Source: Methanococcus vannielii SB (GTDB lineage: Archaea; AGJL01; Methanococci; Methanococcales; Methanococcaceae). From it: a DNA stretch of 64,000 nt. Position numbers and translations under genes: made by a program. This document shows, one piece after another, positions 1 to 64,000 of the stretch. Numbering within the stretch: position 1 is the stretch's first letter; each line of letters opens with the position of its first letter. The stretch covers positions 1,596,552-1,660,551 of the forward strand of contig NC_009634.1 in the NCBI RefSeq assembly GCF_000017165.1. The letters are read 5' to 3'. The notes beneath the pieces were generated by a model. It ran no database searches, was not told where the DNA came from, and saw only the letters and a program-made list of their open reading frames with translations.

Positions 1-715
1 ATGCAATTGTTGCCCCTCTTTTCCTTCCGATTGAAGGGCCTTCTGAAATTATAAAGCCTGATTCAACAAGTGCACTTCTAAACGGAATTGAGGACGAATA
101 TGATATTAAAACACCTGAATCATTCATTATGTTATATATTAACTTTAAAAAGTCAACAGTATATAAAACAGGGTCTTTTAATGGTGAAAATGCATCATGA
201 AATACAACGTCATAAGTTTTAAGAGATGTTCTTTTTAAAGTAACCCTTGCATCTTCATTAAAAATTCTTATTTTTCCCCCCGTTTTTCCCTTAAAAAAAT
301 TTAAAATTGATTCTTTAATAAGTTCATGCTCTTTAATTGGGATATATAGTGCAAGTGATAAAAATAACATTTCTTTACTAAATTCAACCATATCTACGTT
401 TGAATCAATATTTTTATGAAGTGCGGAAACTGCATTATATCCGATTCCACTACATAAATCGAGGATATTTGGGCTTTTTATCTCCTTTAAATTTGAAGGA
501 ATTACAAATTTTGAAATACTTTCAACAAGTGCGCCAACTTTAGAGTGCATCAGTTCATCTGGGTCTTCTGAACGAATAGTAAATGTTTCATCATCCGTTT
601 TTACGAGTAAATCTTTTTTAATAAGTTCATCAATTAAGCTTGAAAAATTTTCTAAACTATACTCTTTTTCCATGTAAATTTTGATTAAATCAATAGCTTT
701 TTTGTTTGGAAGCAT
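1..715 (-). CDS. MnmC-like SAM-dependent methyltransferase, 3' end cut by window edge
   Basis: This partial gene reads leftward and runs off the window after 238 codons. The start ATG at 715 follows a GGTG ribosome site. The N-terminal 70 residues look like a small helical or winged domain. A methyltransferase core follows, with motif I DLCSGIGYN near residue 87 and a YDVVFHDAFSPLKDP motif near residue 172. The D-AF-P signature is typical of the MnmC (DUF752) methyltransferase domain, which in bacteria makes the last methyl transfer in mnm5U34 of tRNA. No FAD oxidase domain is visible in the part seen. The archaeal role in wobble uridine modification is inferred from the family. It is too short to be in a six-frame list of complete ORFs because its stop lies outside. 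Confidence 0.75.
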   Translation of the reverse strand, partial: MLPNKKAIDLIKIYMEKEYSLENFSSLIDELIKKDLLVKTDDETFTIRSEDPDELMHSKVGALVESISKFVIPSNLKEIKSPNILDLCSGIGYNAVSALHKNIDSNVDMVEFSKEMLFLSLALYIPIKEHELIKESILNFFKGKTGGKIRIFNEDARVTLKRTSLKTYDVVFHDAFSPLKDPVLYTVDFLKLIYNIMNDSGVLISYSSSIPFRSALVESGFIISEGPSIGRKRGATIA

Positions 716-795
716 TAAAACACCAATTTTAATAACTATTTTTTATTCAATAATACTTTTAAAAAATTTAAAAAGAAGATTTAATTATTTTCTAA

Positions 796-1665
796 TTATT
801 TCTTCGGTATTCTTTCAAGGACTTGCCCAACAACTTTTTTGAATTCTTCTGAAGCCTTACAGTCTAATGTAACCATTGGAATCCCCCTATCTGATGCAAC
901 TCTTGCTTTTACATCAAGCGGGATTCTTCCAAGGAAGTAAACGTCTAATTCTTTTGCAGCTTTTTCTCCACCGCCTTTTCCAAATACATCAATTACTTTA
1001 TCGCATTCTGGACATACAAAACCGCCCATGTTTTCAATAAGCCCAATTATTGGAATTTCAAGAGTATTTGCAGTAGATACTGATTTTCTAGCATCAAGAA
1101 CAGAAACTTCTTCTGGGGTAGTAACTATTATAATCCCGTCAATATCTGGAATCGACTGTAATGTAGTCAATTGAATATCTCCAGACCCTGGGGGGGTATC
1201 TATTAATAAAAAATCAAGATCGCCCCAATTAACATCACTTAAAAACTGTCTAACGGCACCACTTGCTTTTGGGCCCCTCCATATTATTGGAGTATTTACA
1301 TCGGGTAGGAAGTACCCTATCGACATTGTTCTGATTCCTTGTGGTGATAATACGGGATAAATTCCATTTTCATCAGCTAAGGGTTGAATTTCAGAAACTC
1401 CCAGCATTTGCGGAATATTGGGGCCGTGAATATCTCCATCCAGTACTCCAACGGATTTTCCCATCATATTAAGGGTTGCAGCAAGGTTTACAGTAACTGT
1501 TGATTTACCAACGCCCCCTTTTCCGCTAATTACTGCTATTTTATACTTAATTTTGGACATTTTTTCCCTTATTTCTGCGTTTTGCTGTTCCATCATTTTC
1601 TTTGTATCCGAACATGACGAAGTAGATTCACAAGAGTCACATTTTCCAGAGCATTCATCTGACAT
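796..1665 (-). CDS. Mrp/Nbp35-family Fe-S cluster carrier ATPase
   Basis: This is a cytosolic P-loop ATPase that binds and transfers [4Fe-4S] clusters to apo-proteins. The N terminus holds a cysteine-rich Nbp35-like stretch (CSGKCDSCESTSSC). A deviant Walker A, GKGGVGKS, follows near residue 49, then the switch region DTPPGSGD near residue 157, and a C-terminal CPEC pair near residue 219 that bridges a cluster between two subunits. I prefer the ATG at 1665 because a GGTG ribosome site sits 6 nt before it; an upstream ATG at 1677 in frame lacks one. Archaeal ApbC/Nbp35 homologues, including one from M. maripaludis, have been shown to carry Fe-S clusters. The neighbours downstream (wecB, wecC) are unrelated in function. 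Confidence 0.92.
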   Translation of the reverse strand: MSDECSGKCDSCESTSSCSDTKKMMEQQNAEIREKMSKIKYKIAVISGKGGVGKSTVTVNLAATLNMMGKSVGVLDGDIHGPNIPQMLGVSEIQPLADENGIYPVLSPQGIRTMSIGYFLPDVNTPIIWRGPKASGAVRQFLSDVNWGDLDFLLIDTPPGSGDIQLTTLQSIPDIDGIIIVTTPEEVSVLDARKSVSTANTLEIPIIGLIENMGGFVCPECDKVIDVFGKGGGEKAAKELDVYFLGRIPLDVKARVASDRGIPMVTLDCKASEEFKKVVGQVLERIPKK

Positions 1666-1761
1666 GCTTTTCACCATCTGGCTTTATTAAATTTCATCAA
1701 TATGTAAATTAACATAATATATAAAATAATTTACCCATATGGGCAAATCATTATTATATTT

Positions 1762-2853
1762 TTATTTATTTAAAAGTATCTCAATAATTTTTTCTCCAGA
1801 ATTCCCTTTTCCAAACGGATTTTCCCAAGTATTATTGTTATTTAGCATAAAATCAATGGAATTAAGGATTTTTTCAGGTTCACATCCTGAAAGGATGTTT
1901 GAGTTTACCAAAATAGTTTCTGGCCGTTCAGTATTTTCCCTTAAAGTTACACAGGGAACATTTAAAATACAAGCTTCTTCTTGAACGCCACCACTATCTG
2001 TAATTATTAAACGAGCATTTTTTTCAAGCATTAAAAATTCAAGGTATCCTATAGGTTCAATCACTTTTACCAAGTTATTTTTTGATAAATCGTTAAAAAG
2101 TCCAAACTCAATTAATTTTTTTTTCGTCCTAGGATGCACTGGAAAAATAATTTGTTTTTGATATTTTTTAACGATTTGAGTTATTGCAAATACAAGTTTT
2201 GATAGATTTTCAACACTATCTGTATTTTCTGCCCGATGTAATGTTAATAAAAAATATTCATTATTTCCTGTTAAATTTGATAAAAAAGTGCAAATATCTT
2301 TATTTTGTTCCGCAATTTTTAAGTTTTGAACAGTTGCATCAACAATGGTATTTCCAACAACAAATATATTTTTTTCAAGTATTCCTTCTCTTAAAATATT
2401 TTTTTTTGCAATTTCAGTTGGTGCAAATAGATAGTGTGAAATATGGTCTGTCAAAACACGATTAGTCTCTTCAGGCATTTTTCTATCAAAACTTCTAAGT
2501 CCTGCTTCAATATGTGCTATTTTTATATTTAATTTAGAAGCTGCAAGGGCTCCCGCTAAAACCGTGTTTGTGTCACCTTGGACAAGTACTATATCGGGTT
2601 TTTCGTTTAGTAAAACCTTTTCAATTTCAACTAACATCCTTCCGGTCTGATTTCCATGACTACTTGACCCTATATTTAAATTATAATCCGGTCTTTTTAA
2701 ATTTAATTCTTCAAAAAAGATTTTATCCATATTTTCAGAATAATGTTGATTCGTATGAATTAAAAAAGAATTTTTATTTTGTAGTCCCCGAATTAAGGGG
2801 GACATTTTAATTATCTCGGGTCGAGTTCCAAGGATTATCCCTATTTTTAACAT
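1762..2853 (-). CDS. wecB: UDP-N-acetylglucosamine 2-epimerase
   Basis: WecB converts UDP-GlcNAc to UDP-ManNAc in the cytosol. The 363-residue protein starts MLKIGIILGTRPEIIKMSPL, the usual GTRPE opening of the non-hydrolysing epimerases. It also keeps VQGDTNT near residue 93, HIEAGLRS near 115 with the family's acidic and basic active-site residues, and the ITDSGGVQEEA uridine-diphosphate loop near 285. Length is normal for the family. It lies 4 nt after wecC, so the two are co-transcribed, with WecC using the WecB product. In M. maripaludis this pathway supplies the mannosaminuronic acid sugar of the N-linked glycan on archaellins and pili; that link is established for the genus and inferred here. 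Confidence 0.95.
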   Translation of the reverse strand: MLKIGIILGTRPEIIKMSPLIRGLQNKNSFLIHTNQHYSENMDKIFFEELNLKRPDYNLNIGSSSHGNQTGRMLVEIEKVLLNEKPDIVLVQGDTNTVLAGALAASKLNIKIAHIEAGLRSFDRKMPEETNRVLTDHISHYLFAPTEIAKKNILREGILEKNIFVVGNTIVDATVQNLKIAEQNKDICTFLSNLTGNNEYFLLTLHRAENTDSVENLSKLVFAITQIVKKYQKQIIFPVHPRTKKKLIEFGLFNDLSKNNLVKVIEPIGYLEFLMLEKNARLIITDSGGVQEEACILNVPCVTLRENTERPETILVNSNILSGCEPEKILNSIDFMLNNNNTWENPFGKGNSGEKIIEILLNK

Positions 2854-2857
2854 TTAG

Positions 2858-4141
2858 TCACCAAGCCCCATTACCGAGCAGTTTTATTTTAAATCCTGCT
2901 TTTTTCCAAAGGTTATGATTTAATATATTCTTAGTGTCAATTATGAGCTTATTTTTAAGTTTTTTAGATATTTCATCTATTTCTTCCTTTTTAAAGCTTT
3001 TAAATTCATTATGGTCAGTTAATACTACAATACAGTCTGAATTAACAATGCTATCTTCAAGGGAGTGTAGTTCGTATTCAAAAGAATTCGCATGAGGGTC
3101 ATAAGTTGAAACTGGAATATTTTTTTCAGCAAGTGCATCTATAACTTTTTTTGAGGGACTTTCTCTAGTATCTTCAACATTTCCCTTGTATGTTGCACCA
3201 AATACGGTAACTTTTGGTTTTTCAATGTTTAAATTCTTTAATTCGGATATTATCATATTACACACGTAATAAGGCATTTTGTCATTCAATTCCCTTGCTG
3301 ATCGAATAAATTTTGCATTATTGGTTTTTTCAACAATAAACCATGGGTCAATACTTATGCAATGCCCTCCAACCCCCGGGCCAGGGTTTAAAATATTTAC
3401 TCTAGGGTGCTTATTTGCAATTTTTATCGCATCCCATACATTTACACCTATTTCATCGCAGATTTTTGCAAATTCATTTGCAAGAGCGATATTAATATCT
3501 CGATACGTATTTTCCATTAATTTTACCATTTCCGCAGTATTTGAATCAGTTATGTAAATTTTCCCTTCTACAAAAGATTTATAAATTTCTTTTGCCATTT
3601 CCGCAGATTTTTTATTAATTCCACCGATTATCCGGTCATTTTCAACGAGTTCTTTTAATATTTTTCCGGGAAGAACTCTTTCAGGGCAGTGGGCAACATA
3701 TACTTTTTTATCAATGATATCATAAATTTTTTGAGTTGTTTCAGGTGGGATTGTGCTTTCAATTACAATCAGGTTTCCTTCATCAATATATGGTAAGATT
3801 GAATTAACAGCATCTAAAACATAGCTTAAATCGCATTTTTTTGAACCGTCATCGCAACCTATTGCAGGGGTTGGAACGCAAATAATAAATGCATCGGCTT
3901 TTTCTGCTTTAGTTTTTACATTTAGATTTTTTGAATTAATTGCTCCTTTTAAAAGAGTTAAGAGCCCTGGTTCTTCAATTTTAAAGTCCCCATTTTTAAT
4001 TTCGTTTACTCTTTTTTCACTAATATCTACCCCAATTACTTCGTAACCGTGGTTTGCAAGCATTGATGCAGTTGGAAGTCCTATATATCCAAGCCCTATC
4101 ACACAAATTTTCTTAATTTTTTGCTTTTCGTGTTTATCCAT
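2858..4141 (-). CDS. wecC: UDP-N-acetyl-D-mannosamine dehydrogenase
   Basis: WecC oxidises UDP-ManNAc twice with NAD+ to UDP-ManNAcA. The 427-residue protein has the Rossmann motif [10 protein letters not shown] near residue 16, the GPGVGGHCI active-site motif with the catalytic Cys near residue 262, and the C-terminal UDP-binding domain with [16 protein letters not shown] near residue 323. A GGTGATTTC ribosome site precedes the ATG at 4141. The gene is first of a two-gene unit with wecB. It belongs to the UDP-glucose/GDP-mannose dehydrogenase family, and pairing with wecB makes ManNAc the likely substrate rather than glucose. Confidence 0.95.
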
Positions 4142-4153
4142 GAAATCACCAAA

Positions 4154-5407
4154 TTATTTAAAAAGTTTGTTTGCTAATGGGTATGCCCACGAAGCCTCAA
4201 CTACGACACTTAAAAATATTGTAAGGAACGTTGCAACAAGTATTGACCCTGCAATCGTTTCTGGAGGCATGTAATTTGAAACAGACACAGGTATTGCATC
4301 TGGATTAGCCATTATTTCTGAATAGATCATTGCAGCCAGTGCTGCTGGAACAACGCCCCTAGGCCCTTCGAGTGCAAAATATATTCTTTCTTTTAAGGAA
4401 TTTACAGGGGGAATTGCAGTTGCTATAAATACGCCTAAAGGTCGTGCAATAAATACTGAACCGACTGCACATAAAAGCCCAAATAGTCCAAAACCCTTTA
4501 AAAGGGACATACTGATACTTGCACCTAAAAATACAAATATCAAAATTCTTGTAAGGGAGGATAAATCAGTACAGAATTCTGCCATTTTATGCATTTCTTT
4601 AGACTTATTAGGTTTTTTTGTAAGGACGTTTCCAATATATATACCCATTATTGCAATTGCCATGTAGCCACTTAAACCATGGCCAAAAAACGTTGGAAAG
4701 ATTTCTTCCCCGATATACCATATTGCCATTGCAGCCCCTACGCCAAACGGTGCAATATACTCACCAAATTCTTCTTTTGAAACAATAATTTCAAATAACT
4801 TTCCTCCAAAAAGCCCTAAAAGAATCCCTCCAAAAGATAACGTTATAAAATCAATAAACGGATTTAAACTTTTTGAAAGTCCAAGTGTAGAAAGACTAAG
4901 AGACGTTGCAACAATACCTAACGGGTCGTTAAATACACTTTCAGCTTCCAAAGTTACTGCAATTTTTGGGTCTATGTCTGAATTTGAAAATACGGGAATT
5001 AGTGTTGCAGGATCAGTAGAGCAGTTTACGGCACCAAAAACATACCCTATCGGGCAAACAAATGGAATTCCATAAACTAAGTTGAATATAAATCCCGAAA
5101 CTAACAATGAAATAACTAGTGCGACGGTATCCAGTTTTAAAACAGTACTTAAAACCCTTTTTAAAACAATCCATCTCATTTCAAAAGCTCCAACTAATAA
5201 AACAATTATAAGTCCAATCGTTCCAACAAACGAAAAGAGCAGTTGGGCATAATTGGTAGGAATTATGCCAAATACTGGACCGATAATTAAACCAGTTAGT
5301 AAAAGTAGGGGAATATCCGGAATGCCGATACGCTCTGCTATTTTGGCGATAAATGATCCGATTATAAATAATAGGGATATATACCCTATTGCAAGGGGGA
5401 CTTCCAT
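4154..5407 (-). CDS. Na+/H+ (cation:proton) antiporter, CPA family
   Basis: This is a polytopic membrane protein of 417 residues with about 12 hydrophobic segments, from the first at residues 5-25 to the last at about 385-405. It fits the NhaP/CPA1 family: the NCSTDPATLIPVF segment near residue 128 and the EAESVFNDPLG segment near 154 carry the paired acidic residues (ND) expected of electroneutral exchangers, and EGPRGVVPAAL near 348 is the conserved Arg segment. There is no C-terminal TrkA-type regulatory domain. The start at 5407 follows an AGGTG site. It ends 12 nt before wecC begins, so read-through is possible, but the function is unrelated. Methanogens need such antiporters to link their sodium and proton gradients. 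Confidence 0.9.
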   Translation of the reverse strand: MEVPLAIGYISLLFIIGSFIAKIAERIGIPDIPLLLLTGLIIGPVFGIIPTNYAQLLFSFVGTIGLIIVLLVGAFEMRWIVLKRVLSTVLKLDTVALVISLLVSGFIFNLVYGIPFVCPIGYVFGAVNCSTDPATLIPVFSNSDIDPKIAVTLEAESVFNDPLGIVATSLSLSTLGLSKSLNPFIDFITLSFGGILLGLFGGKLFEIIVSKEEFGEYIAPFGVGAAMAIWYIGEEIFPTFFGHGLSGYMAIAIMGIYIGNVLTKKPNKSKEMHKMAEFCTDLSSLTRILIFVFLGASISMSLLKGFGLFGLLCAVGSVFIARPLGVFIATAIPPVNSLKERIYFALEGPRGVVPAALAAMIYSEIMANPDAIPVSVSNYMPPETIAGSILVATFLTIFLSVVVEASWAYPLANKLFK

Positions 5408-5627
5408 CTTAACACCTGATTAAATGCATTCTCGGGGGCCCGTAACTTTATTTTTAAATTATTTTTAAATTAAATTTTTAGAAGTAATATATTGCATACA
5501 AATACGGCATACAAATCGTTAAATTTTTATACATTAAATAATTTTGGATAATATAAACCAGATACAATAAATAAGAATACATATTTATAACCTTAGGTTA
5601 GGCATTTTGAAATAATTGGGTGAAATT
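5408..5627. promoter_or_regulatory. Divergent promoter region between antiporter and mfnB
   Basis: This 220-base AT-rich spacer separates two divergent genes. Near 5433-5442 it holds a GC-rich dyad (CGGGGGCCCG), which stands out in this composition. AT-rich tracts around 5500-5585 could hold the TATA box of mfnB, but I cannot place a single one with confidence. The mfnB ribosome site GGGTGA is at 5618-5623. Confidence 0.45.
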
Positions 5628-6338
5628 GTGATATTATTGGTAAGTCCTAAAGATGTAGCTGAAGCTTATGAAGCAATAAATGGTGGTGCAGACATTATCG
5701 ACGTTAAAAATCCGCCTGAAGGCTCCCTTGGTGCAAATTTTCCATGGGTAATTAAAGAAATAAGAAGTGCAACACCTAACGGTATGTTGGTAAGTGCAGC
5801 AATCGGGGATGTACATTATAAGCCCGGAACAGTTACGCTTGCAGCATTGGGTGCAACTATAAGTGGGGCAGATTACATAAAAATAGGGCTTTACGGTACA
5901 AGGTCTTACCAAGAAGCAGTAGACGTCATGAAAAACGTTTCAAATGCAGTGAAATCCGAAGACCCTAAAAAAATTGTTGTAGCTGCAGGATATGCTGATG
6001 CCTATCGGGTTGGTGCAGTAGACCCTTTAATTATTCCAAAAATTGCAAGAGACTCCGGATGCGATGTAGCAATGCTTGACACTGCGGTAAAAGATGGTAA
6101 AACTCTTTTTGATCACTTAAGTATTGATTTATTGAAGGAATTTGTCGAAGAAACTCATAAATATGGAATGAAATGTGCCTTGGCAGGTTCCATTAAAAAA
6201 GAAGAAATTCCAATGTTAAAAGAAATTGGATGCGATATTGTCGGAATTCGTGGTGCTGCATGCACTAAAGGAGATAGAAACGAAGGGAAAATTCAAAAAG
6301 ACCTTGTAAAAGAAATAGTTAAAATTTGTAAGGAGTAA
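5628..6338 (+). CDS. mfnB: (5-formylfuran-3-yl)methyl phosphate synthase
   Basis: MfnB condenses two glyceraldehyde-3-phosphate molecules to 4-(hydroxymethyl)-2-furancarboxaldehyde phosphate, the first committed step of the furan part of methanofuran. The 236-residue TIM barrel has [18 protein letters not shown] near residue 23, with Lys27 as the expected Schiff-base lysine, and [15 protein letters not shown] near residue 146 with the conserved Asp and Lys. I start at the GTG at 5628, which follows GGGTGA and gives the N terminus MILLVSP found in the family. A TTG at 5616 is in frame but would make a longer start than the homologues. It appears to be a single-gene unit. Confidence 0.95.
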
Positions 6339-6495
6339 TTTTACTTAGCATCAAATTTTACTTTTAAATAAGTTTATTTTTAAATTTAACTATTTTAATC
6401 TATTACTTTAATCCTTGGAGTAACTAACAGGAAATAAAGTTTTAGGCAGGTAAGAACCAAAAACTATTAATATTGATAATATCTTTAGTATAAAA

Positions 6496-6517
6496 GGGTT
6501 ATTTTAAGAAATAACCC
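6496..6517. promoter_or_regulatory. Perfect 8-bp hairpin just upstream of tRNA-Arg
   Basis: GGGTTATT at 6496-6503 and AATAACCC at 6510-6517 form a perfect inverted repeat with a 6-base loop, ending 15 nt before the tRNA. A TATA-like stretch (AGTATAAAAG, about 6487-6496) lies just upstream, so the hairpin would fall in the 5' leader of the pre-tRNA or over its start site. Its role is unknown. Confidence 0.5.
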
Positions 6518-6532
6518 ATATTATAAAAAAAT

Positions 6533-6606
6533 GCCCTCATGGGGTAGTTAGGATATCCTCGCGGACTGCGGATCCGTGGACTCGGGTTCAAATCCCGATG
6601 AGGGCG
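6533..6606 (+). tRNA. tRNA-Arg (anticodon GCG)
   Basis: The cloverleaf can be folded by eye. The acceptor stem is GCCCTCA paired with TGAGGGC. The D arm is GGGT/ATCC. The anticodon stem is GCGGA/TCCGT around the loop CTGCGGA, giving anticodon GCG, which reads CGC and CGU. The T arm is TCGGG/CCCGA with loop TTCAAAT. The discriminator is G at 6606 and CCA is not encoded. There is no intron. A T-run follows a few bases later as a likely end of transcription. Confidence 0.95.
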
Positions 6607-6747
6607 CATTTTTTAAGATTTAGTGCAGAAATACTTTTTATGTTATAATTCTTTCATTTTTTTAGAATATTATTTTAATAATAAATGATAAAATTTACTT
6701 TATATTTTACGTTTATATTTTTGCGTTAAATTTGCTAGGCGGGCTAA

Positions 6748-7083
6748 ATGGTTTTTGTAGTGTCTTTTGTTGAGGGAGAATGTTTTTACGAGGTAACTTT
6801 TAAATATAATCTTTTAATATTGTTGCTACCAGAAAAAGAACATAATGAAAACTATTTTGGCGTTGTAGTTCATGAAAATCCGGATTATGGGTTAGTAACT
6901 TTATTTTTAGAAAAAACTTTACCTGATATTAATATGGAATTTTTTTCAAATATCACCTGAATAGTGTTAAAACTTAAAAAAATTCAAGATAAAGATTTAT
7001 ATTTTACAAATGAGGTTATTTTTGAAAAACCTTATTATAAACGGTTAAATGGAAATTTTACTGTTAATTCTTTTTTTAATTAG
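6748..7083 (+). pseudogene. Short ORF interrupted by an in-frame TGA (possible decayed gene)
   Basis: An ATG at 6748 opens a 70-codon frame that stops at TGA 6958-6960. The same frame continues without further stops for 40 more codons (from ATA 6961) to TAG at 7081-7083. Read through, it would be about 111 residues, mixed hydrophobic and charged, with no motif I recognise. The N-terminal half has beta-rich hydrophobic stretches. No strong ribosome site precedes 6748, which fits a decayed gene. Methanococcus does decode UGA as selenocysteine, but I see no GC-rich SECIS-like hairpin in the 90 bases after 7083. A simple nonsense mutation, or two tiny unrelated ORFs, are the leading explanations. 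Confidence 0.4.
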
Positions 7084-7196
7084 TTAAAAAACGTTTTCAA
7101 AACATTTAAATGCACTATTTTACAAATTTTAATCTATTAGGTTTAACTGATATTACTGTTAAATTTGAAATTTAATTGAAATTTTATGGGGAGATT

Positions 7197-8258
7197 TTGA
7201 AAAGAGTTACTAAACAATATTCTAAAAAAGTTGGTACGCCACCTGGTGAATTGATATATACTGGAGAAGTAAGGCCTAAAGAATCTGAAATAGTACTTGT
7301 AAGTTTTGATAAAGGTTCATTTAGTAAAAATACAGTTTTAAACATTGATGAACTTAAAAATTTGGACAAAAATCGAGTAAATTGGATAATTTTCTACGGA
7401 TTTCACGAACCAGAAGGTTTAAAGACATTGGGGAATATTTTTGAAATTCATAAGCTTACACTTGAAGATATATTAAATACGTCTCAAAGGACAAAATTTG
7501 AAGTATATGAAAAATACAAGTATTTTGTAACAAGTCTCGTTGAACAAAACAAATTTACAAAAAATATCGATTCTGAACAGCTTAGTGTAGTATTAAAAGA
7601 AAATGTTTTGATAACATTCTTTGAAAATGATACCAAGCTAGCAAATAGGTTAATAGAACGTATTGAGAATAAAAAAGGGTCAATCTGGGCAAAAAAGATG
7701 GATTATCTATTTTACGGGTTACTGGATTCTATTATTGACCGGTATTTTGAGATAATTTCGTATATCGAAGATGAAATTGAAAAATGTGACGAAAAAGTTT
7801 TTTCTGAAATTGACCCAAAAGAAATCGTGAGAATACGGCGATTAAGGCAGATTTTGGTAATTTTAAGAAAGCAAGTAGGGCCTTTAAGAGAAATATTTCA
7901 TAAATTTAGTAGGGATGATTTTGAGTTTATAGAAAAGGGTACTTTAATATATATACGTGACCTTTACGACCACACGGTACATTTAATTGAAACAATAGAT
8001 GTTTTAAAGGATAACACTTCAAGCATTGCAGAAATACATCTTTCTGTAATGAGTAACAATATGAACGAAGTAATGAAGGTTTTAACAATAATTTCGACGA
8101 TATTCATACCTTTATCATTTGTCGCAGGATTATACGGCATGAATTTTGAAAACATGCCGGAATTAAAATTACCCTTTGGATACTACTACATTTTAATTTT
8201 AATGGCTTTAATGATATCCGTAATGTTATTATTTTTCAGGCGAAAAAAATGGATATAA
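7197..8258 (+). CDS. corA: CorA-type magnesium/cobalt transporter
   Basis: This inner-membrane cation channel forms pentamers and moves Mg2+ (and Co2+/Ni2+). The protein has a large soluble N-terminal funnel domain of about 290 residues, then two membrane helices at the C terminus. The signature YGMNFENMPEL lies between them, about 45 residues from the end, and the tail RRKKWI is basic as usual. I choose the TTG at 7197 because GGGGAG at 7188-7193 sits just before it, giving 353 residues; a TTG at 7176 in frame would put that ribosome site inside the gene. It has no co-transcribed neighbour. Confidence 0.93.
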   Translation: MKRVTKQYSKKVGTPPGELIYTGEVRPKESEIVLVSFDKGSFSKNTVLNIDELKNLDKNRVNWIIFYGFHEPEGLKTLGNIFEIHKLTLEDILNTSQRTKFEVYEKYKYFVTSLVEQNKFTKNIDSEQLSVVLKENVLITFFENDTKLANRLIERIENKKGSIWAKKMDYLFYGLLDSIIDRYFEIISYIEDEIEKCDEKVFSEIDPKEIVRIRRLRQILVILRKQVGPLREIFHKFSRDDFEFIEKGTLIYIRDLYDHTVHLIETIDVLKDNTSSIAEIHLSVMSNNMNEVMKVLTIISTIFIPLSFVAGLYGMNFENMPELKLPFGYYYILILMALMISVMLLFFRRKKWI

Positions 8259-8397
8259 TTTAAAAATACAATATGCATAAATAACAGTCATACTATATCC
8301 ATCTAAGAAAATAATGTTATTGACCAAACCTGTAACATTATATTGCTATTTTTACGTCAAAACACCTGATTAGGTAAATAATCCTCCGAGGTTGAAC

Positions 8398-10137
8398 ATG
8401 AAAAAGTTAATGCTTGGAAATGAGGCAGTAGCAAGGGGTGCTTATGAAGCAGGCGTTTTAGTGGCAACTGCGTACCCTGGAACCCCGAGTACTGAGGTTA
8501 CTGAATATATTGCAAATTATAGCGATATAAAATCTCAATGGTCAGTAAATGAAAAAGTTGCTCTTGAAGTGGGAATTGGTTCTGCAATTGCCGGGGCAAG
8601 AACTGTAGTTTCAATGAAACACGTTGGATTAAACGTTGCAGCAGACCCTTTAATGACAGTATCATATACTGGAATTAATGCAGGACTTTTAATTGTTGTT
8701 GCAGATGACCCTAGTATGCATAGCTCTCAGAACGAGCAGGATACTAGATATTATGGAATTTTTGCAAAAATCCCCGTATTAGAACCTTCAAACAGTCAAG
8801 AATGCAAGGATTATGTAAAATTAGGTCTTGAAATTAGTGAAAAATATGATACTCCCGTAATCTTAAGATTGGGTACGCGGGTATCTCATTCACAAAGCCT
8901 CGTGGAGTTAAAAGAAAGAAATGAAGTTGGTTTAAAATCTTATGATTATAATCCCTCTAAATATATTTCTGCACCCATAAATATGCGAAAAAGAAGAGTA
9001 TTGGTAGATGAAAGGCTTTTAAATCTTGAAAAAGAGGCTGAATCTATATCTATCAACGAAATTGAATATAATAGTAAAAAAATAGGAATTATTACAAGCG
9101 GTGTCGCGTATAACTATGCAAAAGATGTTGTTTTAGATGCATCATTTTTAAAACTTGGAATGACTTATCCTTTACCAACTAATAAAATAGCCGAGTTTAT
9201 TAATTCTTGCGATACAGTATATGTTTTTGAAGAACTTGAACCTATAACTGAACAAAAAATCAGGTCAATGGGTTACAATGTAATCGGAAAAGAAGTATTT
9301 CCAATTAGTGGCGAATTAAGCTGTGAAATATTGAGAAAAGTCCTTTTAAATGAAATAAAAGAAGTTTTACCTCCATTTGAAGGCCTTCCTCAAAGACCTC
9401 CTGTTTTATGCCCCGGATGTCACCATAGGGGGCCATTTTATATTCTAAAAAAATTGAAACTACATGTTGCAGGCGATATAGGCTGTTACACGTTAGGTGG
9501 CTTTGCACCATTAAATGCAATCGATACAACGATTTGTATGGGTGCAAGTGTCGGTATGGCACACGGGTTTGAACAAGCACGAGGAATAGATTTTGCTAAA
9601 AAATCAGTTGCAGTTATCGGAGATTCAACATTTTGGCATTCAGGAGTTTCTGGATTAATTGATATAGTATATAATAAAGGACATAGCACGGTTATAATAT
9701 TGGATAATTCCGTAACTGCAATGACTGGACATCAAGAAAACCCTTCAACAGGAAAAACCCTTTCAGGAGAAGATACGCCGGTAATTGATTTTGAAGCACT
9801 TGGAAAATCAATAGGCATTAGGCGAACAAGGGTAGTTGACGCATACGACTTAATGGAACTTGAAAAAGTAATAAAAGAAGAAACAAATGCAGAAGAACCA
9901 TCTTTAATAATTACAAAAAGGCCTTGTATACTTAAAAAGGGAATAAAGTTTGATTTTAAAACTTATGTTATAGACGAAAATAATTGCAATGGCTGTAAAC
10001 TATGTTTAAAAATTGGATGTCCTGCAATTTCATTTGATGGAAAAATTGCAAGAATTAATACCGCACTATGTGTTGGCTGTGGACTTTGTAAGGATGTATG
10101 TAAGTTTTCAGCAATAGATATCGAGGTAAAACAATGA
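8398..10137 (+). CDS. iorA: Indolepyruvate:ferredoxin oxidoreductase, alpha subunit
   Basis: IorA carries the thiamine diphosphate site and two [4Fe-4S] clusters of the enzyme that interconverts aryl pyruvates and aryl-acetyl-CoA with ferredoxin. The 579-residue protein begins with a pyrimidine-binding domain (TAYPGTPSTEV near residue 24). The TPP domain follows with GDIGCYTLGG near 362 and GDSTFWHSG near 408. It ends in two CxxCxxC ferredoxin motifs (CNGCKLC and CVGCGLC). The start at 8398 follows CGAGGT. It overlaps iorB by four bases. In M. maripaludis IorAB lets cells make aromatic amino acids from aryl acids, which agrees with the ligase gene downstream. Confidence 0.96.
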   Translation: MKKLMLGNEAVARGAYEAGVLVATAYPGTPSTEVTEYIANYSDIKSQWSVNEKVALEVGIGSAIAGARTVVSMKHVGLNVAADPLMTVSYTGINAGLLIVVADDPSMHSSQNEQDTRYYGIFAKIPVLEPSNSQECKDYVKLGLEISEKYDTPVILRLGTRVSHSQSLVELKERNEVGLKSYDYNPSKYISAPINMRKRRVLVDERLLNLEKEAESISINEIEYNSKKIGIITSGVAYNYAKDVVLDASFLKLGMTYPLPTNKIAEFINSCDTVYVFEELEPITEQKIRSMGYNVIGKEVFPISGELSCEILRKVLLNEIKEVLPPFEGLPQRPPVLCPGCHHRGPFYILKKLKLHVAGDIGCYTLGGFAPLNAIDTTICMGASVGMAHGFEQARGIDFAKKSVAVIGDSTFWHSGVSGLIDIVYNKGHSTVIILDNSVTAMTGHQENPSTGKTLSGEDTPVIDFEALGKSIGIRRTRVVDAYDLMELEKVIKEETNAEEPSLIITKRPCILKKGIKFDFKTYVIDENNCNGCKLCLKIGCPAISFDGKIARINTALCVGCGLCKDVCKFSAIDIEVKQ

Positions 10138-10700
10138 ATATCGTTATTGCAGCAGTTGGAGGGCAAGGTGCAGTTTTAACGTCTAAAATATTGGGCACAC
10201 TTGCACAAAATATCGGAAAAGACGTAAAAGTTTCAGAAGTTCATGGAATGTCACAACGTGGTGGAAGCGTTATTGCATACGTTAGGTTTGGGGATAATGT
10301 TTATTCACCAGTCGTTGAAAAAGGAACTGCGGATATTCTTTTAGCATTTGAAATGCTTGAAGGTGCTAGATATATTGAATATCTAAAAGAAAACGGCACC
10401 TTAATTGTAAATACTCAAAGAATTAATCCAATGCCTGTAATTACTGGCGAAATGATGTATCCTGATGATTTAGATGATAAATTTAAAAATTTAAGTATTA
10501 ATTACATTCCAGTTGACGCCCTTTCTATTGCAAAAAGTGCAGGAACCATTAAAGCCGTAAATGTTGCATTAATAGGGGTTCTTGCAAAAAATAGCAGTAT
10601 TGAAAAAGATGAATGGATAAAAGCAATTAAAGATACCGTTCCTGAAAAATTTTTGGAATTGAATTTAAATGCTTTTGAAATGGGATACCGCTTAAAATAA
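10134..10700 (+). CDS. iorB: Indolepyruvate:ferredoxin oxidoreductase, beta subunit
   Basis: This is the 188-residue gamma-domain subunit of the 2-oxoacid oxidoreductase. It has the GGQGAVLTSKILG nucleotide-like loop near residue 9 and SEVHGMSQRGGSV near residue 36, both hallmarks of the POR gamma / IorB family. The ATGA overlap with iorA shows translational coupling, and the two proteins form the heterodimeric enzyme. Length is normal for the family. Confidence 0.95.
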   Translation: MNIVIAAVGGQGAVLTSKILGTLAQNIGKDVKVSEVHGMSQRGGSVIAYVRFGDNVYSPVVEKGTADILLAFEMLEGARYIEYLKENGTLIVNTQRINPMPVITGEMMYPDDLDDKFKNLSINYIPVDALSIAKSAGTIKAVNVALIGVLAKNSSIEKDEWIKAIKDTVPEKFLELNLNAFEMGYRLK

Positions 10701-10709
10701 GGGGATAAG

Positions 10710-12008
10710 ATGATTTGGAATGAAACGATTGAATGTATGGATAGGGAAGAATTAAAGGAACTTCAAAGTAAACGTCTTATTGATACGGTAAATCGAATTT
10801 ACCATAATGTTCCATTTTACAGGAAAAAAATGCAGGAATTATCTATTTACCCTGAAGACATTAGTGGAATTGATGACCTTTCAAAGCTCCCATTTACTAC
10901 AAAACAAGATTTAAGAGATAATTATCCATTTGGAATATTTGCAGTTCCAATGAGTGAAATAATAAGAGTTCATGCATCATCCGGAACAACTGGAAAACCA
11001 ACTGTTGTAGGTTACACTAGAAGAGACATTTCAATGTGGGCAGAGGTTGTTGCACGGTCTATGAGTGCAGCAGGGGTTTCAAAAAATGATTTTATACAAA
11101 TTGCTTACGGTTACGGCCTTTTTACCGGTGGACTCGGCCTTCATTATGGCAGTGAAAACTTAGGTGCTACCGTACTTCCAATTTCAGGCGGAAACACTCA
11201 AAAACAAATTCAATTAATGTGCGACTTTAAAACATCTGTTTTAGCATGTACACCTTCTTACGCACTTTATTTGGCTGAAGCTCTTGAAGAATCTAAAATT
11301 TCATTAGATGACATTAATTTAAGGGTTGGAATTTTCGGTGCTGAACCATGGACTGAAAACATGAGAAAGGAAATAGAAAAAAAATTGGGGCTAAAAGCAA
11401 TTGATATTTACGGTTTAAGCGAAATAATGGGGCCTGGTGTTGCATGTGAATGTGAATTTCAAGCAGGACTCCATGTAAACGAAGACCACTTTATTCCTGA
11501 AATTGTAGATCCGCTTACACTAAAAACTCTTTCCAGAGGCAATGTTGGAGAACTGGTATTTACTACAGTTACAAAAGAAGGAATGCCTCTTTTAAGATAC
11601 CGAACAAGAGATTTAACTTCATTAAACTATGAAAAGTGCAATTGCGGACGTACTCTTGTTAGGATGAATAAATGTACTGGAAGAAGCGATGATATGTTAA
11701 TTATTCGGGGCGTAAATGTGTTCCCCTCCCAAATTGAAAGTGTGCTTTTAGAACTGAGCGAAACAAAGCCTCACTACTTATTAATAGTAGATAGGATAAA
11801 TAATTTAGACGTTCTTGAAGTATGGGTTGAAGTGGAAGGCCAGTTCTTTTCAGATAAAATAAGCATGTTAGAACAGCTTTCAAAAAAAATAAAGCACAAA
11901 ATTGAGAGTACACTTGGTATTGGCGTAAGTATCAAATTGGTAGAACCAAAAACAATTGAAAGAACTGAAGGAAAATCTAAAAGGGTAATTGACAAAAGAA
12001 AAATTTAA
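10710..12008 (+). CDS. Arylacetate (phenylacetate)-CoA ligase, PaaK-like
   Basis: This adenylate-forming enzyme activates an aryl acid such as phenylacetate or indoleacetate to its CoA thioester with ATP. The 432-residue protein has the P-loop [11 protein letters not shown] near residue 90, [12 protein letters not shown] near residue 231, and [10 protein letters not shown] near residue 298, followed by a [20 protein letters not shown] hinge near 322. It begins 9 nt after iorB with GGGGAT as ribosome site, so it is in the same operon. The likely job is to feed aryl-acetyl-CoA to IorAB for reductive carboxylation to aryl pyruvates. The exact acid is not visible from the sequence. Confidence 0.93.
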
Positions 12009-12020
12009 GGAGGGGTTTTA

Positions 12021-12446
12021 ATGATTATAAAACAATTATCTGTGTTTTTGGAAAACAAATCTGGAAGATTAAAGGAAGTAACTGAGATTTTGGATAAAGA
12101 AGGGATAAATATATCTGCATTAAGTATTGCGGATACTTCAGACTACGGAATTTTAAGAATGGTTGTTTCAAACCCTGACGATGCATTAACTGCTTTAAAA
12201 GAAAGCATGTTTTCGGTAAGTCTGACTGACGTTATATGCATATGTATCCCAAATAAAGTAGGTGCACTATCAAAAACCCTTGATATGCTTTCAAAAGAAG
12301 ATATAAGTATCGATTATGTCTATGCATTTTCAATGGGCGATAAAGCACTTGCAATTTTAAGAACTGAAAATATTGAAAAAGGAATTAAAGTTTTAAAAGA
12401 TCACGATACTGAAGTATTAGATGCCGATGAGATATATGGCATTTAA
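12021..12446 (+). CDS. ACT-domain protein, probable amino acid sensor
   Basis: The 141-residue protein consists of two tandem ACT domains, about residues 1-67 and 70-140 (IIKQLSVFLENKSGRLKEV and ICICIPNKVGALSKTLDML each start a domain with the Gly that contacts ligand). There is no catalytic domain. It follows the ligase gene by 12 nt with an AGGAGGGG ribosome site. The family is common next to ior/paaK genes and probably binds an aromatic amino acid to control this operon's enzymes; that role is inferred from context. Confidence 0.88.
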   Translation: MIIKQLSVFLENKSGRLKEVTEILDKEGINISALSIADTSDYGILRMVVSNPDDALTALKESMFSVSLTDVICICIPNKVGALSKTLDMLSKEDISIDYVYAFSMGDKALAILRTENIEKGIKVLKDHDTEVLDADEIYGI

Positions 12447-12482
12447 TTTTTATCTATTAAATTTAATATCAGTAATTATCCC

Positions 12483-13019
12483 TTATTTTAAACTTTTTTG
12501 AAACATATGTTCTTTTTTCTCATTTAAAAAAAGATTGATATTGAACATATCTATTTCCAAATGCGTTTTTCCAGTTATTATGATGTAATTATCATGTAGT
12601 ACATACTTTAAACAGTTTCCAAAAGTATCTATTACTGATTTTATTAATTTTAAGTGATTACGTATTTGGTATGTTGCATTAAACTTTAGTATGACCATAT
12701 TTTTTCTTTCGTAAACAATACATCCATCATGATGTTCCATAACCTTCTTTATTACATTTAAGCAGTGATTTTTTTCATGTAAGATTCTTTCATCGTCGTC
12801 ACATATGAAGTAGTACGGATTTGTAAGAAAATAGATAGTGCTGTTTTTAGGCCCCTTTACTTTTCCAATTAATTTTTTATGAATTAAAGAATTCAATGTT
12901 TTTGAAATGCTCCTAATACTTTCCTCCTTTGGTATTTTAGAAATTTTCTTTAATTCATCAGTTGAAAGTATTCCATCATTATTGTAAAATTCATAGAGGA
13001 TGTCGTCTTGGGATGCCAT
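12483..13019 (-). CDS. Winged-helix protein of unknown function
   Basis: I do not recognise this 178-residue protein. Residues 1-70 look like a winged helix-turn-helix (LSTDELKKISKIP, then SISKTLNSLIHKKLIGKV, then a beta wing). The remaining 110 residues form an alternating alpha/beta domain with no clear motif, possibly a ligand or dimer domain. The gene converges on the ior operon with a 36-base gap and stands alone. A DNA-binding role is inferred from the fold only. Confidence 0.6.
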   Translation of the reverse strand: MASQDDILYEFYNNDGILSTDELKKISKIPKEESIRSISKTLNSLIHKKLIGKVKGPKNSTIYFLTNPYYFICDDDERILHEKNHCLNVIKKVMEHHDGCIVYERKNMVILKFNATYQIRNHLKLIKSVIDTFGNCLKYVLHDNYIIITGKTHLEIDMFNINLFLNEKKEHMFQKSLK

Positions 13020-13344
13020 TTTTTTCTTTCCAAATTATTGAATCTATGTAAAATTTAAATAATGTTTATTTCCTATGTAATTCTTTAGTCAGTTTCTAAT
13101 CCGAAGAATTATGTTACTAGTACATTATATAGTTTTTTCATTTTTTTAAAACCGGATTTAAAATTAAAGTTAATATTTACTAAATTTTAATTATATAATT
13201 TTTACGATTAGTTAATAAATTATCGTAAAAATCATAAACTGTATAGTTATTTACTAAAAATATTAATTTATACCGCATTTTTTTCGATATGTTTAAATTA
13301 AAGTGTTTACAATATAGTAGTTTATCCTTTTGGGAGGGGTACCA
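13020..13344. promoter_or_regulatory. Divergent intergenic region with an 11-bp inverted repeat
   Basis: This 325-base AT-rich spacer lies between two divergent genes. ATTTTTACGAT at 13198-13208 and ATCGTAAAAAT at 13222-13232 form a perfect 11-bp dyad with a 13-base spacer, about 115 bases before the gene at 13345. It could be an operator or a hairpin. The ribosome site GGGAGGGG at 13331-13338 belongs to the next gene. No small gene is visible. Confidence 0.5.
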
Positions 13345-13698
13345 ATGGATAATGGATTTGATATTAATTCAGAAATGGAAGATTTTTCAAATTTGATAAA
13401 ACCAGGATCAGAAGTAATAAACGTTTCAAGATATGCAAAACGAAGAGGATTTATAGAGCCGGTTTTCATAACTAAAAACGTTTATAATGAAATATTACCT
13501 GACGAGAATGATTCTGTAACATATTTTAAAAGACTTTATTCCATACTAAAACAGATGAGGGCTGAAGTAACTGAAAATAAACGCCCGTTTATAGTATTTG
13601 ACCATAAAATGAGCATCAAAGATAAAAAAACCGAATTCTGTGCTGTAAGATATAGCGAAAATGGCGAAAAATCATGGTATTTACTTATTCCTCGATAA
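13345..13698 (+). CDS. Conserved hypothetical protein (117 aa)
   Basis: I do not recognise a domain in this small soluble protein. The start at 13345 has a very strong ribosome site (GGGAGGGG) 6 nt before it, which suggests high expression. The protein is charged, with a central SRYAKRRGFIEPVFITKNVY stretch and a C-terminal beta-like half (RPFIVFDHKM, then EFCAVRYSENGEKSWYLLIP). There are no membrane segments. It precedes the NikR-like gene by 82 bases on the same strand, though the spacer holds enough AT-rich sequence for a separate promoter. Confidence 0.65.
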   Translation: MDNGFDINSEMEDFSNLIKPGSEVINVSRYAKRRGFIEPVFITKNVYNEILPDENDSVTYFKRLYSILKQMRAEVTENKRPFIVFDHKMSIKDKKTEFCAVRYSENGEKSWYLLIPR

Positions 13699-13779
13699 AA
13701 CCGTTTAACTAAATATCTAACTAAAAAATAATACGTAAAATACTACTATTTTTAATAACCTAATTATTTTGGTGAAATA

Positions 13780-14187
13780 ATGGTTAATGTAGAAAGGGTA
13801 AGCCTTTCTTTTCCAAAATTTTTATTAAATGAACTTGATAATATTGTAAAATCCAAAAATTATTCTAGTAGGAGTGAATTAATTAGGGATGCCGTTAGAA
13901 AATACGTACTTGAAAATAATTCTTTAAAGTCTGAAGGTAAAGTAAATGGACTTATTACTGTAGTTTATGAACCCTCAAAAGAAATAATGGAAGAAATGAG
14001 TAATATATATTTTGAGTATAACGAAGTAATAAAATCAATGAATCACTCTTACGTTAAAACAGCATGTAATAAGAATAAAAAACTAGAAAGTTTTGTTGTT
14101 GAAGGGGATTCAAAGTTAATTTCGAGTTTTTATGTAAGGGTTCAAAATATCAGCGGAAAAATTTACGACAATATACTTATTTTTTAA
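13780..14187 (+). CDS. NikR-like ribbon-helix-helix regulator with altered metal site
   Basis: The protein has the NikR layout: an N-terminal ribbon-helix-helix DNA-binding domain (VERVSLSFPKFLLNELDNI, then SRSELIRDAVRKYV) and a C-terminal ACT-like domain (GLITVVYEP, ESFVVEGDSKLI). Length 135 is normal. By hand alignment to E. coli NikR, the high-affinity Ni ligands His76, His87, His89 and Cys95 fall on Glu, Lys, Ala and Lys here (segment YVKTACNKNKKLESF). So a canonical square-planar nickel site is absent. It may sense another ligand or act without metal. The ribosome site is TTTGGTGAAATA. Confidence 0.8.
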   Translation: MVNVERVSLSFPKFLLNELDNIVKSKNYSSRSELIRDAVRKYVLENNSLKSEGKVNGLITVVYEPSKEIMEEMSNIYFEYNEVIKSMNHSYVKTACNKNKKLESFVVEGDSKLISSFYVRVQNISGKIYDNILIF

Positions 14188-14225
14188 CTATTTTTAATAA
14201 CCCAATATTTATTTTTAATTATTTA

Positions 14226-14323
14226 TTTTTGACCATTTTTTAATATTTTTAATTATTTTTTAATATCTTTTTAGCATTTTTTAATAAAAATTATATCAAA
14301 AGCTGTTAAAAAGTGGTCAAAAA
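14226..14323. repeat. 18-bp inverted repeat flanking 62 bases upstream of the hcp promoter
   Basis: TTTTTGACCATTTTTTAA at 14226-14243 is the reverse complement, with one mismatch, of TTAAAAAGTGGTCAAAAA at 14306-14323. The right arm runs straight into a TATA-like element (TTTATATATA, 14324-14333). That placement fits a regulator binding TGGTCA half-sites beside the hcp promoter, or DNA looping between two arms. The spacer itself is T-rich with several TTTTTAAT runs. Confidence 0.6.
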
Positions 14324-14490
14324 TTTATATATATTCAAAATAACACAGAATTAATTGTCAGTTTTTAAAATGCTTCTAAATAAAATACTTCTAAAAATAC
14401 ACTAAGTAATTAGAAATATCGTAATATGGCCATTAATATTTAGGATGCGGAAATCTAAAAAAGGTGAGTTTTATTCAAAGGTCTACAAAA

Positions 14491-16122
14491 ATGTTATGCC
14501 ACCAATGTCAGGAAACGATCAAAGGTACTGGATGTACTCAAATGGGAGTATGTGGAAAAAAGGATAATACTGCAAACCTTCAAGATGTACTAATATACAC
14601 TTTAAAAGGAATTGCATACGTTTCAAATAAAACCGGAATAACAAACAATGAAATAGATAGCCATATAGTAGATTCACTATTTGCCACAATTACAAACGTT
14701 AATTTCGACGATAAGTATATAATTGAAAGAATTAAAAAAGGTTTAAAACTTAAAAATGATTTAAGGACAAAATGTGGCTGTACCCCTGAAAAATGTGGGG
14801 AATTGCCTGATTTTGTAACTTGGGATGCAAAAAATGATTTAGAGATATTAGAAAAAGCAAAATCAAAAGAAATTTCACTAGAAATTCCCGAAAACGAAGA
14901 TATGCGATCCCTTCGGAAAATTACATTATATGGTATAAAGGGGCTTTGTGCATATTTACACCATGCAAATGTTTTAGGATATAACGATGAAGAAATACAG
15001 AAATTTATAAAAAAAGCCCTAATTGATATTTCAGATGATTTAAAATCTCCTGAAGAACTAACTGCTCTTGTTTTAGAAACTGGAAAGTACGTTGTAGATA
15101 CTATGGCGCTACTTGATAAAGCAAATACTGAATCATATGGAAATCCAGAAATTACTGAAGTAAATATTGGCGTTAAAAATAATCATGGAATTCTTATAAG
15201 TGGCCACGATTTAAAGGATTTAGAACAACTTTTGAACCAGACAAAAGGAACTGGGATTGATGTATATACTCATAGTGAAATGCTTCCGGCACATTATTAC
15301 CCTGCATTTAAAAAATACGATAATTTTGTAGGAAATTATGGCGGTTCATGGTATTTACAAAAGACCGAGTTTGATTCTTTTAACGGGCCAATTGTAATGA
15401 CTACAAACTGTTTAGTGCCTCCTGCAGACGAATATAAAAATAGGGTTTATGTAACAGGGGTTGTTGGATATCCTGATGTTAAAACCATACCTGTAAATGA
15501 AGACGGTACAAAAGACTTTTCAAAAGTCATAGAACATGCAAAATTATGTAAACCTCCAAAGGAGCTTGAAACCGGAAAAATTGTAGGGGGGTTTGCACAT
15601 AATCAGGTTTTGGCATTGGCAGATAAGGTTATAGATGCGGTAAAGTCTGGAGCAATAAAAAAATTTGTAGTAATGGCAGGTTGTGATGGAAGACACAAGA
15701 CTAGAGAATATTATACTGATTTTGCAAAAAAATTACCAAAAGATGCGGTTATATTGACAGCAGGATGTGCAAAATACCGGTATAATAAGCTTGATTTAGG
15801 CGATATTGGCGGAATTCCAAGAATACTTGATGCAGGACAGTGCAATGACTGTTATTCTTTAGCAGTAATTGCTCTTAAGTTAAAAGAAGCATTTGGTTTA
15901 AACGACGTAAATGAACTCCCAATTGTATATAATATTGCATGGTACGAGCAAAAGGCGGTAGCAGTGTTACTTGCACTCCTTTACTTAGGCATACAGAATA
16001 TTCATTTGGGCCCTACACTACCTGACTTTATTTCGCCAAACGTTGCAAAGTTACTAGTTGAAAAATTCAAATTAAACGGAATAACGACTGTAAATGAAGA
16101 CATGAATCTCTTATTAGAATAA
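14491..16122 (+). CDS. hcp: Hybrid-cluster protein (hydroxylamine / NO reductase)
   Basis: Hcp carries a [4Fe-4S] cluster and a 4Fe-2S-2O hybrid cluster and reduces nitric oxide or hydroxylamine, or acts in peroxide defence, in the cytosol. The 543-residue protein starts [15 protein letters not shown] with the CxxC-x7-C-x5-C proximal-cluster pattern. Hybrid-cluster ligands are seen in [34 protein letters not shown] and [11 protein letters not shown] use the ATG at 14491 because it matches the family N terminus; a GTG at 14464 is in frame and a GGTGAG lies at 14463-14468. The next gene encodes a likely electron partner. Confidence 0.93.
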
Positions 16123-16201
16123 TTCCTTTAAATTCTAATTTTTTAAAGTTACTATATAATTGACTCTATTGATTCAACATTTAAGATTTTTGGTGATTAT
16201 T

Positions 16202-16891
16202 TTGGGAAACTTTAAAATTGATATCGATATTGAAAAATGTCTTGGATTTAAAGAATGTGGATTATGTATTTCTGCTTGTGAAGAGAGCATAATTATCCCT
16301 GATGAAAAAACGGGTAAAGTTATAGTGGATAAAACTCGTGAAATACACTGTGATGGACTTGGGGCCTGTTTAGACGTATGTCCTGTTGATGCATTAAAAG
16401 TAACTGGAAAGGAAAATACCCATAAGGGCTGTAAAGGACATGGAATGTCATGCCCAAGTGCGTCTGAAATAAGTTTCAAACGGCCAGAAAAACGTATGGA
16501 AACATTTAATAATAAAGAAACAGAATCTGAACTTTTGAACTGGCCAATTCAGCTTCATCTTTTAAGTCCAAATGCTTCGTATTTTAAAAATGCGGATTTA
16601 ATAATTTCAGCAGATTGCGTACCGTTTTCGTACCCTTATTTTCATGAAAACCTCTTAAAAGGGAAAGTTCTTATAATAGCCTGTCCAAAACTCGATGAAA
16701 CTGATGAATACGCATCAAAAATAAGGCAAATCGTTGAAAAAAACAATATAACGAACGTAACTGTTGCAATAATGTCAGTGCCCTGTTGTAATTCGCTATA
16801 TACTCTCGTAACACAGGCACTATCTGGTTTAGATGTAAACATTACTAAAAAAATTATTTCAATAGATGGTAACTTAATTGAACATTCTTAA
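16202..16891 (+). CDS. Ferredoxin-like protein, probable electron partner of Hcp
   Basis: The TTG at 16202 follows GGTGAT by 4 nt and gives a 229-residue protein. The N-terminal 75 residues hold two cysteine motifs (CLGFKECGLCISACEES and CDGLGACLDVCPVDA) for two [4Fe-4S] clusters. A third cysteine group, GCKGHGMSCPS, follows near residue 82. The C-terminal part from about 110 is alpha/beta with SADCVPFSYPYFHE, IIACPKLDE and VPCCNSLY, which add conserved cysteines. Such proteins are often encoded beside hcp in anaerobes. It starts 79 bases after hcp. Passing electrons to Hcp is inferred from context. Confidence 0.82.
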   Translation: MGNFKIDIDIEKCLGFKECGLCISACEESIIIPDEKTGKVIVDKTREIHCDGLGACLDVCPVDALKVTGKENTHKGCKGHGMSCPSASEISFKRPEKRMETFNNKETESELLNWPIQLHLLSPNASYFKNADLIISADCVPFSYPYFHENLLKGKVLIIACPKLDETDEYASKIRQIVEKNNITNVTVAIMSVPCCNSLYTLVTQALSGLDVNITKKIISIDGNLIEHS

Positions 16892-17029
16892 AAATTTTCA
16901 CTACCTTTTCATTCATGGCATTGTAATTTTACTAAGTAACTTTTCAAAATACGGTTTTAAAATCAAATGAAAAAAATGCCTGAAAAATGAAATATATTAT
17001 GGAAATTATAATTTTTGAAGGTGATGAAA

Positions 17030-17374
17030 ATGATTGAAAAAGTTTCAAAATTTGGTAACTCAAATGAAAAATTAGTTGAAATGCCTGTAAATACGGACGA
17101 TATTCAGATAAGGCATGTAATTTTACCAAAAGGGGATTTCATGCCAAAACACATTTCAAATTCAAATGTAAACTTGGTTATAGTAAGTGGGGAAATGTCA
17201 ATCACGCTTGAAGAGCAAGAACAGATAAATTATGGGGAAGGAACAATATTAAGTATTCCAATAAACACCAAAATGCTGATACAAAACTTAAATTCTGATT
17301 TGTTGGAATTTTTTGTATTAAAAGCACCCCACCCAAAGAAATTAGGGGCTCCTGAAGAAGCAATAAAATGTTAA
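17030..17374 (+). CDS. Small single-domain cupin protein
   Basis: The 114-residue protein is a beta-barrel cupin. HVILPKGDFMPKHISNSNVN corresponds to cupin motif 1, but the usual second His and Glu are poorly kept. INYGEGTILSIPINT corresponds to motif 2. The start ATG at 17030 follows GGTGAT by 4 nt; an ATG at 17024 overlaps that site and is less likely. Its substrate is unknown. It sits after the hcp pair but with a 138-base spacer, so it probably has its own promoter. Confidence 0.7.
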   Translation: MIEKVSKFGNSNEKLVEMPVNTDDIQIRHVILPKGDFMPKHISNSNVNLVIVSGEMSITLEEQEQINYGEGTILSIPINTKMLIQNLNSDLLEFFVLKAPHPKKLGAPEEAIKC

Positions 17375-17593
17375 AATTATAAAAATTATAGAAATTATAA
17401 AAGTTTTACTTTTTTTTACATAAAATTATTTTACACAATTTAAATTTTTTTAAAATTTTCCCGAAATAGTAAACTTTTTATTTAAAAAATAAGATAAATT
17501 ACTAATAATGGTGTTTAATTTCCGATTAAAATTTTTTACTGTATGTATCTAACTTTTAAAGTAAAAAAATAGTTAATTATCAAGGTGGGCATT

Positions 17594-18037
17594 TTGGAAA
17601 AATACGATCATGAATACAGCTTTGAACTGTACTTGATTGAAAATTCGAATAGTTTTCGAGATTGTATCGAAAAAAATCCTTCAATAGTTCAAAAAATTCC
17701 TGAAATACTTACTATAATCCATCAAGAAGTTTATGTTTTGGAAAAAATTCTTTACATGTATCAAAAATTAAATTTTGAATTTAAAATATTTAAGAATCAA
17801 AAGTACGCCAATAATTATCTTGAATACATTATAAAGGGGGAATTAAATGAATTACTTATAAAAAACTATTTAATGGTATCAAAAGAGGAATTTCAAGATT
17901 ACTACCTTTTTCGAACCAACCTAGATATGAATATCCCAAAAGAATTTCAAGACATTGTACTATCTAATATTGAGTCTGAAATTAACAGGCATGTAAAAAT
18001 ACTTTTAAATTTAAATAAAATTCATGAAGAGTTTTAA
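17594..18037 (+). CDS. Hypothetical all-helical protein (147 aa)
   Basis: I do not recognise this protein. It is predicted by eye to be nearly all alpha-helix, with several His/Glu residues in amphipathic stretches (HQEVYVLEKILYMYQKL near residue 43 and INRHVKILLNLNKIHEEF at the end). A ferritin- or hemerythrin-like bundle is possible but not shown, since no paired ExxH motif is clear. The TTG start at 17594 follows AGGTGGGCA. It converges on uvrB with a 23-base gap. A 219-base AT-rich spacer upstream holds only promoter-like sequence. Confidence 0.6.
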   Translation: MEKYDHEYSFELYLIENSNSFRDCIEKNPSIVQKIPEILTIIHQEVYVLEKILYMYQKLNFEFKIFKNQKYANNYLEYIIKGELNELLIKNYLMVSKEEFQDYYLFRTNLDMNIPKEFQDIVLSNIESEINRHVKILLNLNKIHEEF

Positions 18038-18060
18038 TTAACAGTTGGAACCAAATACAT

Positions 18061-20010
18061 TTAAAGCTCAATACCTGCCTTTTTCTTCAATTTTGCAATT
18101 TTATCCCTTATTTGGATTGCCCTTTCAAATTCCAGTGCTTCTGCTGCAAGGTACATTTCAGATTCAAGTTCTACAATTACATTTGGAATTTCAGATTTTG
18201 GAATGTGTTTTATATCCACTATATCGACTACTTTATCTCTAATTGGCTTTACAATTGTTTTAGGAGTAATATCATGCTTTATATTATACTCTTCCTGAAT
18301 TTTTCGCCTTCTTTTAGTTTCAAAAACTGCTTTTTGAATTGAATCAGTAATTTTATCTGCATAAAGAACGACTTTTGAATTTGCATTTCTTGCAGCACGG
18401 CCAATTGTCTGAATCAAACTTTTATCGTTTCTTAAAAATCCCTCCTTATCTGCATCAAGTATTCCTACAAAACCGACTTCTGGAATGTCAAGTCCTTCTC
18501 TTAATAGATTTATCCCAACAAGGCAATCAAATTTTCCAAGTCTTAAATTTCTTATAATTTCCGTTCTTTCAATTGTATCAATGTCAGAATGTAAGTACCT
18601 TGCTTTTACATTTTTTTGAGCCAAATATTCTGTTAATTCCTCAGATAACCGTTTTGTAAGTGTTGTAATTAGGACTCTTTCTCCTCTTTTTACCATCTTT
18701 TCAGTTTCATTTATAATGTCTTCAACTTGTCCTTTAATAGGCCTAATTTCTACTTTTGGGTCAAGTAATCCTGTGGGCCTAATAATCTGTTCAACGATTT
18801 GATTTGACTTTTCAAGTTCATATTCACCCGGAGTTGCAGACACAAAAATTACATTGTTCATATATTTTTTAAATTCTTCAAATTTTAAAGGGCGGTTATC
18901 GTATGCACTTGGGAGTCTAAACCCATAATCTATTAAAGATTTTTTTCGTGAACGGTCTCCTTTATACATCCCTCTAATTTGAGGTATTGTCTGATGGCTT
19001 TCATCAATTACGATTAAAAAGTCATCTGGAAAATAATCTAAAAGGCAATAAGCAGGTTCATTTTCACCCCTATTTTCAAAATGTCGGGAATAGTTTTCAA
19101 TGCCCTTACAGCTTCCCGTTTCTTCAATCATTTCAATATCATATAATGTTTTCTGTTTTAAACGGTTTGCTTTTAGCATTTCAAGGTGGGGTAGCCATTC
19201 ATCAAGTTCTTTTAAAATAGATTTTATCGCATTTTTCTTACTTTCTTCCGTTGTAACAAAATGCTTTGCAGGATACATATAAAAAGAAGCTAATTCATGT
19301 TTTTTAGTCATATTTTTTGAGTCGAGCTCGTAAATTCTATCAATTTCATCGCCAAAAAGTTCAAGTCTTATAGTTTCATCTTGGTATCCCGGAATAATAT
19401 CTATTGTATCCCCTTTTACCCTAAATCTTCCAGAAACAAGTTCTGTATCGTTTCTCTCATATTGGATATCTACTAATTTTTCAATAATTTCTGCTCGTTT
19501 GATTTTACTGCCTTTTTTTAACTCAAAACCCATTTCTTTAAAGAGTTTTGGACTACCTAGGCCATAAATACAGGAAACAGATGCTACTATAATTACATCT
19601 CGCCTTGATAAAATAGCAGAACTTGCACGAAGCCTCATTTGTTCAATTTTTGGGTTTATTTGTGCATCCTTTTCGATATACTGATCTTTTTGTGGAATAT
19701 ATGATTCAGGTTGATAGTAGTCATAGTAAGATACAAAGTATTCTACACGGTTTTCAGGAAAGAATTCCTTAAACTCATTGTAGAGCTGTGCTGCAAGTGT
19801 TTTATTATGTGCAATTACAAGAGTTGGTTTTTTAACTTTTTCAATAACATTTGCAATTGTAAATGTTTTTCCAGAACCTGTCACTCCAAGAAGAGTTTGC
19901 TTACTATTTTCTGGATTTTTAGTTAAATCAAAAACAAGTTTATCAATTGCACTTGGTTGAGACCCCTTTGGCTCAAAATCTGATTTTAATCTAAATTCTG
20001 GAAAGCTCAT
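18061..20010 (-). CDS. uvrB: Excinuclease ABC subunit B
   Basis: UvrB is the DNA-damage verifying helicase-like subunit of nucleotide excision repair. The 649-residue protein has Walker A GVTGSGKT near residue 42, the beta-hairpin region YYDYYQPESYIPQKD near 93, DESH near 333, SATPG near 385, and helicase motifs VLITTLTKRL and QTIGRAARN. The C-terminal UVR domain (ELESEMYLAAEALEFERAIQ) binds UvrC. Its start overlaps the end of uvrC by four bases. UvrABC is a bacterial system that many mesophilic archaea acquired by transfer. Confidence 0.97.
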   Translation of the reverse strand: MSFPEFRLKSDFEPKGSQPSAIDKLVFDLTKNPENSKQTLLGVTGSGKTFTIANVIEKVKKPTLVIAHNKTLAAQLYNEFKEFFPENRVEYFVSYYDYYQPESYIPQKDQYIEKDAQINPKIEQMRLRASSAILSRRDVIIVASVSCIYGLGSPKLFKEMGFELKKGSKIKRAEIIEKLVDIQYERNDTELVSGRFRVKGDTIDIIPGYQDETIRLELFGDEIDRIYELDSKNMTKKHELASFYMYPAKHFVTTEESKKNAIKSILKELDEWLPHLEMLKANRLKQKTLYDIEMIEETGSCKGIENYSRHFENRGENEPAYCLLDYFPDDFLIVIDESHQTIPQIRGMYKGDRSRKKSLIDYGFRLPSAYDNRPLKFEEFKKYMNNVIFVSATPGEYELEKSNQIVEQIIRPTGLLDPKVEIRPIKGQVEDIINETEKMVKRGERVLITTLTKRLSEELTEYLAQKNVKARYLHSDIDTIERTEIIRNLRLGKFDCLVGINLLREGLDIPEVGFVGILDADKEGFLRNDKSLIQTIGRAARNANSKVVLYADKITDSIQKAVFETKRRRKIQEEYNIKHDITPKTIVKPIRDKVVDIVDIKHIPKSEIPNVIVELESEMYLAAEALEFERAIQIRDKIAKLKKKAGIEL

Positions 20011-21590
20011 TTTATCAAATCCTTTTTCCTTAAAAGTTTGTTATATGTTATTGCAAACCGGTGTGCCTCATCACGGATCTCCTGAATGAATAATGACGCT
20101 TTTTCATTTTTGGTTATTGGAAGGGCGTTTTCAGTTCCTGGAGCGTAAATTTCTTCTTCCCTCTTTGCAATGGATACTACGGGTATTTTTAAGTTTAACT
20201 TTTTTAATTCATAAAATGCAGAGGATAATTGGCCCTTTCCCCCATCAATGATTATTAAATCAGGCATTTTTGAATTTTCTTTTAATAATTTACTGTAGCG
20301 CCTAAAAACAACTTCAGAAATTGATTTAAAGTCATCAATTCCAGTAACTGTTTTAATTTTATATCTCCGGTAATTTTTTTTGTCCGCTTTTCCATCCCTA
20401 AACTGCACCATCGATGCAACAGTAAAATTTCCGGAAAGATGGGATATATCAAAACATTCAATAACTTTTGGAGGATTTTCTAGCATTAATTTGTTTTTTA
20501 AGGCTTCAACTTTTAAATCATTTCCTAAAACCAAGATTTCAAGATTTTTCATTGCAAGATTTAACAATTCTTTTTTTTCTCCCTTTTTAGGTACTTTAAA
20601 TGAAACTTTTGATTCCCTTTTTTTTGATAAAAATTCTAAAAGTGCATTTGGATTGTATTCCTTTGAAAAGTCTTCAAAATCTTTTGGAAAACCTGAAATT
20701 ATTATTTCAGAAGGCGGGCGGTTTTCGGAATAATATTGTATTAAAAATTCTTCAAAGAAATTTTCTACGTATTCAAATTTAAAATATTTTTTATCATATA
20801 ATGTTCCTTTTAACACGTTAAATACAATAATATGGATATTCCCATCTTTTTCAATATATGCAATAATATCTTCATCATAATTTTTCTGCCTGTTAATGTT
20901 CTGCTTAGTTTTCAGATTTTCAATAGCAGATATTTCTTCCCGTATTAATATTGCTTCCTCAAACTGGAGATTTTTTGATTTAATAATCATTTCATCTTTT
21001 AATTTTGAAATTAAAGATTCTATATTTCCTTTTAATATATATTCTGCCTTTTTTATCTGATCCAAGTATTTTTTAGACGCAATATTTCCCGTACACGGTG
21101 CAGTACAATTTTTTATATGGTGCCTTAGACATGGTCGTTTCTGCATATTTTTGCATGACCTTATTTTAAAAGTTTTTTTTAAAATATCAAGAACATAATC
21201 TCTTTCCTTTGCAGAAATAAATGGCCCATAAAACTTTCCTTTTTCTGATTTATTTCTTGATATCCCAATTCTTGGAAAATTCTCTTCGCTTATGTAAATA
21301 TAAGCATAATTTTTTGAGTCCTTTAAATCTATATTATATTTGGGAGAGTGTTTTTTAATCAAAATGCTTTCTAAAAGCAATGCTTCAATTTCGTTATTTG
21401 TAACAATAAATTCTATGTCAAAAATAGATTTTACCAAGTTTTGAGTTTTTGTGTCGTGATTTTTTTTGCTAAAATAACTACTGATTCGCTTTTTTAGATT
21501 TTTTGCTTTTCCAACATATATTATATTTTTTTCAATATCCCTATATATGTAGCATCCTGGTTCTTTTGGAATAACTGATAGATTAATCAT
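20007..21590 (-). CDS. uvrC: Excinuclease ABC subunit C, lacking the C-terminal HhH domain
   Basis: UvrC makes both incisions around a lesion. The 527-residue protein has the GIY-YIG nuclease at the N terminus (PGCYIYRDIEKNIIYVGKAK), the cysteine-rich linker (CKNMQKRPCLRHHIKNCTAPC near residue 147), a UVR domain (LQFEEAILIREEI near 202), and the RNase-H-like 3'-side nuclease domain (ECFDISHLSG near 378, LIIIDGGKGQ near 450, EIRDEAHRFA near 505). It ends 15 residues after that last motif. Bacterial UvrC usually has about 70 more residues with tandem helix-hairpin-helix motifs; these are absent. The stop overlaps the uvrB start. Confidence 0.96.
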   Translation of the reverse strand: MINLSVIPKEPGCYIYRDIEKNIIYVGKAKNLKKRISSYFSKKNHDTKTQNLVKSIFDIEFIVTNNEIEALLLESILIKKHSPKYNIDLKDSKNYAYIYISEENFPRIGISRNKSEKGKFYGPFISAKERDYVLDILKKTFKIRSCKNMQKRPCLRHHIKNCTAPCTGNIASKKYLDQIKKAEYILKGNIESLISKLKDEMIIKSKNLQFEEAILIREEISAIENLKTKQNINRQKNYDEDIIAYIEKDGNIHIIVFNVLKGTLYDKKYFKFEYVENFFEEFLIQYYSENRPPSEIIISGFPKDFEDFSKEYNPNALLEFLSKKRESKVSFKVPKKGEKKELLNLAMKNLEILVLGNDLKVEALKNKLMLENPPKVIECFDISHLSGNFTVASMVQFRDGKADKKNYRRYKIKTVTGIDDFKSISEVVFRRYSKLLKENSKMPDLIIIDGGKGQLSSAFYELKKLNLKIPVVSIAKREEEIYAPGTENALPITKNEKASLFIQEIRDEAHRFAITYNKLLRKKDLIK

Positions 21591-21722
21591 CTTAACACTT
21601 TAAGCTTTTTTTAGTGAAATTAAAGTTTAAAATAACTTTAAAATAACTTCAAATAATTTTTAAATTAAAAATCAAGTATTTTAAATTTAAATAATTAACA
21701 ATAAGAATAATAATTAATAATT

Positions 21723-24605
21723 TTATTTTGAATTTTCAAATATTCGTTTTAAGAATTTTCCAGTATGGCTTTTTTTACAGTTAGATACTTCTTCAGGAGT
21801 TCCTTCTGCAATTATCTGCCCCCCAAAATCCCCGCCTTCGGGCCCAAGGTCAATTATATGATCCGCACACTTTATAACATCCAAATTATGTTCAATTATA
21901 ACTACAGTATTTCCTTTTTCAACTAAGCTGTTAATTACATCAATTAATTTCTTGACGTCGTGAAAATGAAGCCCGGTAGTTGGTTCGTCAAGCAAATAAA
22001 TAGTTTTTCCAGTAGCTCTTTTTGAAAGCTCACGTGTTAATTTTATTCTCTGTGCTTCCCCGCCAGAAAGTGTTGTTGAACTCTGACCCAATTTTATATA
22101 GCCAAGTCCTACATCATAAAGAGTTTTTAATTTATTTGAGATTTGTGGAATATTTTGAAAATGCAAAATGGCTTCTTCAACGCTCATATTAAGCACATCT
22201 GAAATTGATATGCCTTTGAATTTTATTTCCAATGTTTCTTTATTGTATCTTGCACCTTTACATTCCTCACACTCGACAAAAACATCGGGTAAAAAATTCA
22301 TTTCTATTTTTATGACTCCATCCCCCTGACAGTTTTCACATCTTCCGCCTTTTACATTAAAAGAAAATCTGCCGGGTCCGTATCCTTTTATCTTTGCTTC
22401 TTTGGTTTCCGCAAAAACTTCCCTTATTTTATCAAATATTTTCGTGTAAGTTGCAGGGTTTGACCTAGGGGTTCTTCCAATCGGACTTTGGTCGATTACA
22501 ACTACTTTATCGAGTTCTGCATTAATTTCAAGGTTACATTTTTCCTTATCATGAAATGTTTCATAAAGCTGGTCTTCAATGTCAAAGTCTCCTGAAACTG
22601 GTTCTTCAGACTTTATTTTTTCTTTTAAGGCAGGATATAGATTATCATATATAAGGGTAGATTTTCCACTTCCGGAAACTCCCGTAATTACCGATAAAAC
22701 GCCGGTTGGAATTTTAACCGACACATTTTTTAAGTTGTTTTGATTACAGTTTGAAAGCTTAATATTTCCCTTGCTATTTCTTCTTTTCTTTGGAATTTCA
22801 ATTTTTAATTCGCCAGAAAGGTATTTTCCAGTTAAAGAATCTTTATTTTTTGATATTTCAAGAGGCGTACCGACTGCAACGACTTCTCCACCGTGAACCC
22901 CTGCACCGGGGCCCATATCAACTACATAATCAGCATTAAGTATTGTATCTTCGTCATGTTCAACAACAACGAGCGTATTATCTAATGATTTTAGTTTTTT
23001 AAGTGTTTCAATTAATTTTTGATTGTCTCGCTGGTGAAGGCCTATTGAAGGCTCATCTAACACATATAGTACTCCAGTTAAATTTGACCCAATTTGTGTT
23101 GCAAGCCGAATTCTCTGTGCTTCCCCGCCAGAAAGTGTTCCAGAACGTCTAGAAAGTGTTAAATATCCTAAACCTACATCATTTAAGAATTTTAACCGGG
23201 ATTTAATTTCTTTAATTACTTGTTTTGCAATTTCGTGTTCTTTATCGGTTAAACCTAAATTTTCAAAGAATTTTTGTAAATTGGAAATTGAAAGGTCAGT
23301 TAAATCAATTATGGAATTATTTTCAATTTTTACTGAAAGTGATTTATCTTTTAAACGTTTTCCACTGCATTTAGGGCACAATGTTACCCTCATGAACTTT
23401 TCAAGTTCTTTTCTACGGTATTCCGACTTAGTTTCATTATATAAGCGGATAGACTGGGGTATTAGCCCTTCCCATGGCTTATTTTGTGTCCATTCTGATT
23501 CACCACTACTTCCAGTTACCTTAAAGTGAATCTTTTCAGGACTTCCATACATTAAAATATCGTACTGTTCTTTTGTAATGTCATGTATGGGCGTTAATAC
23601 GCTAAATCCAAAATGGTTCGCAACTGATGCAAGTTGTTGTGACCTATAACCATCTAAAAAGTTTCGATAAAGTGAAATTGCATTATCCGCAATACATTTT
23701 GTTTTATCAGGTATTATCAATTCTGAATCAAATTCCATCTTAATTCCAAGGCCACTACAGTATTCACAAGCTCCAAAAGGGCTGTTAAATGAAAACATTC
23801 TTGGCTGGAGCTCTTCAAAAGAAATTCCGCATATTGGACAGGCTAAATTAGTTGAATAAATTCTTTCTAACGGCTTTTGGTCTTTTGAATATCCAGATAT
23901 AATTATTAGGCCCCCTGAACGCCCAACTGCTCTTTCGCATGCTTCAACTAGTCTTGAACGGTCATCTTTTGGATTTAAACGGTCAATTACAACTTCAATG
24001 TCATGTTTTTTATATCTTTCAAGACTAATTTCTTCATCAGTTCGATAAATATCTCCATTAACTCTTACACGAGTAAATCCTTCTGAATTTAGGTCTTTAA
24101 TTAGTTTTTGATACGTTCCCTTCTTCTGCCGTACAATTGGGGAAAGTATTGTAGTGTTTTCAAAAAACTCTTCTTCTATTTTTTCAGCGATTTTTTCAGG
24201 ACTTTGTGATTCTATTTTTATATTATGTATTGGGCAATGAGGGATGCCTATTCTTGCATAAAGCAACCTTAAATAGTCGTAAATTTCAGTAACTGTTCCA
24301 ACAGTACTTCTTGGATTTTTACTGGTTGTTTTCTGCTGTATTGCAATTGCAGGAGATAATCCTTCAATGCTATCTACATCAGGTTTATTCATGAGCCCTA
24401 AAAACTGCCTAGCGTATGCAGAAAGCGATTCAACATATCTTCTTTGACCTTCCGCATATATCGTATCAAAAGCTATTGTAGATTTTCCAGAGCCTGAAAC
24501 ACCCGTTACTACGATTAAATTATTCCTTGGGAGATTTAAAGAAATATTTTTTAAATTATGCTCTCTAGCGCCTTTAATTACGATGCTTTTCATACTATCC
24601 ATCAT
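21723..24605 (-). CDS. uvrA: Excinuclease ABC subunit A
   Basis: UvrA is the damage-recognition ABC ATPase dimer of excision repair. The 960-residue protein has two ATPase modules: Walker A GVSGSGKST near residue 36 and again near 645, two signature LSGGEAQR motifs, and two DEPS/DEPTTGLH Walker B regions. Zinc modules are seen as CPICG/CEYC (about 260-290) and CENC...CEEC (about 745-775). Several Met codons lie at the start (MMDSMKS); I keep the first at 24605 as no strong ribosome site decides between them. It lies 132 bases upstream of uvrC on the same strand and has a repeat pair in its promoter region. Confidence 0.97.
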   Translation of the reverse strand: MMDSMKSIVIKGAREHNLKNISLNLPRNNLIVVTGVSGSGKSTIAFDTIYAEGQRRYVESLSAYARQFLGLMNKPDVDSIEGLSPAIAIQQKTTSKNPRSTVGTVTEIYDYLRLLYARIGIPHCPIHNIKIESQSPEKIAEKIEEEFFENTTILSPIVRQKKGTYQKLIKDLNSEGFTRVRVNGDIYRTDEEISLERYKKHDIEVVIDRLNPKDDRSRLVEACERAVGRSGGLIIISGYSKDQKPLERIYSTNLACPICGISFEELQPRMFSFNSPFGACEYCSGLGIKMEFDSELIIPDKTKCIADNAISLYRNFLDGYRSQQLASVANHFGFSVLTPIHDITKEQYDILMYGSPEKIHFKVTGSSGESEWTQNKPWEGLIPQSIRLYNETKSEYRRKELEKFMRVTLCPKCSGKRLKDKSLSVKIENNSIIDLTDLSISNLQKFFENLGLTDKEHEIAKQVIKEIKSRLKFLNDVGLGYLTLSRRSGTLSGGEAQRIRLATQIGSNLTGVLYVLDEPSIGLHQRDNQKLIETLKKLKSLDNTLVVVEHDEDTILNADYVVDMGPGAGVHGGEVVAVGTPLEISKNKDSLTGKYLSGELKIEIPKKRRNSKGNIKLSNCNQNNLKNVSVKIPTGVLSVITGVSGSGKSTLIYDNLYPALKEKIKSEEPVSGDFDIEDQLYETFHDKEKCNLEINAELDKVVVIDQSPIGRTPRSNPATYTKIFDKIREVFAETKEAKIKGYGPGRFSFNVKGGRCENCQGDGVIKIEMNFLPDVFVECEECKGARYNKETLEIKFKGISISDVLNMSVEEAILHFQNIPQISNKLKTLYDVGLGYIKLGQSSTTLSGGEAQRIKLTRELSKRATGKTIYLLDEPTTGLHFHDVKKLIDVINSLVEKGNTVVIIEHNLDVIKCADHIIDLGPEGGDFGGQIIAEGTPEEVSNCKKSHTGKFLKRIFENSK

Positions 24606-24926
24606 TTCAATCTTTTTATTAAATCATGTTAATTATATTAAATCATGTTAATAAATAGGAAATAGTCTTTAATTATAACTTAATCCTTTAAACCTTAATA
24701 AAATATATGTGCTAGGGTATAAAATAATGCGTTTAAAAATCATATTAAAATTAAGTGTAAATTAAAAAAGTGATTATAAAAAATCTTTTAGAAATTTAGT
24801 TTAACAATCGTTTTACGGCTCTTTTAATCTTTTTAATGCATAATGTAGTTAAACTTGATAAAAAAATAATTACTGACAAATAATATAGTTATATTTATAT
24901 TTAATATAATGTAGTTAGCTGTCAAA
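24606..24926. promoter_or_regulatory. uvrA upstream region with two tandem dyads
   Basis: This 321-base spacer lies between xseB and uvrA. ATTAAATCATGTTAAT occurs twice, at 24618-24633 and 24637-24652, a perfect 16-base repeat with 19-base period. Each copy is itself a dyad, ATTAA-N6-TTAAT. The spacing of about two helical turns suggests cooperative binding of a repressor just upstream of uvrA. The rest of the spacer is AT-rich without visible genes. Confidence 0.6.
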
Positions 24927-25130
24927 TTATTCGTCTAAAAAATCTACTTCAAAAGATTTTGAAAGTATTTTTATTTTTCCATCAGCTTCATTCAACATTT
25001 TATATAGTTTGTTGCATAAAATTATTCCTTTTTCATAGTTTTTCATTGCTTCTTCAAGAGATAATTCTTCATTTTCCATTAAATTTACAATATTTTCGAG
25101 GTTTTCGATCAAATCTTCGTATTTTTCCAT
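24927..25130 (-). CDS. xseB: Exodeoxyribonuclease VII small subunit
   Basis: XseB is the small coiled-coil subunit that binds the C-terminal arm of XseA in the exonuclease VII complex, which degrades single-stranded DNA. The 67-residue protein has the family core YEDLIENLENIVNLMENEEL followed by LSLEEAMKNYEKGI and ends acidic. Its start overlaps the end of xseA by one base, so the two are translationally coupled. Length is typical. Confidence 0.93.
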   Translation of the reverse strand: MEKYEDLIENLENIVNLMENEELSLEEAMKNYEKGIILCNKLYKMLNEADGKIKILSKSFEVDFLDE

Positions 25131-26362
25131 TATCTCACCCTATCTTTTAAAGTAATATTTACATCTACAATTCCATCTTTAAATATTATTTTTAATTCTT
25201 TTTTTGACTTTAATAATTCTTTAGAGCTTATTATTCTTCCATCAGGATTTTGAATTATCGTGTACCCTTTATTAAGTACATTTAATGGATTATACGCATT
25301 TAAAAGAGAATGGGCCTTTTCAAAACGCTTTAACTCGTATGCAAATTTATTTTTAATTTCGTGAGTTATTAATGCATTGTAACGTTCAAGAATTGCTTTT
25401 TGTTTTTCAATTTTTGAGTTAGGGCTGTTTTTTTCAAACTTTGAATACAAAAAATCTACTTCATAAGCTTTCTTTGAAATGTCAGTTAAAATTTTCGTAC
25501 TTAGGTTTTTTTCAAGATTTTTCAATTTTGAAATTAATTCAAATTCATTAAATACTGAAATTTCAGCAGCATTTGAAGGAGTTGCTGCCCTTAAATCGCT
25601 TACAAAATCTGCTATTGTAAAGTCTATTTCATGCCCTATTCCTGTAACTATTGGTTTTTCTGATTTAAAAATGGCTCTTGCAAGTGATTCATCGTTAAAA
25701 CACCATAAATCTTCAATTGCACCCCCTCCTCGTGCTAGAATTATTAAATCGATATCTTTATGATTATTAAGCTTGGAAATTCCGTTTATTATCTCAGAAG
25801 GCGCATTTTCACCCTGAACTGATGCAGGATATATCAATAAATTAACTGACCGATTTCTAAGTCTTGTAACCTTTATAATATCCGTTAATGCAGCTCCGGT
25901 TGGTGATGTTATTATTCCAATATTTTTTGCATATCTTGGAATTTTTTTCTTTTTTAATTCATCAAAAAGTCCTTCTTTTTCAAGTTTTTCCTTTAATTTT
26001 TCAAATTTTATGTATAACTCGCCGATTCCCTCCTTTTCCATAGAATTACAGTAAACTTGGTACTTTCCAGTTTTAGCATATATTGAAACCTTTCCTGTAA
26101 CTATTACTTTTATTCCATCTTTTGGAATAAAATTAAGGAGCCGTGCATCCCCTTTAAACATTACGCAGTCAATTGCGCCTTCTTCATCTTTTAGTGTAAA
26201 ATAAATATGTCCTGACCGATGTAGTATGCAATTGGAAATTTCTCCTTTGATTGAAGCACGTTTTAATATTAAATCATTTTCTAAAGTGTTTTTCACGTAT
26301 AAATTTAATTCTGAAACAGACAATGTGTTTGAAAAAGCACTTTCTAATGTTAGTTGGAGCAT
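25130..26362 (-). CDS. xseA: Exodeoxyribonuclease VII large subunit
   Basis: XseA is the catalytic subunit of exonuclease VII. The 410-residue protein starts with an OB-fold DNA-binding domain (SVSELNLYVKNTLEND, then GEISNC, SGHIYFTLKDEEGAIDCVMF). The catalytic domain follows with GIITSPTGAALTDI near residue 150, ARGGGAIEDLWCFNDE near 211, and TGIGHEIDFTIADFVSD near 239. The C-terminal coiled coil and beta tail (NPLNVLNKGYTII) fit the family. ExoVII is bacterial in origin and patchy in archaea; here it lies just before uvrA, so the two form one repair neighbourhood. Confidence 0.96.
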   Translation of the reverse strand: MLQLTLESAFSNTLSVSELNLYVKNTLENDLILKRASIKGEISNCILHRSGHIYFTLKDEEGAIDCVMFKGDARLLNFIPKDGIKVIVTGKVSIYAKTGKYQVYCNSMEKEGIGELYIKFEKLKEKLEKEGLFDELKKKKIPRYAKNIGIITSPTGAALTDIIKVTRLRNRSVNLLIYPASVQGENAPSEIINGISKLNNHKDIDLIILARGGGAIEDLWCFNDESLARAIFKSEKPIVTGIGHEIDFTIADFVSDLRAATPSNAAEISVFNEFELISKLKNLEKNLSTKILTDISKKAYEVDFLYSKFEKNSPNSKIEKQKAILERYNALITHEIKNKFAYELKRFEKAHSLLNAYNPLNVLNKGYTIIQNPDGRIISSKELLKSKKELKIIFKDGIVDVNITLKDRVR

Positions 26363-26511
26363 AATTATTACCGTGACATTTACCTTGGTTTTAATTTTTT
26401 CTTTTTTAACTATTTAAATAATAAACACAAGGAGTATTACTATTAAAAATGTATTAATTTATAAATTAAGTATTATTAATTTAACTTTATTATTGTACTA
26501 AGGGTTCATTT

Positions 26512-27864
26512 TTAAATATCTTTTTTTGCCCAGATATTTTTTTTAACACTTCTAAAGAAAAAAAATAACCCAAATAAAAGACATAAGTATTCTGAAAATA
26601 CCGTTGAAAGCCATATTCCGCTAACTCCAAGATACTTTGGAAAAATAAGCAGAGCTGGTATAATAAATAAAATGCTTCGCCCTAATGAGAGAAAACCTGC
26701 AATTTTTGAGTTTTCTGTTGCTTGAAAGTACAGTATTATAATCATTGAAATTCCAAGGATTAAAAGTGAAAAATTATGAATAATAAGACCATGCACTGTT
26801 TGGGTAACTAATAATGCATCATATGGGTTAAATACATGTATAATTTTTTTTGGATACCTTAAAATTAAAATAAACGATATTATCCCCATTAAAAAATTTA
26901 TAAATATCGCCTTTTTTAAAACTTCAAAAACTCTTTTAAATTTCTTTGCACCATAATTATAACTAATTAGCGGTTGGATGCCATCAGATATTCCTAAATA
27001 TCCCATATATAAAAAAGAGGTAACATATATCACGATACCATATGCAGAAACGTCAATGGAACTTCCGTAACGTAAAAATTGAATATTATGAATAAGCATT
27101 AAAAATCCAAAAGCCAATTCCATTATAAACGGCGAAAAACCTGTTTTTAAGATTTTTACTATTGTTATATATTCTAAATGTATTTTATTTTTTTGAAAAA
27201 CAAGGTTTGACGTTCCAAATATAAAGTGGTGTAGATATATCAAAGAACCTAATGTTTGTGCAATAATTGTTGCAAATGCGGCACCAAGTACTCCGAAATT
27301 AAGTATTGCAATTAAAATATAATCTAAAACAATGTTAGATATTGACACTATTATTAAAATATACATGGATTTTTTCGGAAAGCCATCATTTCTTAAAATT
27401 GCATCAAGGGAATATGCAGTAATTGTTGCAAGGCTTCCAAAAATAATTACTCTAGAATAATTTAAAACGTAAGATTCAAGGTTTTTTGGAATATTCATAA
27501 TTTCTATTAAATTATTCAATAGTAATGAACCAAAAAATGTAATAAATGTTCCAAATATTAAAATATAGATTAAAGAAACACTTAATATTGCATTTGCTCC
27601 GTTAAAATCTCTTTTCCCAAGCTTAACGGATATATTTGCACAAGCTCCGTAACCAATCATTAGTCCAATAGATCCTACTGCAACAGAAATGGGAAATGCA
27701 AGTGTTACTCCTGCAAGGCCGTCAGTACCAACGTATCTACCGATAAAAATGCCGTCAATAATGCTGTAAATTCCAATTATTGTAGTTCCAAGAACTGATG
27801 GAACTAAATACCTAGCCAATAATTTATTAATGTTTTCAAGTCCTAAATCGTAAACTTGTTTCAT
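26512..27864 (-). CDS. MATE-family multidrug efflux transporter
   Basis: This 450-residue membrane protein has about 12 hydrophobic segments and two homologous halves, as in the MATE family of cation-coupled efflux pumps. The N-terminal half begins with LARYLVPSVLGTTIIGIYSI and IIDGIFIGRYVGTDGLAGV, matching the conserved first helices. The segment GISDGIQPLISYNYGAKKFKR near residue 290 matches the matching loop of the second half. The substrate cannot be told. The start follows AAGGTTTTTT. It is a single-gene unit. Confidence 0.9.
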   Translation of the reverse strand: MKQVYDLGLENINKLLARYLVPSVLGTTIIGIYSIIDGIFIGRYVGTDGLAGVTLAFPISVAVGSIGLMIGYGACANISVKLGKRDFNGANAILSVSLIYILIFGTFITFFGSLLLNNLIEIMNIPKNLESYVLNYSRVIIFGSLATITAYSLDAILRNDGFPKKSMYILIIVSISNIVLDYILIAILNFGVLGAAFATIIAQTLGSLIYLHHFIFGTSNLVFQKNKIHLEYITIVKILKTGFSPFIMELAFGFLMLIHNIQFLRYGSSIDVSAYGIVIYVTSFLYMGYLGISDGIQPLISYNYGAKKFKRVFEVLKKAIFINFLMGIISFILILRYPKKIIHVFNPYDALLVTQTVHGLIIHNFSLLILGISMIIILYFQATENSKIAGFLSLGRSILFIIPALLIFPKYLGVSGIWLSTVFSEYLCLLFGLFFFFRSVKKNIWAKKDI

Positions 27865-27999
27865 AAAAAACCTTATAATTTGGCTTTACTTTTGGCACAT
27901 ACTAAGATTAATATCTATTTTTGTTAGATAATAAATATATACTTCTTTTAATAAATTTTATTTAGGTGTCGGACATGGAACAATTATATGGGGGATACC

Positions 28000-28317
28000 A
28001 TGATAAAATATTTGGGCACAATTTCTGAAAATGAAGTAATTCTTAGAAATATTGAGTATTTAACTAATAAAAATCATAAATATACTTCTGAACTGTTGCC
28101 TGATGCTATTAAAAAAATATTATTTGGAATAGAAGCTGTAACAATGGCTGAAAAACTCCTGCCTGAAATTGAAAATGATAGAATTAAAAAAGACCTTGAA
28201 AAAATACTATTTTCCGAGAAAGAAAGTTTGATTGACCATGTTACAGTTTTACTAAACTACGAATATACTCGAAGCGGACATAATTTATCAAACTGTAAAT
28301 TAATTTATTTAGAATAA
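28000..28317 (+). CDS. Hypothetical helical protein (105 aa)
   Basis: I do not recognise this small, mostly helical protein. The ATG at 28000 has a GGGGGAT ribosome site; an ATG at 27988 overlaps that site. It contains charged helices (ENDRIKKDLEKILFSEKESL) and no membrane segment. A separate 17-codon frame (27975-28028, after AGGTGTCGG) overlaps its start in another frame and could be a leader peptide, but this is weak. The gene stands alone. Confidence 0.55.
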   Translation: MIKYLGTISENEVILRNIEYLTNKNHKYTSELLPDAIKKILFGIEAVTMAEKLLPEIENDRIKKDLEKILFSEKESLIDHVTVLLNYEYTRSGHNLSNCKLIYLE

Positions 28318-28429
28318 TTGCCGTAAAATATAAACTTATCTTTAAAAAGCTGTTTTAAAATTAATAATCTATTTAATTACTTTAAGTAGCAAAAACTTAA
28401 ACATGCAACTATGAAATTTAAAATTGAAA

Positions 28430-28600
28430 TTAAATCTTTTTTTCAGAAATCCATTCTTCCCATTTTATAAGCTTATATCCTTCAACCATGACGGCATTTC
28501 TTATTATTCCAAGTATTTCAGCAGAATTTTTATCATGAACGATTTTTTCCCAAATATCCCCGTCCTTTTCAAAATAAAATTTAGTATAGTTAATAGGCAT
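28430..28600 (-). CDS. Small hypothetical protein (56 aa)
   Basis: This short gene lies on the minus strand between two plus-strand genes. An AGGTGAAAG ribosome site sits 4 nt before the ATG at 28600, a textbook Methanococcus arrangement. The product begins MPINYTKFYFEKDGDIWEKI and ends in KWEEWISEKKI, with a balanced mix of charged and aromatic residues typical of a real small folded protein. I do not recognise a family. It is short enough to be lost by usual length cut-offs. Confidence 0.7.
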   Translation of the reverse strand: MPINYTKFYFEKDGDIWEKIVHDKNSAEILGIIRNAVMVEGYKLIKWEEWISEKKI

Positions 28601-28723
28601 AACTTTCACCTTGAAAACAATTAATAAAACATATAAACTAAGTACATTAAAAATATTATAGATTAATAAATGTTTATATAATATTGTTTATATTATGAAA
28701 ATGAGTTTAAAAGGAGGAATAAT

Positions 28724-28978
28724 ATGGCAATCAAAATTAGCGACTTATTAAACAAAAAAATATACACAACTGAGGCTATTTATGTTGGAAAGGTATACGA
28801 TGCAATGGTTGATACCGATAAGGCTGCAATAAGTGGTATTGTTATTACTGATGTTTCAAGCGGATGCTTAAATGAAACTATTGATGATCCTACAAAGAAA
28901 ATAGTACTGCCATTTAATCTAATCTCCGCAATTGGGAACATTATTTTAATAAAACCTCCTATTACAGGTAAATTTTAA
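28724..28978 (+). CDS. PRC-barrel domain protein
   Basis: The 84-residue protein is a single PRC-barrel, a small beta-barrel found in photosynthetic reaction centre H subunits and RimM, and common as stand-alone archaeal proteins. [20 protein letters not shown] is the typical opening, with the Gly-Lys-Val and Asp positions kept, and [19 protein letters not shown] closes the barrel. The ribosome site AAGGAGGAAT is strong. Its partner is unknown. It ends 26 bases before the aspartate dehydrogenase start and may be co-transcribed with it. Confidence 0.82.
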
Positions 28979-29004
28979 TTTATCAAACGCCCTTGGGGTT
29001 AAAA

Positions 29005-29808
29005 ATGTTAAAAGTCGGGATTGTAGGCTGTGGTGCAGTAGCATCACTTATAACAAAAGCACTGCTTTCGGAAAGAATACCTAAAGCAAGGGTTTTGGCG
29101 TTTTATGATGTAAATTATGAAAAAGCAAAAAAACTTTCAGAAGAAACTGGGGCAGAATCCTGTGTTTCAATTGACGAACTTGTATCAAAAGATCTCGATT
29201 TAATTTTGGAATGTGCATCAGTAAGTGCAGTCGAAGAAACTGTATTAAAATCTATCTTAAGTGGAAAAGATGTTATAATAATGAGTGTAGGGGCTTTTGC
29301 TAATAAAAAATTGTTTTTGAATCTTTATAAGCTTGCTGAAGAAAAAAACCAAAAAATATATGTTCCATCAGGTGCAGTTGCAGGAATTGATGCAATTAAG
29401 GCAGGATCATTAGGTCAAATATCTGATGTTACCTTAACAACAACAAAACCAGTTATGGGATTAAAAGATGCAATACTAGATTTGGGGCTGAAACCTGAGG
29501 AAATAACGGAACCAAAAGTGGTTTTCGAAGGAAATGTTTTCGAAGCTATTTCAAAATTTCCCCAAAACATAAATGTTTCAGTAGTACTTTCACTAGCTTC
29601 TAAATATCCCGCAAAGGTTAAAATTATTGCAGACCCCAATTTAATTGTAAACCGGCACGAAATATTAGTTAAGGGCTCAATTGGAACAATTAAAACATGT
29701 GTTGAAAATAACCCTTGTAAGGATAATCCAAAAACGTCTGCACTTGCTGCATTTTCAGTTATGCGGTTGATAAAAGATTTATCTGAACCTATTCGAATAG
29801 GGACGTAA
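29005..29808 (+). CDS. L-aspartate dehydrogenase
   Basis: This enzyme oxidises L-aspartate to iminoaspartate with NAD(P)+, replacing aspartate oxidase in archaeal NAD biosynthesis. The 267-residue protein has the Rossmann motif [13 protein letters not shown] near residue 3, [13 protein letters not shown] near residue 72, [12 protein letters not shown] near 126, and NRHEI near 214, where His is the expected catalytic residue, plus [11 protein letters not shown] near 242. I choose the ATG at 29005, which follows GGGGTTA. Neighbours do not include nadA or nadC. Confidence 0.9.
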
Positions 29809-29944
29809 AATTAGGAATAGGGGGCTAAAAATATAAGGTATGTACGTAAAAAACAATTAAAACATATTATTTTTATATCTTAAACATAATTTAATATTTA
29901 ATCTTATTAATTTTAATAAATATTTAAAAACGTTTTCAAGGGCA

Positions 29945-30871
29945 TTATATCTTAGAAACACCCAAAACTCTTACTTTTGCACTTCCATCCAATAGCACAA
30001 ATATATCGCCTGATTCATAACATACGGGTTTTAAAAGGCTTAATTTTAATCTGTTACCATTCTTTGAATCGACTTTACAGCTTACCGTCTGTAATCCAAC
30101 GACTATCTGGTATCCTTCTCCAGAAATAATTTCTTTAGTCATGTACGGATTCCAAGTCATTTCTAGTTCAACTTTATCTGAGACGCTTAAATTTCCGTTT
30201 GAAAGAACAAGGCCTCTTTCTAAATCGTCAACATCAATTCCTTTTAATGCAAGACCGACTCTTGAATTTGTTTTAGCTTCTTTAACATCCCTATCATGGA
30301 CTTGAATACTCTTTACCATGGCTTTAGCGGTTTTAGGATAAATTCTTAAATTATCATGAACAGAAACATTTCCTTTTTCTACCTTTCCCAATATTACTGT
30401 TCCAACGCTTCTTACCGAAAAAAAATGGTCAATCGGGATTTTTACGTATTCGCTACTTTTTTCAACTTCTGGAAGCTTCACCATTTTTTCCCTTATTTTT
30501 ATGTAGTCCTTTTCTAAAATTTCAAAGTTTTTCATAGATGTGTTTGAAATAATAGATTTTAGCTGGTTTATATCAACGTATTCCCCTACAACAAAAAAAC
30601 CCCTTTCAACACCAAATAAATTAAGTGTTAAAAGTGTTTCCCCAATTTCGGGCTTTATTTCATCAATAAATACTAGAGCGTAGTCCATCATATTAATAGC
30701 ATATATTAATGGATGAATTCTCTCAGGATACCTCGTAGGTTCAATAAATACTGCTGAATCATCGCCATTTTTGTAATTATAAAGCGTAATATCCGTAGAA
30801 GTTCCTTTTTTTGCAATATTTTTACCTGCATCTTCAAAGTCACCAAAAATTCCAATTGCGACATCCGTCAT
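29945..30871 (-). CDS. EF-Tu/SelB-like protein with degenerate GTPase domain
   Basis: The C-terminal half resembles the beta-barrel domains 2 and 3 of translational GTPases: IPIDHFFSVRSVGTVILGKV near residue 150, then ARVGLALKGIDVDDLERG-type text near 205 (here SRVGLALKGIDVDDLERG), as in SelB and EF-1alpha. The N-terminal 140 residues occupy the place of the G domain, yet the expected P-loop GxxxxGK(S/T), DxxG and NKxD motifs are not visible; the start reads VAIGIFGDFEDAGKN. So GTP hydrolysis is doubtful. Similar G-domain-less factors are known in methanogens but their role is unclear. It may bind a tRNA or the ribosome. The 136-base spacer to its left holds no gene. Confidence 0.7.
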   Translation of the reverse strand: MTDVAIGIFGDFEDAGKNIAKKGTSTDITLYNYKNGDDSAVFIEPTRYPERIHPLIYAINMMDYALVFIDEIKPEIGETLLTLNLFGVERGFFVVGEYVDINQLKSIISNTSMKNFEILEKDYIKIREKMVKLPEVEKSSEYVKIPIDHFFSVRSVGTVILGKVEKGNVSVHDNLRIYPKTAKAMVKSIQVHDRDVKEAKTNSRVGLALKGIDVDDLERGLVLSNGNLSVSDKVELEMTWNPYMTKEIISGEGYQIVVGLQTVSCKVDSKNGNRLKLSLLKPVCYESGDIFVLLDGSAKVRVLGVSKI

Positions 30872-31022
30872 AATTTCACCATGTTTCGATTAAACGTGTA
30901 GTTTTAAATTACCGTTTTTAAATATAAATATATACACCACGAATTTTAAAATCCTTTAAAATCAATATTAAATTAACGTATTTTAAACTTCAAAAAATAA
31001 CTAGTGGCTAAAGGGATTTACG

Positions 31023-32132
31023 ATGAAAAAAATCGTTATATGCTGTATTATACTTTTTACAGGGCTATGTGGATGTATTTTGGACTTGAATGATTTTTTT
31101 GACTACCAAAATAATGTTTCAAGTGAAATTTTAGTTCCAATAGATTTAAATTCCTTTGAAAGAAGCGAAGAATTAGGCAATGAAGTTAAAAATCAAGAAA
31201 TTAACGAAATTGATGAGTATTATATTCGTACATACGTATGGAATTATAATGGGGATGAGTGGTCATGGGACTTAAAAATCCCAAAATCGGCTTTTGAATA
31301 TTATTCTAATAAACCTCATAATCGTGAAGACAACTATGCACAATATGCACTTTCTGACTACGATAAAACGTATTTAAACTACATGGTTCAAAGTTTTAAG
31401 GAAGTTTCAAAACAAAAAAATTATTCTGACTACGATACTGTCTTATTCATAATTTCATTTGTGCAATCCCTTGAATACGCCTCAGATGACGTTACAACAG
31501 GTTATGATGAGTACCCTAGATATCCGATAGAAACACTCGTAAATATAGGTGGAGACTGTGAAGATACATCAATACTGGCTGCTGCACTTTTAAATGAACT
31601 CGGATATGATGTAGTACTACTTGAACTTCCAAGACACATGGCTATCGGGATTAGGGGGGGTAAGGGTATTTATGGTACTTATTACCAGTATAATGGTAAT
31701 AACTACTACTATCTTGAAACAACCGGTAAAAATTGGGATATCGGGGAAATTCCTGAAGAATACTTTGGAAAAAATGCTATAGTACGACCTTTAATTCAAA
31801 TTCCTAGGATGCATATGGAATTTTACGCCCAAAAAATAGGTCAAGATAGATTTTATGAATACTACAATGTACGGTGCAATATTGAACACATCGGTTCAGG
31901 AATTGCAAAAGACTTGAAATTAGATATTTATGCAACAAAACTTGAAAATGTAGAAAATTATATGTGGACATCATACCAGACATTAAATCTTGGAGATTAT
32001 TCTGAAGGGAGTACTTTAGAAGTAGAAACAGTTTTAAAAATTCCTAAAAATACTCGTACTAAAATTTACTGCACGTTATATGGTGAAAACATTAAAGAAA
32101 TAGAAATTTCAACTAAAGAATTTTATACCTAG
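31023..32132 (+). CDS. Exported lipoprotein with transglutaminase-like domain
   Basis: The N terminus is a signal peptide with a lipobox (FTGLCGC), so the protein is likely anchored to the outer face of the membrane. The middle shows a transglutaminase-like cysteine-peptidase fold: GGDCEDTSILAAALL with Cys179, LPRHMAIGI with His205, and YYYLETTGKNWDIGE, where a Glu-Thr stands where Asp is usual for the third member of the triad. A C-terminal immunoglobulin-like stretch follows. Target proteins are unknown. It is followed by another exported protein gene on the same strand after 154 bases. Confidence 0.82.
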   Translation: MKKIVICCIILFTGLCGCILDLNDFFDYQNNVSSEILVPIDLNSFERSEELGNEVKNQEINEIDEYYIRTYVWNYNGDEWSWDLKIPKSAFEYYSNKPHNREDNYAQYALSDYDKTYLNYMVQSFKEVSKQKNYSDYDTVLFIISFVQSLEYASDDVTTGYDEYPRYPIETLVNIGGDCEDTSILAAALLNELGYDVVLLELPRHMAIGIRGGKGIYGTYYQYNGNNYYYLETTGKNWDIGEIPEEYFGKNAIVRPLIQIPRMHMEFYAQKIGQDRFYEYYNVRCNIEHIGSGIAKDLKLDIYATKLENVENYMWTSYQTLNLGDYSEGSTLEVETVLKIPKNTRTKIYCTLYGENIKEIEISTKEFYT

Positions 32133-32286
32133 ATACTATTTTTATTTAAAAATATTTTTTAATCGTATTATTAATGAAATTTAAATTGATTTAAACATTG
32201 TTCGGCGTATCTCGAACAAAATCCTTATTTTTATATTGTTTTAAGTAGGAATTTAACTTGAACACAAGATAATTTTGAGGTATATC

Positions 32287-32889
32287 ATGAAAAAAAATAA
32301 TATGTTAATTGGCGTACTTTTAGCATTTTGCTGCTGCTTGATTGTAGCAAGCTTTGCATTTTTTCCAAAAGATGCTAATTTAGATAATAACGTACTTGAA
32401 AATGGTGAAAAAAACCACGAAAAAATTGTTGGAGTTATAGAATTCATAGAATCTTTTGAAAAGTACGAAAGATTACATATAATTGGCGGTAATGGTAATA
32501 AATATGTAGTAAACGTACAAAATGATACCAAAATTGAATTTTTGGAGTTTTCAAAATCAGAAATTTCAGTTGGCGGGTTAATTGAGGTTAAATATAATGG
32601 GGTAATGACAAAGTCTCTTCCACCAATATTAAATGCGGATTCATTAATATACTATCCAAAAGAGATCGTAACTACTGGAAAAGTACTTGAAATTGGGGAA
32701 ATGAATGGATATAAACGATTTTTAATTGAAGGGGAAAACAGTCTTTGTTATGTGACTGTTACTAACGATACAATTATTTCTGGAAATCTAAGTGACGTAA
32801 AAATAGACGATATTGTTACATACACTTCAATAATCCAGCTTTTAAGTTACCCTGGACAGTGTGCTGCAATACACTTTATAGTATGGTAA
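32287..32889 (+). CDS. Membrane-anchored exported protein of unknown function
   Basis: The 200-residue protein has one N-terminal hydrophobic segment (MLIGVLLAFCCCLIVASFAF, about residues 6-25) and then a secreted domain. That domain appears to hold two similar beta-rich repeats, each of the type GVIEFIESFEKYERLHI... NDTKIEF and GKVLEIGEMNGYKRFLI... NDTIIS, which look like OB-fold or small barrel modules. I see no enzymatic motif. The ATG at 32287 follows TGAGGTATATC. Confidence 0.6.
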   Translation: MKKNNMLIGVLLAFCCCLIVASFAFFPKDANLDNNVLENGEKNHEKIVGVIEFIESFEKYERLHIIGGNGNKYVVNVQNDTKIEFLEFSKSEISVGGLIEVKYNGVMTKSLPPILNADSLIYYPKEIVTTGKVLEIGEMNGYKRFLIEGENSLCYVTVTNDTIISGNLSDVKIDDIVTYTSIIQLLSYPGQCAAIHFIVW

Positions 32890-33023
32890 GGTAGGCTGAC
32901 TAAAAATATTATCAAAAACGAGTAACTTATGTTTGAAATATATTCTTTATTTTTAAATTAATTTTTATTTTTACGATATTTACAATAATATTGTTTTATT
33001 TTTACAATAATATCGCTATTATA

Positions 33024-33647
33024 TTACCGTTCAAAAAATGCTAATTTAATTCCCAATATTCCAAAAACGCTTGCTTTTAATGGGCAGACATATTTTTGGA
33101 ATTTTTTATTTTCAAATACTTTTAAACTAACAGCATTTGAAAGAATTGAAACGGCTGAAAAAATTAAAATTGCTTGAATCGTAAAAATAATTCCCAATAT
33201 TATCATTTGAATGGGTATATTGCCATAATCAGAATTTACAAACTGCGGGAGGAATGCTAAAAAGAAAAGTGAAACTTTTGGGTTTAATAAATTCATGAAA
33301 ATTCCTTTTCTATATAAATTTACTGGCTCTTTAACTACTGTTTTTTCAAAATTAGAACCATTTTTTTCAAAAAGTGCATTAATTGAAAGGTAAATTAAGT
33401 ATGCTGCTCCAACGTACTTAACTAAACTAAATCCAAGTGCAGAATTATATATTATTGCTGAAATTCCAACTGATGCAGCAATAGTATGCATAATTAATCC
33501 CGTACATAGTCCAAATGCAGTTAAAATACCTGCTTTTTTTCCATTTGAAATGCTTTGAACGGTTACAAACAAAATGTCAGGGCCGGGTAAAAGGGTCAAC
33601 ACAATTGATGTACTTATAAAATAAAATAAGTTTGAATATTCTATCAA
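33024..33647 (-). CDS. LysE/RhtB-family amino acid exporter
   Basis: The 207-residue protein has about six membrane helices and the family motif LTLLPGPDILFVTVQSISNG near residue 16, followed by LLNPKVSLFFLAFLPQFV near 122. These are typical of the LysE/RhtB translocators that export amino acids such as homoserine, threonine or lysine. The TTG at 33647 follows GGGTGAAATT, so I use it rather than the in-frame TTG at 33659. A divergent promoter region of 266 bases separates it from msrB. Confidence 0.9.
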   Translation of the reverse strand: MIEYSNLFYFISTSIVLTLLPGPDILFVTVQSISNGKKAGILTAFGLCTGLIMHTIAASVGISAIIYNSALGFSLVKYVGAAYLIYLSINALFEKNGSNFEKTVVKEPVNLYRKGIFMNLLNPKVSLFFLAFLPQFVNSDYGNIPIQMIILGIIFTIQAILIFSAVSILSNAVSLKVFENKKFQKYVCPLKASVFGILGIKLAFFER

Positions 33648-33913
33648 AATTTCACCCAAACGTCATATTCTTTAATTTTAAATTTAATTAGCTTTAAACG
33701 TAAATTAAACAAAAAATTTAACGCTAAAAGATTTTACCGTATGAACAATACTTAAATAGTCCAAATTTTGGGCTGTTTTTACATAATATCCCTTTTAATA
33801 ATATTTAAAAGTAATGAAAAACTAAAAAATAATTTATACTGATAAATTTATAAATTAATTTAAGAATCTTAAAATCGATTTGGTGTTACAATATATAACT
33901 TGGAGTTATAACT

Positions 33914-34306
33914 ATGAAAAAGGTTAATAAATCTGAAAAAGAATGGGAAGAGATTTTAACGCCTGAACAATTTTTAGTTACTCGAAAAAAAGGAACTGAA
34001 CCTCCATTTTCTGGAAAATACTATAATAATAAAGAAAAAGGAACATATTTATGTTCAAACTGTAAATCTGAATTATTTAGCCCTAACACAAAATATGATA
34101 GTAGTTCAGGTTGGCCAAGCTTTTATGCACCAATATTAAAAGAAAGTATAATATGCATTCAAGATAATTCATGCAATATTAAAAGAACTGAAGTAGTATG
34201 TGCAGTATGCAACGCACATTTAGGACATGTTTTTGACGATGGGCCAAAACCCACTGGAAAAAGATACTGTATTAATTCCATTTCACTTGAATTTTTAAAA
34301 CTATAG
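33914..34306 (+). CDS. msrB: Peptide-methionine (R)-S-oxide reductase
   Basis: MsrB reduces methionine-R-sulfoxide in proteins. The 130-residue protein has two zinc-binding CxxC pairs (CSNC near residue 50 and CAVC near residue 96), SSGWPSFYAP near residue 66, HLGHVFDDGPKPTGKRYCIN near residue 102 with the catalytic Cys in RYCIN. No MsrA domain is fused. The ribosome site is TTGGAG. It serves oxidative repair in a strict anaerobe; regulation is not evident. Confidence 0.95.
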   Translation: MKKVNKSEKEWEEILTPEQFLVTRKKGTEPPFSGKYYNNKEKGTYLCSNCKSELFSPNTKYDSSSGWPSFYAPILKESIICIQDNSCNIKRTEVVCAVCNAHLGHVFDDGPKPTGKRYCINSISLEFLKL

Positions 34307-34376
34307 TAAAAAAATGGTATTTAAATAAGTTATGGGGTTAATTTTAATTTAAATTTTAAATTCTATGGATGATAAG

Positions 34377-34976
34377 ATGACTATCAAAAAACTAACAGGT
34401 TTTTTTGTTATACTTTTAGTATTTACTGGATTTACCGTTTATTATTCTGAAAAAATTTCTGGGCACGTTCAAAAATCAAATCCTGCAACTTTTGAAGTTC
34501 GAGGAAGTGAGGCTATAATGGTTGGAGTTATAAATGAAGATATAGTGGAAAAAGTAAGTACTCTAATACATGACTATCCAAAAGTAAATAAAATCGTTCT
34601 TTTAAATGTTCCGGGATCTAAAAATAGCTGGAAAACAATTGAAGCCGGAAAAATTGTCCGTAAAAATGGATTAAATACTCATGTTCCCAAAAATGGCTAC
34701 ATTGCATCTGGAGGAACGGTATTTTTCTGTGCAGGGATAAATCGGACGGTTGAATCCGGTGCAATAGTTGGGGTTCATTCTTGGAGCAATAATATAATTG
34801 ACGATGCATCAATACTCCCAAAAAACCACCCTTATCACAAGGTATATTTAGACTACTTTGAAGAAATGGGCATATCTGATGAATTTTACTGGTTTATGAT
34901 AGAATCTGCCCCGTCATTTAGAATGCATTATATGACAGAATATGAACTAAAAAAATATGGGTTAATTACTAATTAA
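34377..34976 (+). CDS. Exported ClpP/crotonase-like protein (COG3904-like)
   Basis: The protein has one N-terminal membrane segment (LTGFFVILLVFTGFTVYY) and an outside domain. The domain reads VNKIVLLNVPGSKNSWKTIE, then THVPKNGYIASGGTVFFCAG near residue 100, then GAIVGVHSWSN near 125. This order matches periplasmic ClpP-fold proteins in which a nucleophile in the SGGT/FFCAG loop is followed by a VH motif. Whether Ser or Cys is the nucleophile is unclear. I start at 34377, after GGATGATAAG; an ATG at 34365 overlaps that site. The substrate is unknown. Confidence 0.65.
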   Translation: MTIKKLTGFFVILLVFTGFTVYYSEKISGHVQKSNPATFEVRGSEAIMVGVINEDIVEKVSTLIHDYPKVNKIVLLNVPGSKNSWKTIEAGKIVRKNGLNTHVPKNGYIASGGTVFFCAGINRTVESGAIVGVHSWSNNIIDDASILPKNHPYHKVYLDYFEEMGISDEFYWFMIESAPSFRMHYMTEYELKKYGLITN

Positions 34977-35000
34977 AGAATTTTACCATTAACAATTTAA

Positions 35001-35732
35001 TTAATCCCTACTTCTTAATTTAGATAGGAGCCTTAATATTTCCAAGTAAAGCCATATTAAAGTTACCATAAGGCCAAATGCCCCGTACCATTCCATGTAT
35101 TTTGGTGCGCCGTATCTTTCGCCCCGCTCTATAAAATCGAAGTCTAAAACAAGATTTAAAGCAGCGATTATTACAACAAAAAGGCTGAATAGTATTCCAA
35201 CTGGCCCGCTACCAAAGATTAACGGTATGGAAATTCCAAAAAATCCTAAAATCATGGATATTATATAAGTTAGTGCAATTCCGCCTGTTGCAGCAACAAT
35301 ACCGAGCTTAAAATTTTCAGTTGCACGAACTATTCTTAATTTATATGCAAAGAGTAGGCTAAACAATACTCCAAAAGTCGCTAAAACTGCTTGAAATACA
35401 ATTCCTGGGTAAGATAACTCAAAAAATCCAGATATTAGCCCTAAAAAAATCCCCTGAAAAATAGAATAAATAGGAACTGTTATACCTGACCATTCTTTTT
35501 TAAATATGGTTATAATTGCAATAACAAATCCCATTATTGGGGCCAGTATCATGATAAGTCCAGAATATGCACTTAAAAATATCATATCCCATGCAAAAAA
35601 TGCAGAAATTGAAACTATTGCTAGCGAAATCAATGTTTTATTAACGGTCCCATTAATAGTCATTGATTCATTCCCATAGTTATTAAATTCTCTAAAAACA
35701 CTTTCAGATAGTGCTGGATTACTTGTTCTCAC
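35001..35732 (-). CDS. Bax inhibitor-1 / YccA-like membrane protein
   Basis: This 243-residue protein has seven hydrophobic segments, the layout of the Bax inhibitor-1 (TMBIM/YccA) family of pH-sensitive Ca2+ leak channels. The N terminus carries the short TSNPALSESVFREF motif common to prokaryotic members of the family (YccA-type with long loop). LVLDFDFIERGERYGAPKYMEWYGAFGL near the C terminus holds the Asp pair expected to form the pH sensor. The GTG at 35732 follows AGGTGAT. Its cell role in archaea is unknown. Confidence 0.88.
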   Translation of the reverse strand: MRTSNPALSESVFREFNNYGNESMTINGTVNKTLISLAIVSISAFFAWDMIFLSAYSGLIMILAPIMGFVIAIITIFKKEWSGITVPIYSIFQGIFLGLISGFFELSYPGIVFQAVLATFGVLFSLLFAYKLRIVRATENFKLGIVAATGGIALTYIISMILGFFGISIPLIFGSGPVGILFSLFVVIIAALNLVLDFDFIERGERYGAPKYMEWYGAFGLMVTLIWLYLEILRLLSKLRSRD

Positions 35733-35854
35733 GTAAATCACCTTGATAATGCGTTAAAATATTTAAGATTATACTTATAAAGAATAATCTATACGTATAA
35801 AAATATGTCCACTATAAACTTAGAAAATAGTAAGAAATAAAAAATTATAAAAAA

Positions 35855-36091
35855 CTACTTATTGTTAAAAAGTTTTAAAATTCGTCTACCTTCGTCTGAA
35901 ATGTTAAATAGCACGGTTTTATCATTTACTGTAACTTCAATTATATTAAAATTGATAAGTTTTGCAATATCCTCAGAACTTATTTTGGTATTTTCTTTTG
36001 TTGAAATGACTTCGGAAAACCCCTTACTACCAATATACTCTAAAGCTTCAATTATTCCTTTTTTAGCTAAAAGTTCATCCAAAAAAATCAC
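35855..36091 (-). CDS. Small winged-helix-like protein (78 aa)
   Basis: The protein looks like one winged-helix domain: helix KKGIIEALEYIGSKG, a helix-turn-helix around ISSEDIAKLINFNIIEVT, and a beta wing KTVLFNISDEGRRILKLF. Such stand-alone wHTH proteins are frequent in methanogens and may bind DNA. No ligand domain is present. It has a weak ribosome site (CCGGTGATT). The function is not known. Confidence 0.6.
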   Translation of the reverse strand: MIFLDELLAKKGIIEALEYIGSKGFSEVISTKENTKISSEDIAKLINFNIIEVTVNDKTVLFNISDEGRRILKLFNNK

Positions 36092-36502
36092 CGGATTTGA
36101 TAATTACTAATAAACTAATGGATTAACTAATATTTCACGTTTTTATTTTTAAACTTTTTTATCGTTAACAAATCAATAATGTATTAAAAGGTGAATTACA
36201 TGATTTTAAATTATGTTTAAAGTCAAGACCTAAAATTAATGAAACAATTTTTAAAATTTTACTAGTAGTTAAATTACCCGAAAACAAGTTATTTTAAAAA
36301 GAAATTTTGGAAAGTATAATAGTATTTATATTTTCATCAACTGCAAAAACTAAAACATAATTTTTTATCCATATGTACTTTTTTTAAATTATTAAGGGGC
36401 TTTTTTAAATTTTTGTAGTGATTTTGGATTTTAGATAGTTTCGATAAAACATTGTCTAAATTTTTTGTAATTTTTGATAACTACATTAATTATTCCATTA
36501 CT
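36092..36502. other. 411-base intergenic region, no gene seen
   Basis: The stretch is AT-rich. The only marked element is a GGTGAATTAC ribosome-like site at 36191-36200 followed by a six-codon frame, too short to support. It must contain the promoter of the small winged-helix gene on the minus strand and the end of the ABC operon. I see nothing else. Confidence 0.4.
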
Positions 36503-37537
36503 TTAAAAATTACCCCCTATTATTGAATATGATTCAATGTAAAAATTTATCGAATCCCCCTTTTTAAACGGATTTTTGATAATTTTCGTATTCGAAACTT
36601 CTGAAATAATGTCTACACCGTTAAATTCAATTGTTATTTTGGAATTGAATGGTTCTTCAAAAATATTTTTTATTTTTCCATTATGTGTATTAAATGGTAC
36701 TAAAACATTTTTTGGTAGGATTTTAACGTCTTTTGAAAATATTCCTATTAAAGAATTTTCAGATAAATTTTCAATTTCATTTTTTATGGTTTTTAATGTA
36801 TTTGAAGTGTTATTCTCTTTTAATTTACCAATTGGCAAAATATTTTTAACTCCTAAAAATTGGGCAACAAATATATTTTTTGGATTTTTAATAATATTTT
36901 TTAATGTCCCAGACTGCTCAATTATCCCGTTTTTAACAATTGCCATATTTTTTGAGAGGACAACTGCTTCTAAAAAGTCATGGGTAACATGAATGAAGGT
37001 AACACTTGAAGACGTATGTATTTCCTTTAAATCATAAAGTAATTTTTCGTGAATTAACCTATCAAGTGAAGAAAGCGGTTCATCAAGCAGTATTATCTTT
37101 GGTTCCATTATAAGTGCCATTCCAAGTGCAACCCGTTGCTGTTCGCCACTACTTATTTTTTTAGGGTTTTTATCGAGTAAATGTGAAATGTTTAACAGAT
37201 TAGAAATTTTATTTACTTTAACGTCTCTTTCAGATTTTTTTAAATTTTTTATGCCGTATTCAATGTTTTTTCTGACCGATAGATGGGGGAAAAGATATTT
37301 TCCATTACAAAGAACAATTTTTCGTTCGTGAAGTGGTTTATTCGTAATATCTTCACCATCAAGCAGTATTTTACCGGAATCTGGTTTTTTATATCCTGCA
37401 ATCATTTCTAAAATTGTTGTTTTACCGCTACCACTTAAACCAAGTATTACAAAGTAATCATTATCTTTGATATCTAAGTTTTCAAGGTTAATTTCAAAAT
37501 TACTAAGTTTCTTTTTTAAATTCCTAATCGAAAGCAT
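36503..37537 (-). CDS. Tungstate/molybdate-type ABC transporter ATP-binding protein
   Basis: This cytosolic ATPase drives the permease encoded upstream. The 344-residue protein has Walker A GLSGSGKTT near residue 33, the signature SSGEQQRVALG near residue 127, Walker B IILLDEPLSSLD near 149, and the switch His in FIHVTHD near 181. A C-terminal TOBE-like domain of about 100 residues (FNGVDIISEVSN) may bind the oxyanion for feedback control, as in ModC/WtpC. It is the last gene of a four-gene minus-strand operon and starts after AAGGAAAAATT. Confidence 0.88.
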   Translation of the reverse strand: MLSIRNLKKKLSNFEINLENLDIKDNDYFVILGLSGSGKTTILEMIAGYKKPDSGKILLDGEDITNKPLHERKIVLCNGKYLFPHLSVRKNIEYGIKNLKKSERDVKVNKISNLLNISHLLDKNPKKISSGEQQRVALGMALIMEPKIILLDEPLSSLDRLIHEKLLYDLKEIHTSSSVTFIHVTHDFLEAVVLSKNMAIVKNGIIEQSGTLKNIIKNPKNIFVAQFLGVKNILPIGKLKENNTSNTLKTIKNEIENLSENSLIGIFSKDVKILPKNVLVPFNTHNGKIKNIFEEPFNSKITIEFNGVDIISEVSNTKIIKNPFKKGDSINFYIESYSIIGGNF

Positions 37538-37605
37538 AATTTTTCCTTTTTTTTATTATAATTTAGTAAAATAAAGTTTAAAACCCCTAATAATTCTTTA
37601 AAGAT

Positions 37606-38319
37606 TTATTTACCAAGTGCACAAAATCTTTCTAAACCCAGTATTTCTGCAGCACATGCAATAGTGGTTCCATAAAAAATTATTTTTTTACCGTATTTTT
37701 TTGAAAAATTTAAAATTTCAAAAAGCGTCTCGTTAGCTACGGTACTTCCAGTAGACAGTATAATGTCAGAATTTTCTACCAGATATTCGTTCATTTCGCC
37801 ATGCATTATAAAAATACCCTGTTTAATTCTACCAATGTTTTCAAGATCCATATCTGTTGCAATTACATTCTCTTTTCCAAAAGTTAAAACCATCTGTTTT
37901 ATTATTGCAGGGTGATACCCAATAATGCCAATTTTAACGTCTTTACCAACTGAGTTTAAAAGATAAGTTTCAAGTTCCTTTGCACAGAGCTCTGGTTCAT
38001 CTTTGTTACAATGTTCAGTTTTTTCTATAATTTTTAAATGCCTCATCACCGCATTTAGCGTTGCTATTATCATAGGATTGTTTTTTGATGAGATTACATC
38101 TGAAATTTTACCTTTAAATTCGGCCAAATTATCTGTAAATGCATCTCCGACCGAATTTTTAAAGAAAGCACGTAATAAAAATTCTTTCCCATTCATTAGT
38201 GGATAATCATTAATTGTTTTTGATTTTAAATCTATATTAATAGGTTTTATTTCGACAGTTTCGTTTAAAAAGTTATTTTCTTTTGCAATTTTTTCCAATT
38301 CTAATTTAAAATCTATCAT
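37606..38319 (-). CDS. DUF364-like protein inside the oxyanion ABC operon
   Basis: The protein looks like the DUF364/DUF4213 family of putative heavy-metal chelation proteins. The N-terminal part is small alpha/beta (VEIKPINIDL). The C-terminal part is Rossmann-like, with GIIGYHPAIIKQMV near residue 135 and ILSTGSTVANETLFEIL near 190, and GTTIACAAEILGLERFCALG at the end. The start at 38319 follows TGGTG and overlaps the permease end by 14 bases, so expression is coupled to transport. The role may be to handle the imported metal or a pterin-bound form; this is inferred from position. Confidence 0.75.
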   Translation of the reverse strand: MIDFKLELEKIAKENNFLNETVEIKPINIDLKSKTINDYPLMNGKEFLLRAFFKNSVGDAFTDNLAEFKGKISDVISSKNNPMIIATLNAVMRHLKIIEKTEHCNKDEPELCAKELETYLLNSVGKDVKIGIIGYHPAIIKQMVLTFGKENVIATDMDLENIGRIKQGIFIMHGEMNEYLVENSDIILSTGSTVANETLFEILNFSKKYGKKIIFYGTTIACAAEILGLERFCALGK

Positions 38320-39106
38320 TTTTTTCACCATTATTAAAAATCATCTTTAGAATACTTAATATTGTTATTGCAACAACTAAAAATATAAATGAAACAGCAA
38401 GTGCCTTTTCAAAGTTTCCAAGAGAAATGTTTAGAAAAACCGCTATTGGAAGAGTTTCTGTTTTCATTTTTGTAGCCCCTGCAAGCATTACTGTTGCACC
38501 AAATTCTCCGATACTCCTTGCCCAAGCCAAAATTAGGCCCGTAAATATTCCATTTTTTGCCATTGGAAGTATTACATTTATAAAACTTTCATGACGTTTT
38601 GACCCAAGGCTTTGTGCAATTAGTTCATATTTTTCATCAATGCTTTCAAAAACCGACTTTGAAGTCCTAACTATAAATGGCGTTGCAACAAAAAATTGTG
38701 CAACAACGATTCCCTTTGGTGTAAATAAAACATCAATGATATTTTCAGAAATAAATCTTCCAAATTCAGTACTTCCAAAAAATACCAAAAGTGCAAAACC
38801 GGTAATTAACGGTGGAAGAATTATTGGAAGTTCTACAAGGCTATCTATTAGGAATTTCCCCTTAAATTCATATCTTGCAAGTGCATATGCTGTAGGGATG
38901 CCCAAAATACCGCCAAAAATTGTTGCAATACTTGCAGTTAATACACTTAATTTTATTGCAAAGTGTATTTCTTTGGATAATATTGCTGAAAAAAGTGTTT
39001 CAGCAGTTATATTTGAAATAATTGCCATTATAATTGAAATTATCAATAAACTGAAAATAAGAAGTGAGGAAAATGAAAAAAACTTTAAAAAATCATTGTT
39101 TTTCAT
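38306..39106 (-). CDS. Tungstate/molybdate-type ABC transporter permease
   Basis: This is the membrane channel of the oxyanion importer. It has about six helices over 266 residues. The cytoplasmic EAA loop is seen in ELIAQSLGSKRHESFINVILPMAK near residue 170, with the Gly of the family at the right place, and ARSIGEFGATVMLAGAT near 205 is the typical ModB/WtpB stretch. ATG at 39106 follows TTGGGGCG. It comes 12 bases after the binding-protein gene. Confidence 0.9.
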   Translation of the reverse strand: MKNNDFLKFFSFSSLLIFSLLIISIIMAIISNITAETLFSAILSKEIHFAIKLSVLTASIATIFGGILGIPTAYALARYEFKGKFLIDSLVELPIILPPLITGFALLVFFGSTEFGRFISENIIDVLFTPKGIVVAQFFVATPFIVRTSKSVFESIDEKYELIAQSLGSKRHESFINVILPMAKNGIFTGLILAWARSIGEFGATVMLAGATKMKTETLPIAVFLNISLGNFEKALAVSFIFLVVAITILSILKMIFNNGEKNDRF

Positions 39107-39118
39107 AATACGCCCCAA

Positions 39119-39892
39119 CTATTCAATTACCATAAATCCATGTTTTTTGAATATAGCTTTTCCTTCATTATTTACGTAATCGTAGAATAATTTTGAACTA
39201 TCATAGTCTTTTGTTGTACCCAATATTGAAATGGGTACGGTTTTTATTATATTATATTCACTTTCGATTGGCACTATATCTACTGATTCGGGTAAGGTAA
39301 GTGCATCGGCTCTCCAAATTATTGCACAGTCAACTGTCTTTTCTGAAACATAGAATAAAACCTGTTTTACAGTTATGCCTTTTACAACAACGTTACTTTT
39401 TACATTTTTAGATATATTCCCATTTTTATCTGCTTTTTCAAGTATTTTTGGAAACACTGCACCAATAGCAATACTTTCTTCGCCAACTGCAATTTTTAAA
39501 CCTTCTTTTTCTAAATCTCTTATTCCCTGAATATTTTTTGGATTCCCTTTTTGGACAATAATAACTGGAATATGCTTTGTAACGTTTGAATATTCTTTAA
39601 TCATTTCTTTTTCTTGAAGCCGGTAAATTGTAGAATAGTCTCCAGGCATGAATATGTCGCCTTTATTTGACATGATAATTTTTGATAAAAGTGCTCCACT
39701 TCCTGAATAATCGTATTCTACTTTGATTCCGTATTTTTTTTCAAATTCTACGCCTATTTCATCCATTGGCCCTTGCATTCCTGCTCCAACATATGCATGA
39801 ATTACTTTATCATTACTTAAATTACCAATACAGCCTGAAAATATGGCGCACAGGAATATTAACGACAATATTCCAAATAGTTGTTTTTTCAT
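39119..39892 (-). CDS. Tungstate/molybdate-binding lipoprotein (ModA/WtpA-like)
   Basis: This is the substrate-binding protein of the importer. A signal peptide ends in a lipobox (AIFSGC), so it is held at the outer membrane face. The mature part is a two-lobed binding protein with YVGAGMQGPMDEIGVEFEKK near residue 36, DYSGSGALLSKII near 60, and GDIFMPGDYSTIYRL near 77, as in ModA-like proteins. The ligand cannot be separated between tungstate, molybdate and related anions. The ATG at 39892 follows AGGTGAAAATC. It is first in the operon; control elements should lie in the 530 bases to its right. Confidence 0.88.
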   Translation of the reverse strand: MKKQLFGILSLIFLCAIFSGCIGNLSNDKVIHAYVGAGMQGPMDEIGVEFEKKYGIKVEYDYSGSGALLSKIIMSNKGDIFMPGDYSTIYRLQEKEMIKEYSNVTKHIPVIIVQKGNPKNIQGIRDLEKEGLKIAVGEESIAIGAVFPKILEKADKNGNISKNVKSNVVVKGITVKQVLFYVSEKTVDCAIIWRADALTLPESVDIVPIESEYNIIKTVPISILGTTKDYDSSKLFYDYVNNEGKAIFKKHGFMVIE

Positions 39893-40153
39893 GATTTTCA
39901 CCTGATATATCGGAATGTTATTTCCTTTTAAAATAAAATATACGGAAGTATCATTCTGTTTTAGTGTTCAATGTATTTATACTTTATCTAAAAAGCTATA
40001 TTAAAATATATTTTTATAAATATGTAATTATTATTAATTAATTTTATGACAAAATAGTAATTAATAATATTTACATATATAAAAAGATATTTGTAAAGAA
40101 ATTAAAACTAAACATAAAAAACTTTAAAAATGGAGTAAAATATCGTTAAAAAA

Positions 40154-40223
40154 GGGGGGAGTTAAAGGTTACCAGGGGTGGTTTTGATATTAAAAACAAT
40201 ATCCCTTTAACAATATATCCCCC
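40154..40223. ncRNA. Candidate multi-stem RNA in the tetR / ABC-operon intergenic region
   Basis: Within 70 bases nearly every base can pair. GTTAAAGG (40161-40168) pairs with CCTTTAAC (40204-40211). Inside it lie ACCA-GGGG-TGGT (40171-40182) and GATATT-AAAAAC-AATATC (40186-40203), and outside it G5 (40154-40159) faces C5 (40219-40223). The result is a three-way junction. The strand is undecided: on the plus strand a good TATA (TACATATATAAAAAG, about 40073-40087) lies upstream; on the minus strand the stem is followed by T6, like an archaeal terminator, and the RNA would lie in the leader of the ABC operon. Confidence 0.55.
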
Positions 40224-40269
40224 ATATTACTATTTTATTCAAACGATTTAATGTTTCCTATAACATTTT

Positions 40270-40303
40270 ATTGTTAATATGAAATTATTGTTAATATGAA
40301 ATT
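40270..40303. repeat. Perfect tandem 17-bp repeat upstream of tetR
   Basis: ATTGTTAATATGAAATT is present twice without spacer (40270-40286 and 40287-40303), 120 bases before the TetR-type gene. Two exact adjacent copies are unlikely by chance and may be binding sites for the regulator itself or a recent duplication. Confidence 0.6.
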
Positions 40304-40422
40304 GTGATATCAATAAAGTAATTTATCTTCAAGATTATTTTTAAGTTAGGTATTCGAAAAATAAAACCAAAATTTATTTTAATAAGTATCGATGAAGTAA
40401 CTACGGAACATGGGGTAAAAAA

Positions 40423-41013
40423 ATGGTAACTCGTGAAATGATTTTAGAAAAATCAAGGGAGATTTTTTTTAAAAAGGGGTATTTTGAAACGTCTCTTTTA
40501 GAAATTGCAAATGAATGCAAAATTTCAAAGGGCGGGCTTTACCATCATTTTGAACGAAAAGAGGATTTGTTTATAGAAACAATGATTTTAGTCCTGCGTG
40601 AAAATGAAAGAATTGTAATGTCTTGCATTGAAAAAGATGGGCCGTTTAAAGAGGCAATAAAAGAATTTGCAGAAAAAATGTTATTTCTTCGAAATAGATA
40701 TTTTGAAGAAGGTGTTGAAAAACATTCTAATTCATTATATTTGGGCCCCCTTTCAAATGCCATAAAAAGTTTCCCACAAATTGGGGAAGAAAACAGAAAA
40801 TTGTATGGGAATATCTTTGAAAAAGTAGTAATCCGGATTAAAAAAGCACAAAAATTAGGGGAAATTCGAAAAGAAATAAATCCCGAAATTCTAGCAATTC
40901 AATTTTGTGCAATATTTGAGGGCCTTCCAATAGCTTCATATTATGCAGGTAAAGATTTTGATGAAGTATCTAAGTCACTTTTTAAGTCGTTATGGGATCT
41001 TATAAAAATTTAA
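40423..41013 (+). CDS. TetR/AcrR-family transcriptional regulator
   Basis: The 196-residue protein has the TetR-type DNA-binding domain at the N terminus: ILEKSREIFFKKGYFETSLL, EIANECKISKGGLYHHFERK and EDLFIET. The C-terminal helical domain is ligand-binding and dimer-forming; the effector is unknown. The ribosome site is TGGGGTAAAA. The gene 52 bases downstream may be under the same control. Repeats upstream are candidate operators. Confidence 0.92.
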   Translation: MVTREMILEKSREIFFKKGYFETSLLEIANECKISKGGLYHHFERKEDLFIETMILVLRENERIVMSCIEKDGPFKEAIKEFAEKMLFLRNRYFEEGVEKHSNSLYLGPLSNAIKSFPQIGEENRKLYGNIFEKVVIRIKKAQKLGEIRKEINPEILAIQFCAIFEGLPIASYYAGKDFDEVSKSLFKSLWDLIKI

Positions 41014-41065
41014 TTTTAAATAAAAATCCGGCTGGCCGGTATATAATAATTATACGGTGAAAAAA

Positions 41066-41533
41066 ATGGAGCAGTTATTCGAATTTAATTTTTCAGTCCT
41101 TACGGATAATTCAAATAATTCTATACTAAGATGTCTTTCAAAATATGAAAAGGTGGAGAAAATTGGTTTTCAAAACATATCTCCAAGAGATGTAATGGAA
41201 CTTTTTTATGAAACAATGTTTATCATGCAGATTTTTAAAAAAGAACTTTCTGAATTAAAATTCGAAGGTTTTGAAAAATGGGCTCTTGATATTATTGAAA
41301 AATTTAAAGATAGAGATTATGTTTCTCCAATTGATAAAAATTATCAAATATTTACAATATGGAAAAATAGGGAAGGTTTTTTAAAATACACTCTTGAAGA
41401 TGTTAATTTACAGCTTGAAACTATCGAAGGTTTTGAAAAATCAGATAGCTATTTATTTCCATCTACTAAAATTTTCCCACATATTAAAAATGTACTTTTA
41501 AAAGTTATTGAAATTAATGGACTGTTTAATTAA
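41066..41533 (+). CDS. Hypothetical protein downstream of tetR (155 aa)
   Basis: I do not recognise this soluble protein. The ATG at 41066 follows ACGGTGAAAAAA, a good site. It is rich in Phe, Glu and Lys, with helices around RDVMELFYETMFIMQIFKKE and a C-terminal helix. No metal-binding motif is clear. Position on the same strand after tetR suggests it is a target or partner of that regulator. Confidence 0.55.
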   Translation: MEQLFEFNFSVLTDNSNNSILRCLSKYEKVEKIGFQNISPRDVMELFYETMFIMQIFKKELSELKFEGFEKWALDIIEKFKDRDYVSPIDKNYQIFTIWKNREGFLKYTLEDVNLQLETIEGFEKSDSYLFPSTKIFPHIKNVLLKVIEINGLFN

Positions 41534-41607
41534 TATTTATTTAAGTTTTACGAATAACGTTAAAATTCATTTATTCCTCACTTTATTAATTTTCAAACTT
41601 TAAATAT

Positions 41608-41799
41608 TTATTTCTTCATTTTTTGAAGTTTTAACTGTAAAATTATCCCGATTAATAAAAATAAAATTCCGAGATTTCGTAAAATCATGTATGTACTATA
41701 AAAACTGTTTTTAGGTTCATTTAATAATAATTCAAATAACATTGCAGATAAAAAGAATAAAAACGATATTAAAAACGATTTAAATGGATTAATTTTCAA
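41608..41799 (-). CDS. Small two-helix membrane protein (63 aa)
   Basis: The product has two hydrophobic segments, SFLISFLFFLSAMLFELLL and ILRNLGILFLLIGIILQLKL, and a basic C-terminal tail. The TTG at 41799 is preceded by AAGGTGATATT, a strong site, which supports it as real. No family is recognised. Confidence 0.62.
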   Translation of the reverse strand: MKINPFKSFLISFLFFLSAMLFELLLNEPKNSFYSTYMILRNLGILFLLIGIILQLKLQKMKK

Positions 41800-41943
41800 A
41801 ATATCACCTTCAAAGATAATTTTTAAATTTAGTAGTATACGTTTATTAAATTAAATGTATTATACAGGGCTACTAGAATATACTTTAGTGTAAAATACAC
41901 AACTTATATAATTATCAGTATCAAAAAAGGAGCATATATAAAA

Positions 41944-42573
41944 ATGGCAAAAATTTATGCAGTAAGGAACGGTAGAAAAACTGGAATTTTTGATACATTT
42001 GAAGAATGTGAAAAACAGGTGAAAGGTTTTTCAGGTGCAGAATTTAAGAGTTTTAATTTAAAATCTGATGCAGAGAAGTATTTGGATATAAATAATCTTT
42101 CAAGTTCAACTAAACTAGAAAATCTTAATCAAAACAGGATTTTGTATACAAATGAGGATTTAGACACCATGCACGCCTTTGTTGACGGGAGTTTTAATTT
42201 AAAGACTGGATTTTATGGCGCAGGCGTTTATATAATACATAATGATTTAAAAACTGAAATTAAACAAAAAGGGAATAATCCTGCTTTTTCAAAAATGAGA
42301 AATGTAGCAGGCGAAATTTTGGCAGCCGAGTTAGCAATTAAACATGCTTCATCTAAAAATGTGAAAAATTTGATAATATATTATGACTATTTTGGGATTG
42401 AAAAATGGTGCACTGGAGAATGGAAGACAAAAATGTTAGGTACTGCCAAATACCGTGAAATTTACTTAGAACATAGTGTAAAAATAAACATTAAATTTAT
42501 AAAAATAAAAGCACATTCTAAAGAAAAGAATAATGAAATAGCCGATAGACTTGCAAAAGAATCGCTAATTTAA
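41944..42573 (+). CDS. rnhA: Ribonuclease HI with N-terminal hybrid-binding domain
   Basis: RNase HI cleaves RNA in RNA-DNA hybrids. Residues 1-47 form a hybrid-binding (viroplasmin-like) domain (AKIYAVRNGRKTGIFDTFEE). The catalytic domain follows with FVDGSFN near residue 79, AGEILAAELAIK near 118, YYDYFGIEKW near 142 and EIADRLAKE near the end, giving the DEDD set. The layout is like bacterial and eukaryotic type 1 enzymes; archaea usually rely on RNase HII, so this is an extra enzyme. The start follows AGGAGCATATATAAAA, with rather long spacing. Confidence 0.92.
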   Translation: MAKIYAVRNGRKTGIFDTFEECEKQVKGFSGAEFKSFNLKSDAEKYLDINNLSSSTKLENLNQNRILYTNEDLDTMHAFVDGSFNLKTGFYGAGVYIIHNDLKTEIKQKGNNPAFSKMRNVAGEILAAELAIKHASSKNVKNLIIYYDYFGIEKWCTGEWKTKMLGTAKYREIYLEHSVKINIKFIKIKAHSKEKNNEIADRLAKESLI

Positions 42574-42678
42574 AATGTTAACTTTTACTTCTATCCCATT
42601 TTTGGTTTATAAAAGCTTTTTAAATGCTTAAAATTTGAAAACTGCCGAAAACTTACAGGGATTAAAATATTTTAAAAA

Positions 42679-43800
42679 TTAAATCATTTCTAAAAAGGCC
42701 TCAAGCCTAGTTCGTAACTGTTCAATGTCATTCTCAGAATAATCGGTTTCTATCCTAATAATTGGAATGCCTTCTTTTTTTAGTTCTTTTTCAATTAAAA
42801 CGCCTTCGATATTAAATGTATGGCAGTATTGTAGTGTATAGTATATAACGCCGTCAGCATTTTGTTCATTTACAAGTTCTTTAATTCTTTCCATCCTGAT
42901 TTTATTGTTAAATCCTGAAGCACAAGATATTTTAAAATACCTTTTTGCAAGGTCTTCAATACTGTACCCATTAACCAAATTTTCAAATTTTCTTGTTCCA
43001 GTACATGTTTCTTCGCCAACAACAATTCCGCCAACTTCTTCAATTAAATCAACGATTTTAGTATTTCCAAAAACCATCGGGCACCCTGAAATCATAATTC
43101 TTTTCCCGTAATATCCGTAATTATTCTCAACTCTTTTTTCGAGTTCCAATATTAGTTCTTTTAATAGTTTAATTCGATCTTGTATTTTAAGTAGGGATAA
43201 CTTTTGGAATAATTTTAATGAATCCATTCCATTTATTGGTGTAGGTATATTTTTCCTTAATTCATAAACTCGGTAATATAATTTTCTTTCTTCGTTTTCC
43301 CTGTCAATTACTTCTTTTAATTTTTCATCTGTAATCTTATTTCCAGTTATTTTTTCAACATATTCTTTAAAATCATGTACTTCTTTTAACCATAGTTCGT
43401 ATGATCGTTCATCTTTAAAATGGGGAAGGTGTATAATATACAAATTTGAAAGTTCCATTAAGTGCTCAAACATTTTTTTCTTCCCATCACACGTGGTTTC
43501 GCCGACAATAACGTCTGCTAATTCAAAGTAAGGGCAATTTTTTTCTTTTATAAACCCGTAAGAAGACTTGATTAGTGGACAGATGTTTCTTGGTAAGTCT
43601 TCTTCTGCAGTAGCTATCGTAGACTCTTTTCCACCACAAAGTCCAACTGAAATTCCTCCCGACGCTTCAATAATTTCGGTTGGAACAAAAACACAAAATT
43701 TACCAAAAATTTTTTTTCCGCCTTTCTTTTCAAAAATTAGCTCTTTTTTTCTTGTAAAATAAAAGTCATCAATTTTTTTAATGCTTTTTAATTCATCCAT
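42679..43800 (-). CDS. HgdB-family Fe-S protein (double-cubane or dehydratase-like)
   Basis: The 373-residue protein belongs to the 2-hydroxyglutaryl-CoA dehydratase D-component family (COG1775). Cysteines lie in [52 protein letters not shown] and YCHTFN. No second dehydratase subunit and no activating ATPase are adjacent. That set-up resembles the single-subunit double-cubane cluster proteins, which reduce small molecules with an ATP-driven reductase encoded elsewhere. The start at 43800 has an excellent AGGAGGTG site. True substrate is unknown. Confidence 0.8.
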
Positions 43801-44008
43801 TTTGCCCACCTCCTTTTTTTAACTATTTAAAAATTTACAAAGCATTAATGTATTTAAAATCATTTTTTAAAATTTTTTGTTAAAAGTATTCTGTATAAAA
43901 CATGTTTTGTATAACTTATTTTATATAACATGTATTCTAAATATAATAATAATTTTTTAATTAATAGTAATGTTAAATTCTAATAACGTTATAAAAAGGT
44001 GATTTTAC

Positions 44009-44326
44009 GTGTTAACTACAACTCAGGATAAATTTGAAGATTTTGAAATCGAAAAAACAATTGGCCTTGTGCGTGGAAATACCATTAGGACAAAAAATAT
44101 TGGCTACGATTTAGTTGCATCGTTAAGAACAATTGTTGGTGGAGAAATTCCCGAATATACAAAAATGATGAATGAATCAAGAGAAGAAGCATTTAAAAGA
44201 ATGATTCAAGAAGCACAAATGTTAGGTGCTGATGCAGTTGTCGGACTTAGGTTTGGAACTTCTTCAGTACTTCCCGGGTCAGCAGAATTTTTATGTTATG
44301 GTACTGCTGTAACACTTAAAAAATAA
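44009..44326 (+). CDS. YbjQ/UPF0145 family protein
   Basis: The 105-residue protein matches the YbjQ family, which forms homopentamers of small alpha/beta subunits. The conserved parts are GLVRGNTIRTKNIGYDL near residue 18, SREEAFKRMIQEAQMLGADA near 53, and AVVGLRFGTS near 72. The GTG at 44009 follows AAAGGTGATTTTAC. Function in the family is not settled; metal binding was suggested for some members. Confidence 0.88.
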   Translation: MLTTTQDKFEDFEIEKTIGLVRGNTIRTKNIGYDLVASLRTIVGGEIPEYTKMMNESREEAFKRMIQEAQMLGADAVVGLRFGTSSVLPGSAEFLCYGTAVTLKK

Positions 44327-44547
44327 TTCTTTTTTATATAATTTTATATAGTTTTACTTGCTGTTCATCTATTCTTTACCTATTCCAAAAAATATTTTAT
44401 CTATTATTTTTATTCACATGTTTTTTTATATTATTGTCCATTTGAAGATTTTTTTAAGGTTTTTTTTAAAAATTTCCATTAAATAGTTTTTAATTAACAA
44501 AATTCCTTATATACTTCTTTGAAAATACTTTTAATGGGGGGAGATAT

Positions 44548-45114
44548 ATGGCAGACCAAAATAGAATATATTTTGAATCTAAACGAAAAGTTCACGAAAG
44601 CGTTCCAAAAATAATTGTAAATTTGGTAGTGGCGTTTGTTGTATGGCTTTTAGCAATTTTGGTATTTCAGCCACTAGGTGATTTCTTAGGAAATCCATTT
44701 ATTTTTGGATTGGTTGGAATGAAGGCCTTAATTTCAGGAGTAGTGCTAATTGCACTTGTAATAATTCTTTTGAAAATTCTAAAAAATATATTGATGCTAA
44801 CTGACGGTATTTCAGATATGATTGCAGTAAAATTCATGAAAGATAAGATTGATGAAGAAAAACTAAAGCATTATAGGTCTGGATTTAGGGGTTTAGGGTA
44901 TGTACTTCTTGCAATAATTGCGTACATGTTTTTCCTACCGCTACTTGCAGGAATATTTACTGCACTTGCAGGAATTGTTTTAGTACTGCTTGTAATATGG
45001 GCAATATTCGTAGTGGTGCGTGTTGGAAATATTTTTTCAGAAGATATTGAGCAAAAGGCCGCAGAACTTACAAAAAAATTTGAAAAAACCGAACATACGG
45101 TTGATGAAGAGTAG
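44548..45114 (+). CDS. Four-helix membrane protein of unknown function
   Basis: The 188-residue protein has four hydrophobic segments, about residues 20-40, 57-78, 112-131 and 134-155, with a charged cytoplasmic loop (DKIDEEKLKHYR) between helices 2 and 3 and an acidic C-terminal tail (EKTEHTVDEE). The strong GGGGGGAGATAT site before the ATG suggests good expression. It is followed after 5 bases by a second membrane protein gene, so the two probably work together. Confidence 0.7.
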   Translation: MADQNRIYFESKRKVHESVPKIIVNLVVAFVVWLLAILVFQPLGDFLGNPFIFGLVGMKALISGVVLIALVIILLKILKNILMLTDGISDMIAVKFMKDKIDEEKLKHYRSGFRGLGYVLLAIIAYMFFLPLLAGIFTALAGIVLVLLVIWAIFVVVRVGNIFSEDIEQKAAELTKKFEKTEHTVDEE

Positions 45115-45119
45115 TTATT

Positions 45120-45350
45120 ATGCGAAAAGAACTATTATTACTACTTTCAATATTTTTTTGGGTATCTCTTGCGTATTTGATTGGGTTAAACCCCAATTTA
45201 CTGTTATTTTTAACCAAGTATGCCCAAATAAGCACATGTGATGCATCATTACTTTTTGTGATATTGATGGTGGTTTTTTCAATAATTTCGGCCTGGAAAC
45301 TAATATATGTAATTAAAAATTCATTAAAAGACTATTCAAAAGACTTTTAA
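45120..45350 (+). CDS. Small two-helix membrane protein (76 aa)
   Basis: The product has two hydrophobic stretches, LLLLLSIFFWVSLAYLIGL and LLFVILMVVFSIISAWKLIY, joined by a short outside loop. It starts 5 bases after the previous gene; the ribosome site would lie in the end of that gene (ATGAAGAGTAG). Both genes are on the same strand and probably in one transcript. No family recognised. Confidence 0.6.
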   Translation: MRKELLLLLSIFFWVSLAYLIGLNPNLLLFLTKYAQISTCDASLLFVILMVVFSIISAWKLIYVIKNSLKDYSKDF

Positions 45351-45485
45351 ATTACTTATTTATTTTAAATATTTATATAATATCTTATTTTTGTTATTTA
45401 ATTATTATTAAATATTATTTTATATGATAAAATTAATATTTAGCATGGTTACGTAAACCTTATATACTCGAATTTTAAGAATATT

Positions 45486-45656
45486 TATTACCTCGGAACT
45501 AATAATTCCGGGGGTGTTGGGGGATATTAACGGTTAGAAACACGAAAAACTGTTCAAACGACTGTAAATTCAAACTAGCTTTTTATATGGGCGCTGATTT
45601 TCACCCCCATATAAAAACATGATTTAAAAATGCCCGAAATTATTTTTTATTTTTTT
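45486..45656 (+). ncRNA. Candidate structured noncoding RNA with own promoter and T-rich end
   Basis: A TATA element (TTATATA, 45460-45466) lies 25 bases before the likely start. CCTCGGAA (45491-45498) pairs with TTCCGGGG (45506-45513). A 12-bp perfect hairpin, TTTTTATATGGG (45580-45591) with CCCATATAAAAA (45606-45617), closes the 3' part. GGGGGTG (45510-45516) can instead pair with CACCCCC (45602-45608) across the molecule. A run of Ts at 45641-45656 would end the RNA. No protein frame of any length fits. I do not recognise the family; it is not a tRNA, and RNase P or SRP motifs are not seen. Confidence 0.6.
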
Positions 45657-45765
45657 AAACAATTTTTTTAATATATAATAGAGTTATTTTTAACATTGCT
45701 TTTTTTATCCCTTTCTTTGCCCCTTTTCCTATTCATTTCCCATAAAAGTGAAGTTAATTTTTTAT

Positions 45766-46029
45766 TTAAATTTTTTTTAATAACGGGTCTATCTCATCCC
45801 ATATTTTTGAACATGGAACGTAAAAGCTTTTATCTGTTACAATAACTCTTAAAACTGAATTTCCATCCCATTCAGCCTTTAATTTTATTCCGTGCTGATT
45901 TGGGTCAATTACCCAAGGATTATTTCCACTAACTGCAATATTATGTTCCTTTAACGTTTTCATCATTACTTCAATTTTTGGTTCAGTAATGCCTGAATAT
46001 TCATGGATTCCACACTTCCCATCTTCCAT
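45766..46029 (-). CDS. Hypothetical protein (87 aa)
   Basis: I do not recognise this small protein. It has two or three cysteines (MEDGKCGIHEYSG, YVPCSKIWDEI) and a central NNPWVIDPNQHGIKLKAEW segment that looks beta-rich. AAGGGGATATT before the ATG is a good ribosome site. The absence of membrane segments suggests a soluble protein. Neighbours to the right are an HTH protein and an integrase fragment. Confidence 0.62.
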   Translation of the reverse strand: MEDGKCGIHEYSGITEPKIEVMMKTLKEHNIAVSGNNPWVIDPNQHGIKLKAEWDGNSVLRVIVTDKSFYVPCSKIWDEIDPLLKKI

Positions 46030-46133
46030 AATATCCCCTTTAAAATTTTTATATTCTATTAATTATAACTGGTTTTTTCAATTATATATATGTTGTCAAT
46101 TAAATTACACAGATTTTTATTATTCTTAAATAT

Positions 46134-46661
46134 TTAAACATTAATTTTCTTTTTTGAGTATTCTATTATTTTTAAAAGTACCTTTTCTGCCTTTTTTAGT
46201 TCATTATTTGATAGGTAAATTTCAAGTTCTAAAAAAAGCGTTTCAATATATTCACTGTATTTTTCCTTTTGTATTAATAACTCTTTATATTCATAAATCA
46301 TTTTTCTAAACCGTTCCTGTTTTATTTTTTCCATTTCATCTTTTACATTATCCCAGATAGTTGATTTTTTTAAATCGTGTTCTTCTGCAATTTTTCGAAT
46401 GCTTTTTCCATTTACAATTTCTTCAATAATTTTATTTTTAAGGTCTTTTTCAACCTTTTTTGGACGGCCAACAGCATCTGTAATGGATATATCAACACCA
46501 AAAATTAATAATCTGTTTAACGCCCCTTTATTTTTTCGTCCCATGTATTCATAAACGGATTTTGGCATTGTTATTTCGTCATAACCTTGTTTTATTATTA
46601 AATCTACTTCTTTTTTTGAAAGGTATTTTACAGTATGTATGGTTTTATAATTTTTTTCCAT
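46134..46661 (-). CDS. Resolvase-type helix-turn-helix protein
   Basis: The 175-residue protein has a GRPKK AT-hook-like motif near residue 70 followed by a helix-turn-helix of the resolvase/Hin type (IIEEIVNGKSIRKIAEEHDL, KKSTIWDNVKDEM). The C-terminal 60 residues look like a long coiled-coil helix pair. There is no recombinase catalytic domain, so it is likely a DNA-binding regulator. It lies 77 bases from the integrase-like gene on the same strand, which suggests both are remains of one mobile element. Confidence 0.7.
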   Translation of the reverse strand: MEKNYKTIHTVKYLSKKEVDLIIKQGYDEITMPKSVYEYMGRKNKGALNRLLIFGVDISITDAVGRPKKVEKDLKNKIIEEIVNGKSIRKIAEEHDLKKSTIWDNVKDEMEKIKQERFRKMIYEYKELLIQKEKYSEYIETLFLELEIYLSNNELKKAEKVLLKIIEYSKKKINV

Positions 46662-46738
46662 ATTGCCCCCTATTAAGCTATAACTGATATTTACGTAAAT
46701 TTAACCTCTAATATTTTATTTTTAATAGTGTTATTAGG

Positions 46739-47287
46739 CTATAAATCGTACCAATCCCCAATTTTATTAAGTTCTTTTTTAATATCTTCAACGGTAATTT
46801 TTAGATAGTGCATTGTAGTGTTTATTGATTTATGACGTAAGTATTTACTCACTTTTTCAAGCGGTACGCCGTCATTTAATAAGTGTAACGCCCTACTTCT
46901 CCTAAATGTATGGGTAGAAAATTCTTTATTTATTTTTGCAACTTTAGTGTATTTTTTAACTAACTCCCATGCATAAGTCCTGTTTTTAAATTTAAAAAGG
47001 GGGTCTTCATCATTTAAATTATTGTCTAAAATATGTCCGAAAATATCTGAATAAAGCCATTCAGGAATTACCGTTATTTCAAATCTTTCTGTTTTAGTAT
47101 CTAATAGCTTACAAACACCTTCCTTTAGATTGATGTTTTTGACAGTTATAGTTAACAATTCTGAAACCCTTAATGCCATCCCGTATAGCATTTTAAAAAA
47201 TAACTTATGTTCTTTAGAATCTATATTGTCTATGAATTTTTTTAATTCATCCTTAGTAAGCCAGTCCTTACAATAGTGTCTTACCAT
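46739..47287 (-). CDS. Tyrosine recombinase, catalytic domain only
   Basis: The 182-residue protein holds the whole tyrosine-recombinase catalytic set: Arg in MALRVSELLTI, His-x-x-Arg in HTFRRSR, His in LRHKSINTT and Tyr in MHYLKI. The N-terminal core-binding (SAM-like) domain of about 100 residues is missing, since the start at 47287 follows TTGGTAAAA directly before LTKDELKKFID. An upstream in-frame start at 47362 adds only 25 non-homologous-looking residues. It may be an integrase remnant or a small recombinase that acts with a partner. Confidence 0.78.
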   Translation of the reverse strand: MVRHYCKDWLTKDELKKFIDNIDSKEHKLFFKMLYGMALRVSELLTITVKNINLKEGVCKLLDTKTERFEITVIPEWLYSDIFGHILDNNLNDEDPLFKFKNRTYAWELVKKYTKVAKINKEFSTHTFRRSRALHLLNDGVPLEKVSKYLRHKSINTTMHYLKITVEDIKKELNKIGDWYDL

Positions 47288-47362
47288 TTTTACCAACCAA
47301 ACGCACCTAACGTATCTTAAAAAAAACTTAAAATTTAAAGACCAATAAAATAATCTACTCAA

Positions 47363-48224
47363 AATTTTATTCTTAACATATTATCATTTTTAAACTTTTT
47401 TTATCTATCTAATTCATTGTTTATATACGTTGATAGATCCAATTCCTAGTTTAAAGGCTTTTTTATATTTAATTAAATAAGTATATATTTAAATACGTAA
47501 ATACCTATACATTTAAATATTTTTGTTAATTTATATACATTATATATAAAATAAATTATTTAAATATTTAAGAATTTAGTTATATAAATATTTAAGAATT
47601 TAATTATTTAAATTATTTGATTAATTAATTACCTTATTTTGTCCGGAAATTTTAAACCAACAAAATATTTAAATTGTTAGTTATATTAAAAAGTAAATTA
47701 GGACGAATTAAAACAAGGTATTTAGAATCGTTTTTAAATTTAAGAATTAAACCAAGTTAAAAAGAAGATTTTTTAATTTCAAGAAATCTAATGTTTTAAT
47801 TTACTAATATTTTTAATTATATTTTGAATGGCCATAATATTGTAGTTATTCAAATATTCAAAAACTATATATTGTACTAAATAGAAAAATATAAGTGTAA
47901 TTTACTTTTAACAAACGCCAGATAGCAATATGTCATTTTATCACACTGTTAATAATATGCATTTTAGCTGTTTAAGATAGTATTTAGGGAAGGGAAACAC
48001 GGTGTTATCTAAATGAATATATATTAAAAATTTGAGATTAATAATTCGGGGGTCTTGTTAATCTTACTTTTAAAATTTTGCCTTTAAAATCACACTTTTT
48101 TACTTTTAAAATTTTTTACTTTTAATAACCGTTTAATATATTTTTAAGGTACTTTTAAGATATTTTTTAACAACGTAATTTTTGCAGTAGATAAGTAGAT
48201 ATATTAGTTTGTAATAGTGATATT
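47363..48224. other. Long AT-rich noncoding region with tandem repeats and a possible second promoter
   Basis: No gene is visible in 860 bases. TAAATATTTAAGAATTTA occurs at 47561-47578 and 47585-47602 (18 identical bases, 24-base period) within a stretch of near-pure A and T. Farther right a dyad AACAC-G-GTGTT (47996-48006) lies just before a TATA-like AATATATATT (48016-48025), about 25 bases before TAATAATTCGGGGGT (48039-48053). The same TAATAATTC(C)GGGGGT is found at the 5' end of the RNA candidate at 45.5 kb. This may be a second start of transcription toward the helicase gene. Confidence 0.45.
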
Positions 48225-48559
48225 GTTGGCGATGGATTGAATGTAAAATCCTTTTGGTCGGATATTAGTCAAAGCCCAAATTTTCTCCATGTCGTTATGA
48301 GTTCGGGGGTTTGACGTTTGCCCTTAAGAATCATAATTTGGAGTATGTTACTCTTTTTAAACAATTATGATTTTTTTGAAAAGGCCAGGCGAAACAGGTG
48401 TTTCGTGGGTTTTGCAAAATGTATCATACAAAAATCACGGGTTTGGTGATGGTTTTTACTTAACCTTGAATTTGTAAGGTTTTGCAAAATTATTAGAGTT
48501 TATATTCAAGCTCATTTTCTCAATGCAAATTTAAACAATAATTCTAAGAGGAATAAATT
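48225..48559 (+). promoter_or_regulatory. Long structured 5' leader of the DEAD-box helicase gene
   Basis: A TATA-like TAGATATATTAG near 48197 predicts a transcript start near 48225 and a leader of about 330 nt. It can form many hairpins: AATCATAATT/AATTATGATT (48329-48338 with 48363-48372, enclosing GAGTA/TACTC, and followed by T7 as in a terminator); CGAAACA/TGTTTCG (48390-48405); ATCAC/GTGAT (48434-48450); AACCTT/AAGGTT (48462-48481), which competes with GGTT/AACC (48451-48465). The palindrome TTTTGCAAAA occurs twice. Such leaders control cold-induced helicase genes in other organisms; here the function is inferred. Confidence 0.6.
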
Positions 48560-50176
48560 ATGGACAGTTTTAGAAATTTAGGCTTATCTGAGGATATAAT
48601 CAACGCTTTGGAGAAAAAAGGTTTTACTGAACCTACTCCTATTCAAGAAAAAGCAATTCCAATATTAATAAAAGGTGAAATGGATATTGTAGGTCAGGCA
48701 CAAACCGGTACTGGAAAAACCGCCGCTTTTGGACTTCCAATTATCGAAACAATTGATACTAACTCTAGAAATACCCAAGCACTTATTTTGACACCTACAA
48801 GGGAATTAGCAATACAGGTTGCAGAAGAAATCGATTCTTTAAAGGGTTCAAGAAGATTAAATATATTCCCAGTTTATGGCGGTCAATCAATTGACAGGCA
48901 AATAAAAGAGTTAAAAAGGGGAGTTCAGATAGTTGTAGGAACCCCTGGAAGAATACTCGACCACATTTCAAGAAGAACAATAAAGCTTGAAAATGTTTCA
49001 TACGTTGTTTTAGACGAAGCTGATGAAATGCTAAACATGGGTTTTATTGACGACGTTGAAGAAATTCTAAAATCCGTAAATACTGAAAAAAGAATGCTCT
49101 TATTTTCTGCAACACTTCCAGACAGCATTATGAAGCTTGCTGAAAACTACATGAGGGACTACGAAACAATTAAAGTTAAAAAGCAACAACTTACAACAAA
49201 TTTAACTGATCAATCATTCTACGAAATTTCTCCAAGAGATAAATTTGAATTACTTTCAAGAATAATGGATACTGAAAAAGAGTTTTACGGTTTAATATTC
49301 TGTAAAACAAAAGCAGATGTAGATGACCTTTCAGCAAGATTAGTTGAAAGGGGCTACCCTGCAGAAGGTCTTCACGGTGACATGACCCAAGCACAAAGGG
49401 AAAAAACACTTGATAAATTTAAAAGAAGAAGAACAACAGTACTTGTAGCAACAGACGTTGCAGCAAGAGGAATTGATATTAACGAATTAACACACGTTGT
49501 AAATTATGATCTCCCGCAAAACCCTGAATCTTACGTTCACAGAATTGGGAGAACTGGAAGAGCTGGAAAACAAGGATATGCAATTACATTTGTAGAACCT
49601 TCAGAATTTAGAAAATTCAAATACATCTTAAAAATTGCAAAAACGGAAATTAGAAGAGAAGAAGTCCCAGATATAAAAGATGTTATCGGAGCTAAAAGGA
49701 GAAAAATAAAAACCGATATCAAAACCCTAATGGAATCTGGGAAATTCGGCGAATATGAAAAAATGGCTGAAGAATTATTGGAAGAGGGCGAAGCAAAGGA
49801 TATAATTGCAGCGATTTTAAAACATGCATTTAAAGATGAATTTTTGGCTGAAAACTACAAAAAAATTGGAAAAAGTTCAAGTCAATCAAGTCAAAGGTCT
49901 GATTCCCAAAGTAACCGGAAAAGACAATCATTTGACGGGGAAAACATAAGACTCTTTGTTGCATTAGGAAAACTCGATAAAATGAATCCTAAAAAACTTG
50001 TAGAGTACATTTCTAAAAAGTCAGAAGTTAAAGGAAGAGATATTGACGAAGTAAAAGTCTTTGAAAAATTCTCATTTGTAACCGTTTCTTCTGAAAATGC
50101 AGAAACAATTATAGATTCGTTCAAAAACGAAAAAAGAGGAAGAAGAGCAATTATTGAAGTTGCATCAGCTAACTAA
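48560..50176 (+). CDS. DEAD-box ATP-dependent RNA helicase with DbpA-like RNA-binding domain
   Basis: This 538-residue helicase unwinds RNA, probably in ribosome assembly and at low temperature. It has the Q motif (FTEPTPIQEKAIP), AQTGTGKT near residue 47, PTRELA near 77, DEADEMLNMGF near 150, SATLP near 182, and the second lobe motifs ATDVAARGIDI and HRIGRTGRAGK. After a Ser/Gln-rich linker (SSSQSSQRSDSQSNRKRQ, about 440-458) the C terminus has a DbpA-type RRM-like domain (IRLFVALGKLDKMNPKKLVE). This makes it a bacterial DeaD/CsdA-like architecture. The leader suggests post-transcriptional control. Confidence 0.95.
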   Translation: MDSFRNLGLSEDIINALEKKGFTEPTPIQEKAIPILIKGEMDIVGQAQTGTGKTAAFGLPIIETIDTNSRNTQALILTPTRELAIQVAEEIDSLKGSRRLNIFPVYGGQSIDRQIKELKRGVQIVVGTPGRILDHISRRTIKLENVSYVVLDEADEMLNMGFIDDVEEILKSVNTEKRMLLFSATLPDSIMKLAENYMRDYETIKVKKQQLTTNLTDQSFYEISPRDKFELLSRIMDTEKEFYGLIFCKTKADVDDLSARLVERGYPAEGLHGDMTQAQREKTLDKFKRRRTTVLVATDVAARGIDINELTHVVNYDLPQNPESYVHRIGRTGRAGKQGYAITFVEPSEFRKFKYILKIAKTEIRREEVPDIKDVIGAKRRKIKTDIKTLMESGKFGEYEKMAEELLEEGEAKDIIAAILKHAFKDEFLAENYKKIGKSSSQSSQRSDSQSNRKRQSFDGENIRLFVALGKLDKMNPKKLVEYISKKSEVKGRDIDEVKVFEKFSFVTVSSENAETIIDSFKNEKRGRRAIIEVASAN

Positions 50177-50347
50177 TTAAACTCTTTTTTTACTTTAAAT
50201 TATTTTAAAATTCTTTTTTTTCAAAATTTTACGTTATATAATATTCTTTTCAAATTTTAAAAAAAATTTACTATAAAATTCTTTTCGGAAATTTTATATT
50301 TTTGTTGAGCCTATTTTGAGGTAATTATATTTTATCGAGGGGATTTT

Positions 50348-51262
50348 ATGGATTTAGGTACTAAACCTGCAGCAATCTTGGGATTTTTATCTATTGGCTG
50401 TTTTTTAGTTGTAATTTTTCTAAGTATCTGGTTATATCCTGAATTAAAGTTTTACGAACTTTTTCTAAACGGTTTAACAGGTTATGGCACGTTTGTCGCA
50501 GCAATCATGGCTGCTGTTGTACTTTATGAGATGGTTGATCAAAATGCAATGAATGAACAACTTACTGAAATGAAAAAACAGTATGCATTTAGTATCTCTC
50601 CAGATATTGTACCTCAAACCGATAATTTTTATTTTTTACATGCCCCTAATGGCGATTTTAAATGGTTCACTAAAGCGACTGCCTCAGAAATTGCGTATTT
50701 TTTTAGCATTAAAAATGCAAATATTAACTCTAATGAACGAAATCATATATCATTACAGGATTATGAAAAGAGAATTTCAATATTGCATAAAGAGGTCACC
50801 GATACAACTGCAAAATATTGGCCAACACCTTATTTGAGTTTTATCAATGTAGGACGTGGCCCCGCGTTTAATTTTATTGTAAAATATGATTTAGAACACT
50901 TAAAAAATCAGATAGAAAGCAAATTTAAAAACGAAGAAGTAACAATTACGGATTCAAAAATAAAAATTAACAATACGGAATATAACGTAGCCAATGAATC
51001 CCCTAAAATACTAACGCCATATTATTCAGAAGAAAATATCTTGAAACATGAATTTCCAAACTTTATAAATGAAATTTTTAAAATACTAATAAAAAACACA
51101 TCAAATCAATATGACATTTCCCTAAAACTAAACATTGAATACTACGATATATATAACAAAACCCCCATTAAATCACCAAAATCATCTTTTGAATTGAAAA
51201 TTTCTCCAGTTTTAAAAAATGACAATACAAGTATATATTCCGTAAATTTCAACACTATTTAA
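50348..51262 (+). CDS. Membrane-anchored hypothetical protein (304 aa)
   Basis: The N terminus has two membrane helices (ILGFLSIGCFLVVIFLSIWL, about 10-30; GTFVAAIMAAVVLYEMV, about 46-63). A short coiled coil follows (QNAMNEQLTEMKKQ), then about 230 soluble residues of beta-rich character with the phrase TPYLSFINVGRGPAFNF near residue 160. This layout is common among uncharacterised bacterial and archaeal membrane proteins; a GRGPA motif occurs in many of them. No catalytic motif is visible. The start follows CGAGGGGATTTT. Confidence 0.6.
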   Translation: MDLGTKPAAILGFLSIGCFLVVIFLSIWLYPELKFYELFLNGLTGYGTFVAAIMAAVVLYEMVDQNAMNEQLTEMKKQYAFSISPDIVPQTDNFYFLHAPNGDFKWFTKATASEIAYFFSIKNANINSNERNHISLQDYEKRISILHKEVTDTTAKYWPTPYLSFINVGRGPAFNFIVKYDLEHLKNQIESKFKNEEVTITDSKIKINNTEYNVANESPKILTPYYSEENILKHEFPNFINEIFKILIKNTSNQYDISLKLNIEYYDIYNKTPIKSPKSSFELKISPVLKNDNTSIYSVNFNTI

Positions 51263-51401
51263 CCACTTTACCTAAATTTTAAACCTAAAACTTTTTTTAA
51301 AATTTTAAAGGGTATTTTTAAAATAATTTTTTAATCGTAATATTTCGAAAATGAGATATACCTTTTTAAACATAGTTTTATCTATTTTAGGAGGGGATAT
51401 T

Positions 51402-53039
51402 TTGAACACATATGATTTTGATTTAAACCTTCAAAAGGTATTTTACGACTACTTTAAAAATATCAAGGGCCAGAATTGGAAAAAATGGCTCGATATTTCT
51501 TCAAGTGAGGAATACGAAGAAGCAATTTTTAAAAATTCAGGGCTTTCAAGAGATATTTTAGATGAAATTTATACAAAAAAAACTGATCCAAAAGAATTTT
51601 CATTAAATCCTCAGATTTTTTTAAAGGAAAAACTTGAAAGTGACAATATTTCAAATTTATTTTCAAAAAATACTTCAATAGTATGCCATACATCAGGAAC
51701 TTCAGGGGGAGATATTACTAAATTAAAGTGGTTTTTAATTTCAGACGAATTTTTAAATAGGGTATGGGTTCCCGGAATGCAAGCTATATTTGAATCAAGC
51801 GGACTATGTAACAATAAATCTGCGGTAATTTTTGTTCCAAGTAGAATTAAAGTTGACGGTTTAACTAAAATCGATGAATTAAATCTTATTCGTCTTTATA
51901 CTTCTGAATTTTCTCAAAGAGTTGTTTTATCCCATATAAAACCACGTTCTTACTTAATTGATGAGTATAAAAATGCGACAGATATTGCAACAATTGCAAA
52001 AATACTTGCTCTTGACAATATTTCAGTGATATCCGCACCTGCTGCAACAATTATTAAATGGGCAGATATTGATAAATTAAAAGCAGGCCTTGAAAAGTCA
52101 ATGAACAATAAAAATTGGAATAATATTGAAAATGAATTTTTTGAAACAATTGAATTTAAAAAACTTTATGAACGAATAGGAATTGATAATTTTGCAATAG
52201 AAATTCAAAAAAGGCTTTCAGAAGCATTAAAAGATTCAACTTTAATATTTAGCATAACTTCGCTTTCAAAGGATGAATGGGGAAAAATAAGAAATTTTAT
52301 GGGCTGGAACGTCGGTGAAGAAAAGTTTACAAATCTCTATGTGGGGAGTGAAATCGGCCCTTTTTCAGGAGGAATAAATAAAGAGGATATGTATAGGATG
52401 TATGTATTCCCTTTAGTGTATCCAATAATTGAGCGAAAAGGAATAAAAGAGTTTATTTCAAAAACTAATGATAAATACGGTGTTTTACTTGTATCACGGC
52501 CTGACGTAACACCTTTGATAAATATTGATACGGGTGACGTTCTAACAATATTGGATAAGGAAGGTTTGCCAAAAATATCTGGTGAAATTTTACGTTCAGG
52601 ATTTAAATTAAAATTAGAAATGAAATTAGAAGGCTTTCCAAATACTACGGAATTTTTTGCAGGAGATTATTTTGATATAAATGGAATAGAGGTATTCAAT
52701 CCCCGAAAAATGGTTTCGTGCATGGGTCAAAGATTCGGAATTGAGAAAGATAACCCTGTTCTTTTAGTTGCAGGCGATTCCTACAAAATGATACTGCCAC
52801 TTGAAAATAATAAAAATGCATTAATCGACAAAATAAAAGAAGAAATGCCATCATGTAATGTTGGATTGGATATTGAAGAAGCTATAAGAAATAAAAAATT
52901 ATTAGTGGAATCTGGAAAAACGAATGTTACGTCATCAATTAGCCATTTAGAACTTTTAGAAAAGGTTAGACAGGGTAATTTGCCAAAAGGAGTTCTTAAA
53001 AAATGGCCTTTTTATGTTTTAAATATTCCGCAAGAATAA
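51402..53039 (+). CDS. Orphan PaaK/CapK-like adenylate-forming enzyme
   Basis: This 545-residue protein belongs to the adenylate-forming superfamily. CHTSGTSGGDITKLKW near residue 93 is the ATP P-loop; LYVGSEIGPFSGG near 323 and LLVSRPDVTPLINIDTGDV near 365 correspond to later core motifs. The family ligates an acid to CoA or another acceptor by an acyl-AMP. No acyl carrier or biosynthetic neighbour is present, so the substrate is not known. I start at the TTG at 51402, which follows AGGAGGGGATATT; an upstream ATG at 51351 would bury that site within the gene. Confidence 0.75.
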   Translation: MNTYDFDLNLQKVFYDYFKNIKGQNWKKWLDISSSEEYEEAIFKNSGLSRDILDEIYTKKTDPKEFSLNPQIFLKEKLESDNISNLFSKNTSIVCHTSGTSGGDITKLKWFLISDEFLNRVWVPGMQAIFESSGLCNNKSAVIFVPSRIKVDGLTKIDELNLIRLYTSEFSQRVVLSHIKPRSYLIDEYKNATDIATIAKILALDNISVISAPAATIIKWADIDKLKAGLEKSMNNKNWNNIENEFFETIEFKKLYERIGIDNFAIEIQKRLSEALKDSTLIFSITSLSKDEWGKIRNFMGWNVGEEKFTNLYVGSEIGPFSGGINKEDMYRMYVFPLVYPIIERKGIKEFISKTNDKYGVLLVSRPDVTPLINIDTGDVLTILDKEGLPKISGEILRSGFKLKLEMKLEGFPNTTEFFAGDYFDINGIEVFNPRKMVSCMGQRFGIEKDNPVLLVAGDSYKMILPLENNKNALIDKIKEEMPSCNVGLDIEEAIRNKKLLVESGKTNVTSSISHLELLEKVRQGNLPKGVLKKWPFYVLNIPQE

Positions 53040-53129
53040 ATATTATTAAAAATAATATTGAACCAATTTTATTTATTAAAAAATATAGAAAAGTATATAT
53101 ATAATAATTACCTTTATTATGTTGTTCGT

Positions 53130-53214
53130 GCGGAGATGGCCCAGTCTGGTACGGCGCGGGACTGCTAATCCCGTTACGCTCTGCGTAACCCGAGTTCAAA
53201 TCTCGGTCTCCGCG
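53130..53214 (+). tRNA. tRNA-Ser (anticodon GCT)
   Basis: The acceptor stem GCGGAGA pairs with TCTCCGC. The anticodon stem CGGGA/TCCCG encloses CTGCTAA, giving GCT for AGC/AGU codons. The long variable arm (TTACGC-TCT-GCGTAA) is typical of tRNA-Ser. The T arm is CCGAG/CTCGG with loop TTCAAAT. The discriminator is G at 53214, followed by an oligo-T terminator. The genes that follow are accessory, so this tRNA is a natural candidate attachment site. No second copy of its 3' end was found in the window. Confidence 0.95.
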
Positions 53215-53363
53215 TTTTTTTAACTTTGCGAAATTTTAGTGAAATAAAGCTTTTTTGTGGTTTTTTAAGATAAGTTACATTACAGGATTTAGTCCCGAAC
53301 TGTTATTACGAACTGTTACGGGGCAACTTTCAGGACTTATGAACTTTGCTATCGGGGGTAACT

Positions 53364-54482
53364 ATGGCAGATATAAAAACACATTTGAGGGAACTTAGTG
53401 TTATTGCAGGCATATTGTATACAATATCTGAAAAGAATATTAATGAGCTGTATCAAATGCACCCCAAAGACTTTTTTAAATATTTATCCTCAAAAATTTC
53501 AAATGACATTTCAAATGCATCAAATATTACCTATCTACCAGATTTTAACAATTACAAGTCTATAATGTGTAACGGTATAAATTTGGGGAAAAAAATAGTT
53601 GATTTGGGCATCGTTGATGATTATACTAAGATATATTGGTTGGGATCCGACTCACAAAAAAATGACCCTGTTGACCTTAAAGTTGGAAACACTGGTTTTT
53701 CATTAAAAGAGGAGAGTTATATTCTTGAAAACATGGGGTTATATAAATATTTGAATACGATGACAAATTCCAAGTTTGAGCGAGGTTTACATATTTTTGA
53801 AAATTTTGCAGAAGCAGAATATGCAAAATGGTTTGAATATACGTGGAATAGTATGTTAGGATGGTTAAAAACAAATAACAATATTTGGTCGTTAACAAAG
53901 AATGATAAAACTTCAGAAATTAAAATAGTGAATTCGGAAGTACAATTTATTATCAACGGTACCGTAATTTCAAAGTTACCTAATAGAAATATATCTGTTA
54001 AAGAATATATTGAACACACTGATTCCAAAAGCCGGGAAAAAGTGTTTTCAAAGTGGATTAATTCAAAATTTAAAAAAGACAAAAAATATATTGATTTAAA
54101 GAATATCTGTTCTCAAAAAGCAGGTTCTGAACTTTGCAACTATATATCTCGTAATTATAATCCCGTAGGCCTTGCTAGATTTCTACAAATTTATGAAAAT
54201 GGATATTATTATGCAAAAACTACTGAAAAAGATATTGAAATATATTATGTGCCCAGCATATCGGAATTTGAAAAAGATATTGAAATTGATAAAATAGAAT
54301 ATAGTATTCCTAAATCACAGTTAAATATCATAACAACAGTTAAAAATAAAATTACTGGAAATTCTTTAGAATTTAGAAATGAATGTAGATTTAGCCACGG
54401 TCAATTCAATGGAACACCCGAAGCAAAAATGTATTATGGAAGGAATACGGATTTATCAGATATTTATGAAAAAAAATATTAA
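53364..54482 (+). CDS. Putative type II restriction endonuclease
   Basis: The 372-residue protein is tail to tail with a cytosine methyltransferase (one base between the stop codons), the usual place of a cognate endonuclease. It has a possible PD-(D/E)XK core: DPVDLKVGNTGFSLKEES near residue 99, where Asp and SLK could be catalytic. The rest is mixed alpha/beta without familiar motifs. The ATG at 53364 follows GGGGGTAACT; an in-frame TTG at 53346 is less likely. Target site is unknown. Endonuclease families diverge fast, so lack of a known relative is expected. Confidence 0.65.
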   Translation: MADIKTHLRELSVIAGILYTISEKNINELYQMHPKDFFKYLSSKISNDISNASNITYLPDFNNYKSIMCNGINLGKKIVDLGIVDDYTKIYWLGSDSQKNDPVDLKVGNTGFSLKEESYILENMGLYKYLNTMTNSKFERGLHIFENFAEAEYAKWFEYTWNSMLGWLKTNNNIWSLTKNDKTSEIKIVNSEVQFIINGTVISKLPNRNISVKEYIEHTDSKSREKVFSKWINSKFKKDKKYIDLKNICSQKAGSELCNYISRNYNPVGLARFLQIYENGYYYAKTTEKDIEIYYVPSISEFEKDIEIDKIEYSIPKSQLNIITTVKNKITGNSLEFRNECRFSHGQFNGTPEAKMYYGRNTDLSDIYEKKY

Positions 54483-54483
54483 A

Positions 54484-55590
54484 TTAGCTTTTTTTATTTT
54501 TCGTCAAAGTATGGTACAATGCCCTTGCAATATGCCACCCTAGTATCGGTGGAACAGCATTACCAATTTGTTTATATGCTTCAGATGCAGAAAATGGAAA
54601 ATTAAAATCATCCGGAAACGACTGCAATCTTGCACATTCTCTAACACTTAATCTTCTCCAATACCCCATATCTTCAGGATCTTCATTATTATATGACCTA
54701 TAGTGGGCTTCGATGTTTCCATGATGTTCAGCCCGTATTGTGATTGAGGGGCGATCTGCCAATATTTTATAATTACCTTGCATTTTTTTACCGGGGTAAA
54801 ATTTAGCTTTAGAATAATCTTTTGAAGAATGATTAAATACCTCTTTTGAGTCTATTTTATCCCATAAATCGTCAATGGCTTCTTTTGACGTCATCCATTC
54901 AAAAAGTCCTTCATTACCCCTAACGGGTTTAGGATACATTATGTCCCCAACATAATCATTCCTGATGCCCATTATTATTACCCTTATTCTAGTTTGGGGT
55001 ACTCCATAATCTGCAGTATTAAGTACTTTATAGGCTACTTGGTAGCCCGAGTCCATAAAATCTTTTAGGATAATGTCTAAGGCAGTAGTATCTTTTCCTT
55101 TAGAATTCGTTCTAATTCCGTCTACATTTTCAGCTACAAAAGCAATAGGTTTAATATAATCAATTACTCTTTTCATTTCTAAGTAAAGTCTACCTCTTTC
55201 AGCAGAAAGTCCTTTTCTTTTTCCAGCATGACTAAAATCTTGGCAAGGGAATCCCCCTATTACAATGTCTGCATTAGGGATATCTTCATTTTTTATATCC
55301 TTTATGTCTGCACAAACTGAAGAATGGCAAAAATTACTTTCATAAGTTCTGCATGCTTTATCCGATATATCATTAGAAAATATTATTTCATAGGGGTTAT
55401 GTTCATAATGTTGTTTAAATATTTCAAAACCGCCTTTAAAACCCAAATCCATTCCACCACAACCACTAAATAACGAAATAACTTTAAATTTTTTGGCATA
55501 GTTAATGGGTTTCATAGTGTCAACTAATTTAATATTTTCTGTACTTATTAATTTGCCTTGATTTTTATGTATTTCATGGGATTTTTTCAT
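54484..55590 (-). CDS. DNA (cytosine-5)-methyltransferase
   Basis: This 368-residue C5 methyltransferase protects host DNA. It has motif I VISLFSGCGGMDLGF near residue 39, motif IV GGFPCQDFSHAGKR with the catalytic Cys near residue 108, motif VI FVAENVDGI near 150, motif VIII (QTRIRVIIMG near 195), and motifs IX-X (SVRECARLQSFPDDF, YKQIGNAVPP) at the end. The target recognition domain between VIII and IX is of normal size. The ATG at 55590 follows TGGTGAATAATTTG. It is paired with the convergent gene, a putative endonuclease; the recognition sequence cannot be read from the protein. Confidence 0.95.
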   Translation of the reverse strand: MKKSHEIHKNQGKLISTENIKLVDTMKPINYAKKFKVISLFSGCGGMDLGFKGGFEIFKQHYEHNPYEIIFSNDISDKACRTYESNFCHSSVCADIKDIKNEDIPNADIVIGGFPCQDFSHAGKRKGLSAERGRLYLEMKRVIDYIKPIAFVAENVDGIRTNSKGKDTTALDIILKDFMDSGYQVAYKVLNTADYGVPQTRIRVIIMGIRNDYVGDIMYPKPVRGNEGLFEWMTSKEAIDDLWDKIDSKEVFNHSSKDYSKAKFYPGKKMQGNYKILADRPSITIRAEHHGNIEAHYRSYNNEDPEDMGYWRRLSVRECARLQSFPDDFNFPFSASEAYKQIGNAVPPILGWHIARALYHTLTKNKKS

Positions 55591-55647
55591 CAAATTATTC
55601 ACCAAAAATTATTCTAAATATGCTCATTACTGTATAGTACATTTTAA

Positions 55648-56616
55648 TTATAATATTTTTTGAATATTTTTAATCATTTTTTCCTTTCTTTCCTTTGAAT
55701 GAGAATAGAAAAGAGTTGTATCAAGTGATTTATGACCTAAATATTCTTTTACAATATCTATTGGTTGCCCCTTTTCAAGTAAATCAACAGCTCTGCCGTG
55801 TCTCAATGAATGAACAACGACTTTTTTGTTTGCTGGAATCCTTCCTTCTTTTTTCAATCTATCGACAGCTTTTCTAAAAATTTCCCCAATCCATCCCCTT
55901 CCGATAGGTTCTCCATCAGAATTTTGAAATAGCTTATCTTTAGATCCTTTTTTGACATTGTACTGGACGTAGTAGTTTATTACATCCAATGTATCTCTTG
56001 AACATACAACTGTTCTTTCAGCATTCCCTTTAGTATTTCTTAAAACGAATGTTCCTTCTTCAAGGTCTGAATCCCCGTATGTTAAATTTAGAGCTTCAGA
56101 AATTCTACATCCTGAATCCCAAAGAAATCGGATAATTGTTGCATCCCGGATTTTGGTTCTGCTTTTACTTTCAACAACGATATTTATTATGTCGTTTAAA
56201 AGTTCTGACGAAACCGCATCGTAGTGCTTTATTTCAAAACCTGAGAACCGTTTTCGCTCTTGGCTTTCTTCTTTAAAGTCTTTAAAGTTTTCAAGTCGCA
56301 TGAGCCTGTAAAAGACCTTTAAAAGTTGGTAGTATCTATTTTGGGTATTTCTTGAAAGTTTTCTTTCCCGTTCCAAAAAGTTAAAAAATTTTACAAAGTC
56401 GGCATTTGTAAGTTCGTTAGGGGACTTTTCAAGCCGTTCAAGTACGAAGTTTAAAAATACTTTCAATCGGGTTATATCGTTTCCAATTGTTGATGTTTTA
56501 ATTCCGTCAAATTCTCTTTCTTCTTTAAACTTGTTGAGCCATTTTTTAAGCTCAGGCGGTTCTTTTGAAACTTCTTTTCGAGGTTTTAAGAGCAGTTTAT
56601 TTTTTAGGTCATTCAT
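55648..56616 (-). CDS. Tyrosine integrase of an integrated element
   Basis: The 322-residue protein is a full tyrosine recombinase. Residues 1-120 form the core-binding domain (TRLKVFLNFVLERL, NTQNRYYQLLKVFYR). The catalytic domain shows Arg in WDSGCRISEALNL, Lys in the beta-hairpin VLRNTKGNAER, His-x-x-Arg in VHSLRHGRAV, His in YLGHKSLDTT and Tyr in LFYSHSKER. It overlaps the next gene upstream by eight bases. It most likely inserted the accessory DNA here, perhaps at tRNA-Ser. Its gene set recalls the integrase of archaeal plasmids. Confidence 0.93.
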   Translation of the reverse strand: MNDLKNKLLLKPRKEVSKEPPELKKWLNKFKEEREFDGIKTSTIGNDITRLKVFLNFVLERLEKSPNELTNADFVKFFNFLERERKLSRNTQNRYYQLLKVFYRLMRLENFKDFKEESQERKRFSGFEIKHYDAVSSELLNDIINIVVESKSRTKIRDATIIRFLWDSGCRISEALNLTYGDSDLEEGTFVLRNTKGNAERTVVCSRDTLDVINYYVQYNVKKGSKDKLFQNSDGEPIGRGWIGEIFRKAVDRLKKEGRIPANKKVVVHSLRHGRAVDLLEKGQPIDIVKEYLGHKSLDTTLFYSHSKERKEKMIKNIQKIL

Positions 56617-56854
56617 TCTGCTCAGCCTCGATGATTAAATAATTTACAAGAATGTTTGTTGCTTTTCCGAATTTGTCGGTAATGCCTTGTTCTTGTTTTG
56701 ATAATTTAATTGTTCTTTTGTAGTTCTTTTTTGATTCAACAAGATTTTTTAGTTTTTCAGGATTTACGGATGTTAAACTTTCGAGTTTGTGAAGGTAGTA
56801 CCTTAAAGCTCTTGAATCAACATCCTTTACTAAATAGAATTGTTGTTGTGTCAT
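56609..56854 (-). CDS. Small hypothetical protein coupled to the integrase
   Basis: The 81-residue, helical and basic protein (MTQQQFYLVKDVDSRALRYY, KKNYKRTIKLSKQEQG) ends eight bases inside the integrase start, so both are translated together. GGTGGGATT before its ATG is a good ribosome site. It may be a recombination directionality factor or a small DNA-binding protein. That is a guess from place and size; no motif proves it. Confidence 0.6.
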   Translation of the reverse strand: MTQQQFYLVKDVDSRALRYYLHKLESLTSVNPEKLKNLVESKKNYKRTIKLSKQEQGITDKFGKATNILVNYLIIEAEQNE

Positions 56855-56881
56855 AATCCCACCAAAAGGGATTTCGAAGAC

Positions 56882-57574
56882 TTATTTCTTGAAAAACTTT
56901 TTAAGTAATTTTTTTGCTATTTCGTCTAAATAGTATGCTTCATCATCTGCCCATTCGATGTTTAAAATGTCGATTTTACTAAAATGACCCGAATGAGTTA
57001 TGGTATATACCAATCCTGAATCAGTTTTTCGTACTTTAAAGCACAAAAAAACTTTTTTAAATGGAATATCTAATGAGATAGTAATTCTTTCATGTTCATC
57101 CAAGAAATTTTCAAGACTTCGAAGTCCATCCTCCTCTTTTTCGCTATTTAAGAATTGCAAAGCCCGTTGTTTTGCAAGATTTAATTTTTTTTCATCAAGT
57201 ACTTCATCTAAACTGTCTTCAAATTCGATATAGAATTCAGAATTTCCGTCATCCCATTCTTTTTCAGGTATTTTGAATTGAACTTCATTTTCATGTATTG
57301 AAATTATCCAATATTCGTATCCTACTTTAATTTTTTTAATTTTTAGGGCTAAACAATTGCCTTTTCTAGTCATTATTCCCAGTGATACGACAATTTCGCA
57401 TTCGTCGTCATTTTCGCATTTTTGATCCAATATTTTTAAAACACTGCTTTCTTTTATTACCTTTAACGCCCTATTTTCAGCAATAATTAATTTATCTTCT
57501 TTAATTCTTGTAACTGAGAAGTGTCTTTTGAATAATACTTCACTGTCTGATTTTTTAACTTCAATTAATTCCAT
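56882..57574 (-). CDS. Hypothetical protein of the integrated element (230 aa)
   Basis: I do not recognise this protein. It looks like two related halves: each has an acidic helix with ALKVIKESSVLKIL / ALQFLNSEKEEDGL and a beta-rich stretch ending in YEYWIISIHENEV / LVYTITHSGHF. This suggests an internal duplication. No membrane segment and no catalytic motif are seen. GGGGTAATAAC precedes the start. It lies in a run of minus-strand genes with the integrase. Confidence 0.55.
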   Translation of the reverse strand: MELIEVKKSDSEVLFKRHFSVTRIKEDKLIIAENRALKVIKESSVLKILDQKCENDDECEIVVSLGIMTRKGNCLALKIKKIKVGYEYWIISIHENEVQFKIPEKEWDDGNSEFYIEFEDSLDEVLDEKKLNLAKQRALQFLNSEKEEDGLRSLENFLDEHERITISLDIPFKKVFLCFKVRKTDSGLVYTITHSGHFSKIDILNIEWADDEAYYLDEIAKKLLKKFFKK

Positions 57575-57681
57575 GTTATTACCCCATATTCAAAAATTCA
57601 TGAATTGATGCATATATCATTTTGATTATTAAATATTGATGCTTTCAATCTTTATAGCTTTTTGTTATGGGGTTCATTTAA

Positions 57682-58917
57682 TTACTCTTTTTTGGATAAT
57701 TCAGTTCCGCTTAATCTAATTTCACCACATTTTGGACAGGTAATTTCAAAGTTAAGCGAATTTTCTTCCATTAATGTACCGCAAATGCATATTTCGTACT
57801 GTTTGAATGCAAGTCTTAGAAATTCAAGTTTTGAAGTTCTTACATATCCCTTTCCAAGTCTGTCTTTTTCTATAAATCCTTTACTAACTAGTTTTCTTCT
57901 CAAAGAACTGTTATCTCTGTTGAATGTGATATCTAATGATGGAGCAAAGATAAGTGCTTTCATTAGGCTTTCATCAACGTTGTAATCTCTTGCAAATTCG
58001 GAAATCAATTCGTCATTTGAAAGTTTTATCGGCTGAATTCCGTCAAGGCTTAAGCCGTAGTCATTTAAAACAACATCAATAAGCCTTCTAATTTCCCCTT
58101 GGAGATATCCCGGAGTTCCATTTTCATCAAAAGATTTTGCAAATTCTTTATGAAACGTTAGTTCCATTCTGGCAATTCCGGGAGCTTTTTGGTAGAATTT
58201 TAACTGGGATTTATACGACTTTAATTTTTTGTTAATATACGTAGTTCTTGTAAAGTCGTTATATTTTACAATGGTAGTTCCTTTGGCTTTATCCGTTAGA
58301 TATTCGTATTCTGCAATATCCCGGTGTAAAAATTCCACTGGAACTTCAATCGAATCTGCTTTTATCGAGATATCGAACACATTAATATCTTCAGGACACA
58401 ATTCAAGCTTTTTTAGAATATTAATATAAGATTTTTTCAATCCCCAAGTTATTTCGGGATAAAGTATTGAGAAATCTCGAAGGATCTTTTCATTGTCATT
58501 CATGTGAAGTGGGAGAAAGTTCGTATCGAAAAACCCATAGTCCGGTTTTGGAATATTATTTTCCATTCGGTACCATTTTATGAAGTTTACGTATGTTTTT
58601 GCGATGTGGGGTTCCCTTAAAGAAATTTTAATCCATGCAATTTCTTCGCCTTCAAATTTCATCAATGGAAAATGTAGGCCATGGGTAGCCCCCTTGTCAT
58701 CGTACATTTGAACGACATATTTTTTCCATTTTTCAAAGAGTTCCTTTTTAAACTCCCTTTTATTCCCCATAATATTTTTTAATAGAGTTTCACTATGCAG
58801 GGTAAAGGAACAGCGGTCAATACAGATTCTGGGATTTGAACAAATCCCGTATTTTTTTGGGGTTATGTCGAGCCTCCTTTTTTCTCTCGATTTCCAAACT
58901 TTCATGGGTATTGCCAA
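57682..58917 (-). CDS. Candidate replication protein of the element, with C-terminal zinc ribbon
   Basis: The 411-residue protein has a YKSQLKFYQKAPGIARMELT segment near residue 240 that resembles the conserved Lys-Tyr-x-Lys ... Arg-x-Glu part of plasmid and phage replication initiators. The C terminus is a zinc ribbon (CICG ... CPKCG). A wHTH-like stretch precedes it (LRRKLVSKGFIEKDRLGKG). I do not see an HUH motif, so a nicking function is not shown. The TTG at 58917 follows AGGTGGGAAC. It is the longest protein of the integrase-linked gene run; a maintenance role is inferred. A gene 8 bases upstream is co-transcribed. Confidence 0.5.
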   Translation of the reverse strand: MAIPMKVWKSREKRRLDITPKKYGICSNPRICIDRCSFTLHSETLLKNIMGNKREFKKELFEKWKKYVVQMYDDKGATHGLHFPLMKFEGEEIAWIKISLREPHIAKTYVNFIKWYRMENNIPKPDYGFFDTNFLPLHMNDNEKILRDFSILYPEITWGLKKSYINILKKLELCPEDINVFDISIKADSIEVPVEFLHRDIAEYEYLTDKAKGTTIVKYNDFTRTTYINKKLKSYKSQLKFYQKAPGIARMELTFHKEFAKSFDENGTPGYLQGEIRRLIDVVLNDYGLSLDGIQPIKLSNDELISEFARDYNVDESLMKALIFAPSLDITFNRDNSSLRRKLVSKGFIEKDRLGKGYVRTSKLEFLRLAFKQYEICICGTLMEENSLNFEITCPKCGEIRLSGTELSKKE

Positions 58918-58925
58918 GTTCCCAC

Positions 58926-59417
58926 CTAATTTTTATTTCTTTCAGACATTTTGGAAAATACTCTATCCACATAGTCTTTAGAAATGCTCTTTCGTTCAGC
59001 AAGTAAGTATATGTCTTCCATCGAGTAATTTAGATTGCTATGTAAGTTTTTTAGTTCTGCAAGGGTTTCTAAATTAGTATTATGGTTTAAAAATGCCTCG
59101 TTTGACTGTATGAATTTATAAACGGACATTGCATCTGTAAACGATAGCATGATCTTTCCATTGTTGATTCCGCCCTTAATGAAAACTTTTCCGGGAATAT
59201 CTAGATCCGGAATGTATTCATATTTTTGGACTTCTTTTCCATTTTTTTCTTCTTTTATCGGATTTCCAAACTCATCTTTCAATGAAACTGCAATACTTCC
59301 GGGTTGAAGCATAACATAAGCTTTTCCGCAAGTTCCAGATATCATTTTTTCAAGTTCTGCGAGTTCAGGTTCATCAAAGCCGATTTTTGGCTTTTTCAGT
59401 TCTTCAATTTTTGACAA
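58926..59417 (-). CDS. Hypothetical protein of the integrated element (163 aa)
   Basis: I do not recognise this protein. It has a central beta-rich half (KAYVMLQPGSIAVSLKDEFG, PGKVFIKGGINNGKIMLSF) and a helical C terminus. The TTG at 59417 follows a strong GAGGTGAACAA site. It stands first in the minus-strand run leading to the candidate replication gene, 8 bases ahead of it, directly beside the repeat-rich noncoding block. This would suit an auxiliary replication or copy-control protein, by inference only. Confidence 0.55.
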   Translation of the reverse strand: MSKIEELKKPKIGFDEPELAELEKMISGTCGKAYVMLQPGSIAVSLKDEFGNPIKEEKNGKEVQKYEYIPDLDIPGKVFIKGGINNGKIMLSFTDAMSVYKFIQSNEAFLNHNTNLETLAELKNLHSNLNYSMEDIYLLAERKSISKDYVDRVFSKMSERNKN

Positions 59418-59812
59418 TTGTTCACCTCAATTATTTTTAATGCAATATGGTTTTAATGTTATACTGCATTACTACATTCATGATTAGTATTCATGCTTTA
59501 AAGTATTTAAAGTTAACTATAAAATCGATGGAAACAACGTAAAAGTAAAAAATATCGATAAAACGAGATTTCTTAAAACAAAGGACGTAAATCAATATTC
59601 TTAATCTAAATCCTATGCGTTGCAAAAAACTGCTCACGAATTTACGATATAAAATGTTGAAAAAACAGTTAAAAATCAGTAAAATTAAAACGAGTAATTC
59701 GGGGTTATTTTGTTAAAAATAAGGCCAGTTACAAAAAATTGTTCACGAAGTTACTGTTACTACTATAAGCACTGCCGTGCAGATTTTGAAAAATATCTTC
59801 GAAAGGTTGTAC

Positions 59813-59836
59813 GCTCGGCAAGAACTGTTGCCGAGC
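59813..59836. repeat. Perfect 9-bp GC-rich inverted repeat
   Basis: GCTCGGCAA (59813-59821) and TTGCCGAGC (59828-59836) are separated by GAACTG. A smaller hairpin GCAC-TGCC-GTGC is at 59769-59780, and its ACTGCC can also pair with GGCAGT at 59867-59872. Confidence 0.75.
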
Positions 59837-59881
59837 TACTGCTTGAAAATAAACATTTGTGCCTAGGGCAGTATGAATTGG

Positions 59882-59913
59882 TTTTGGCAGGTTTACATCC
59901 TAAACCACCAAAA
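59882..59913. repeat. Compound hairpin
   Basis: TTTTGG (59882-59887) pairs with CCAAAA (59908-59913), and nested inside GGTTTA (59890-59895) pairs with TAAACC (59901-59906) around the loop CATCC. The two helices are separated only by CA and A. Confidence 0.7.
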
Positions 59914-59919
59914 GGAGTC

Positions 59920-59991
59920 GAATTTCATTGCATATGGAGTTTTCGCCCTTTCGGGGCGCTTCGCTCGAAAACATCCTAAGCAATGAAATTC
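59920..59991. repeat. 72-base near-continuous hairpin with 12-bp outer stem
   Basis: GAATTTCATTGC (59920-59931) is the exact reverse complement of GCAATGAAATTC (59980-59991). Inside, GGA-GTTTTCG (59936-59945) pairs with CGAAAAC-A-TCC (59966-59976), and at the tip CGCCC-TTTCG-GGGCG forms a tight GC-rich hairpin. It could be a cruciform, an origin element, or the core of an RNA. Confidence 0.8.
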
Positions 59992-60056
59992 ATAGGTTTT
60001 CGTGTGGTCGTTGGTCGGATAGGATATAAATTAGGGTTTGGCGTTAGTGCCGGTGC

Positions 60057-62645
60057 TCACTTTAAAGCGGGATTTTTATAATAATATGTATTTTCAATAA
60101 ATAGATTAATTTTTTCAATAGAAATCTCGTCAAGTTGAGTAAATGCTCTTAGTTTCGGGATTCTAGTTATTTTTTCATATAGTTTCGGGCCTTCTCCAGA
60201 CGGCAGGTGTGAAGCTATTTCTTTTATTAGTAATTCACTGAGTCCACTAATTAAAAATCCACATTCGGGCTCATTTAACTCAGATATTATTTTTGAAATT
60301 TGGAGGAAATTACCGTGATGTATATTTAATATTTCATGTTTGATATTGTCATACTTGATTTCTTTGAATTTTTGATATGTATTAAATGGGGCAATGGACG
60401 CTAGATACTGTTCAACAAGTAAACTATATTTTTCAAGTATGTTTTTGTTAATATCATGCAAATATTTTGCATTTTGATTAATATATGGGTCAGATTTATC
60501 ATCTATGCCTGTTAATATCGTTAAATGTTCTGGAGGAGTAATTTCACGAAGGTTGAGTTCAGCATATACATTTTTCATGTCTTTTTTTAACAATGTTAAC
60601 GTTGCACCAATATTGACTCCCGAAAGATCCTTTACATTTTTCATACAGTCCAAAATGAGGTCATGGTCAATATTTTCCAATATAAAAAGCATCTGTTCTT
60701 TGTTAATTCCCGAAAGAATGGCTTCAATCGTCTCAAAATGTTTAACCTCATCAAAAGTATAGAGTTCATTGATAATTTCTACCAATTTGTTATTTTCAAG
60801 ATATTCAAAATCTAAATTTATTAATTCGTCAGGGGAATAAACATCAGTTAACCGATCATTTTTATTTTTAGATCTTCTAATTATTTCGTCAATAACCAGA
60901 TATGAATCATTACTTTTTTTCAAAGAATTTATTAAAATATGAGTATTCATTATGAGGTCATCGCTAGTTGGTGAAAATAAGTCATGTAATCCCCTAACGA
61001 TTTGTCCTGAAATATACTTTTTTGAATAGTGTTTTACATGTTCTAATGAATAAATAAGCCCATTTGCAATTATTGTTCTATTTTTCGGAGGTACTCGATA
61101 TAGTGAGTTGCCGTTATTTTGTAATTTTAGGATATACCGTTCTAGACGATCACTTTTTGATAATTTGTGCAAAAAACCTTCAAAATCTTTTTCAGTGAGT
61201 CCTTGTTTTTTATATAATTCTAATTCATACGTCTGAAATTCATGTTCTGATTTACAATACATAAAATAATTGTTGAATGAGTTTTCCCCGTAAATCCTGT
61301 TTTCAGGGTTTCCGTCACGTGTATCAAGTATTGCAAATTCTTTAATTGCAGAATTAGGAAATAAAACGGTTAATAATTGATAAACATCATCTGCATCGAT
61401 CGAACGGTAATTTTTCAAGTATTCGTTGATTTTATTTTTGTAATATTTATGATCGTATCCCGAACCACCTAATACGCACGTTCCATCAAATACAGAATAA
61501 CCTACAAAAAGTTCTTTATTATGTTTTACCCAATCGTAAATTTCGGGCGTAAAAACTTGCAAAGCAGTTAAAACAATTAAATCTATTTTATTAACTTGAT
61601 TTTTTAGAAGATTCCAATTAAAATTAAAAATAGAGATATATCTATTCACATCTCGAATATTTTTGATCATGTTGCTAAAGCACAAGGGATAAAATTCAAA
61701 GTATTGGGGTATATCTCGAGGATTTTCTCCAATTATATTTTTTATTTCTTCTTCCAAAATGTTTTCTAAATCTAATGTATGGGGTTCAGGCATTTTTATT
61801 GGAAATTGTATAATTTTTTCAAGATAGTGCATCCCATATCCATTTTGATGATTTTCTAAAGCATTAGATACAATTTTTTCATCAAATGATAGGACGTAAG
61901 TTATATTTTTAAAATCAGCAAGGCATTTTACAAGATGGAGTATTTGACCGATTTCTCTGTCATTCAGTCTATCCATGTCATCCATAATAACCAAGATTCT
62001 GAATGGCAAGTTTTCGAATTTTTTGTCTAATTTCTTTTTTACGGTTACGATGTCGGTAGGTTGTCTGTATCCCTTCAATATTACGGATAAACATTTAGTG
62101 ATTATTTTTCCAATTGTGACCGTAATTGTAAGGATTGGATTCAGTGTAATGAATTCAGGACTCATTTTTTCTAAATATTTATCAATACTAGATACCAATC
62201 CCCACATAACCCCAAAAATTTTTCCAATCCAATCTTTTATATTTTCTAATATGGATTGACGTGTTTTCAATGATTCCGAAAGACATTTAAAGAAATTTAA
62301 TATTAAATCATCAGTTTCCGTAAAATACCACGGATTAAATTTTATAGTAAGCATATTACATTTTTCAATTCTTTTGAGTTTTATAAATCTTTTAATTCGG
62401 TTTTGTTTAGAATTTTTGCATTCATTAATTTTTTCTTTAAAATCATTTTCTAGAATTTCCAAAGATTTATCAATCGAAAAGGATTTCCCTGAACCCCATG
62501 ATCCATAAAGTCCAACAACAAATCCATTTTTTTCATTATCTTGCCAGTTCATTATTTCTGCAAGACTTTTATGAAATCCTTCTCTTTCAAGAAGGTCTTT
62601 TTTTTCAGGATTGTTTATCTCCATTAAAATATTGTTATTTCCCAA
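60057..62645 (-). CDS. KAP-family P-loop NTPase
   Basis: The 862-residue protein is a KAP NTPase. Walker A is GSWGSGKS at residues 48-55, the family FNPW motif is at 103-106, and Walker B ILVIMDDMDRL is at 217-227, followed by YVLSFDEKIV. Between them lies a hydrophobic insert (about 140-190), as in KAP proteins with membrane segments. The C-terminal 500 residues are helical and unlike anything I recognise. The TTG at 62645 follows a G8 ribosome site (AGAGGGGGGGG). It begins 27 bases after the MCM-N gene and is surely co-transcribed. KAP proteins occur in phage-defence and membrane-linked signalling loci; the role here is unknown. Confidence 0.88.
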   Translation of the reverse strand: MGNNNILMEINNPEKKDLLEREGFHKSLAEIMNWQDNEKNGFVVGLYGSWGSGKSFSIDKSLEILENDFKEKINECKNSKQNRIKRFIKLKRIEKCNMLTIKFNPWYFTETDDLILNFFKCLSESLKTRQSILENIKDWIGKIFGVMWGLVSSIDKYLEKMSPEFITLNPILTITVTIGKIITKCLSVILKGYRQPTDIVTVKKKLDKKFENLPFRILVIMDDMDRLNDREIGQILHLVKCLADFKNITYVLSFDEKIVSNALENHQNGYGMHYLEKIIQFPIKMPEPHTLDLENILEEEIKNIIGENPRDIPQYFEFYPLCFSNMIKNIRDVNRYISIFNFNWNLLKNQVNKIDLIVLTALQVFTPEIYDWVKHNKELFVGYSVFDGTCVLGGSGYDHKYYKNKINEYLKNYRSIDADDVYQLLTVLFPNSAIKEFAILDTRDGNPENRIYGENSFNNYFMYCKSEHEFQTYELELYKKQGLTEKDFEGFLHKLSKSDRLERYILKLQNNGNSLYRVPPKNRTIIANGLIYSLEHVKHYSKKYISGQIVRGLHDLFSPTSDDLIMNTHILINSLKKSNDSYLVIDEIIRRSKNKNDRLTDVYSPDELINLDFEYLENNKLVEIINELYTFDEVKHFETIEAILSGINKEQMLFILENIDHDLILDCMKNVKDLSGVNIGATLTLLKKDMKNVYAELNLREITPPEHLTILTGIDDKSDPYINQNAKYLHDINKNILEKYSLLVEQYLASIAPFNTYQKFKEIKYDNIKHEILNIHHGNFLQISKIISELNEPECGFLISGLSELLIKEIASHLPSGEGPKLYEKITRIPKLRAFTQLDEISIEKINLFIENTYYYKNPALK

Positions 62646-62672
62646 AATTCCCCCCCCTCTTTATGTAAGTCT

Positions 62673-63413
62673 TTATTTTTCATCTTCAATTTTTTCTGCA
62701 TATATTCCTTTGATTATGATATCAAATACGCCAGTTTTTTTATTCGGTCTTAAATACGGGATCCCAATGATTCGGAAAATTCCGTTATATATCCCAGGTG
62801 AATTTTTTAATATTATTTCTTGTTCTATATTCGAAGTACTTTTTGATAAAAACTCTTTATTAATTGATATTAAGGTTAATTCTTGAAAATCTTCGTATTT
62901 AGATTCACTCTGCATAAGAAACATTTTTTGACTACATTTTGGACAAGTTCTTTCCAAACTGGTTTCAAAAGGATTTTCAATTTTAAATATGGCCGAGTTT
63001 CCACAAGTTGTACATGTCAATGCTAAATTTGTAATTCCAGAAACAATTTTCTTTGTACTTTTAATTTTTCCGTCAATTTCAATTAATTTTCCAACATGGC
63101 AGGTATTAATTTCGTGAATCTCTATTTTGGATAGTAATTCTTTAGGAATATTTTTTATACTGGCCGTTATATTTATTCTTTCACAGTTATAGTCCCAAAA
63201 TGCTTCATTGTAACATTTTTCAAGTAGGCAAATCCCTTCATCAGGGTAATTTATAATATATTCTAAAATGGCATTACCTAACGGAGATTTATGGAATAAA
63301 TCGTTTAAATCCATAGTAACTATGTTTTTTTCTTTTGTTAAGTTTTCAAAATGAAATTCTTTTAAATAACTGATAATTTCCGGTTCAAAATTTAAAGTTT
63401 GACTATTCCGCAC
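62673..63413 (-). CDS. Stand-alone MCM N-terminal domain protein (no AAA+ helicase)
   Basis: The 246 residues match the N-terminal domain of archaeal MCM from end to end. Domain A is helical (residues 10-85). Residues 100-128 (INTCHVGKLIEIDGKIKS) open the OB fold. A zinc ribbon follows with Cys134, Cys137, Cys157 and Cys160. The typical SKYEDFQELTLI (171-182) closes it, and GIFRIIGIPYL and FDIIIKGIYAE end the OB strands. There is no Walker motif and no helicase remnant downstream; the next gene is the KAP NTPase. The GTG at 63413 follows TGGTGAGAAT. A TATA-like TTAATATATAAAT on the minus strand near 63455 is its likely promoter. Confidence 0.85.
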   Translation of the reverse strand: MRNSQTLNFEPEIISYLKEFHFENLTKEKNIVTMDLNDLFHKSPLGNAILEYIINYPDEGICLLEKCYNEAFWDYNCERINITASIKNIPKELLSKIEIHEINTCHVGKLIEIDGKIKSTKKIVSGITNLALTCTTCGNSAIFKIENPFETSLERTCPKCSQKMFLMQSESKYEDFQELTLISINKEFLSKSTSNIEQEIILKNSPGIYNGIFRIIGIPYLRPNKKTGVFDIIIKGIYAEKIEDEK

Positions 63414-63542
63414 ATTCTCACCATAAAAATAATAGTTAAAATAGTGGCGATTTATATATTAATTATTATCTAAATTTAAAAAAGAGTAATTTCAATAAAA
63501 AATATTTTAAAATAGTTTATTTTGGGGTAGTTAAATGGTATT

Positions 63543-64000
63543 TTAATCAATATATCCCAACGCTACAAGATTTAATAATAAATTTTCAACTTCTTCTCCA
63601 CTATTTAATTGGATAAACGTATATTGGTAATATGGATAAGGTTCCGAGTTTGGGTACAATTCCCTACAAAATTCAATTCCTGATGGCATTTTTATATTGT
63701 ATTTTTTAATATCTTCATGACTGTATAATATATCTATAAATTCATTAATTCGAATACTTTCTTCCTTATAAATTGCGGTTTTTAAAACCCATTTTCCAGC
63801 ACTATCCTTAAAATATATCTTTTTCAGCTTTAGTGCCTCTATCATCCATTTTAATCGATTATCTTTAATAAATTTTAAATAATTTTTGTATTTGGTCTGA
63901 TCCGGTTTTTTCGGCATTTTTTCTATTTTTGAGTCGATTATATCTTTTAATTTTTCAAAATATTTGTTTTCTAAATTTTTAAATTCCTCACGGTACGAAA
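63543..64000 (-). CDS. Partial gene of unknown function, 5' end beyond the window
   Basis: The frame is open from the right window edge (64000) to the stop at 63543, at least 152 codons. An internal ATG at 63917 has no ribosome site, and the codons to its right read as a charged helix (EEFKNLENKYFEKLKDIIDS), so the gene very probably starts outside the window. The visible part is helical at first, then mixed, with the tail SEPYPYYQYTFIQLNSGEEV. No motif is recognised. It is on the same strand as the MCM-N/KAP pair, 129 bases before it, and may be part of the same locus. Confidence 0.65.
   Translation of the reverse strand, partial: SYREEFKNLENKYFEKLKDIIDSKIEKMPKKPDQTKYKNYLKFIKDNRLKWMIEALKLKKIYFKDSAGKWVLKTAIYKEESIRINEFIDILYSHEDIKKYNIKMPSGIEFCRELYPNSEPYPYYQYTFIQLNSGEEVENLLLNLVALGYID

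Follow-up and report, generated by a model that had tools for sequence, protein, structure and literature searches.

A motor-less MCM N-terminal domain protein and a PifA-like KAP NTPase look like neighboring cargo of a tRNA-Ser element in Methanococcus vannielii

We analyzed a 64-kb window from the complete genome of the Methanococcales member Methanococcus vannielii SB (1,720,048 bp), in which a stand-alone MCM N-terminal domain protein (from here on MCM-N) is encoded next to a KAP P-loop NTPase (from here on KAP). We find that MCM-N has probably been maintained as an MCM subunit without a motor, rather than being a fresh truncation, and, because the pair was not found anywhere else in our searches, that MCM-N and KAP look like neighboring cargo, not a new two-part machine. 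As listed in Table 1, the coordinates, strands, and lengths of the two genes were all as originally predicted, as was the 27-bp gap that separates MCM-N from the downstream KAP on the same strand. The two genes lie in a common reading frame, but two intervening TAA codons rule out a read-through fusion. A TATA-like sequence, AATATATAAA, and a GGTGA Shine-Dalgarno-like site preceding the GTG start of MCM-N, both read by eye, make up a putative promoter of the pair, and the 27-bp spacing together with the TATA-like box upstream of MCM-N suggests that both genes are probably carried on one transcript. The eight-G run in the spacer stands out against the 30% GC genome, and changes in its length before the KAP start could tune KAP translation.

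Table 1. Features of the integrated element, with positions on the scale of the window
Feature	Position	Strand	Description
attL	53162..53218	(+)	57-bp repeat, 3' part of tRNA-Ser (tRNA 53129-53215)
Type II restriction endonuclease-like protein	53346..54482	(+)	378 aa; PADLOC REase_II E=1.4e-71; element cargo
C5-cytosine DNA methyltransferase	54484..55605	(-)	373 aa; Pfam DNA_methylase E=3e-78; element cargo
Tyrosine integrase of the element	55648..56616	(-)	322 aa; Pfam Phage_integrase E=8e-31
DUF2540 protein	56609..56854	(-)	overlaps start of integrase
411-aa protein	57682..58917	(-)	two proviruses also bearing KAP cargo have a related gene (28%)
KAP P-loop NTPase, PifA-like	60057..62645	(-)	862 aa; TTG start
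G8 run	62650..62657	(-)	within 27-bp spacer, just 5' of KAP TTG start
MCM-N, stand-alone MCM N-terminal domain (A + Zn ribbon + OB)	62673..63413	(-)	246 aa; GTG start; no AAA+
TATA-like AATATATAAA	63451..63460	(-)	upstream of MCM-N; read by eye
327-aa orphan protein, C-terminal part in window	63543..64000	(-)	gene extends to 64526; upstream of MCM-N, same strand
SIR2-like protein	65322-66608		PADLOC Aga_SIR2 E 2.5e-11
Overlapping DUF4258/DUF2283 pair	67069-67365 and 66675-67151		L005 15621-15917 and 15227-15703; weak Pfam matches
attR	67665..67721		second copy of the 57-bp repeat; past window end

MCM-N matches Pfam MCM_OB over residues 99-181 (E=4.6e-12), and an AlphaFold2 model built with ten related sequences (pLDDT 83.3) comprises helical domain A, a Cys4 ribbon (C134, C137, C157, and C160), and an OB fold. 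The best Foldseek matches of this model were the PfMCM N-domain (4pof, E 1.2e-16) and the MtMCM N-domain (1ltl). The motor of the MCM replicative helicase, with its Walker A/B, sensor, and arginine-finger elements, is absent from MCM-N, and a hidden AAA+ remnant nearby was rejected, as none was found in the ORFs of 30 aa or more across 53-72 kb. On these grounds, the prediction of a complete MCM N-terminal domain without an AAA+ helicase is borne out.

MCM-N is closest, at 33-36% identity, to N-domains from full-length MCMs of Methanococcales, and no N-only MCM was found in 35 other genomes of this phylum. We compared MCM-N with 52 aligned rows of full-length MCMs, a few of them identical, giving 53 rows. 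Loop residues 182-203 are the most conserved part of the N-domain of full-length MCMs (mean pairwise BLOSUM 3.48); the mean BLOSUM score of MCM-N to the family is -0.79 in this loop versus 1.48 elsewhere, which is extreme among the 53 rows, and the latter value is that of a normal divergent family member. Among columns conserved at 80% or more, MCM-N keeps 0/9 in residues 182-203 versus 23/31 elsewhere (Fisher p=9e-5, with alignment columns treated as independent). The position equivalent to MtMCM Q181 is Q in 52/52 full-length MCMs and I in MCM-N; this glutamine belongs to the allosteric communication loop, contacts the AAA+ motor, and has been described as fully conserved (PMC4619765). The alignment thus indicates that MCM-N has lost the allosteric communication loop that couples to the motor.

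Basic residues were also lost in MCM-N, compared with the family, at positions 124, 128, 129, 180, 212, and 221, several of which correspond to ssDNA-contact sites; at the MSSB positions, the equivalents of PfMCM R186 and K129 are T180 and V124, respectively, and the PfMCM R124 site is non-basic in most Methanococcales MCMs too. The proposal that MCM-N acts as a DNA clamp is doubtful because of these losses, although the basic β-turn residues R222, K225, and K226 remain. MCM-N further retains the four zinc cysteines and Y173, which aligns with PfMCM F179, a residue needed for hexamers (PMC4627082).

MCM-N was probably maintained in motor-less form for a while: had the cut been recent, the loop should still be intact, and had the gene been dead, the zinc and OB columns should have eroded, but in MCM-N the loop is degenerate and these columns are kept. 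The most likely ancestor of MCM-N is a Methanococcales MCM whose AAA+ motor was lost, though not recently. The alternative against which the original prediction had set itself, that a full MCM at this site was recently truncated at its 3' end, is disfavored, as we found no relative with a full MCM here, the best identity is 36%, and the loop has already diverged.

The accessory-island setting holds: MCM-N and KAP lie in a 14.6-kb integrated mobile element with defense-type genes, including restriction-modification genes, and an integrase. Its exact ends are 57-bp direct repeats of a tRNA-Ser gene, so that an integrase, direct repeats, and one repeat copy within the tRNA gene, as in tRNA-integrated mobile elements, are all present. 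The integrase is 60-67% identical to sister-element integrases, and the DUF2540-integrase order recurs in element L138, there adjoining a full-length MCM. Three further genes, including the 411-aa gene and a 163-aa gene, lie between DUF2540 and KAP; the 411-aa gene is a possible replication gene. The ∼640 bp between the 163-aa gene and KAP (59418-60056) hold no convincing gene and have no match in Rfam; an inverted-repeat-rich sequence, TTTTCGCCCTTTCGGGGCGCTTCGCTCGAAAA, near 59940-59972 makes this stretch a possible element origin or terminator. The 327-aa orphan has no convincing family in Pfam, PHROGs, PADLOC, or NCBIfam and no strong relative in 394 archaeal genomes. The DUF4258/DUF2283 pair, which adjoins the right attachment repeat, resembles a toxin-antitoxin module, and the next element holds a DUF2283-like gene related to that of this pair. 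Directly past the right repeat, another integrase, sharing 65% identity with the first, and an AAA-type replication protein (68614-71790 on the window scale) mark a tandem integration in tRNA-Ser. No third copy of the repeat was found. Several other genomes of the genus contain the same tRNA end at least twice.

Elements of the pT26-2 family are known to integrate into tRNA-Ser, and many of them use an MCM for replication; MCM is a common replication gene among Methanococcales elements in tRNA-Ser (PMC6972569). The full-length MCMs borne by such elements (pT26-2 family and others; PMC6972569) share with MCM-N the host order, the tRNA-Ser site, a related integrase, and MCM ancestry, but they are replication helicases that retain both the AAA+ motor and the communication loop, whereas MCM-N has neither. 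Two explanations of MCM-N start from this setting. First, MCM-N could be a relic, in which the former full MCM replication gene of the element lost its motor by deletion and the remaining ORF is decaying. The full MCM adjoining DUF2540 and the integrase in L138, the frequent replacement of mobile-element MCMs (PMC6972569), and the long branch of MCM-N (2.38, for a single sequence) are consistent with this, but the cut falls at the domain boundary, the ORF, start site, and four zinc cysteines are intact, and divergence is concentrated in the motor-facing loop instead of being even. Further, the place of the L138 MCM is held by other genes in this element, and MCM-N sits elsewhere; we therefore consider a relic unlikely. 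Second, MCM-N could serve replication or copy control by binding the element origin or by bringing the host MCM there, as would suit an element group in which MCM is the typical replication gene and an element in which no other recognizable helicase was found. We regard this as improbable, because MCM-N lies among cargo genes (KAP, SIR2-like, and toxin-antitoxin-like), away from the integrase, the provirus-conserved 411-aa gene is the better replication candidate, and sister elements are without MCM-N.

N-only MCMs are not themselves new: four haloarchaeal MCM proteins of 312-315 aa with the N-terminal domain only were published in 2014 (PMC3972481). By searching plasmids with an archaeal MCM N-domain, we found an N-only MCM of 244-248 aa in seven Halorussus species (plasmids L141, L143, L144, L145, L147, L148, and L149). 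The neighborhood of these genes is conserved, with a PadR-type regulator downstream and, in most, an FAD/Fe-S protein (oxidase) upstream. With dN/dS of 0.16-0.39 over all pairs, the Halorussus genes evolve under purifying selection, and N-only MCMs can thus be functional genes. Like MCM-N, the haloarchaeal proteins (those of PMC3972481 and of Halorussus) have domain A, the zinc ribbon, and OB and no AAA+; the Halorussus proteins keep the cysteines, and their motor-facing communication loop is lost or shortened, independently of the loss in MCM-N. The haloarchaeal proteins have a separate origin, whereas the nearest relatives of MCM-N are full-length Methanococcales MCMs, and the Halorussus genes also differ from MCM-N in lying on large plasmids beside the PadR regulator, with no element borders seen and no KAP at any of the seven loci. 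N-only MCMs thus arose more than once, with at least one family under purifying selection, and MCM-N is an independent, element-borne case of a kind known before. As far as we checked, it appears to be new that N-only MCMs have the lost communication loop as a signature in common.

Other candidate N-only MCMs from the archaeal genomes searched were rejected: in G021 and G133, the MCM is split or frameshifted and the following ORF encodes the motor, the matches in G065, G165, G169, and G078 sit at contig edges, and Halosegnis L142 is a split full MCM. The G133 MCM (L164:3040-5066) is divided into two neighboring ORFs near Walker A, and the division may reflect a natural split, an intein-related event, or an error in sequencing. 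A different arrangement was seen on the Haloglomus halophilum plasmid NZ_CP101168 (L146:5920-7413), where a 497-aa fusion joins an MCM N-domain to an HsdR_N/PD-(D/E)XK-like nuclease domain; a large protein that combines helicase-type AAA and PDDEXK_1 domains is encoded ∼0.9 kb downstream. This fusion is possibly a defense-type use of the MCM N-domain, and it has no KAP neighbor.

KAP is a genuine P-loop NTPase, as predicted, matching Pfam KAP_NTPase (E=8e-40) and bearing Walker A (GSWGSGKS, residues 48-55) and Walker B (ILVIMDDMDR, residues 217-226). It shares this core, and its occurrence as a single gene on a mobile element, with PifA and other KAP NTPases (Pfam PF07693; PADLOC PifA). The PADLOC PifA match (E=5e-52) covers residues 90-427 only, so similarity to PifA does not run the full length, and the C-terminal halves of the two proteins are unrelated. 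The membrane tie suggested for KAP finds no support here, as its most hydrophobic 19-mer (residues 171-189) has a Kyte-Doolittle score of only 1.77. The structure model of KAP is of low confidence (pLDDT 54), and Foldseek matches of its ATPase core to RADAR RdrA (E 6e-6) and Orc1/Cdc6 (E 2e-4) have a TM of about 0.27; because the model is too poor, the predicted core is assigned only to a broad AAA+ group with RdrA and Orc1/Cdc6 and to nothing finer. The likeness to RADAR is confined to this core, and there is no RdrB partner here. The reading that we prefer for KAP is that of a putative anti-virus or exclusion gene that needs no partner.

KAP genes were found in 21/394 archaeal genomes. The nearest relative of the KAP studied here, from another species of the genus, is 49% identical over the full length and is flanked by unrelated genes, with neither MCM-N nor the 327-aa gene adjoining. 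We screened the surroundings of ∼30 other KAP loci (about 18 in archaeal genomes, 2 in proviruses, 2 on haloarchaeal plasmids, and 9 on viral contigs) with an MCM profile and found no MCM gene within about 6-8 kb on each side where the contig allowed, a few loci being cut by contig ends. Scanning viral contigs directly with only the MCM-N and KAP sequences gave no match, and a profile scan gave one element with a full-length MCM. In two proviruses of the genus (L055:7592-10606 and L056:8464-10767), distant and differing KAPs occupy the same place in reverse orientation among otherwise homologous, virion-type genes, as if this site were a slot that takes up exclusion genes as cargo.

The original prediction had proposed that MCM-N and KAP may form a system, which a recurring KAP partner of MCM-N-only genes would support; in such a system, MCM-N would sense DNA or the replisome and KAP would be the ATPase effector. 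The 27-bp spacing, the shared strand, and the putative single upstream promoter would suit such a system, as would the PifA-like KAP core and the resemblance of its low-confidence model to RdrA and Orc1/Cdc6, a natural MCM loader class; Cdc6-type proteins load MCM. However, the closest KAP relative has no MCM-N or 327-aa neighbor, the other checked KAP loci are without MCM, the seven Halorussus loci are without KAP, and the lost basic DNA-contact positions speak against a clamp. No second pairing was seen in anything searched, adjacency inside a cargo block is weak evidence of joint function, and we give the two-part system little credence. We consider very unlikely a variant directed against other elements, in which motor-less MCM units insert into or sense the MCM rings of an invader and this contact triggers the adjacent KAP; if it were true, the competitor's MCM-dependent replication would itself be the signal.

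The explanation that we tentatively favor, while rating it somewhat below an even chance, is that MCM-N works as an MCM partner or decoy without catalytic activity and is cargo alongside a PifA-like KAP that functions independently. It builds on the observed anatomy, fold, borders, loss of loop and motor, and lack of co-occurrence. The tRNA-Ser element would carry an accessory block in which KAP acts alone as an anti-virus or exclusion gene. MCM-N would retain the building features of the N-tier (helical domain A, the Cys4 zinc ribbon, the OB core, the interface aromatic, and the basic β-turn) and, without the motor-coupling loop, would dock onto or mix into MCM rings and alter them, whether the rings belong to the host or to competing elements that rely on an MCM of their own for replication. 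Its biological role would then be to favor its own element or hinder rivals, or to serve its own element's replication. The complete fold, the loop loss, Y173, selection in Halorussus, the existence of MCM-replicating Methanococcales elements, and the occurrence of KAP on its own elsewhere count for this reading. Against it count the identity to host MCMs, which at only 33-36% may be too low for mixed rings, and the report that an N-domain mutant defective in hexamer formation had no visible poisoning effect on the wild type (PMC4627082).

Overall, the front half of MCM has been kept without the motor more than once, at the origin of MCM-N and in Halorussus, with the motor-coupling loop lost alongside, and loop loss may serve as a sequence signature for finding motor-less MCM proteins. 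N-only MCMs have so far been noted in passing; the present case raises the idea that motor-less MCM subunits may act as regulators or poisons of MCM rings where elements replicate with their own MCM.
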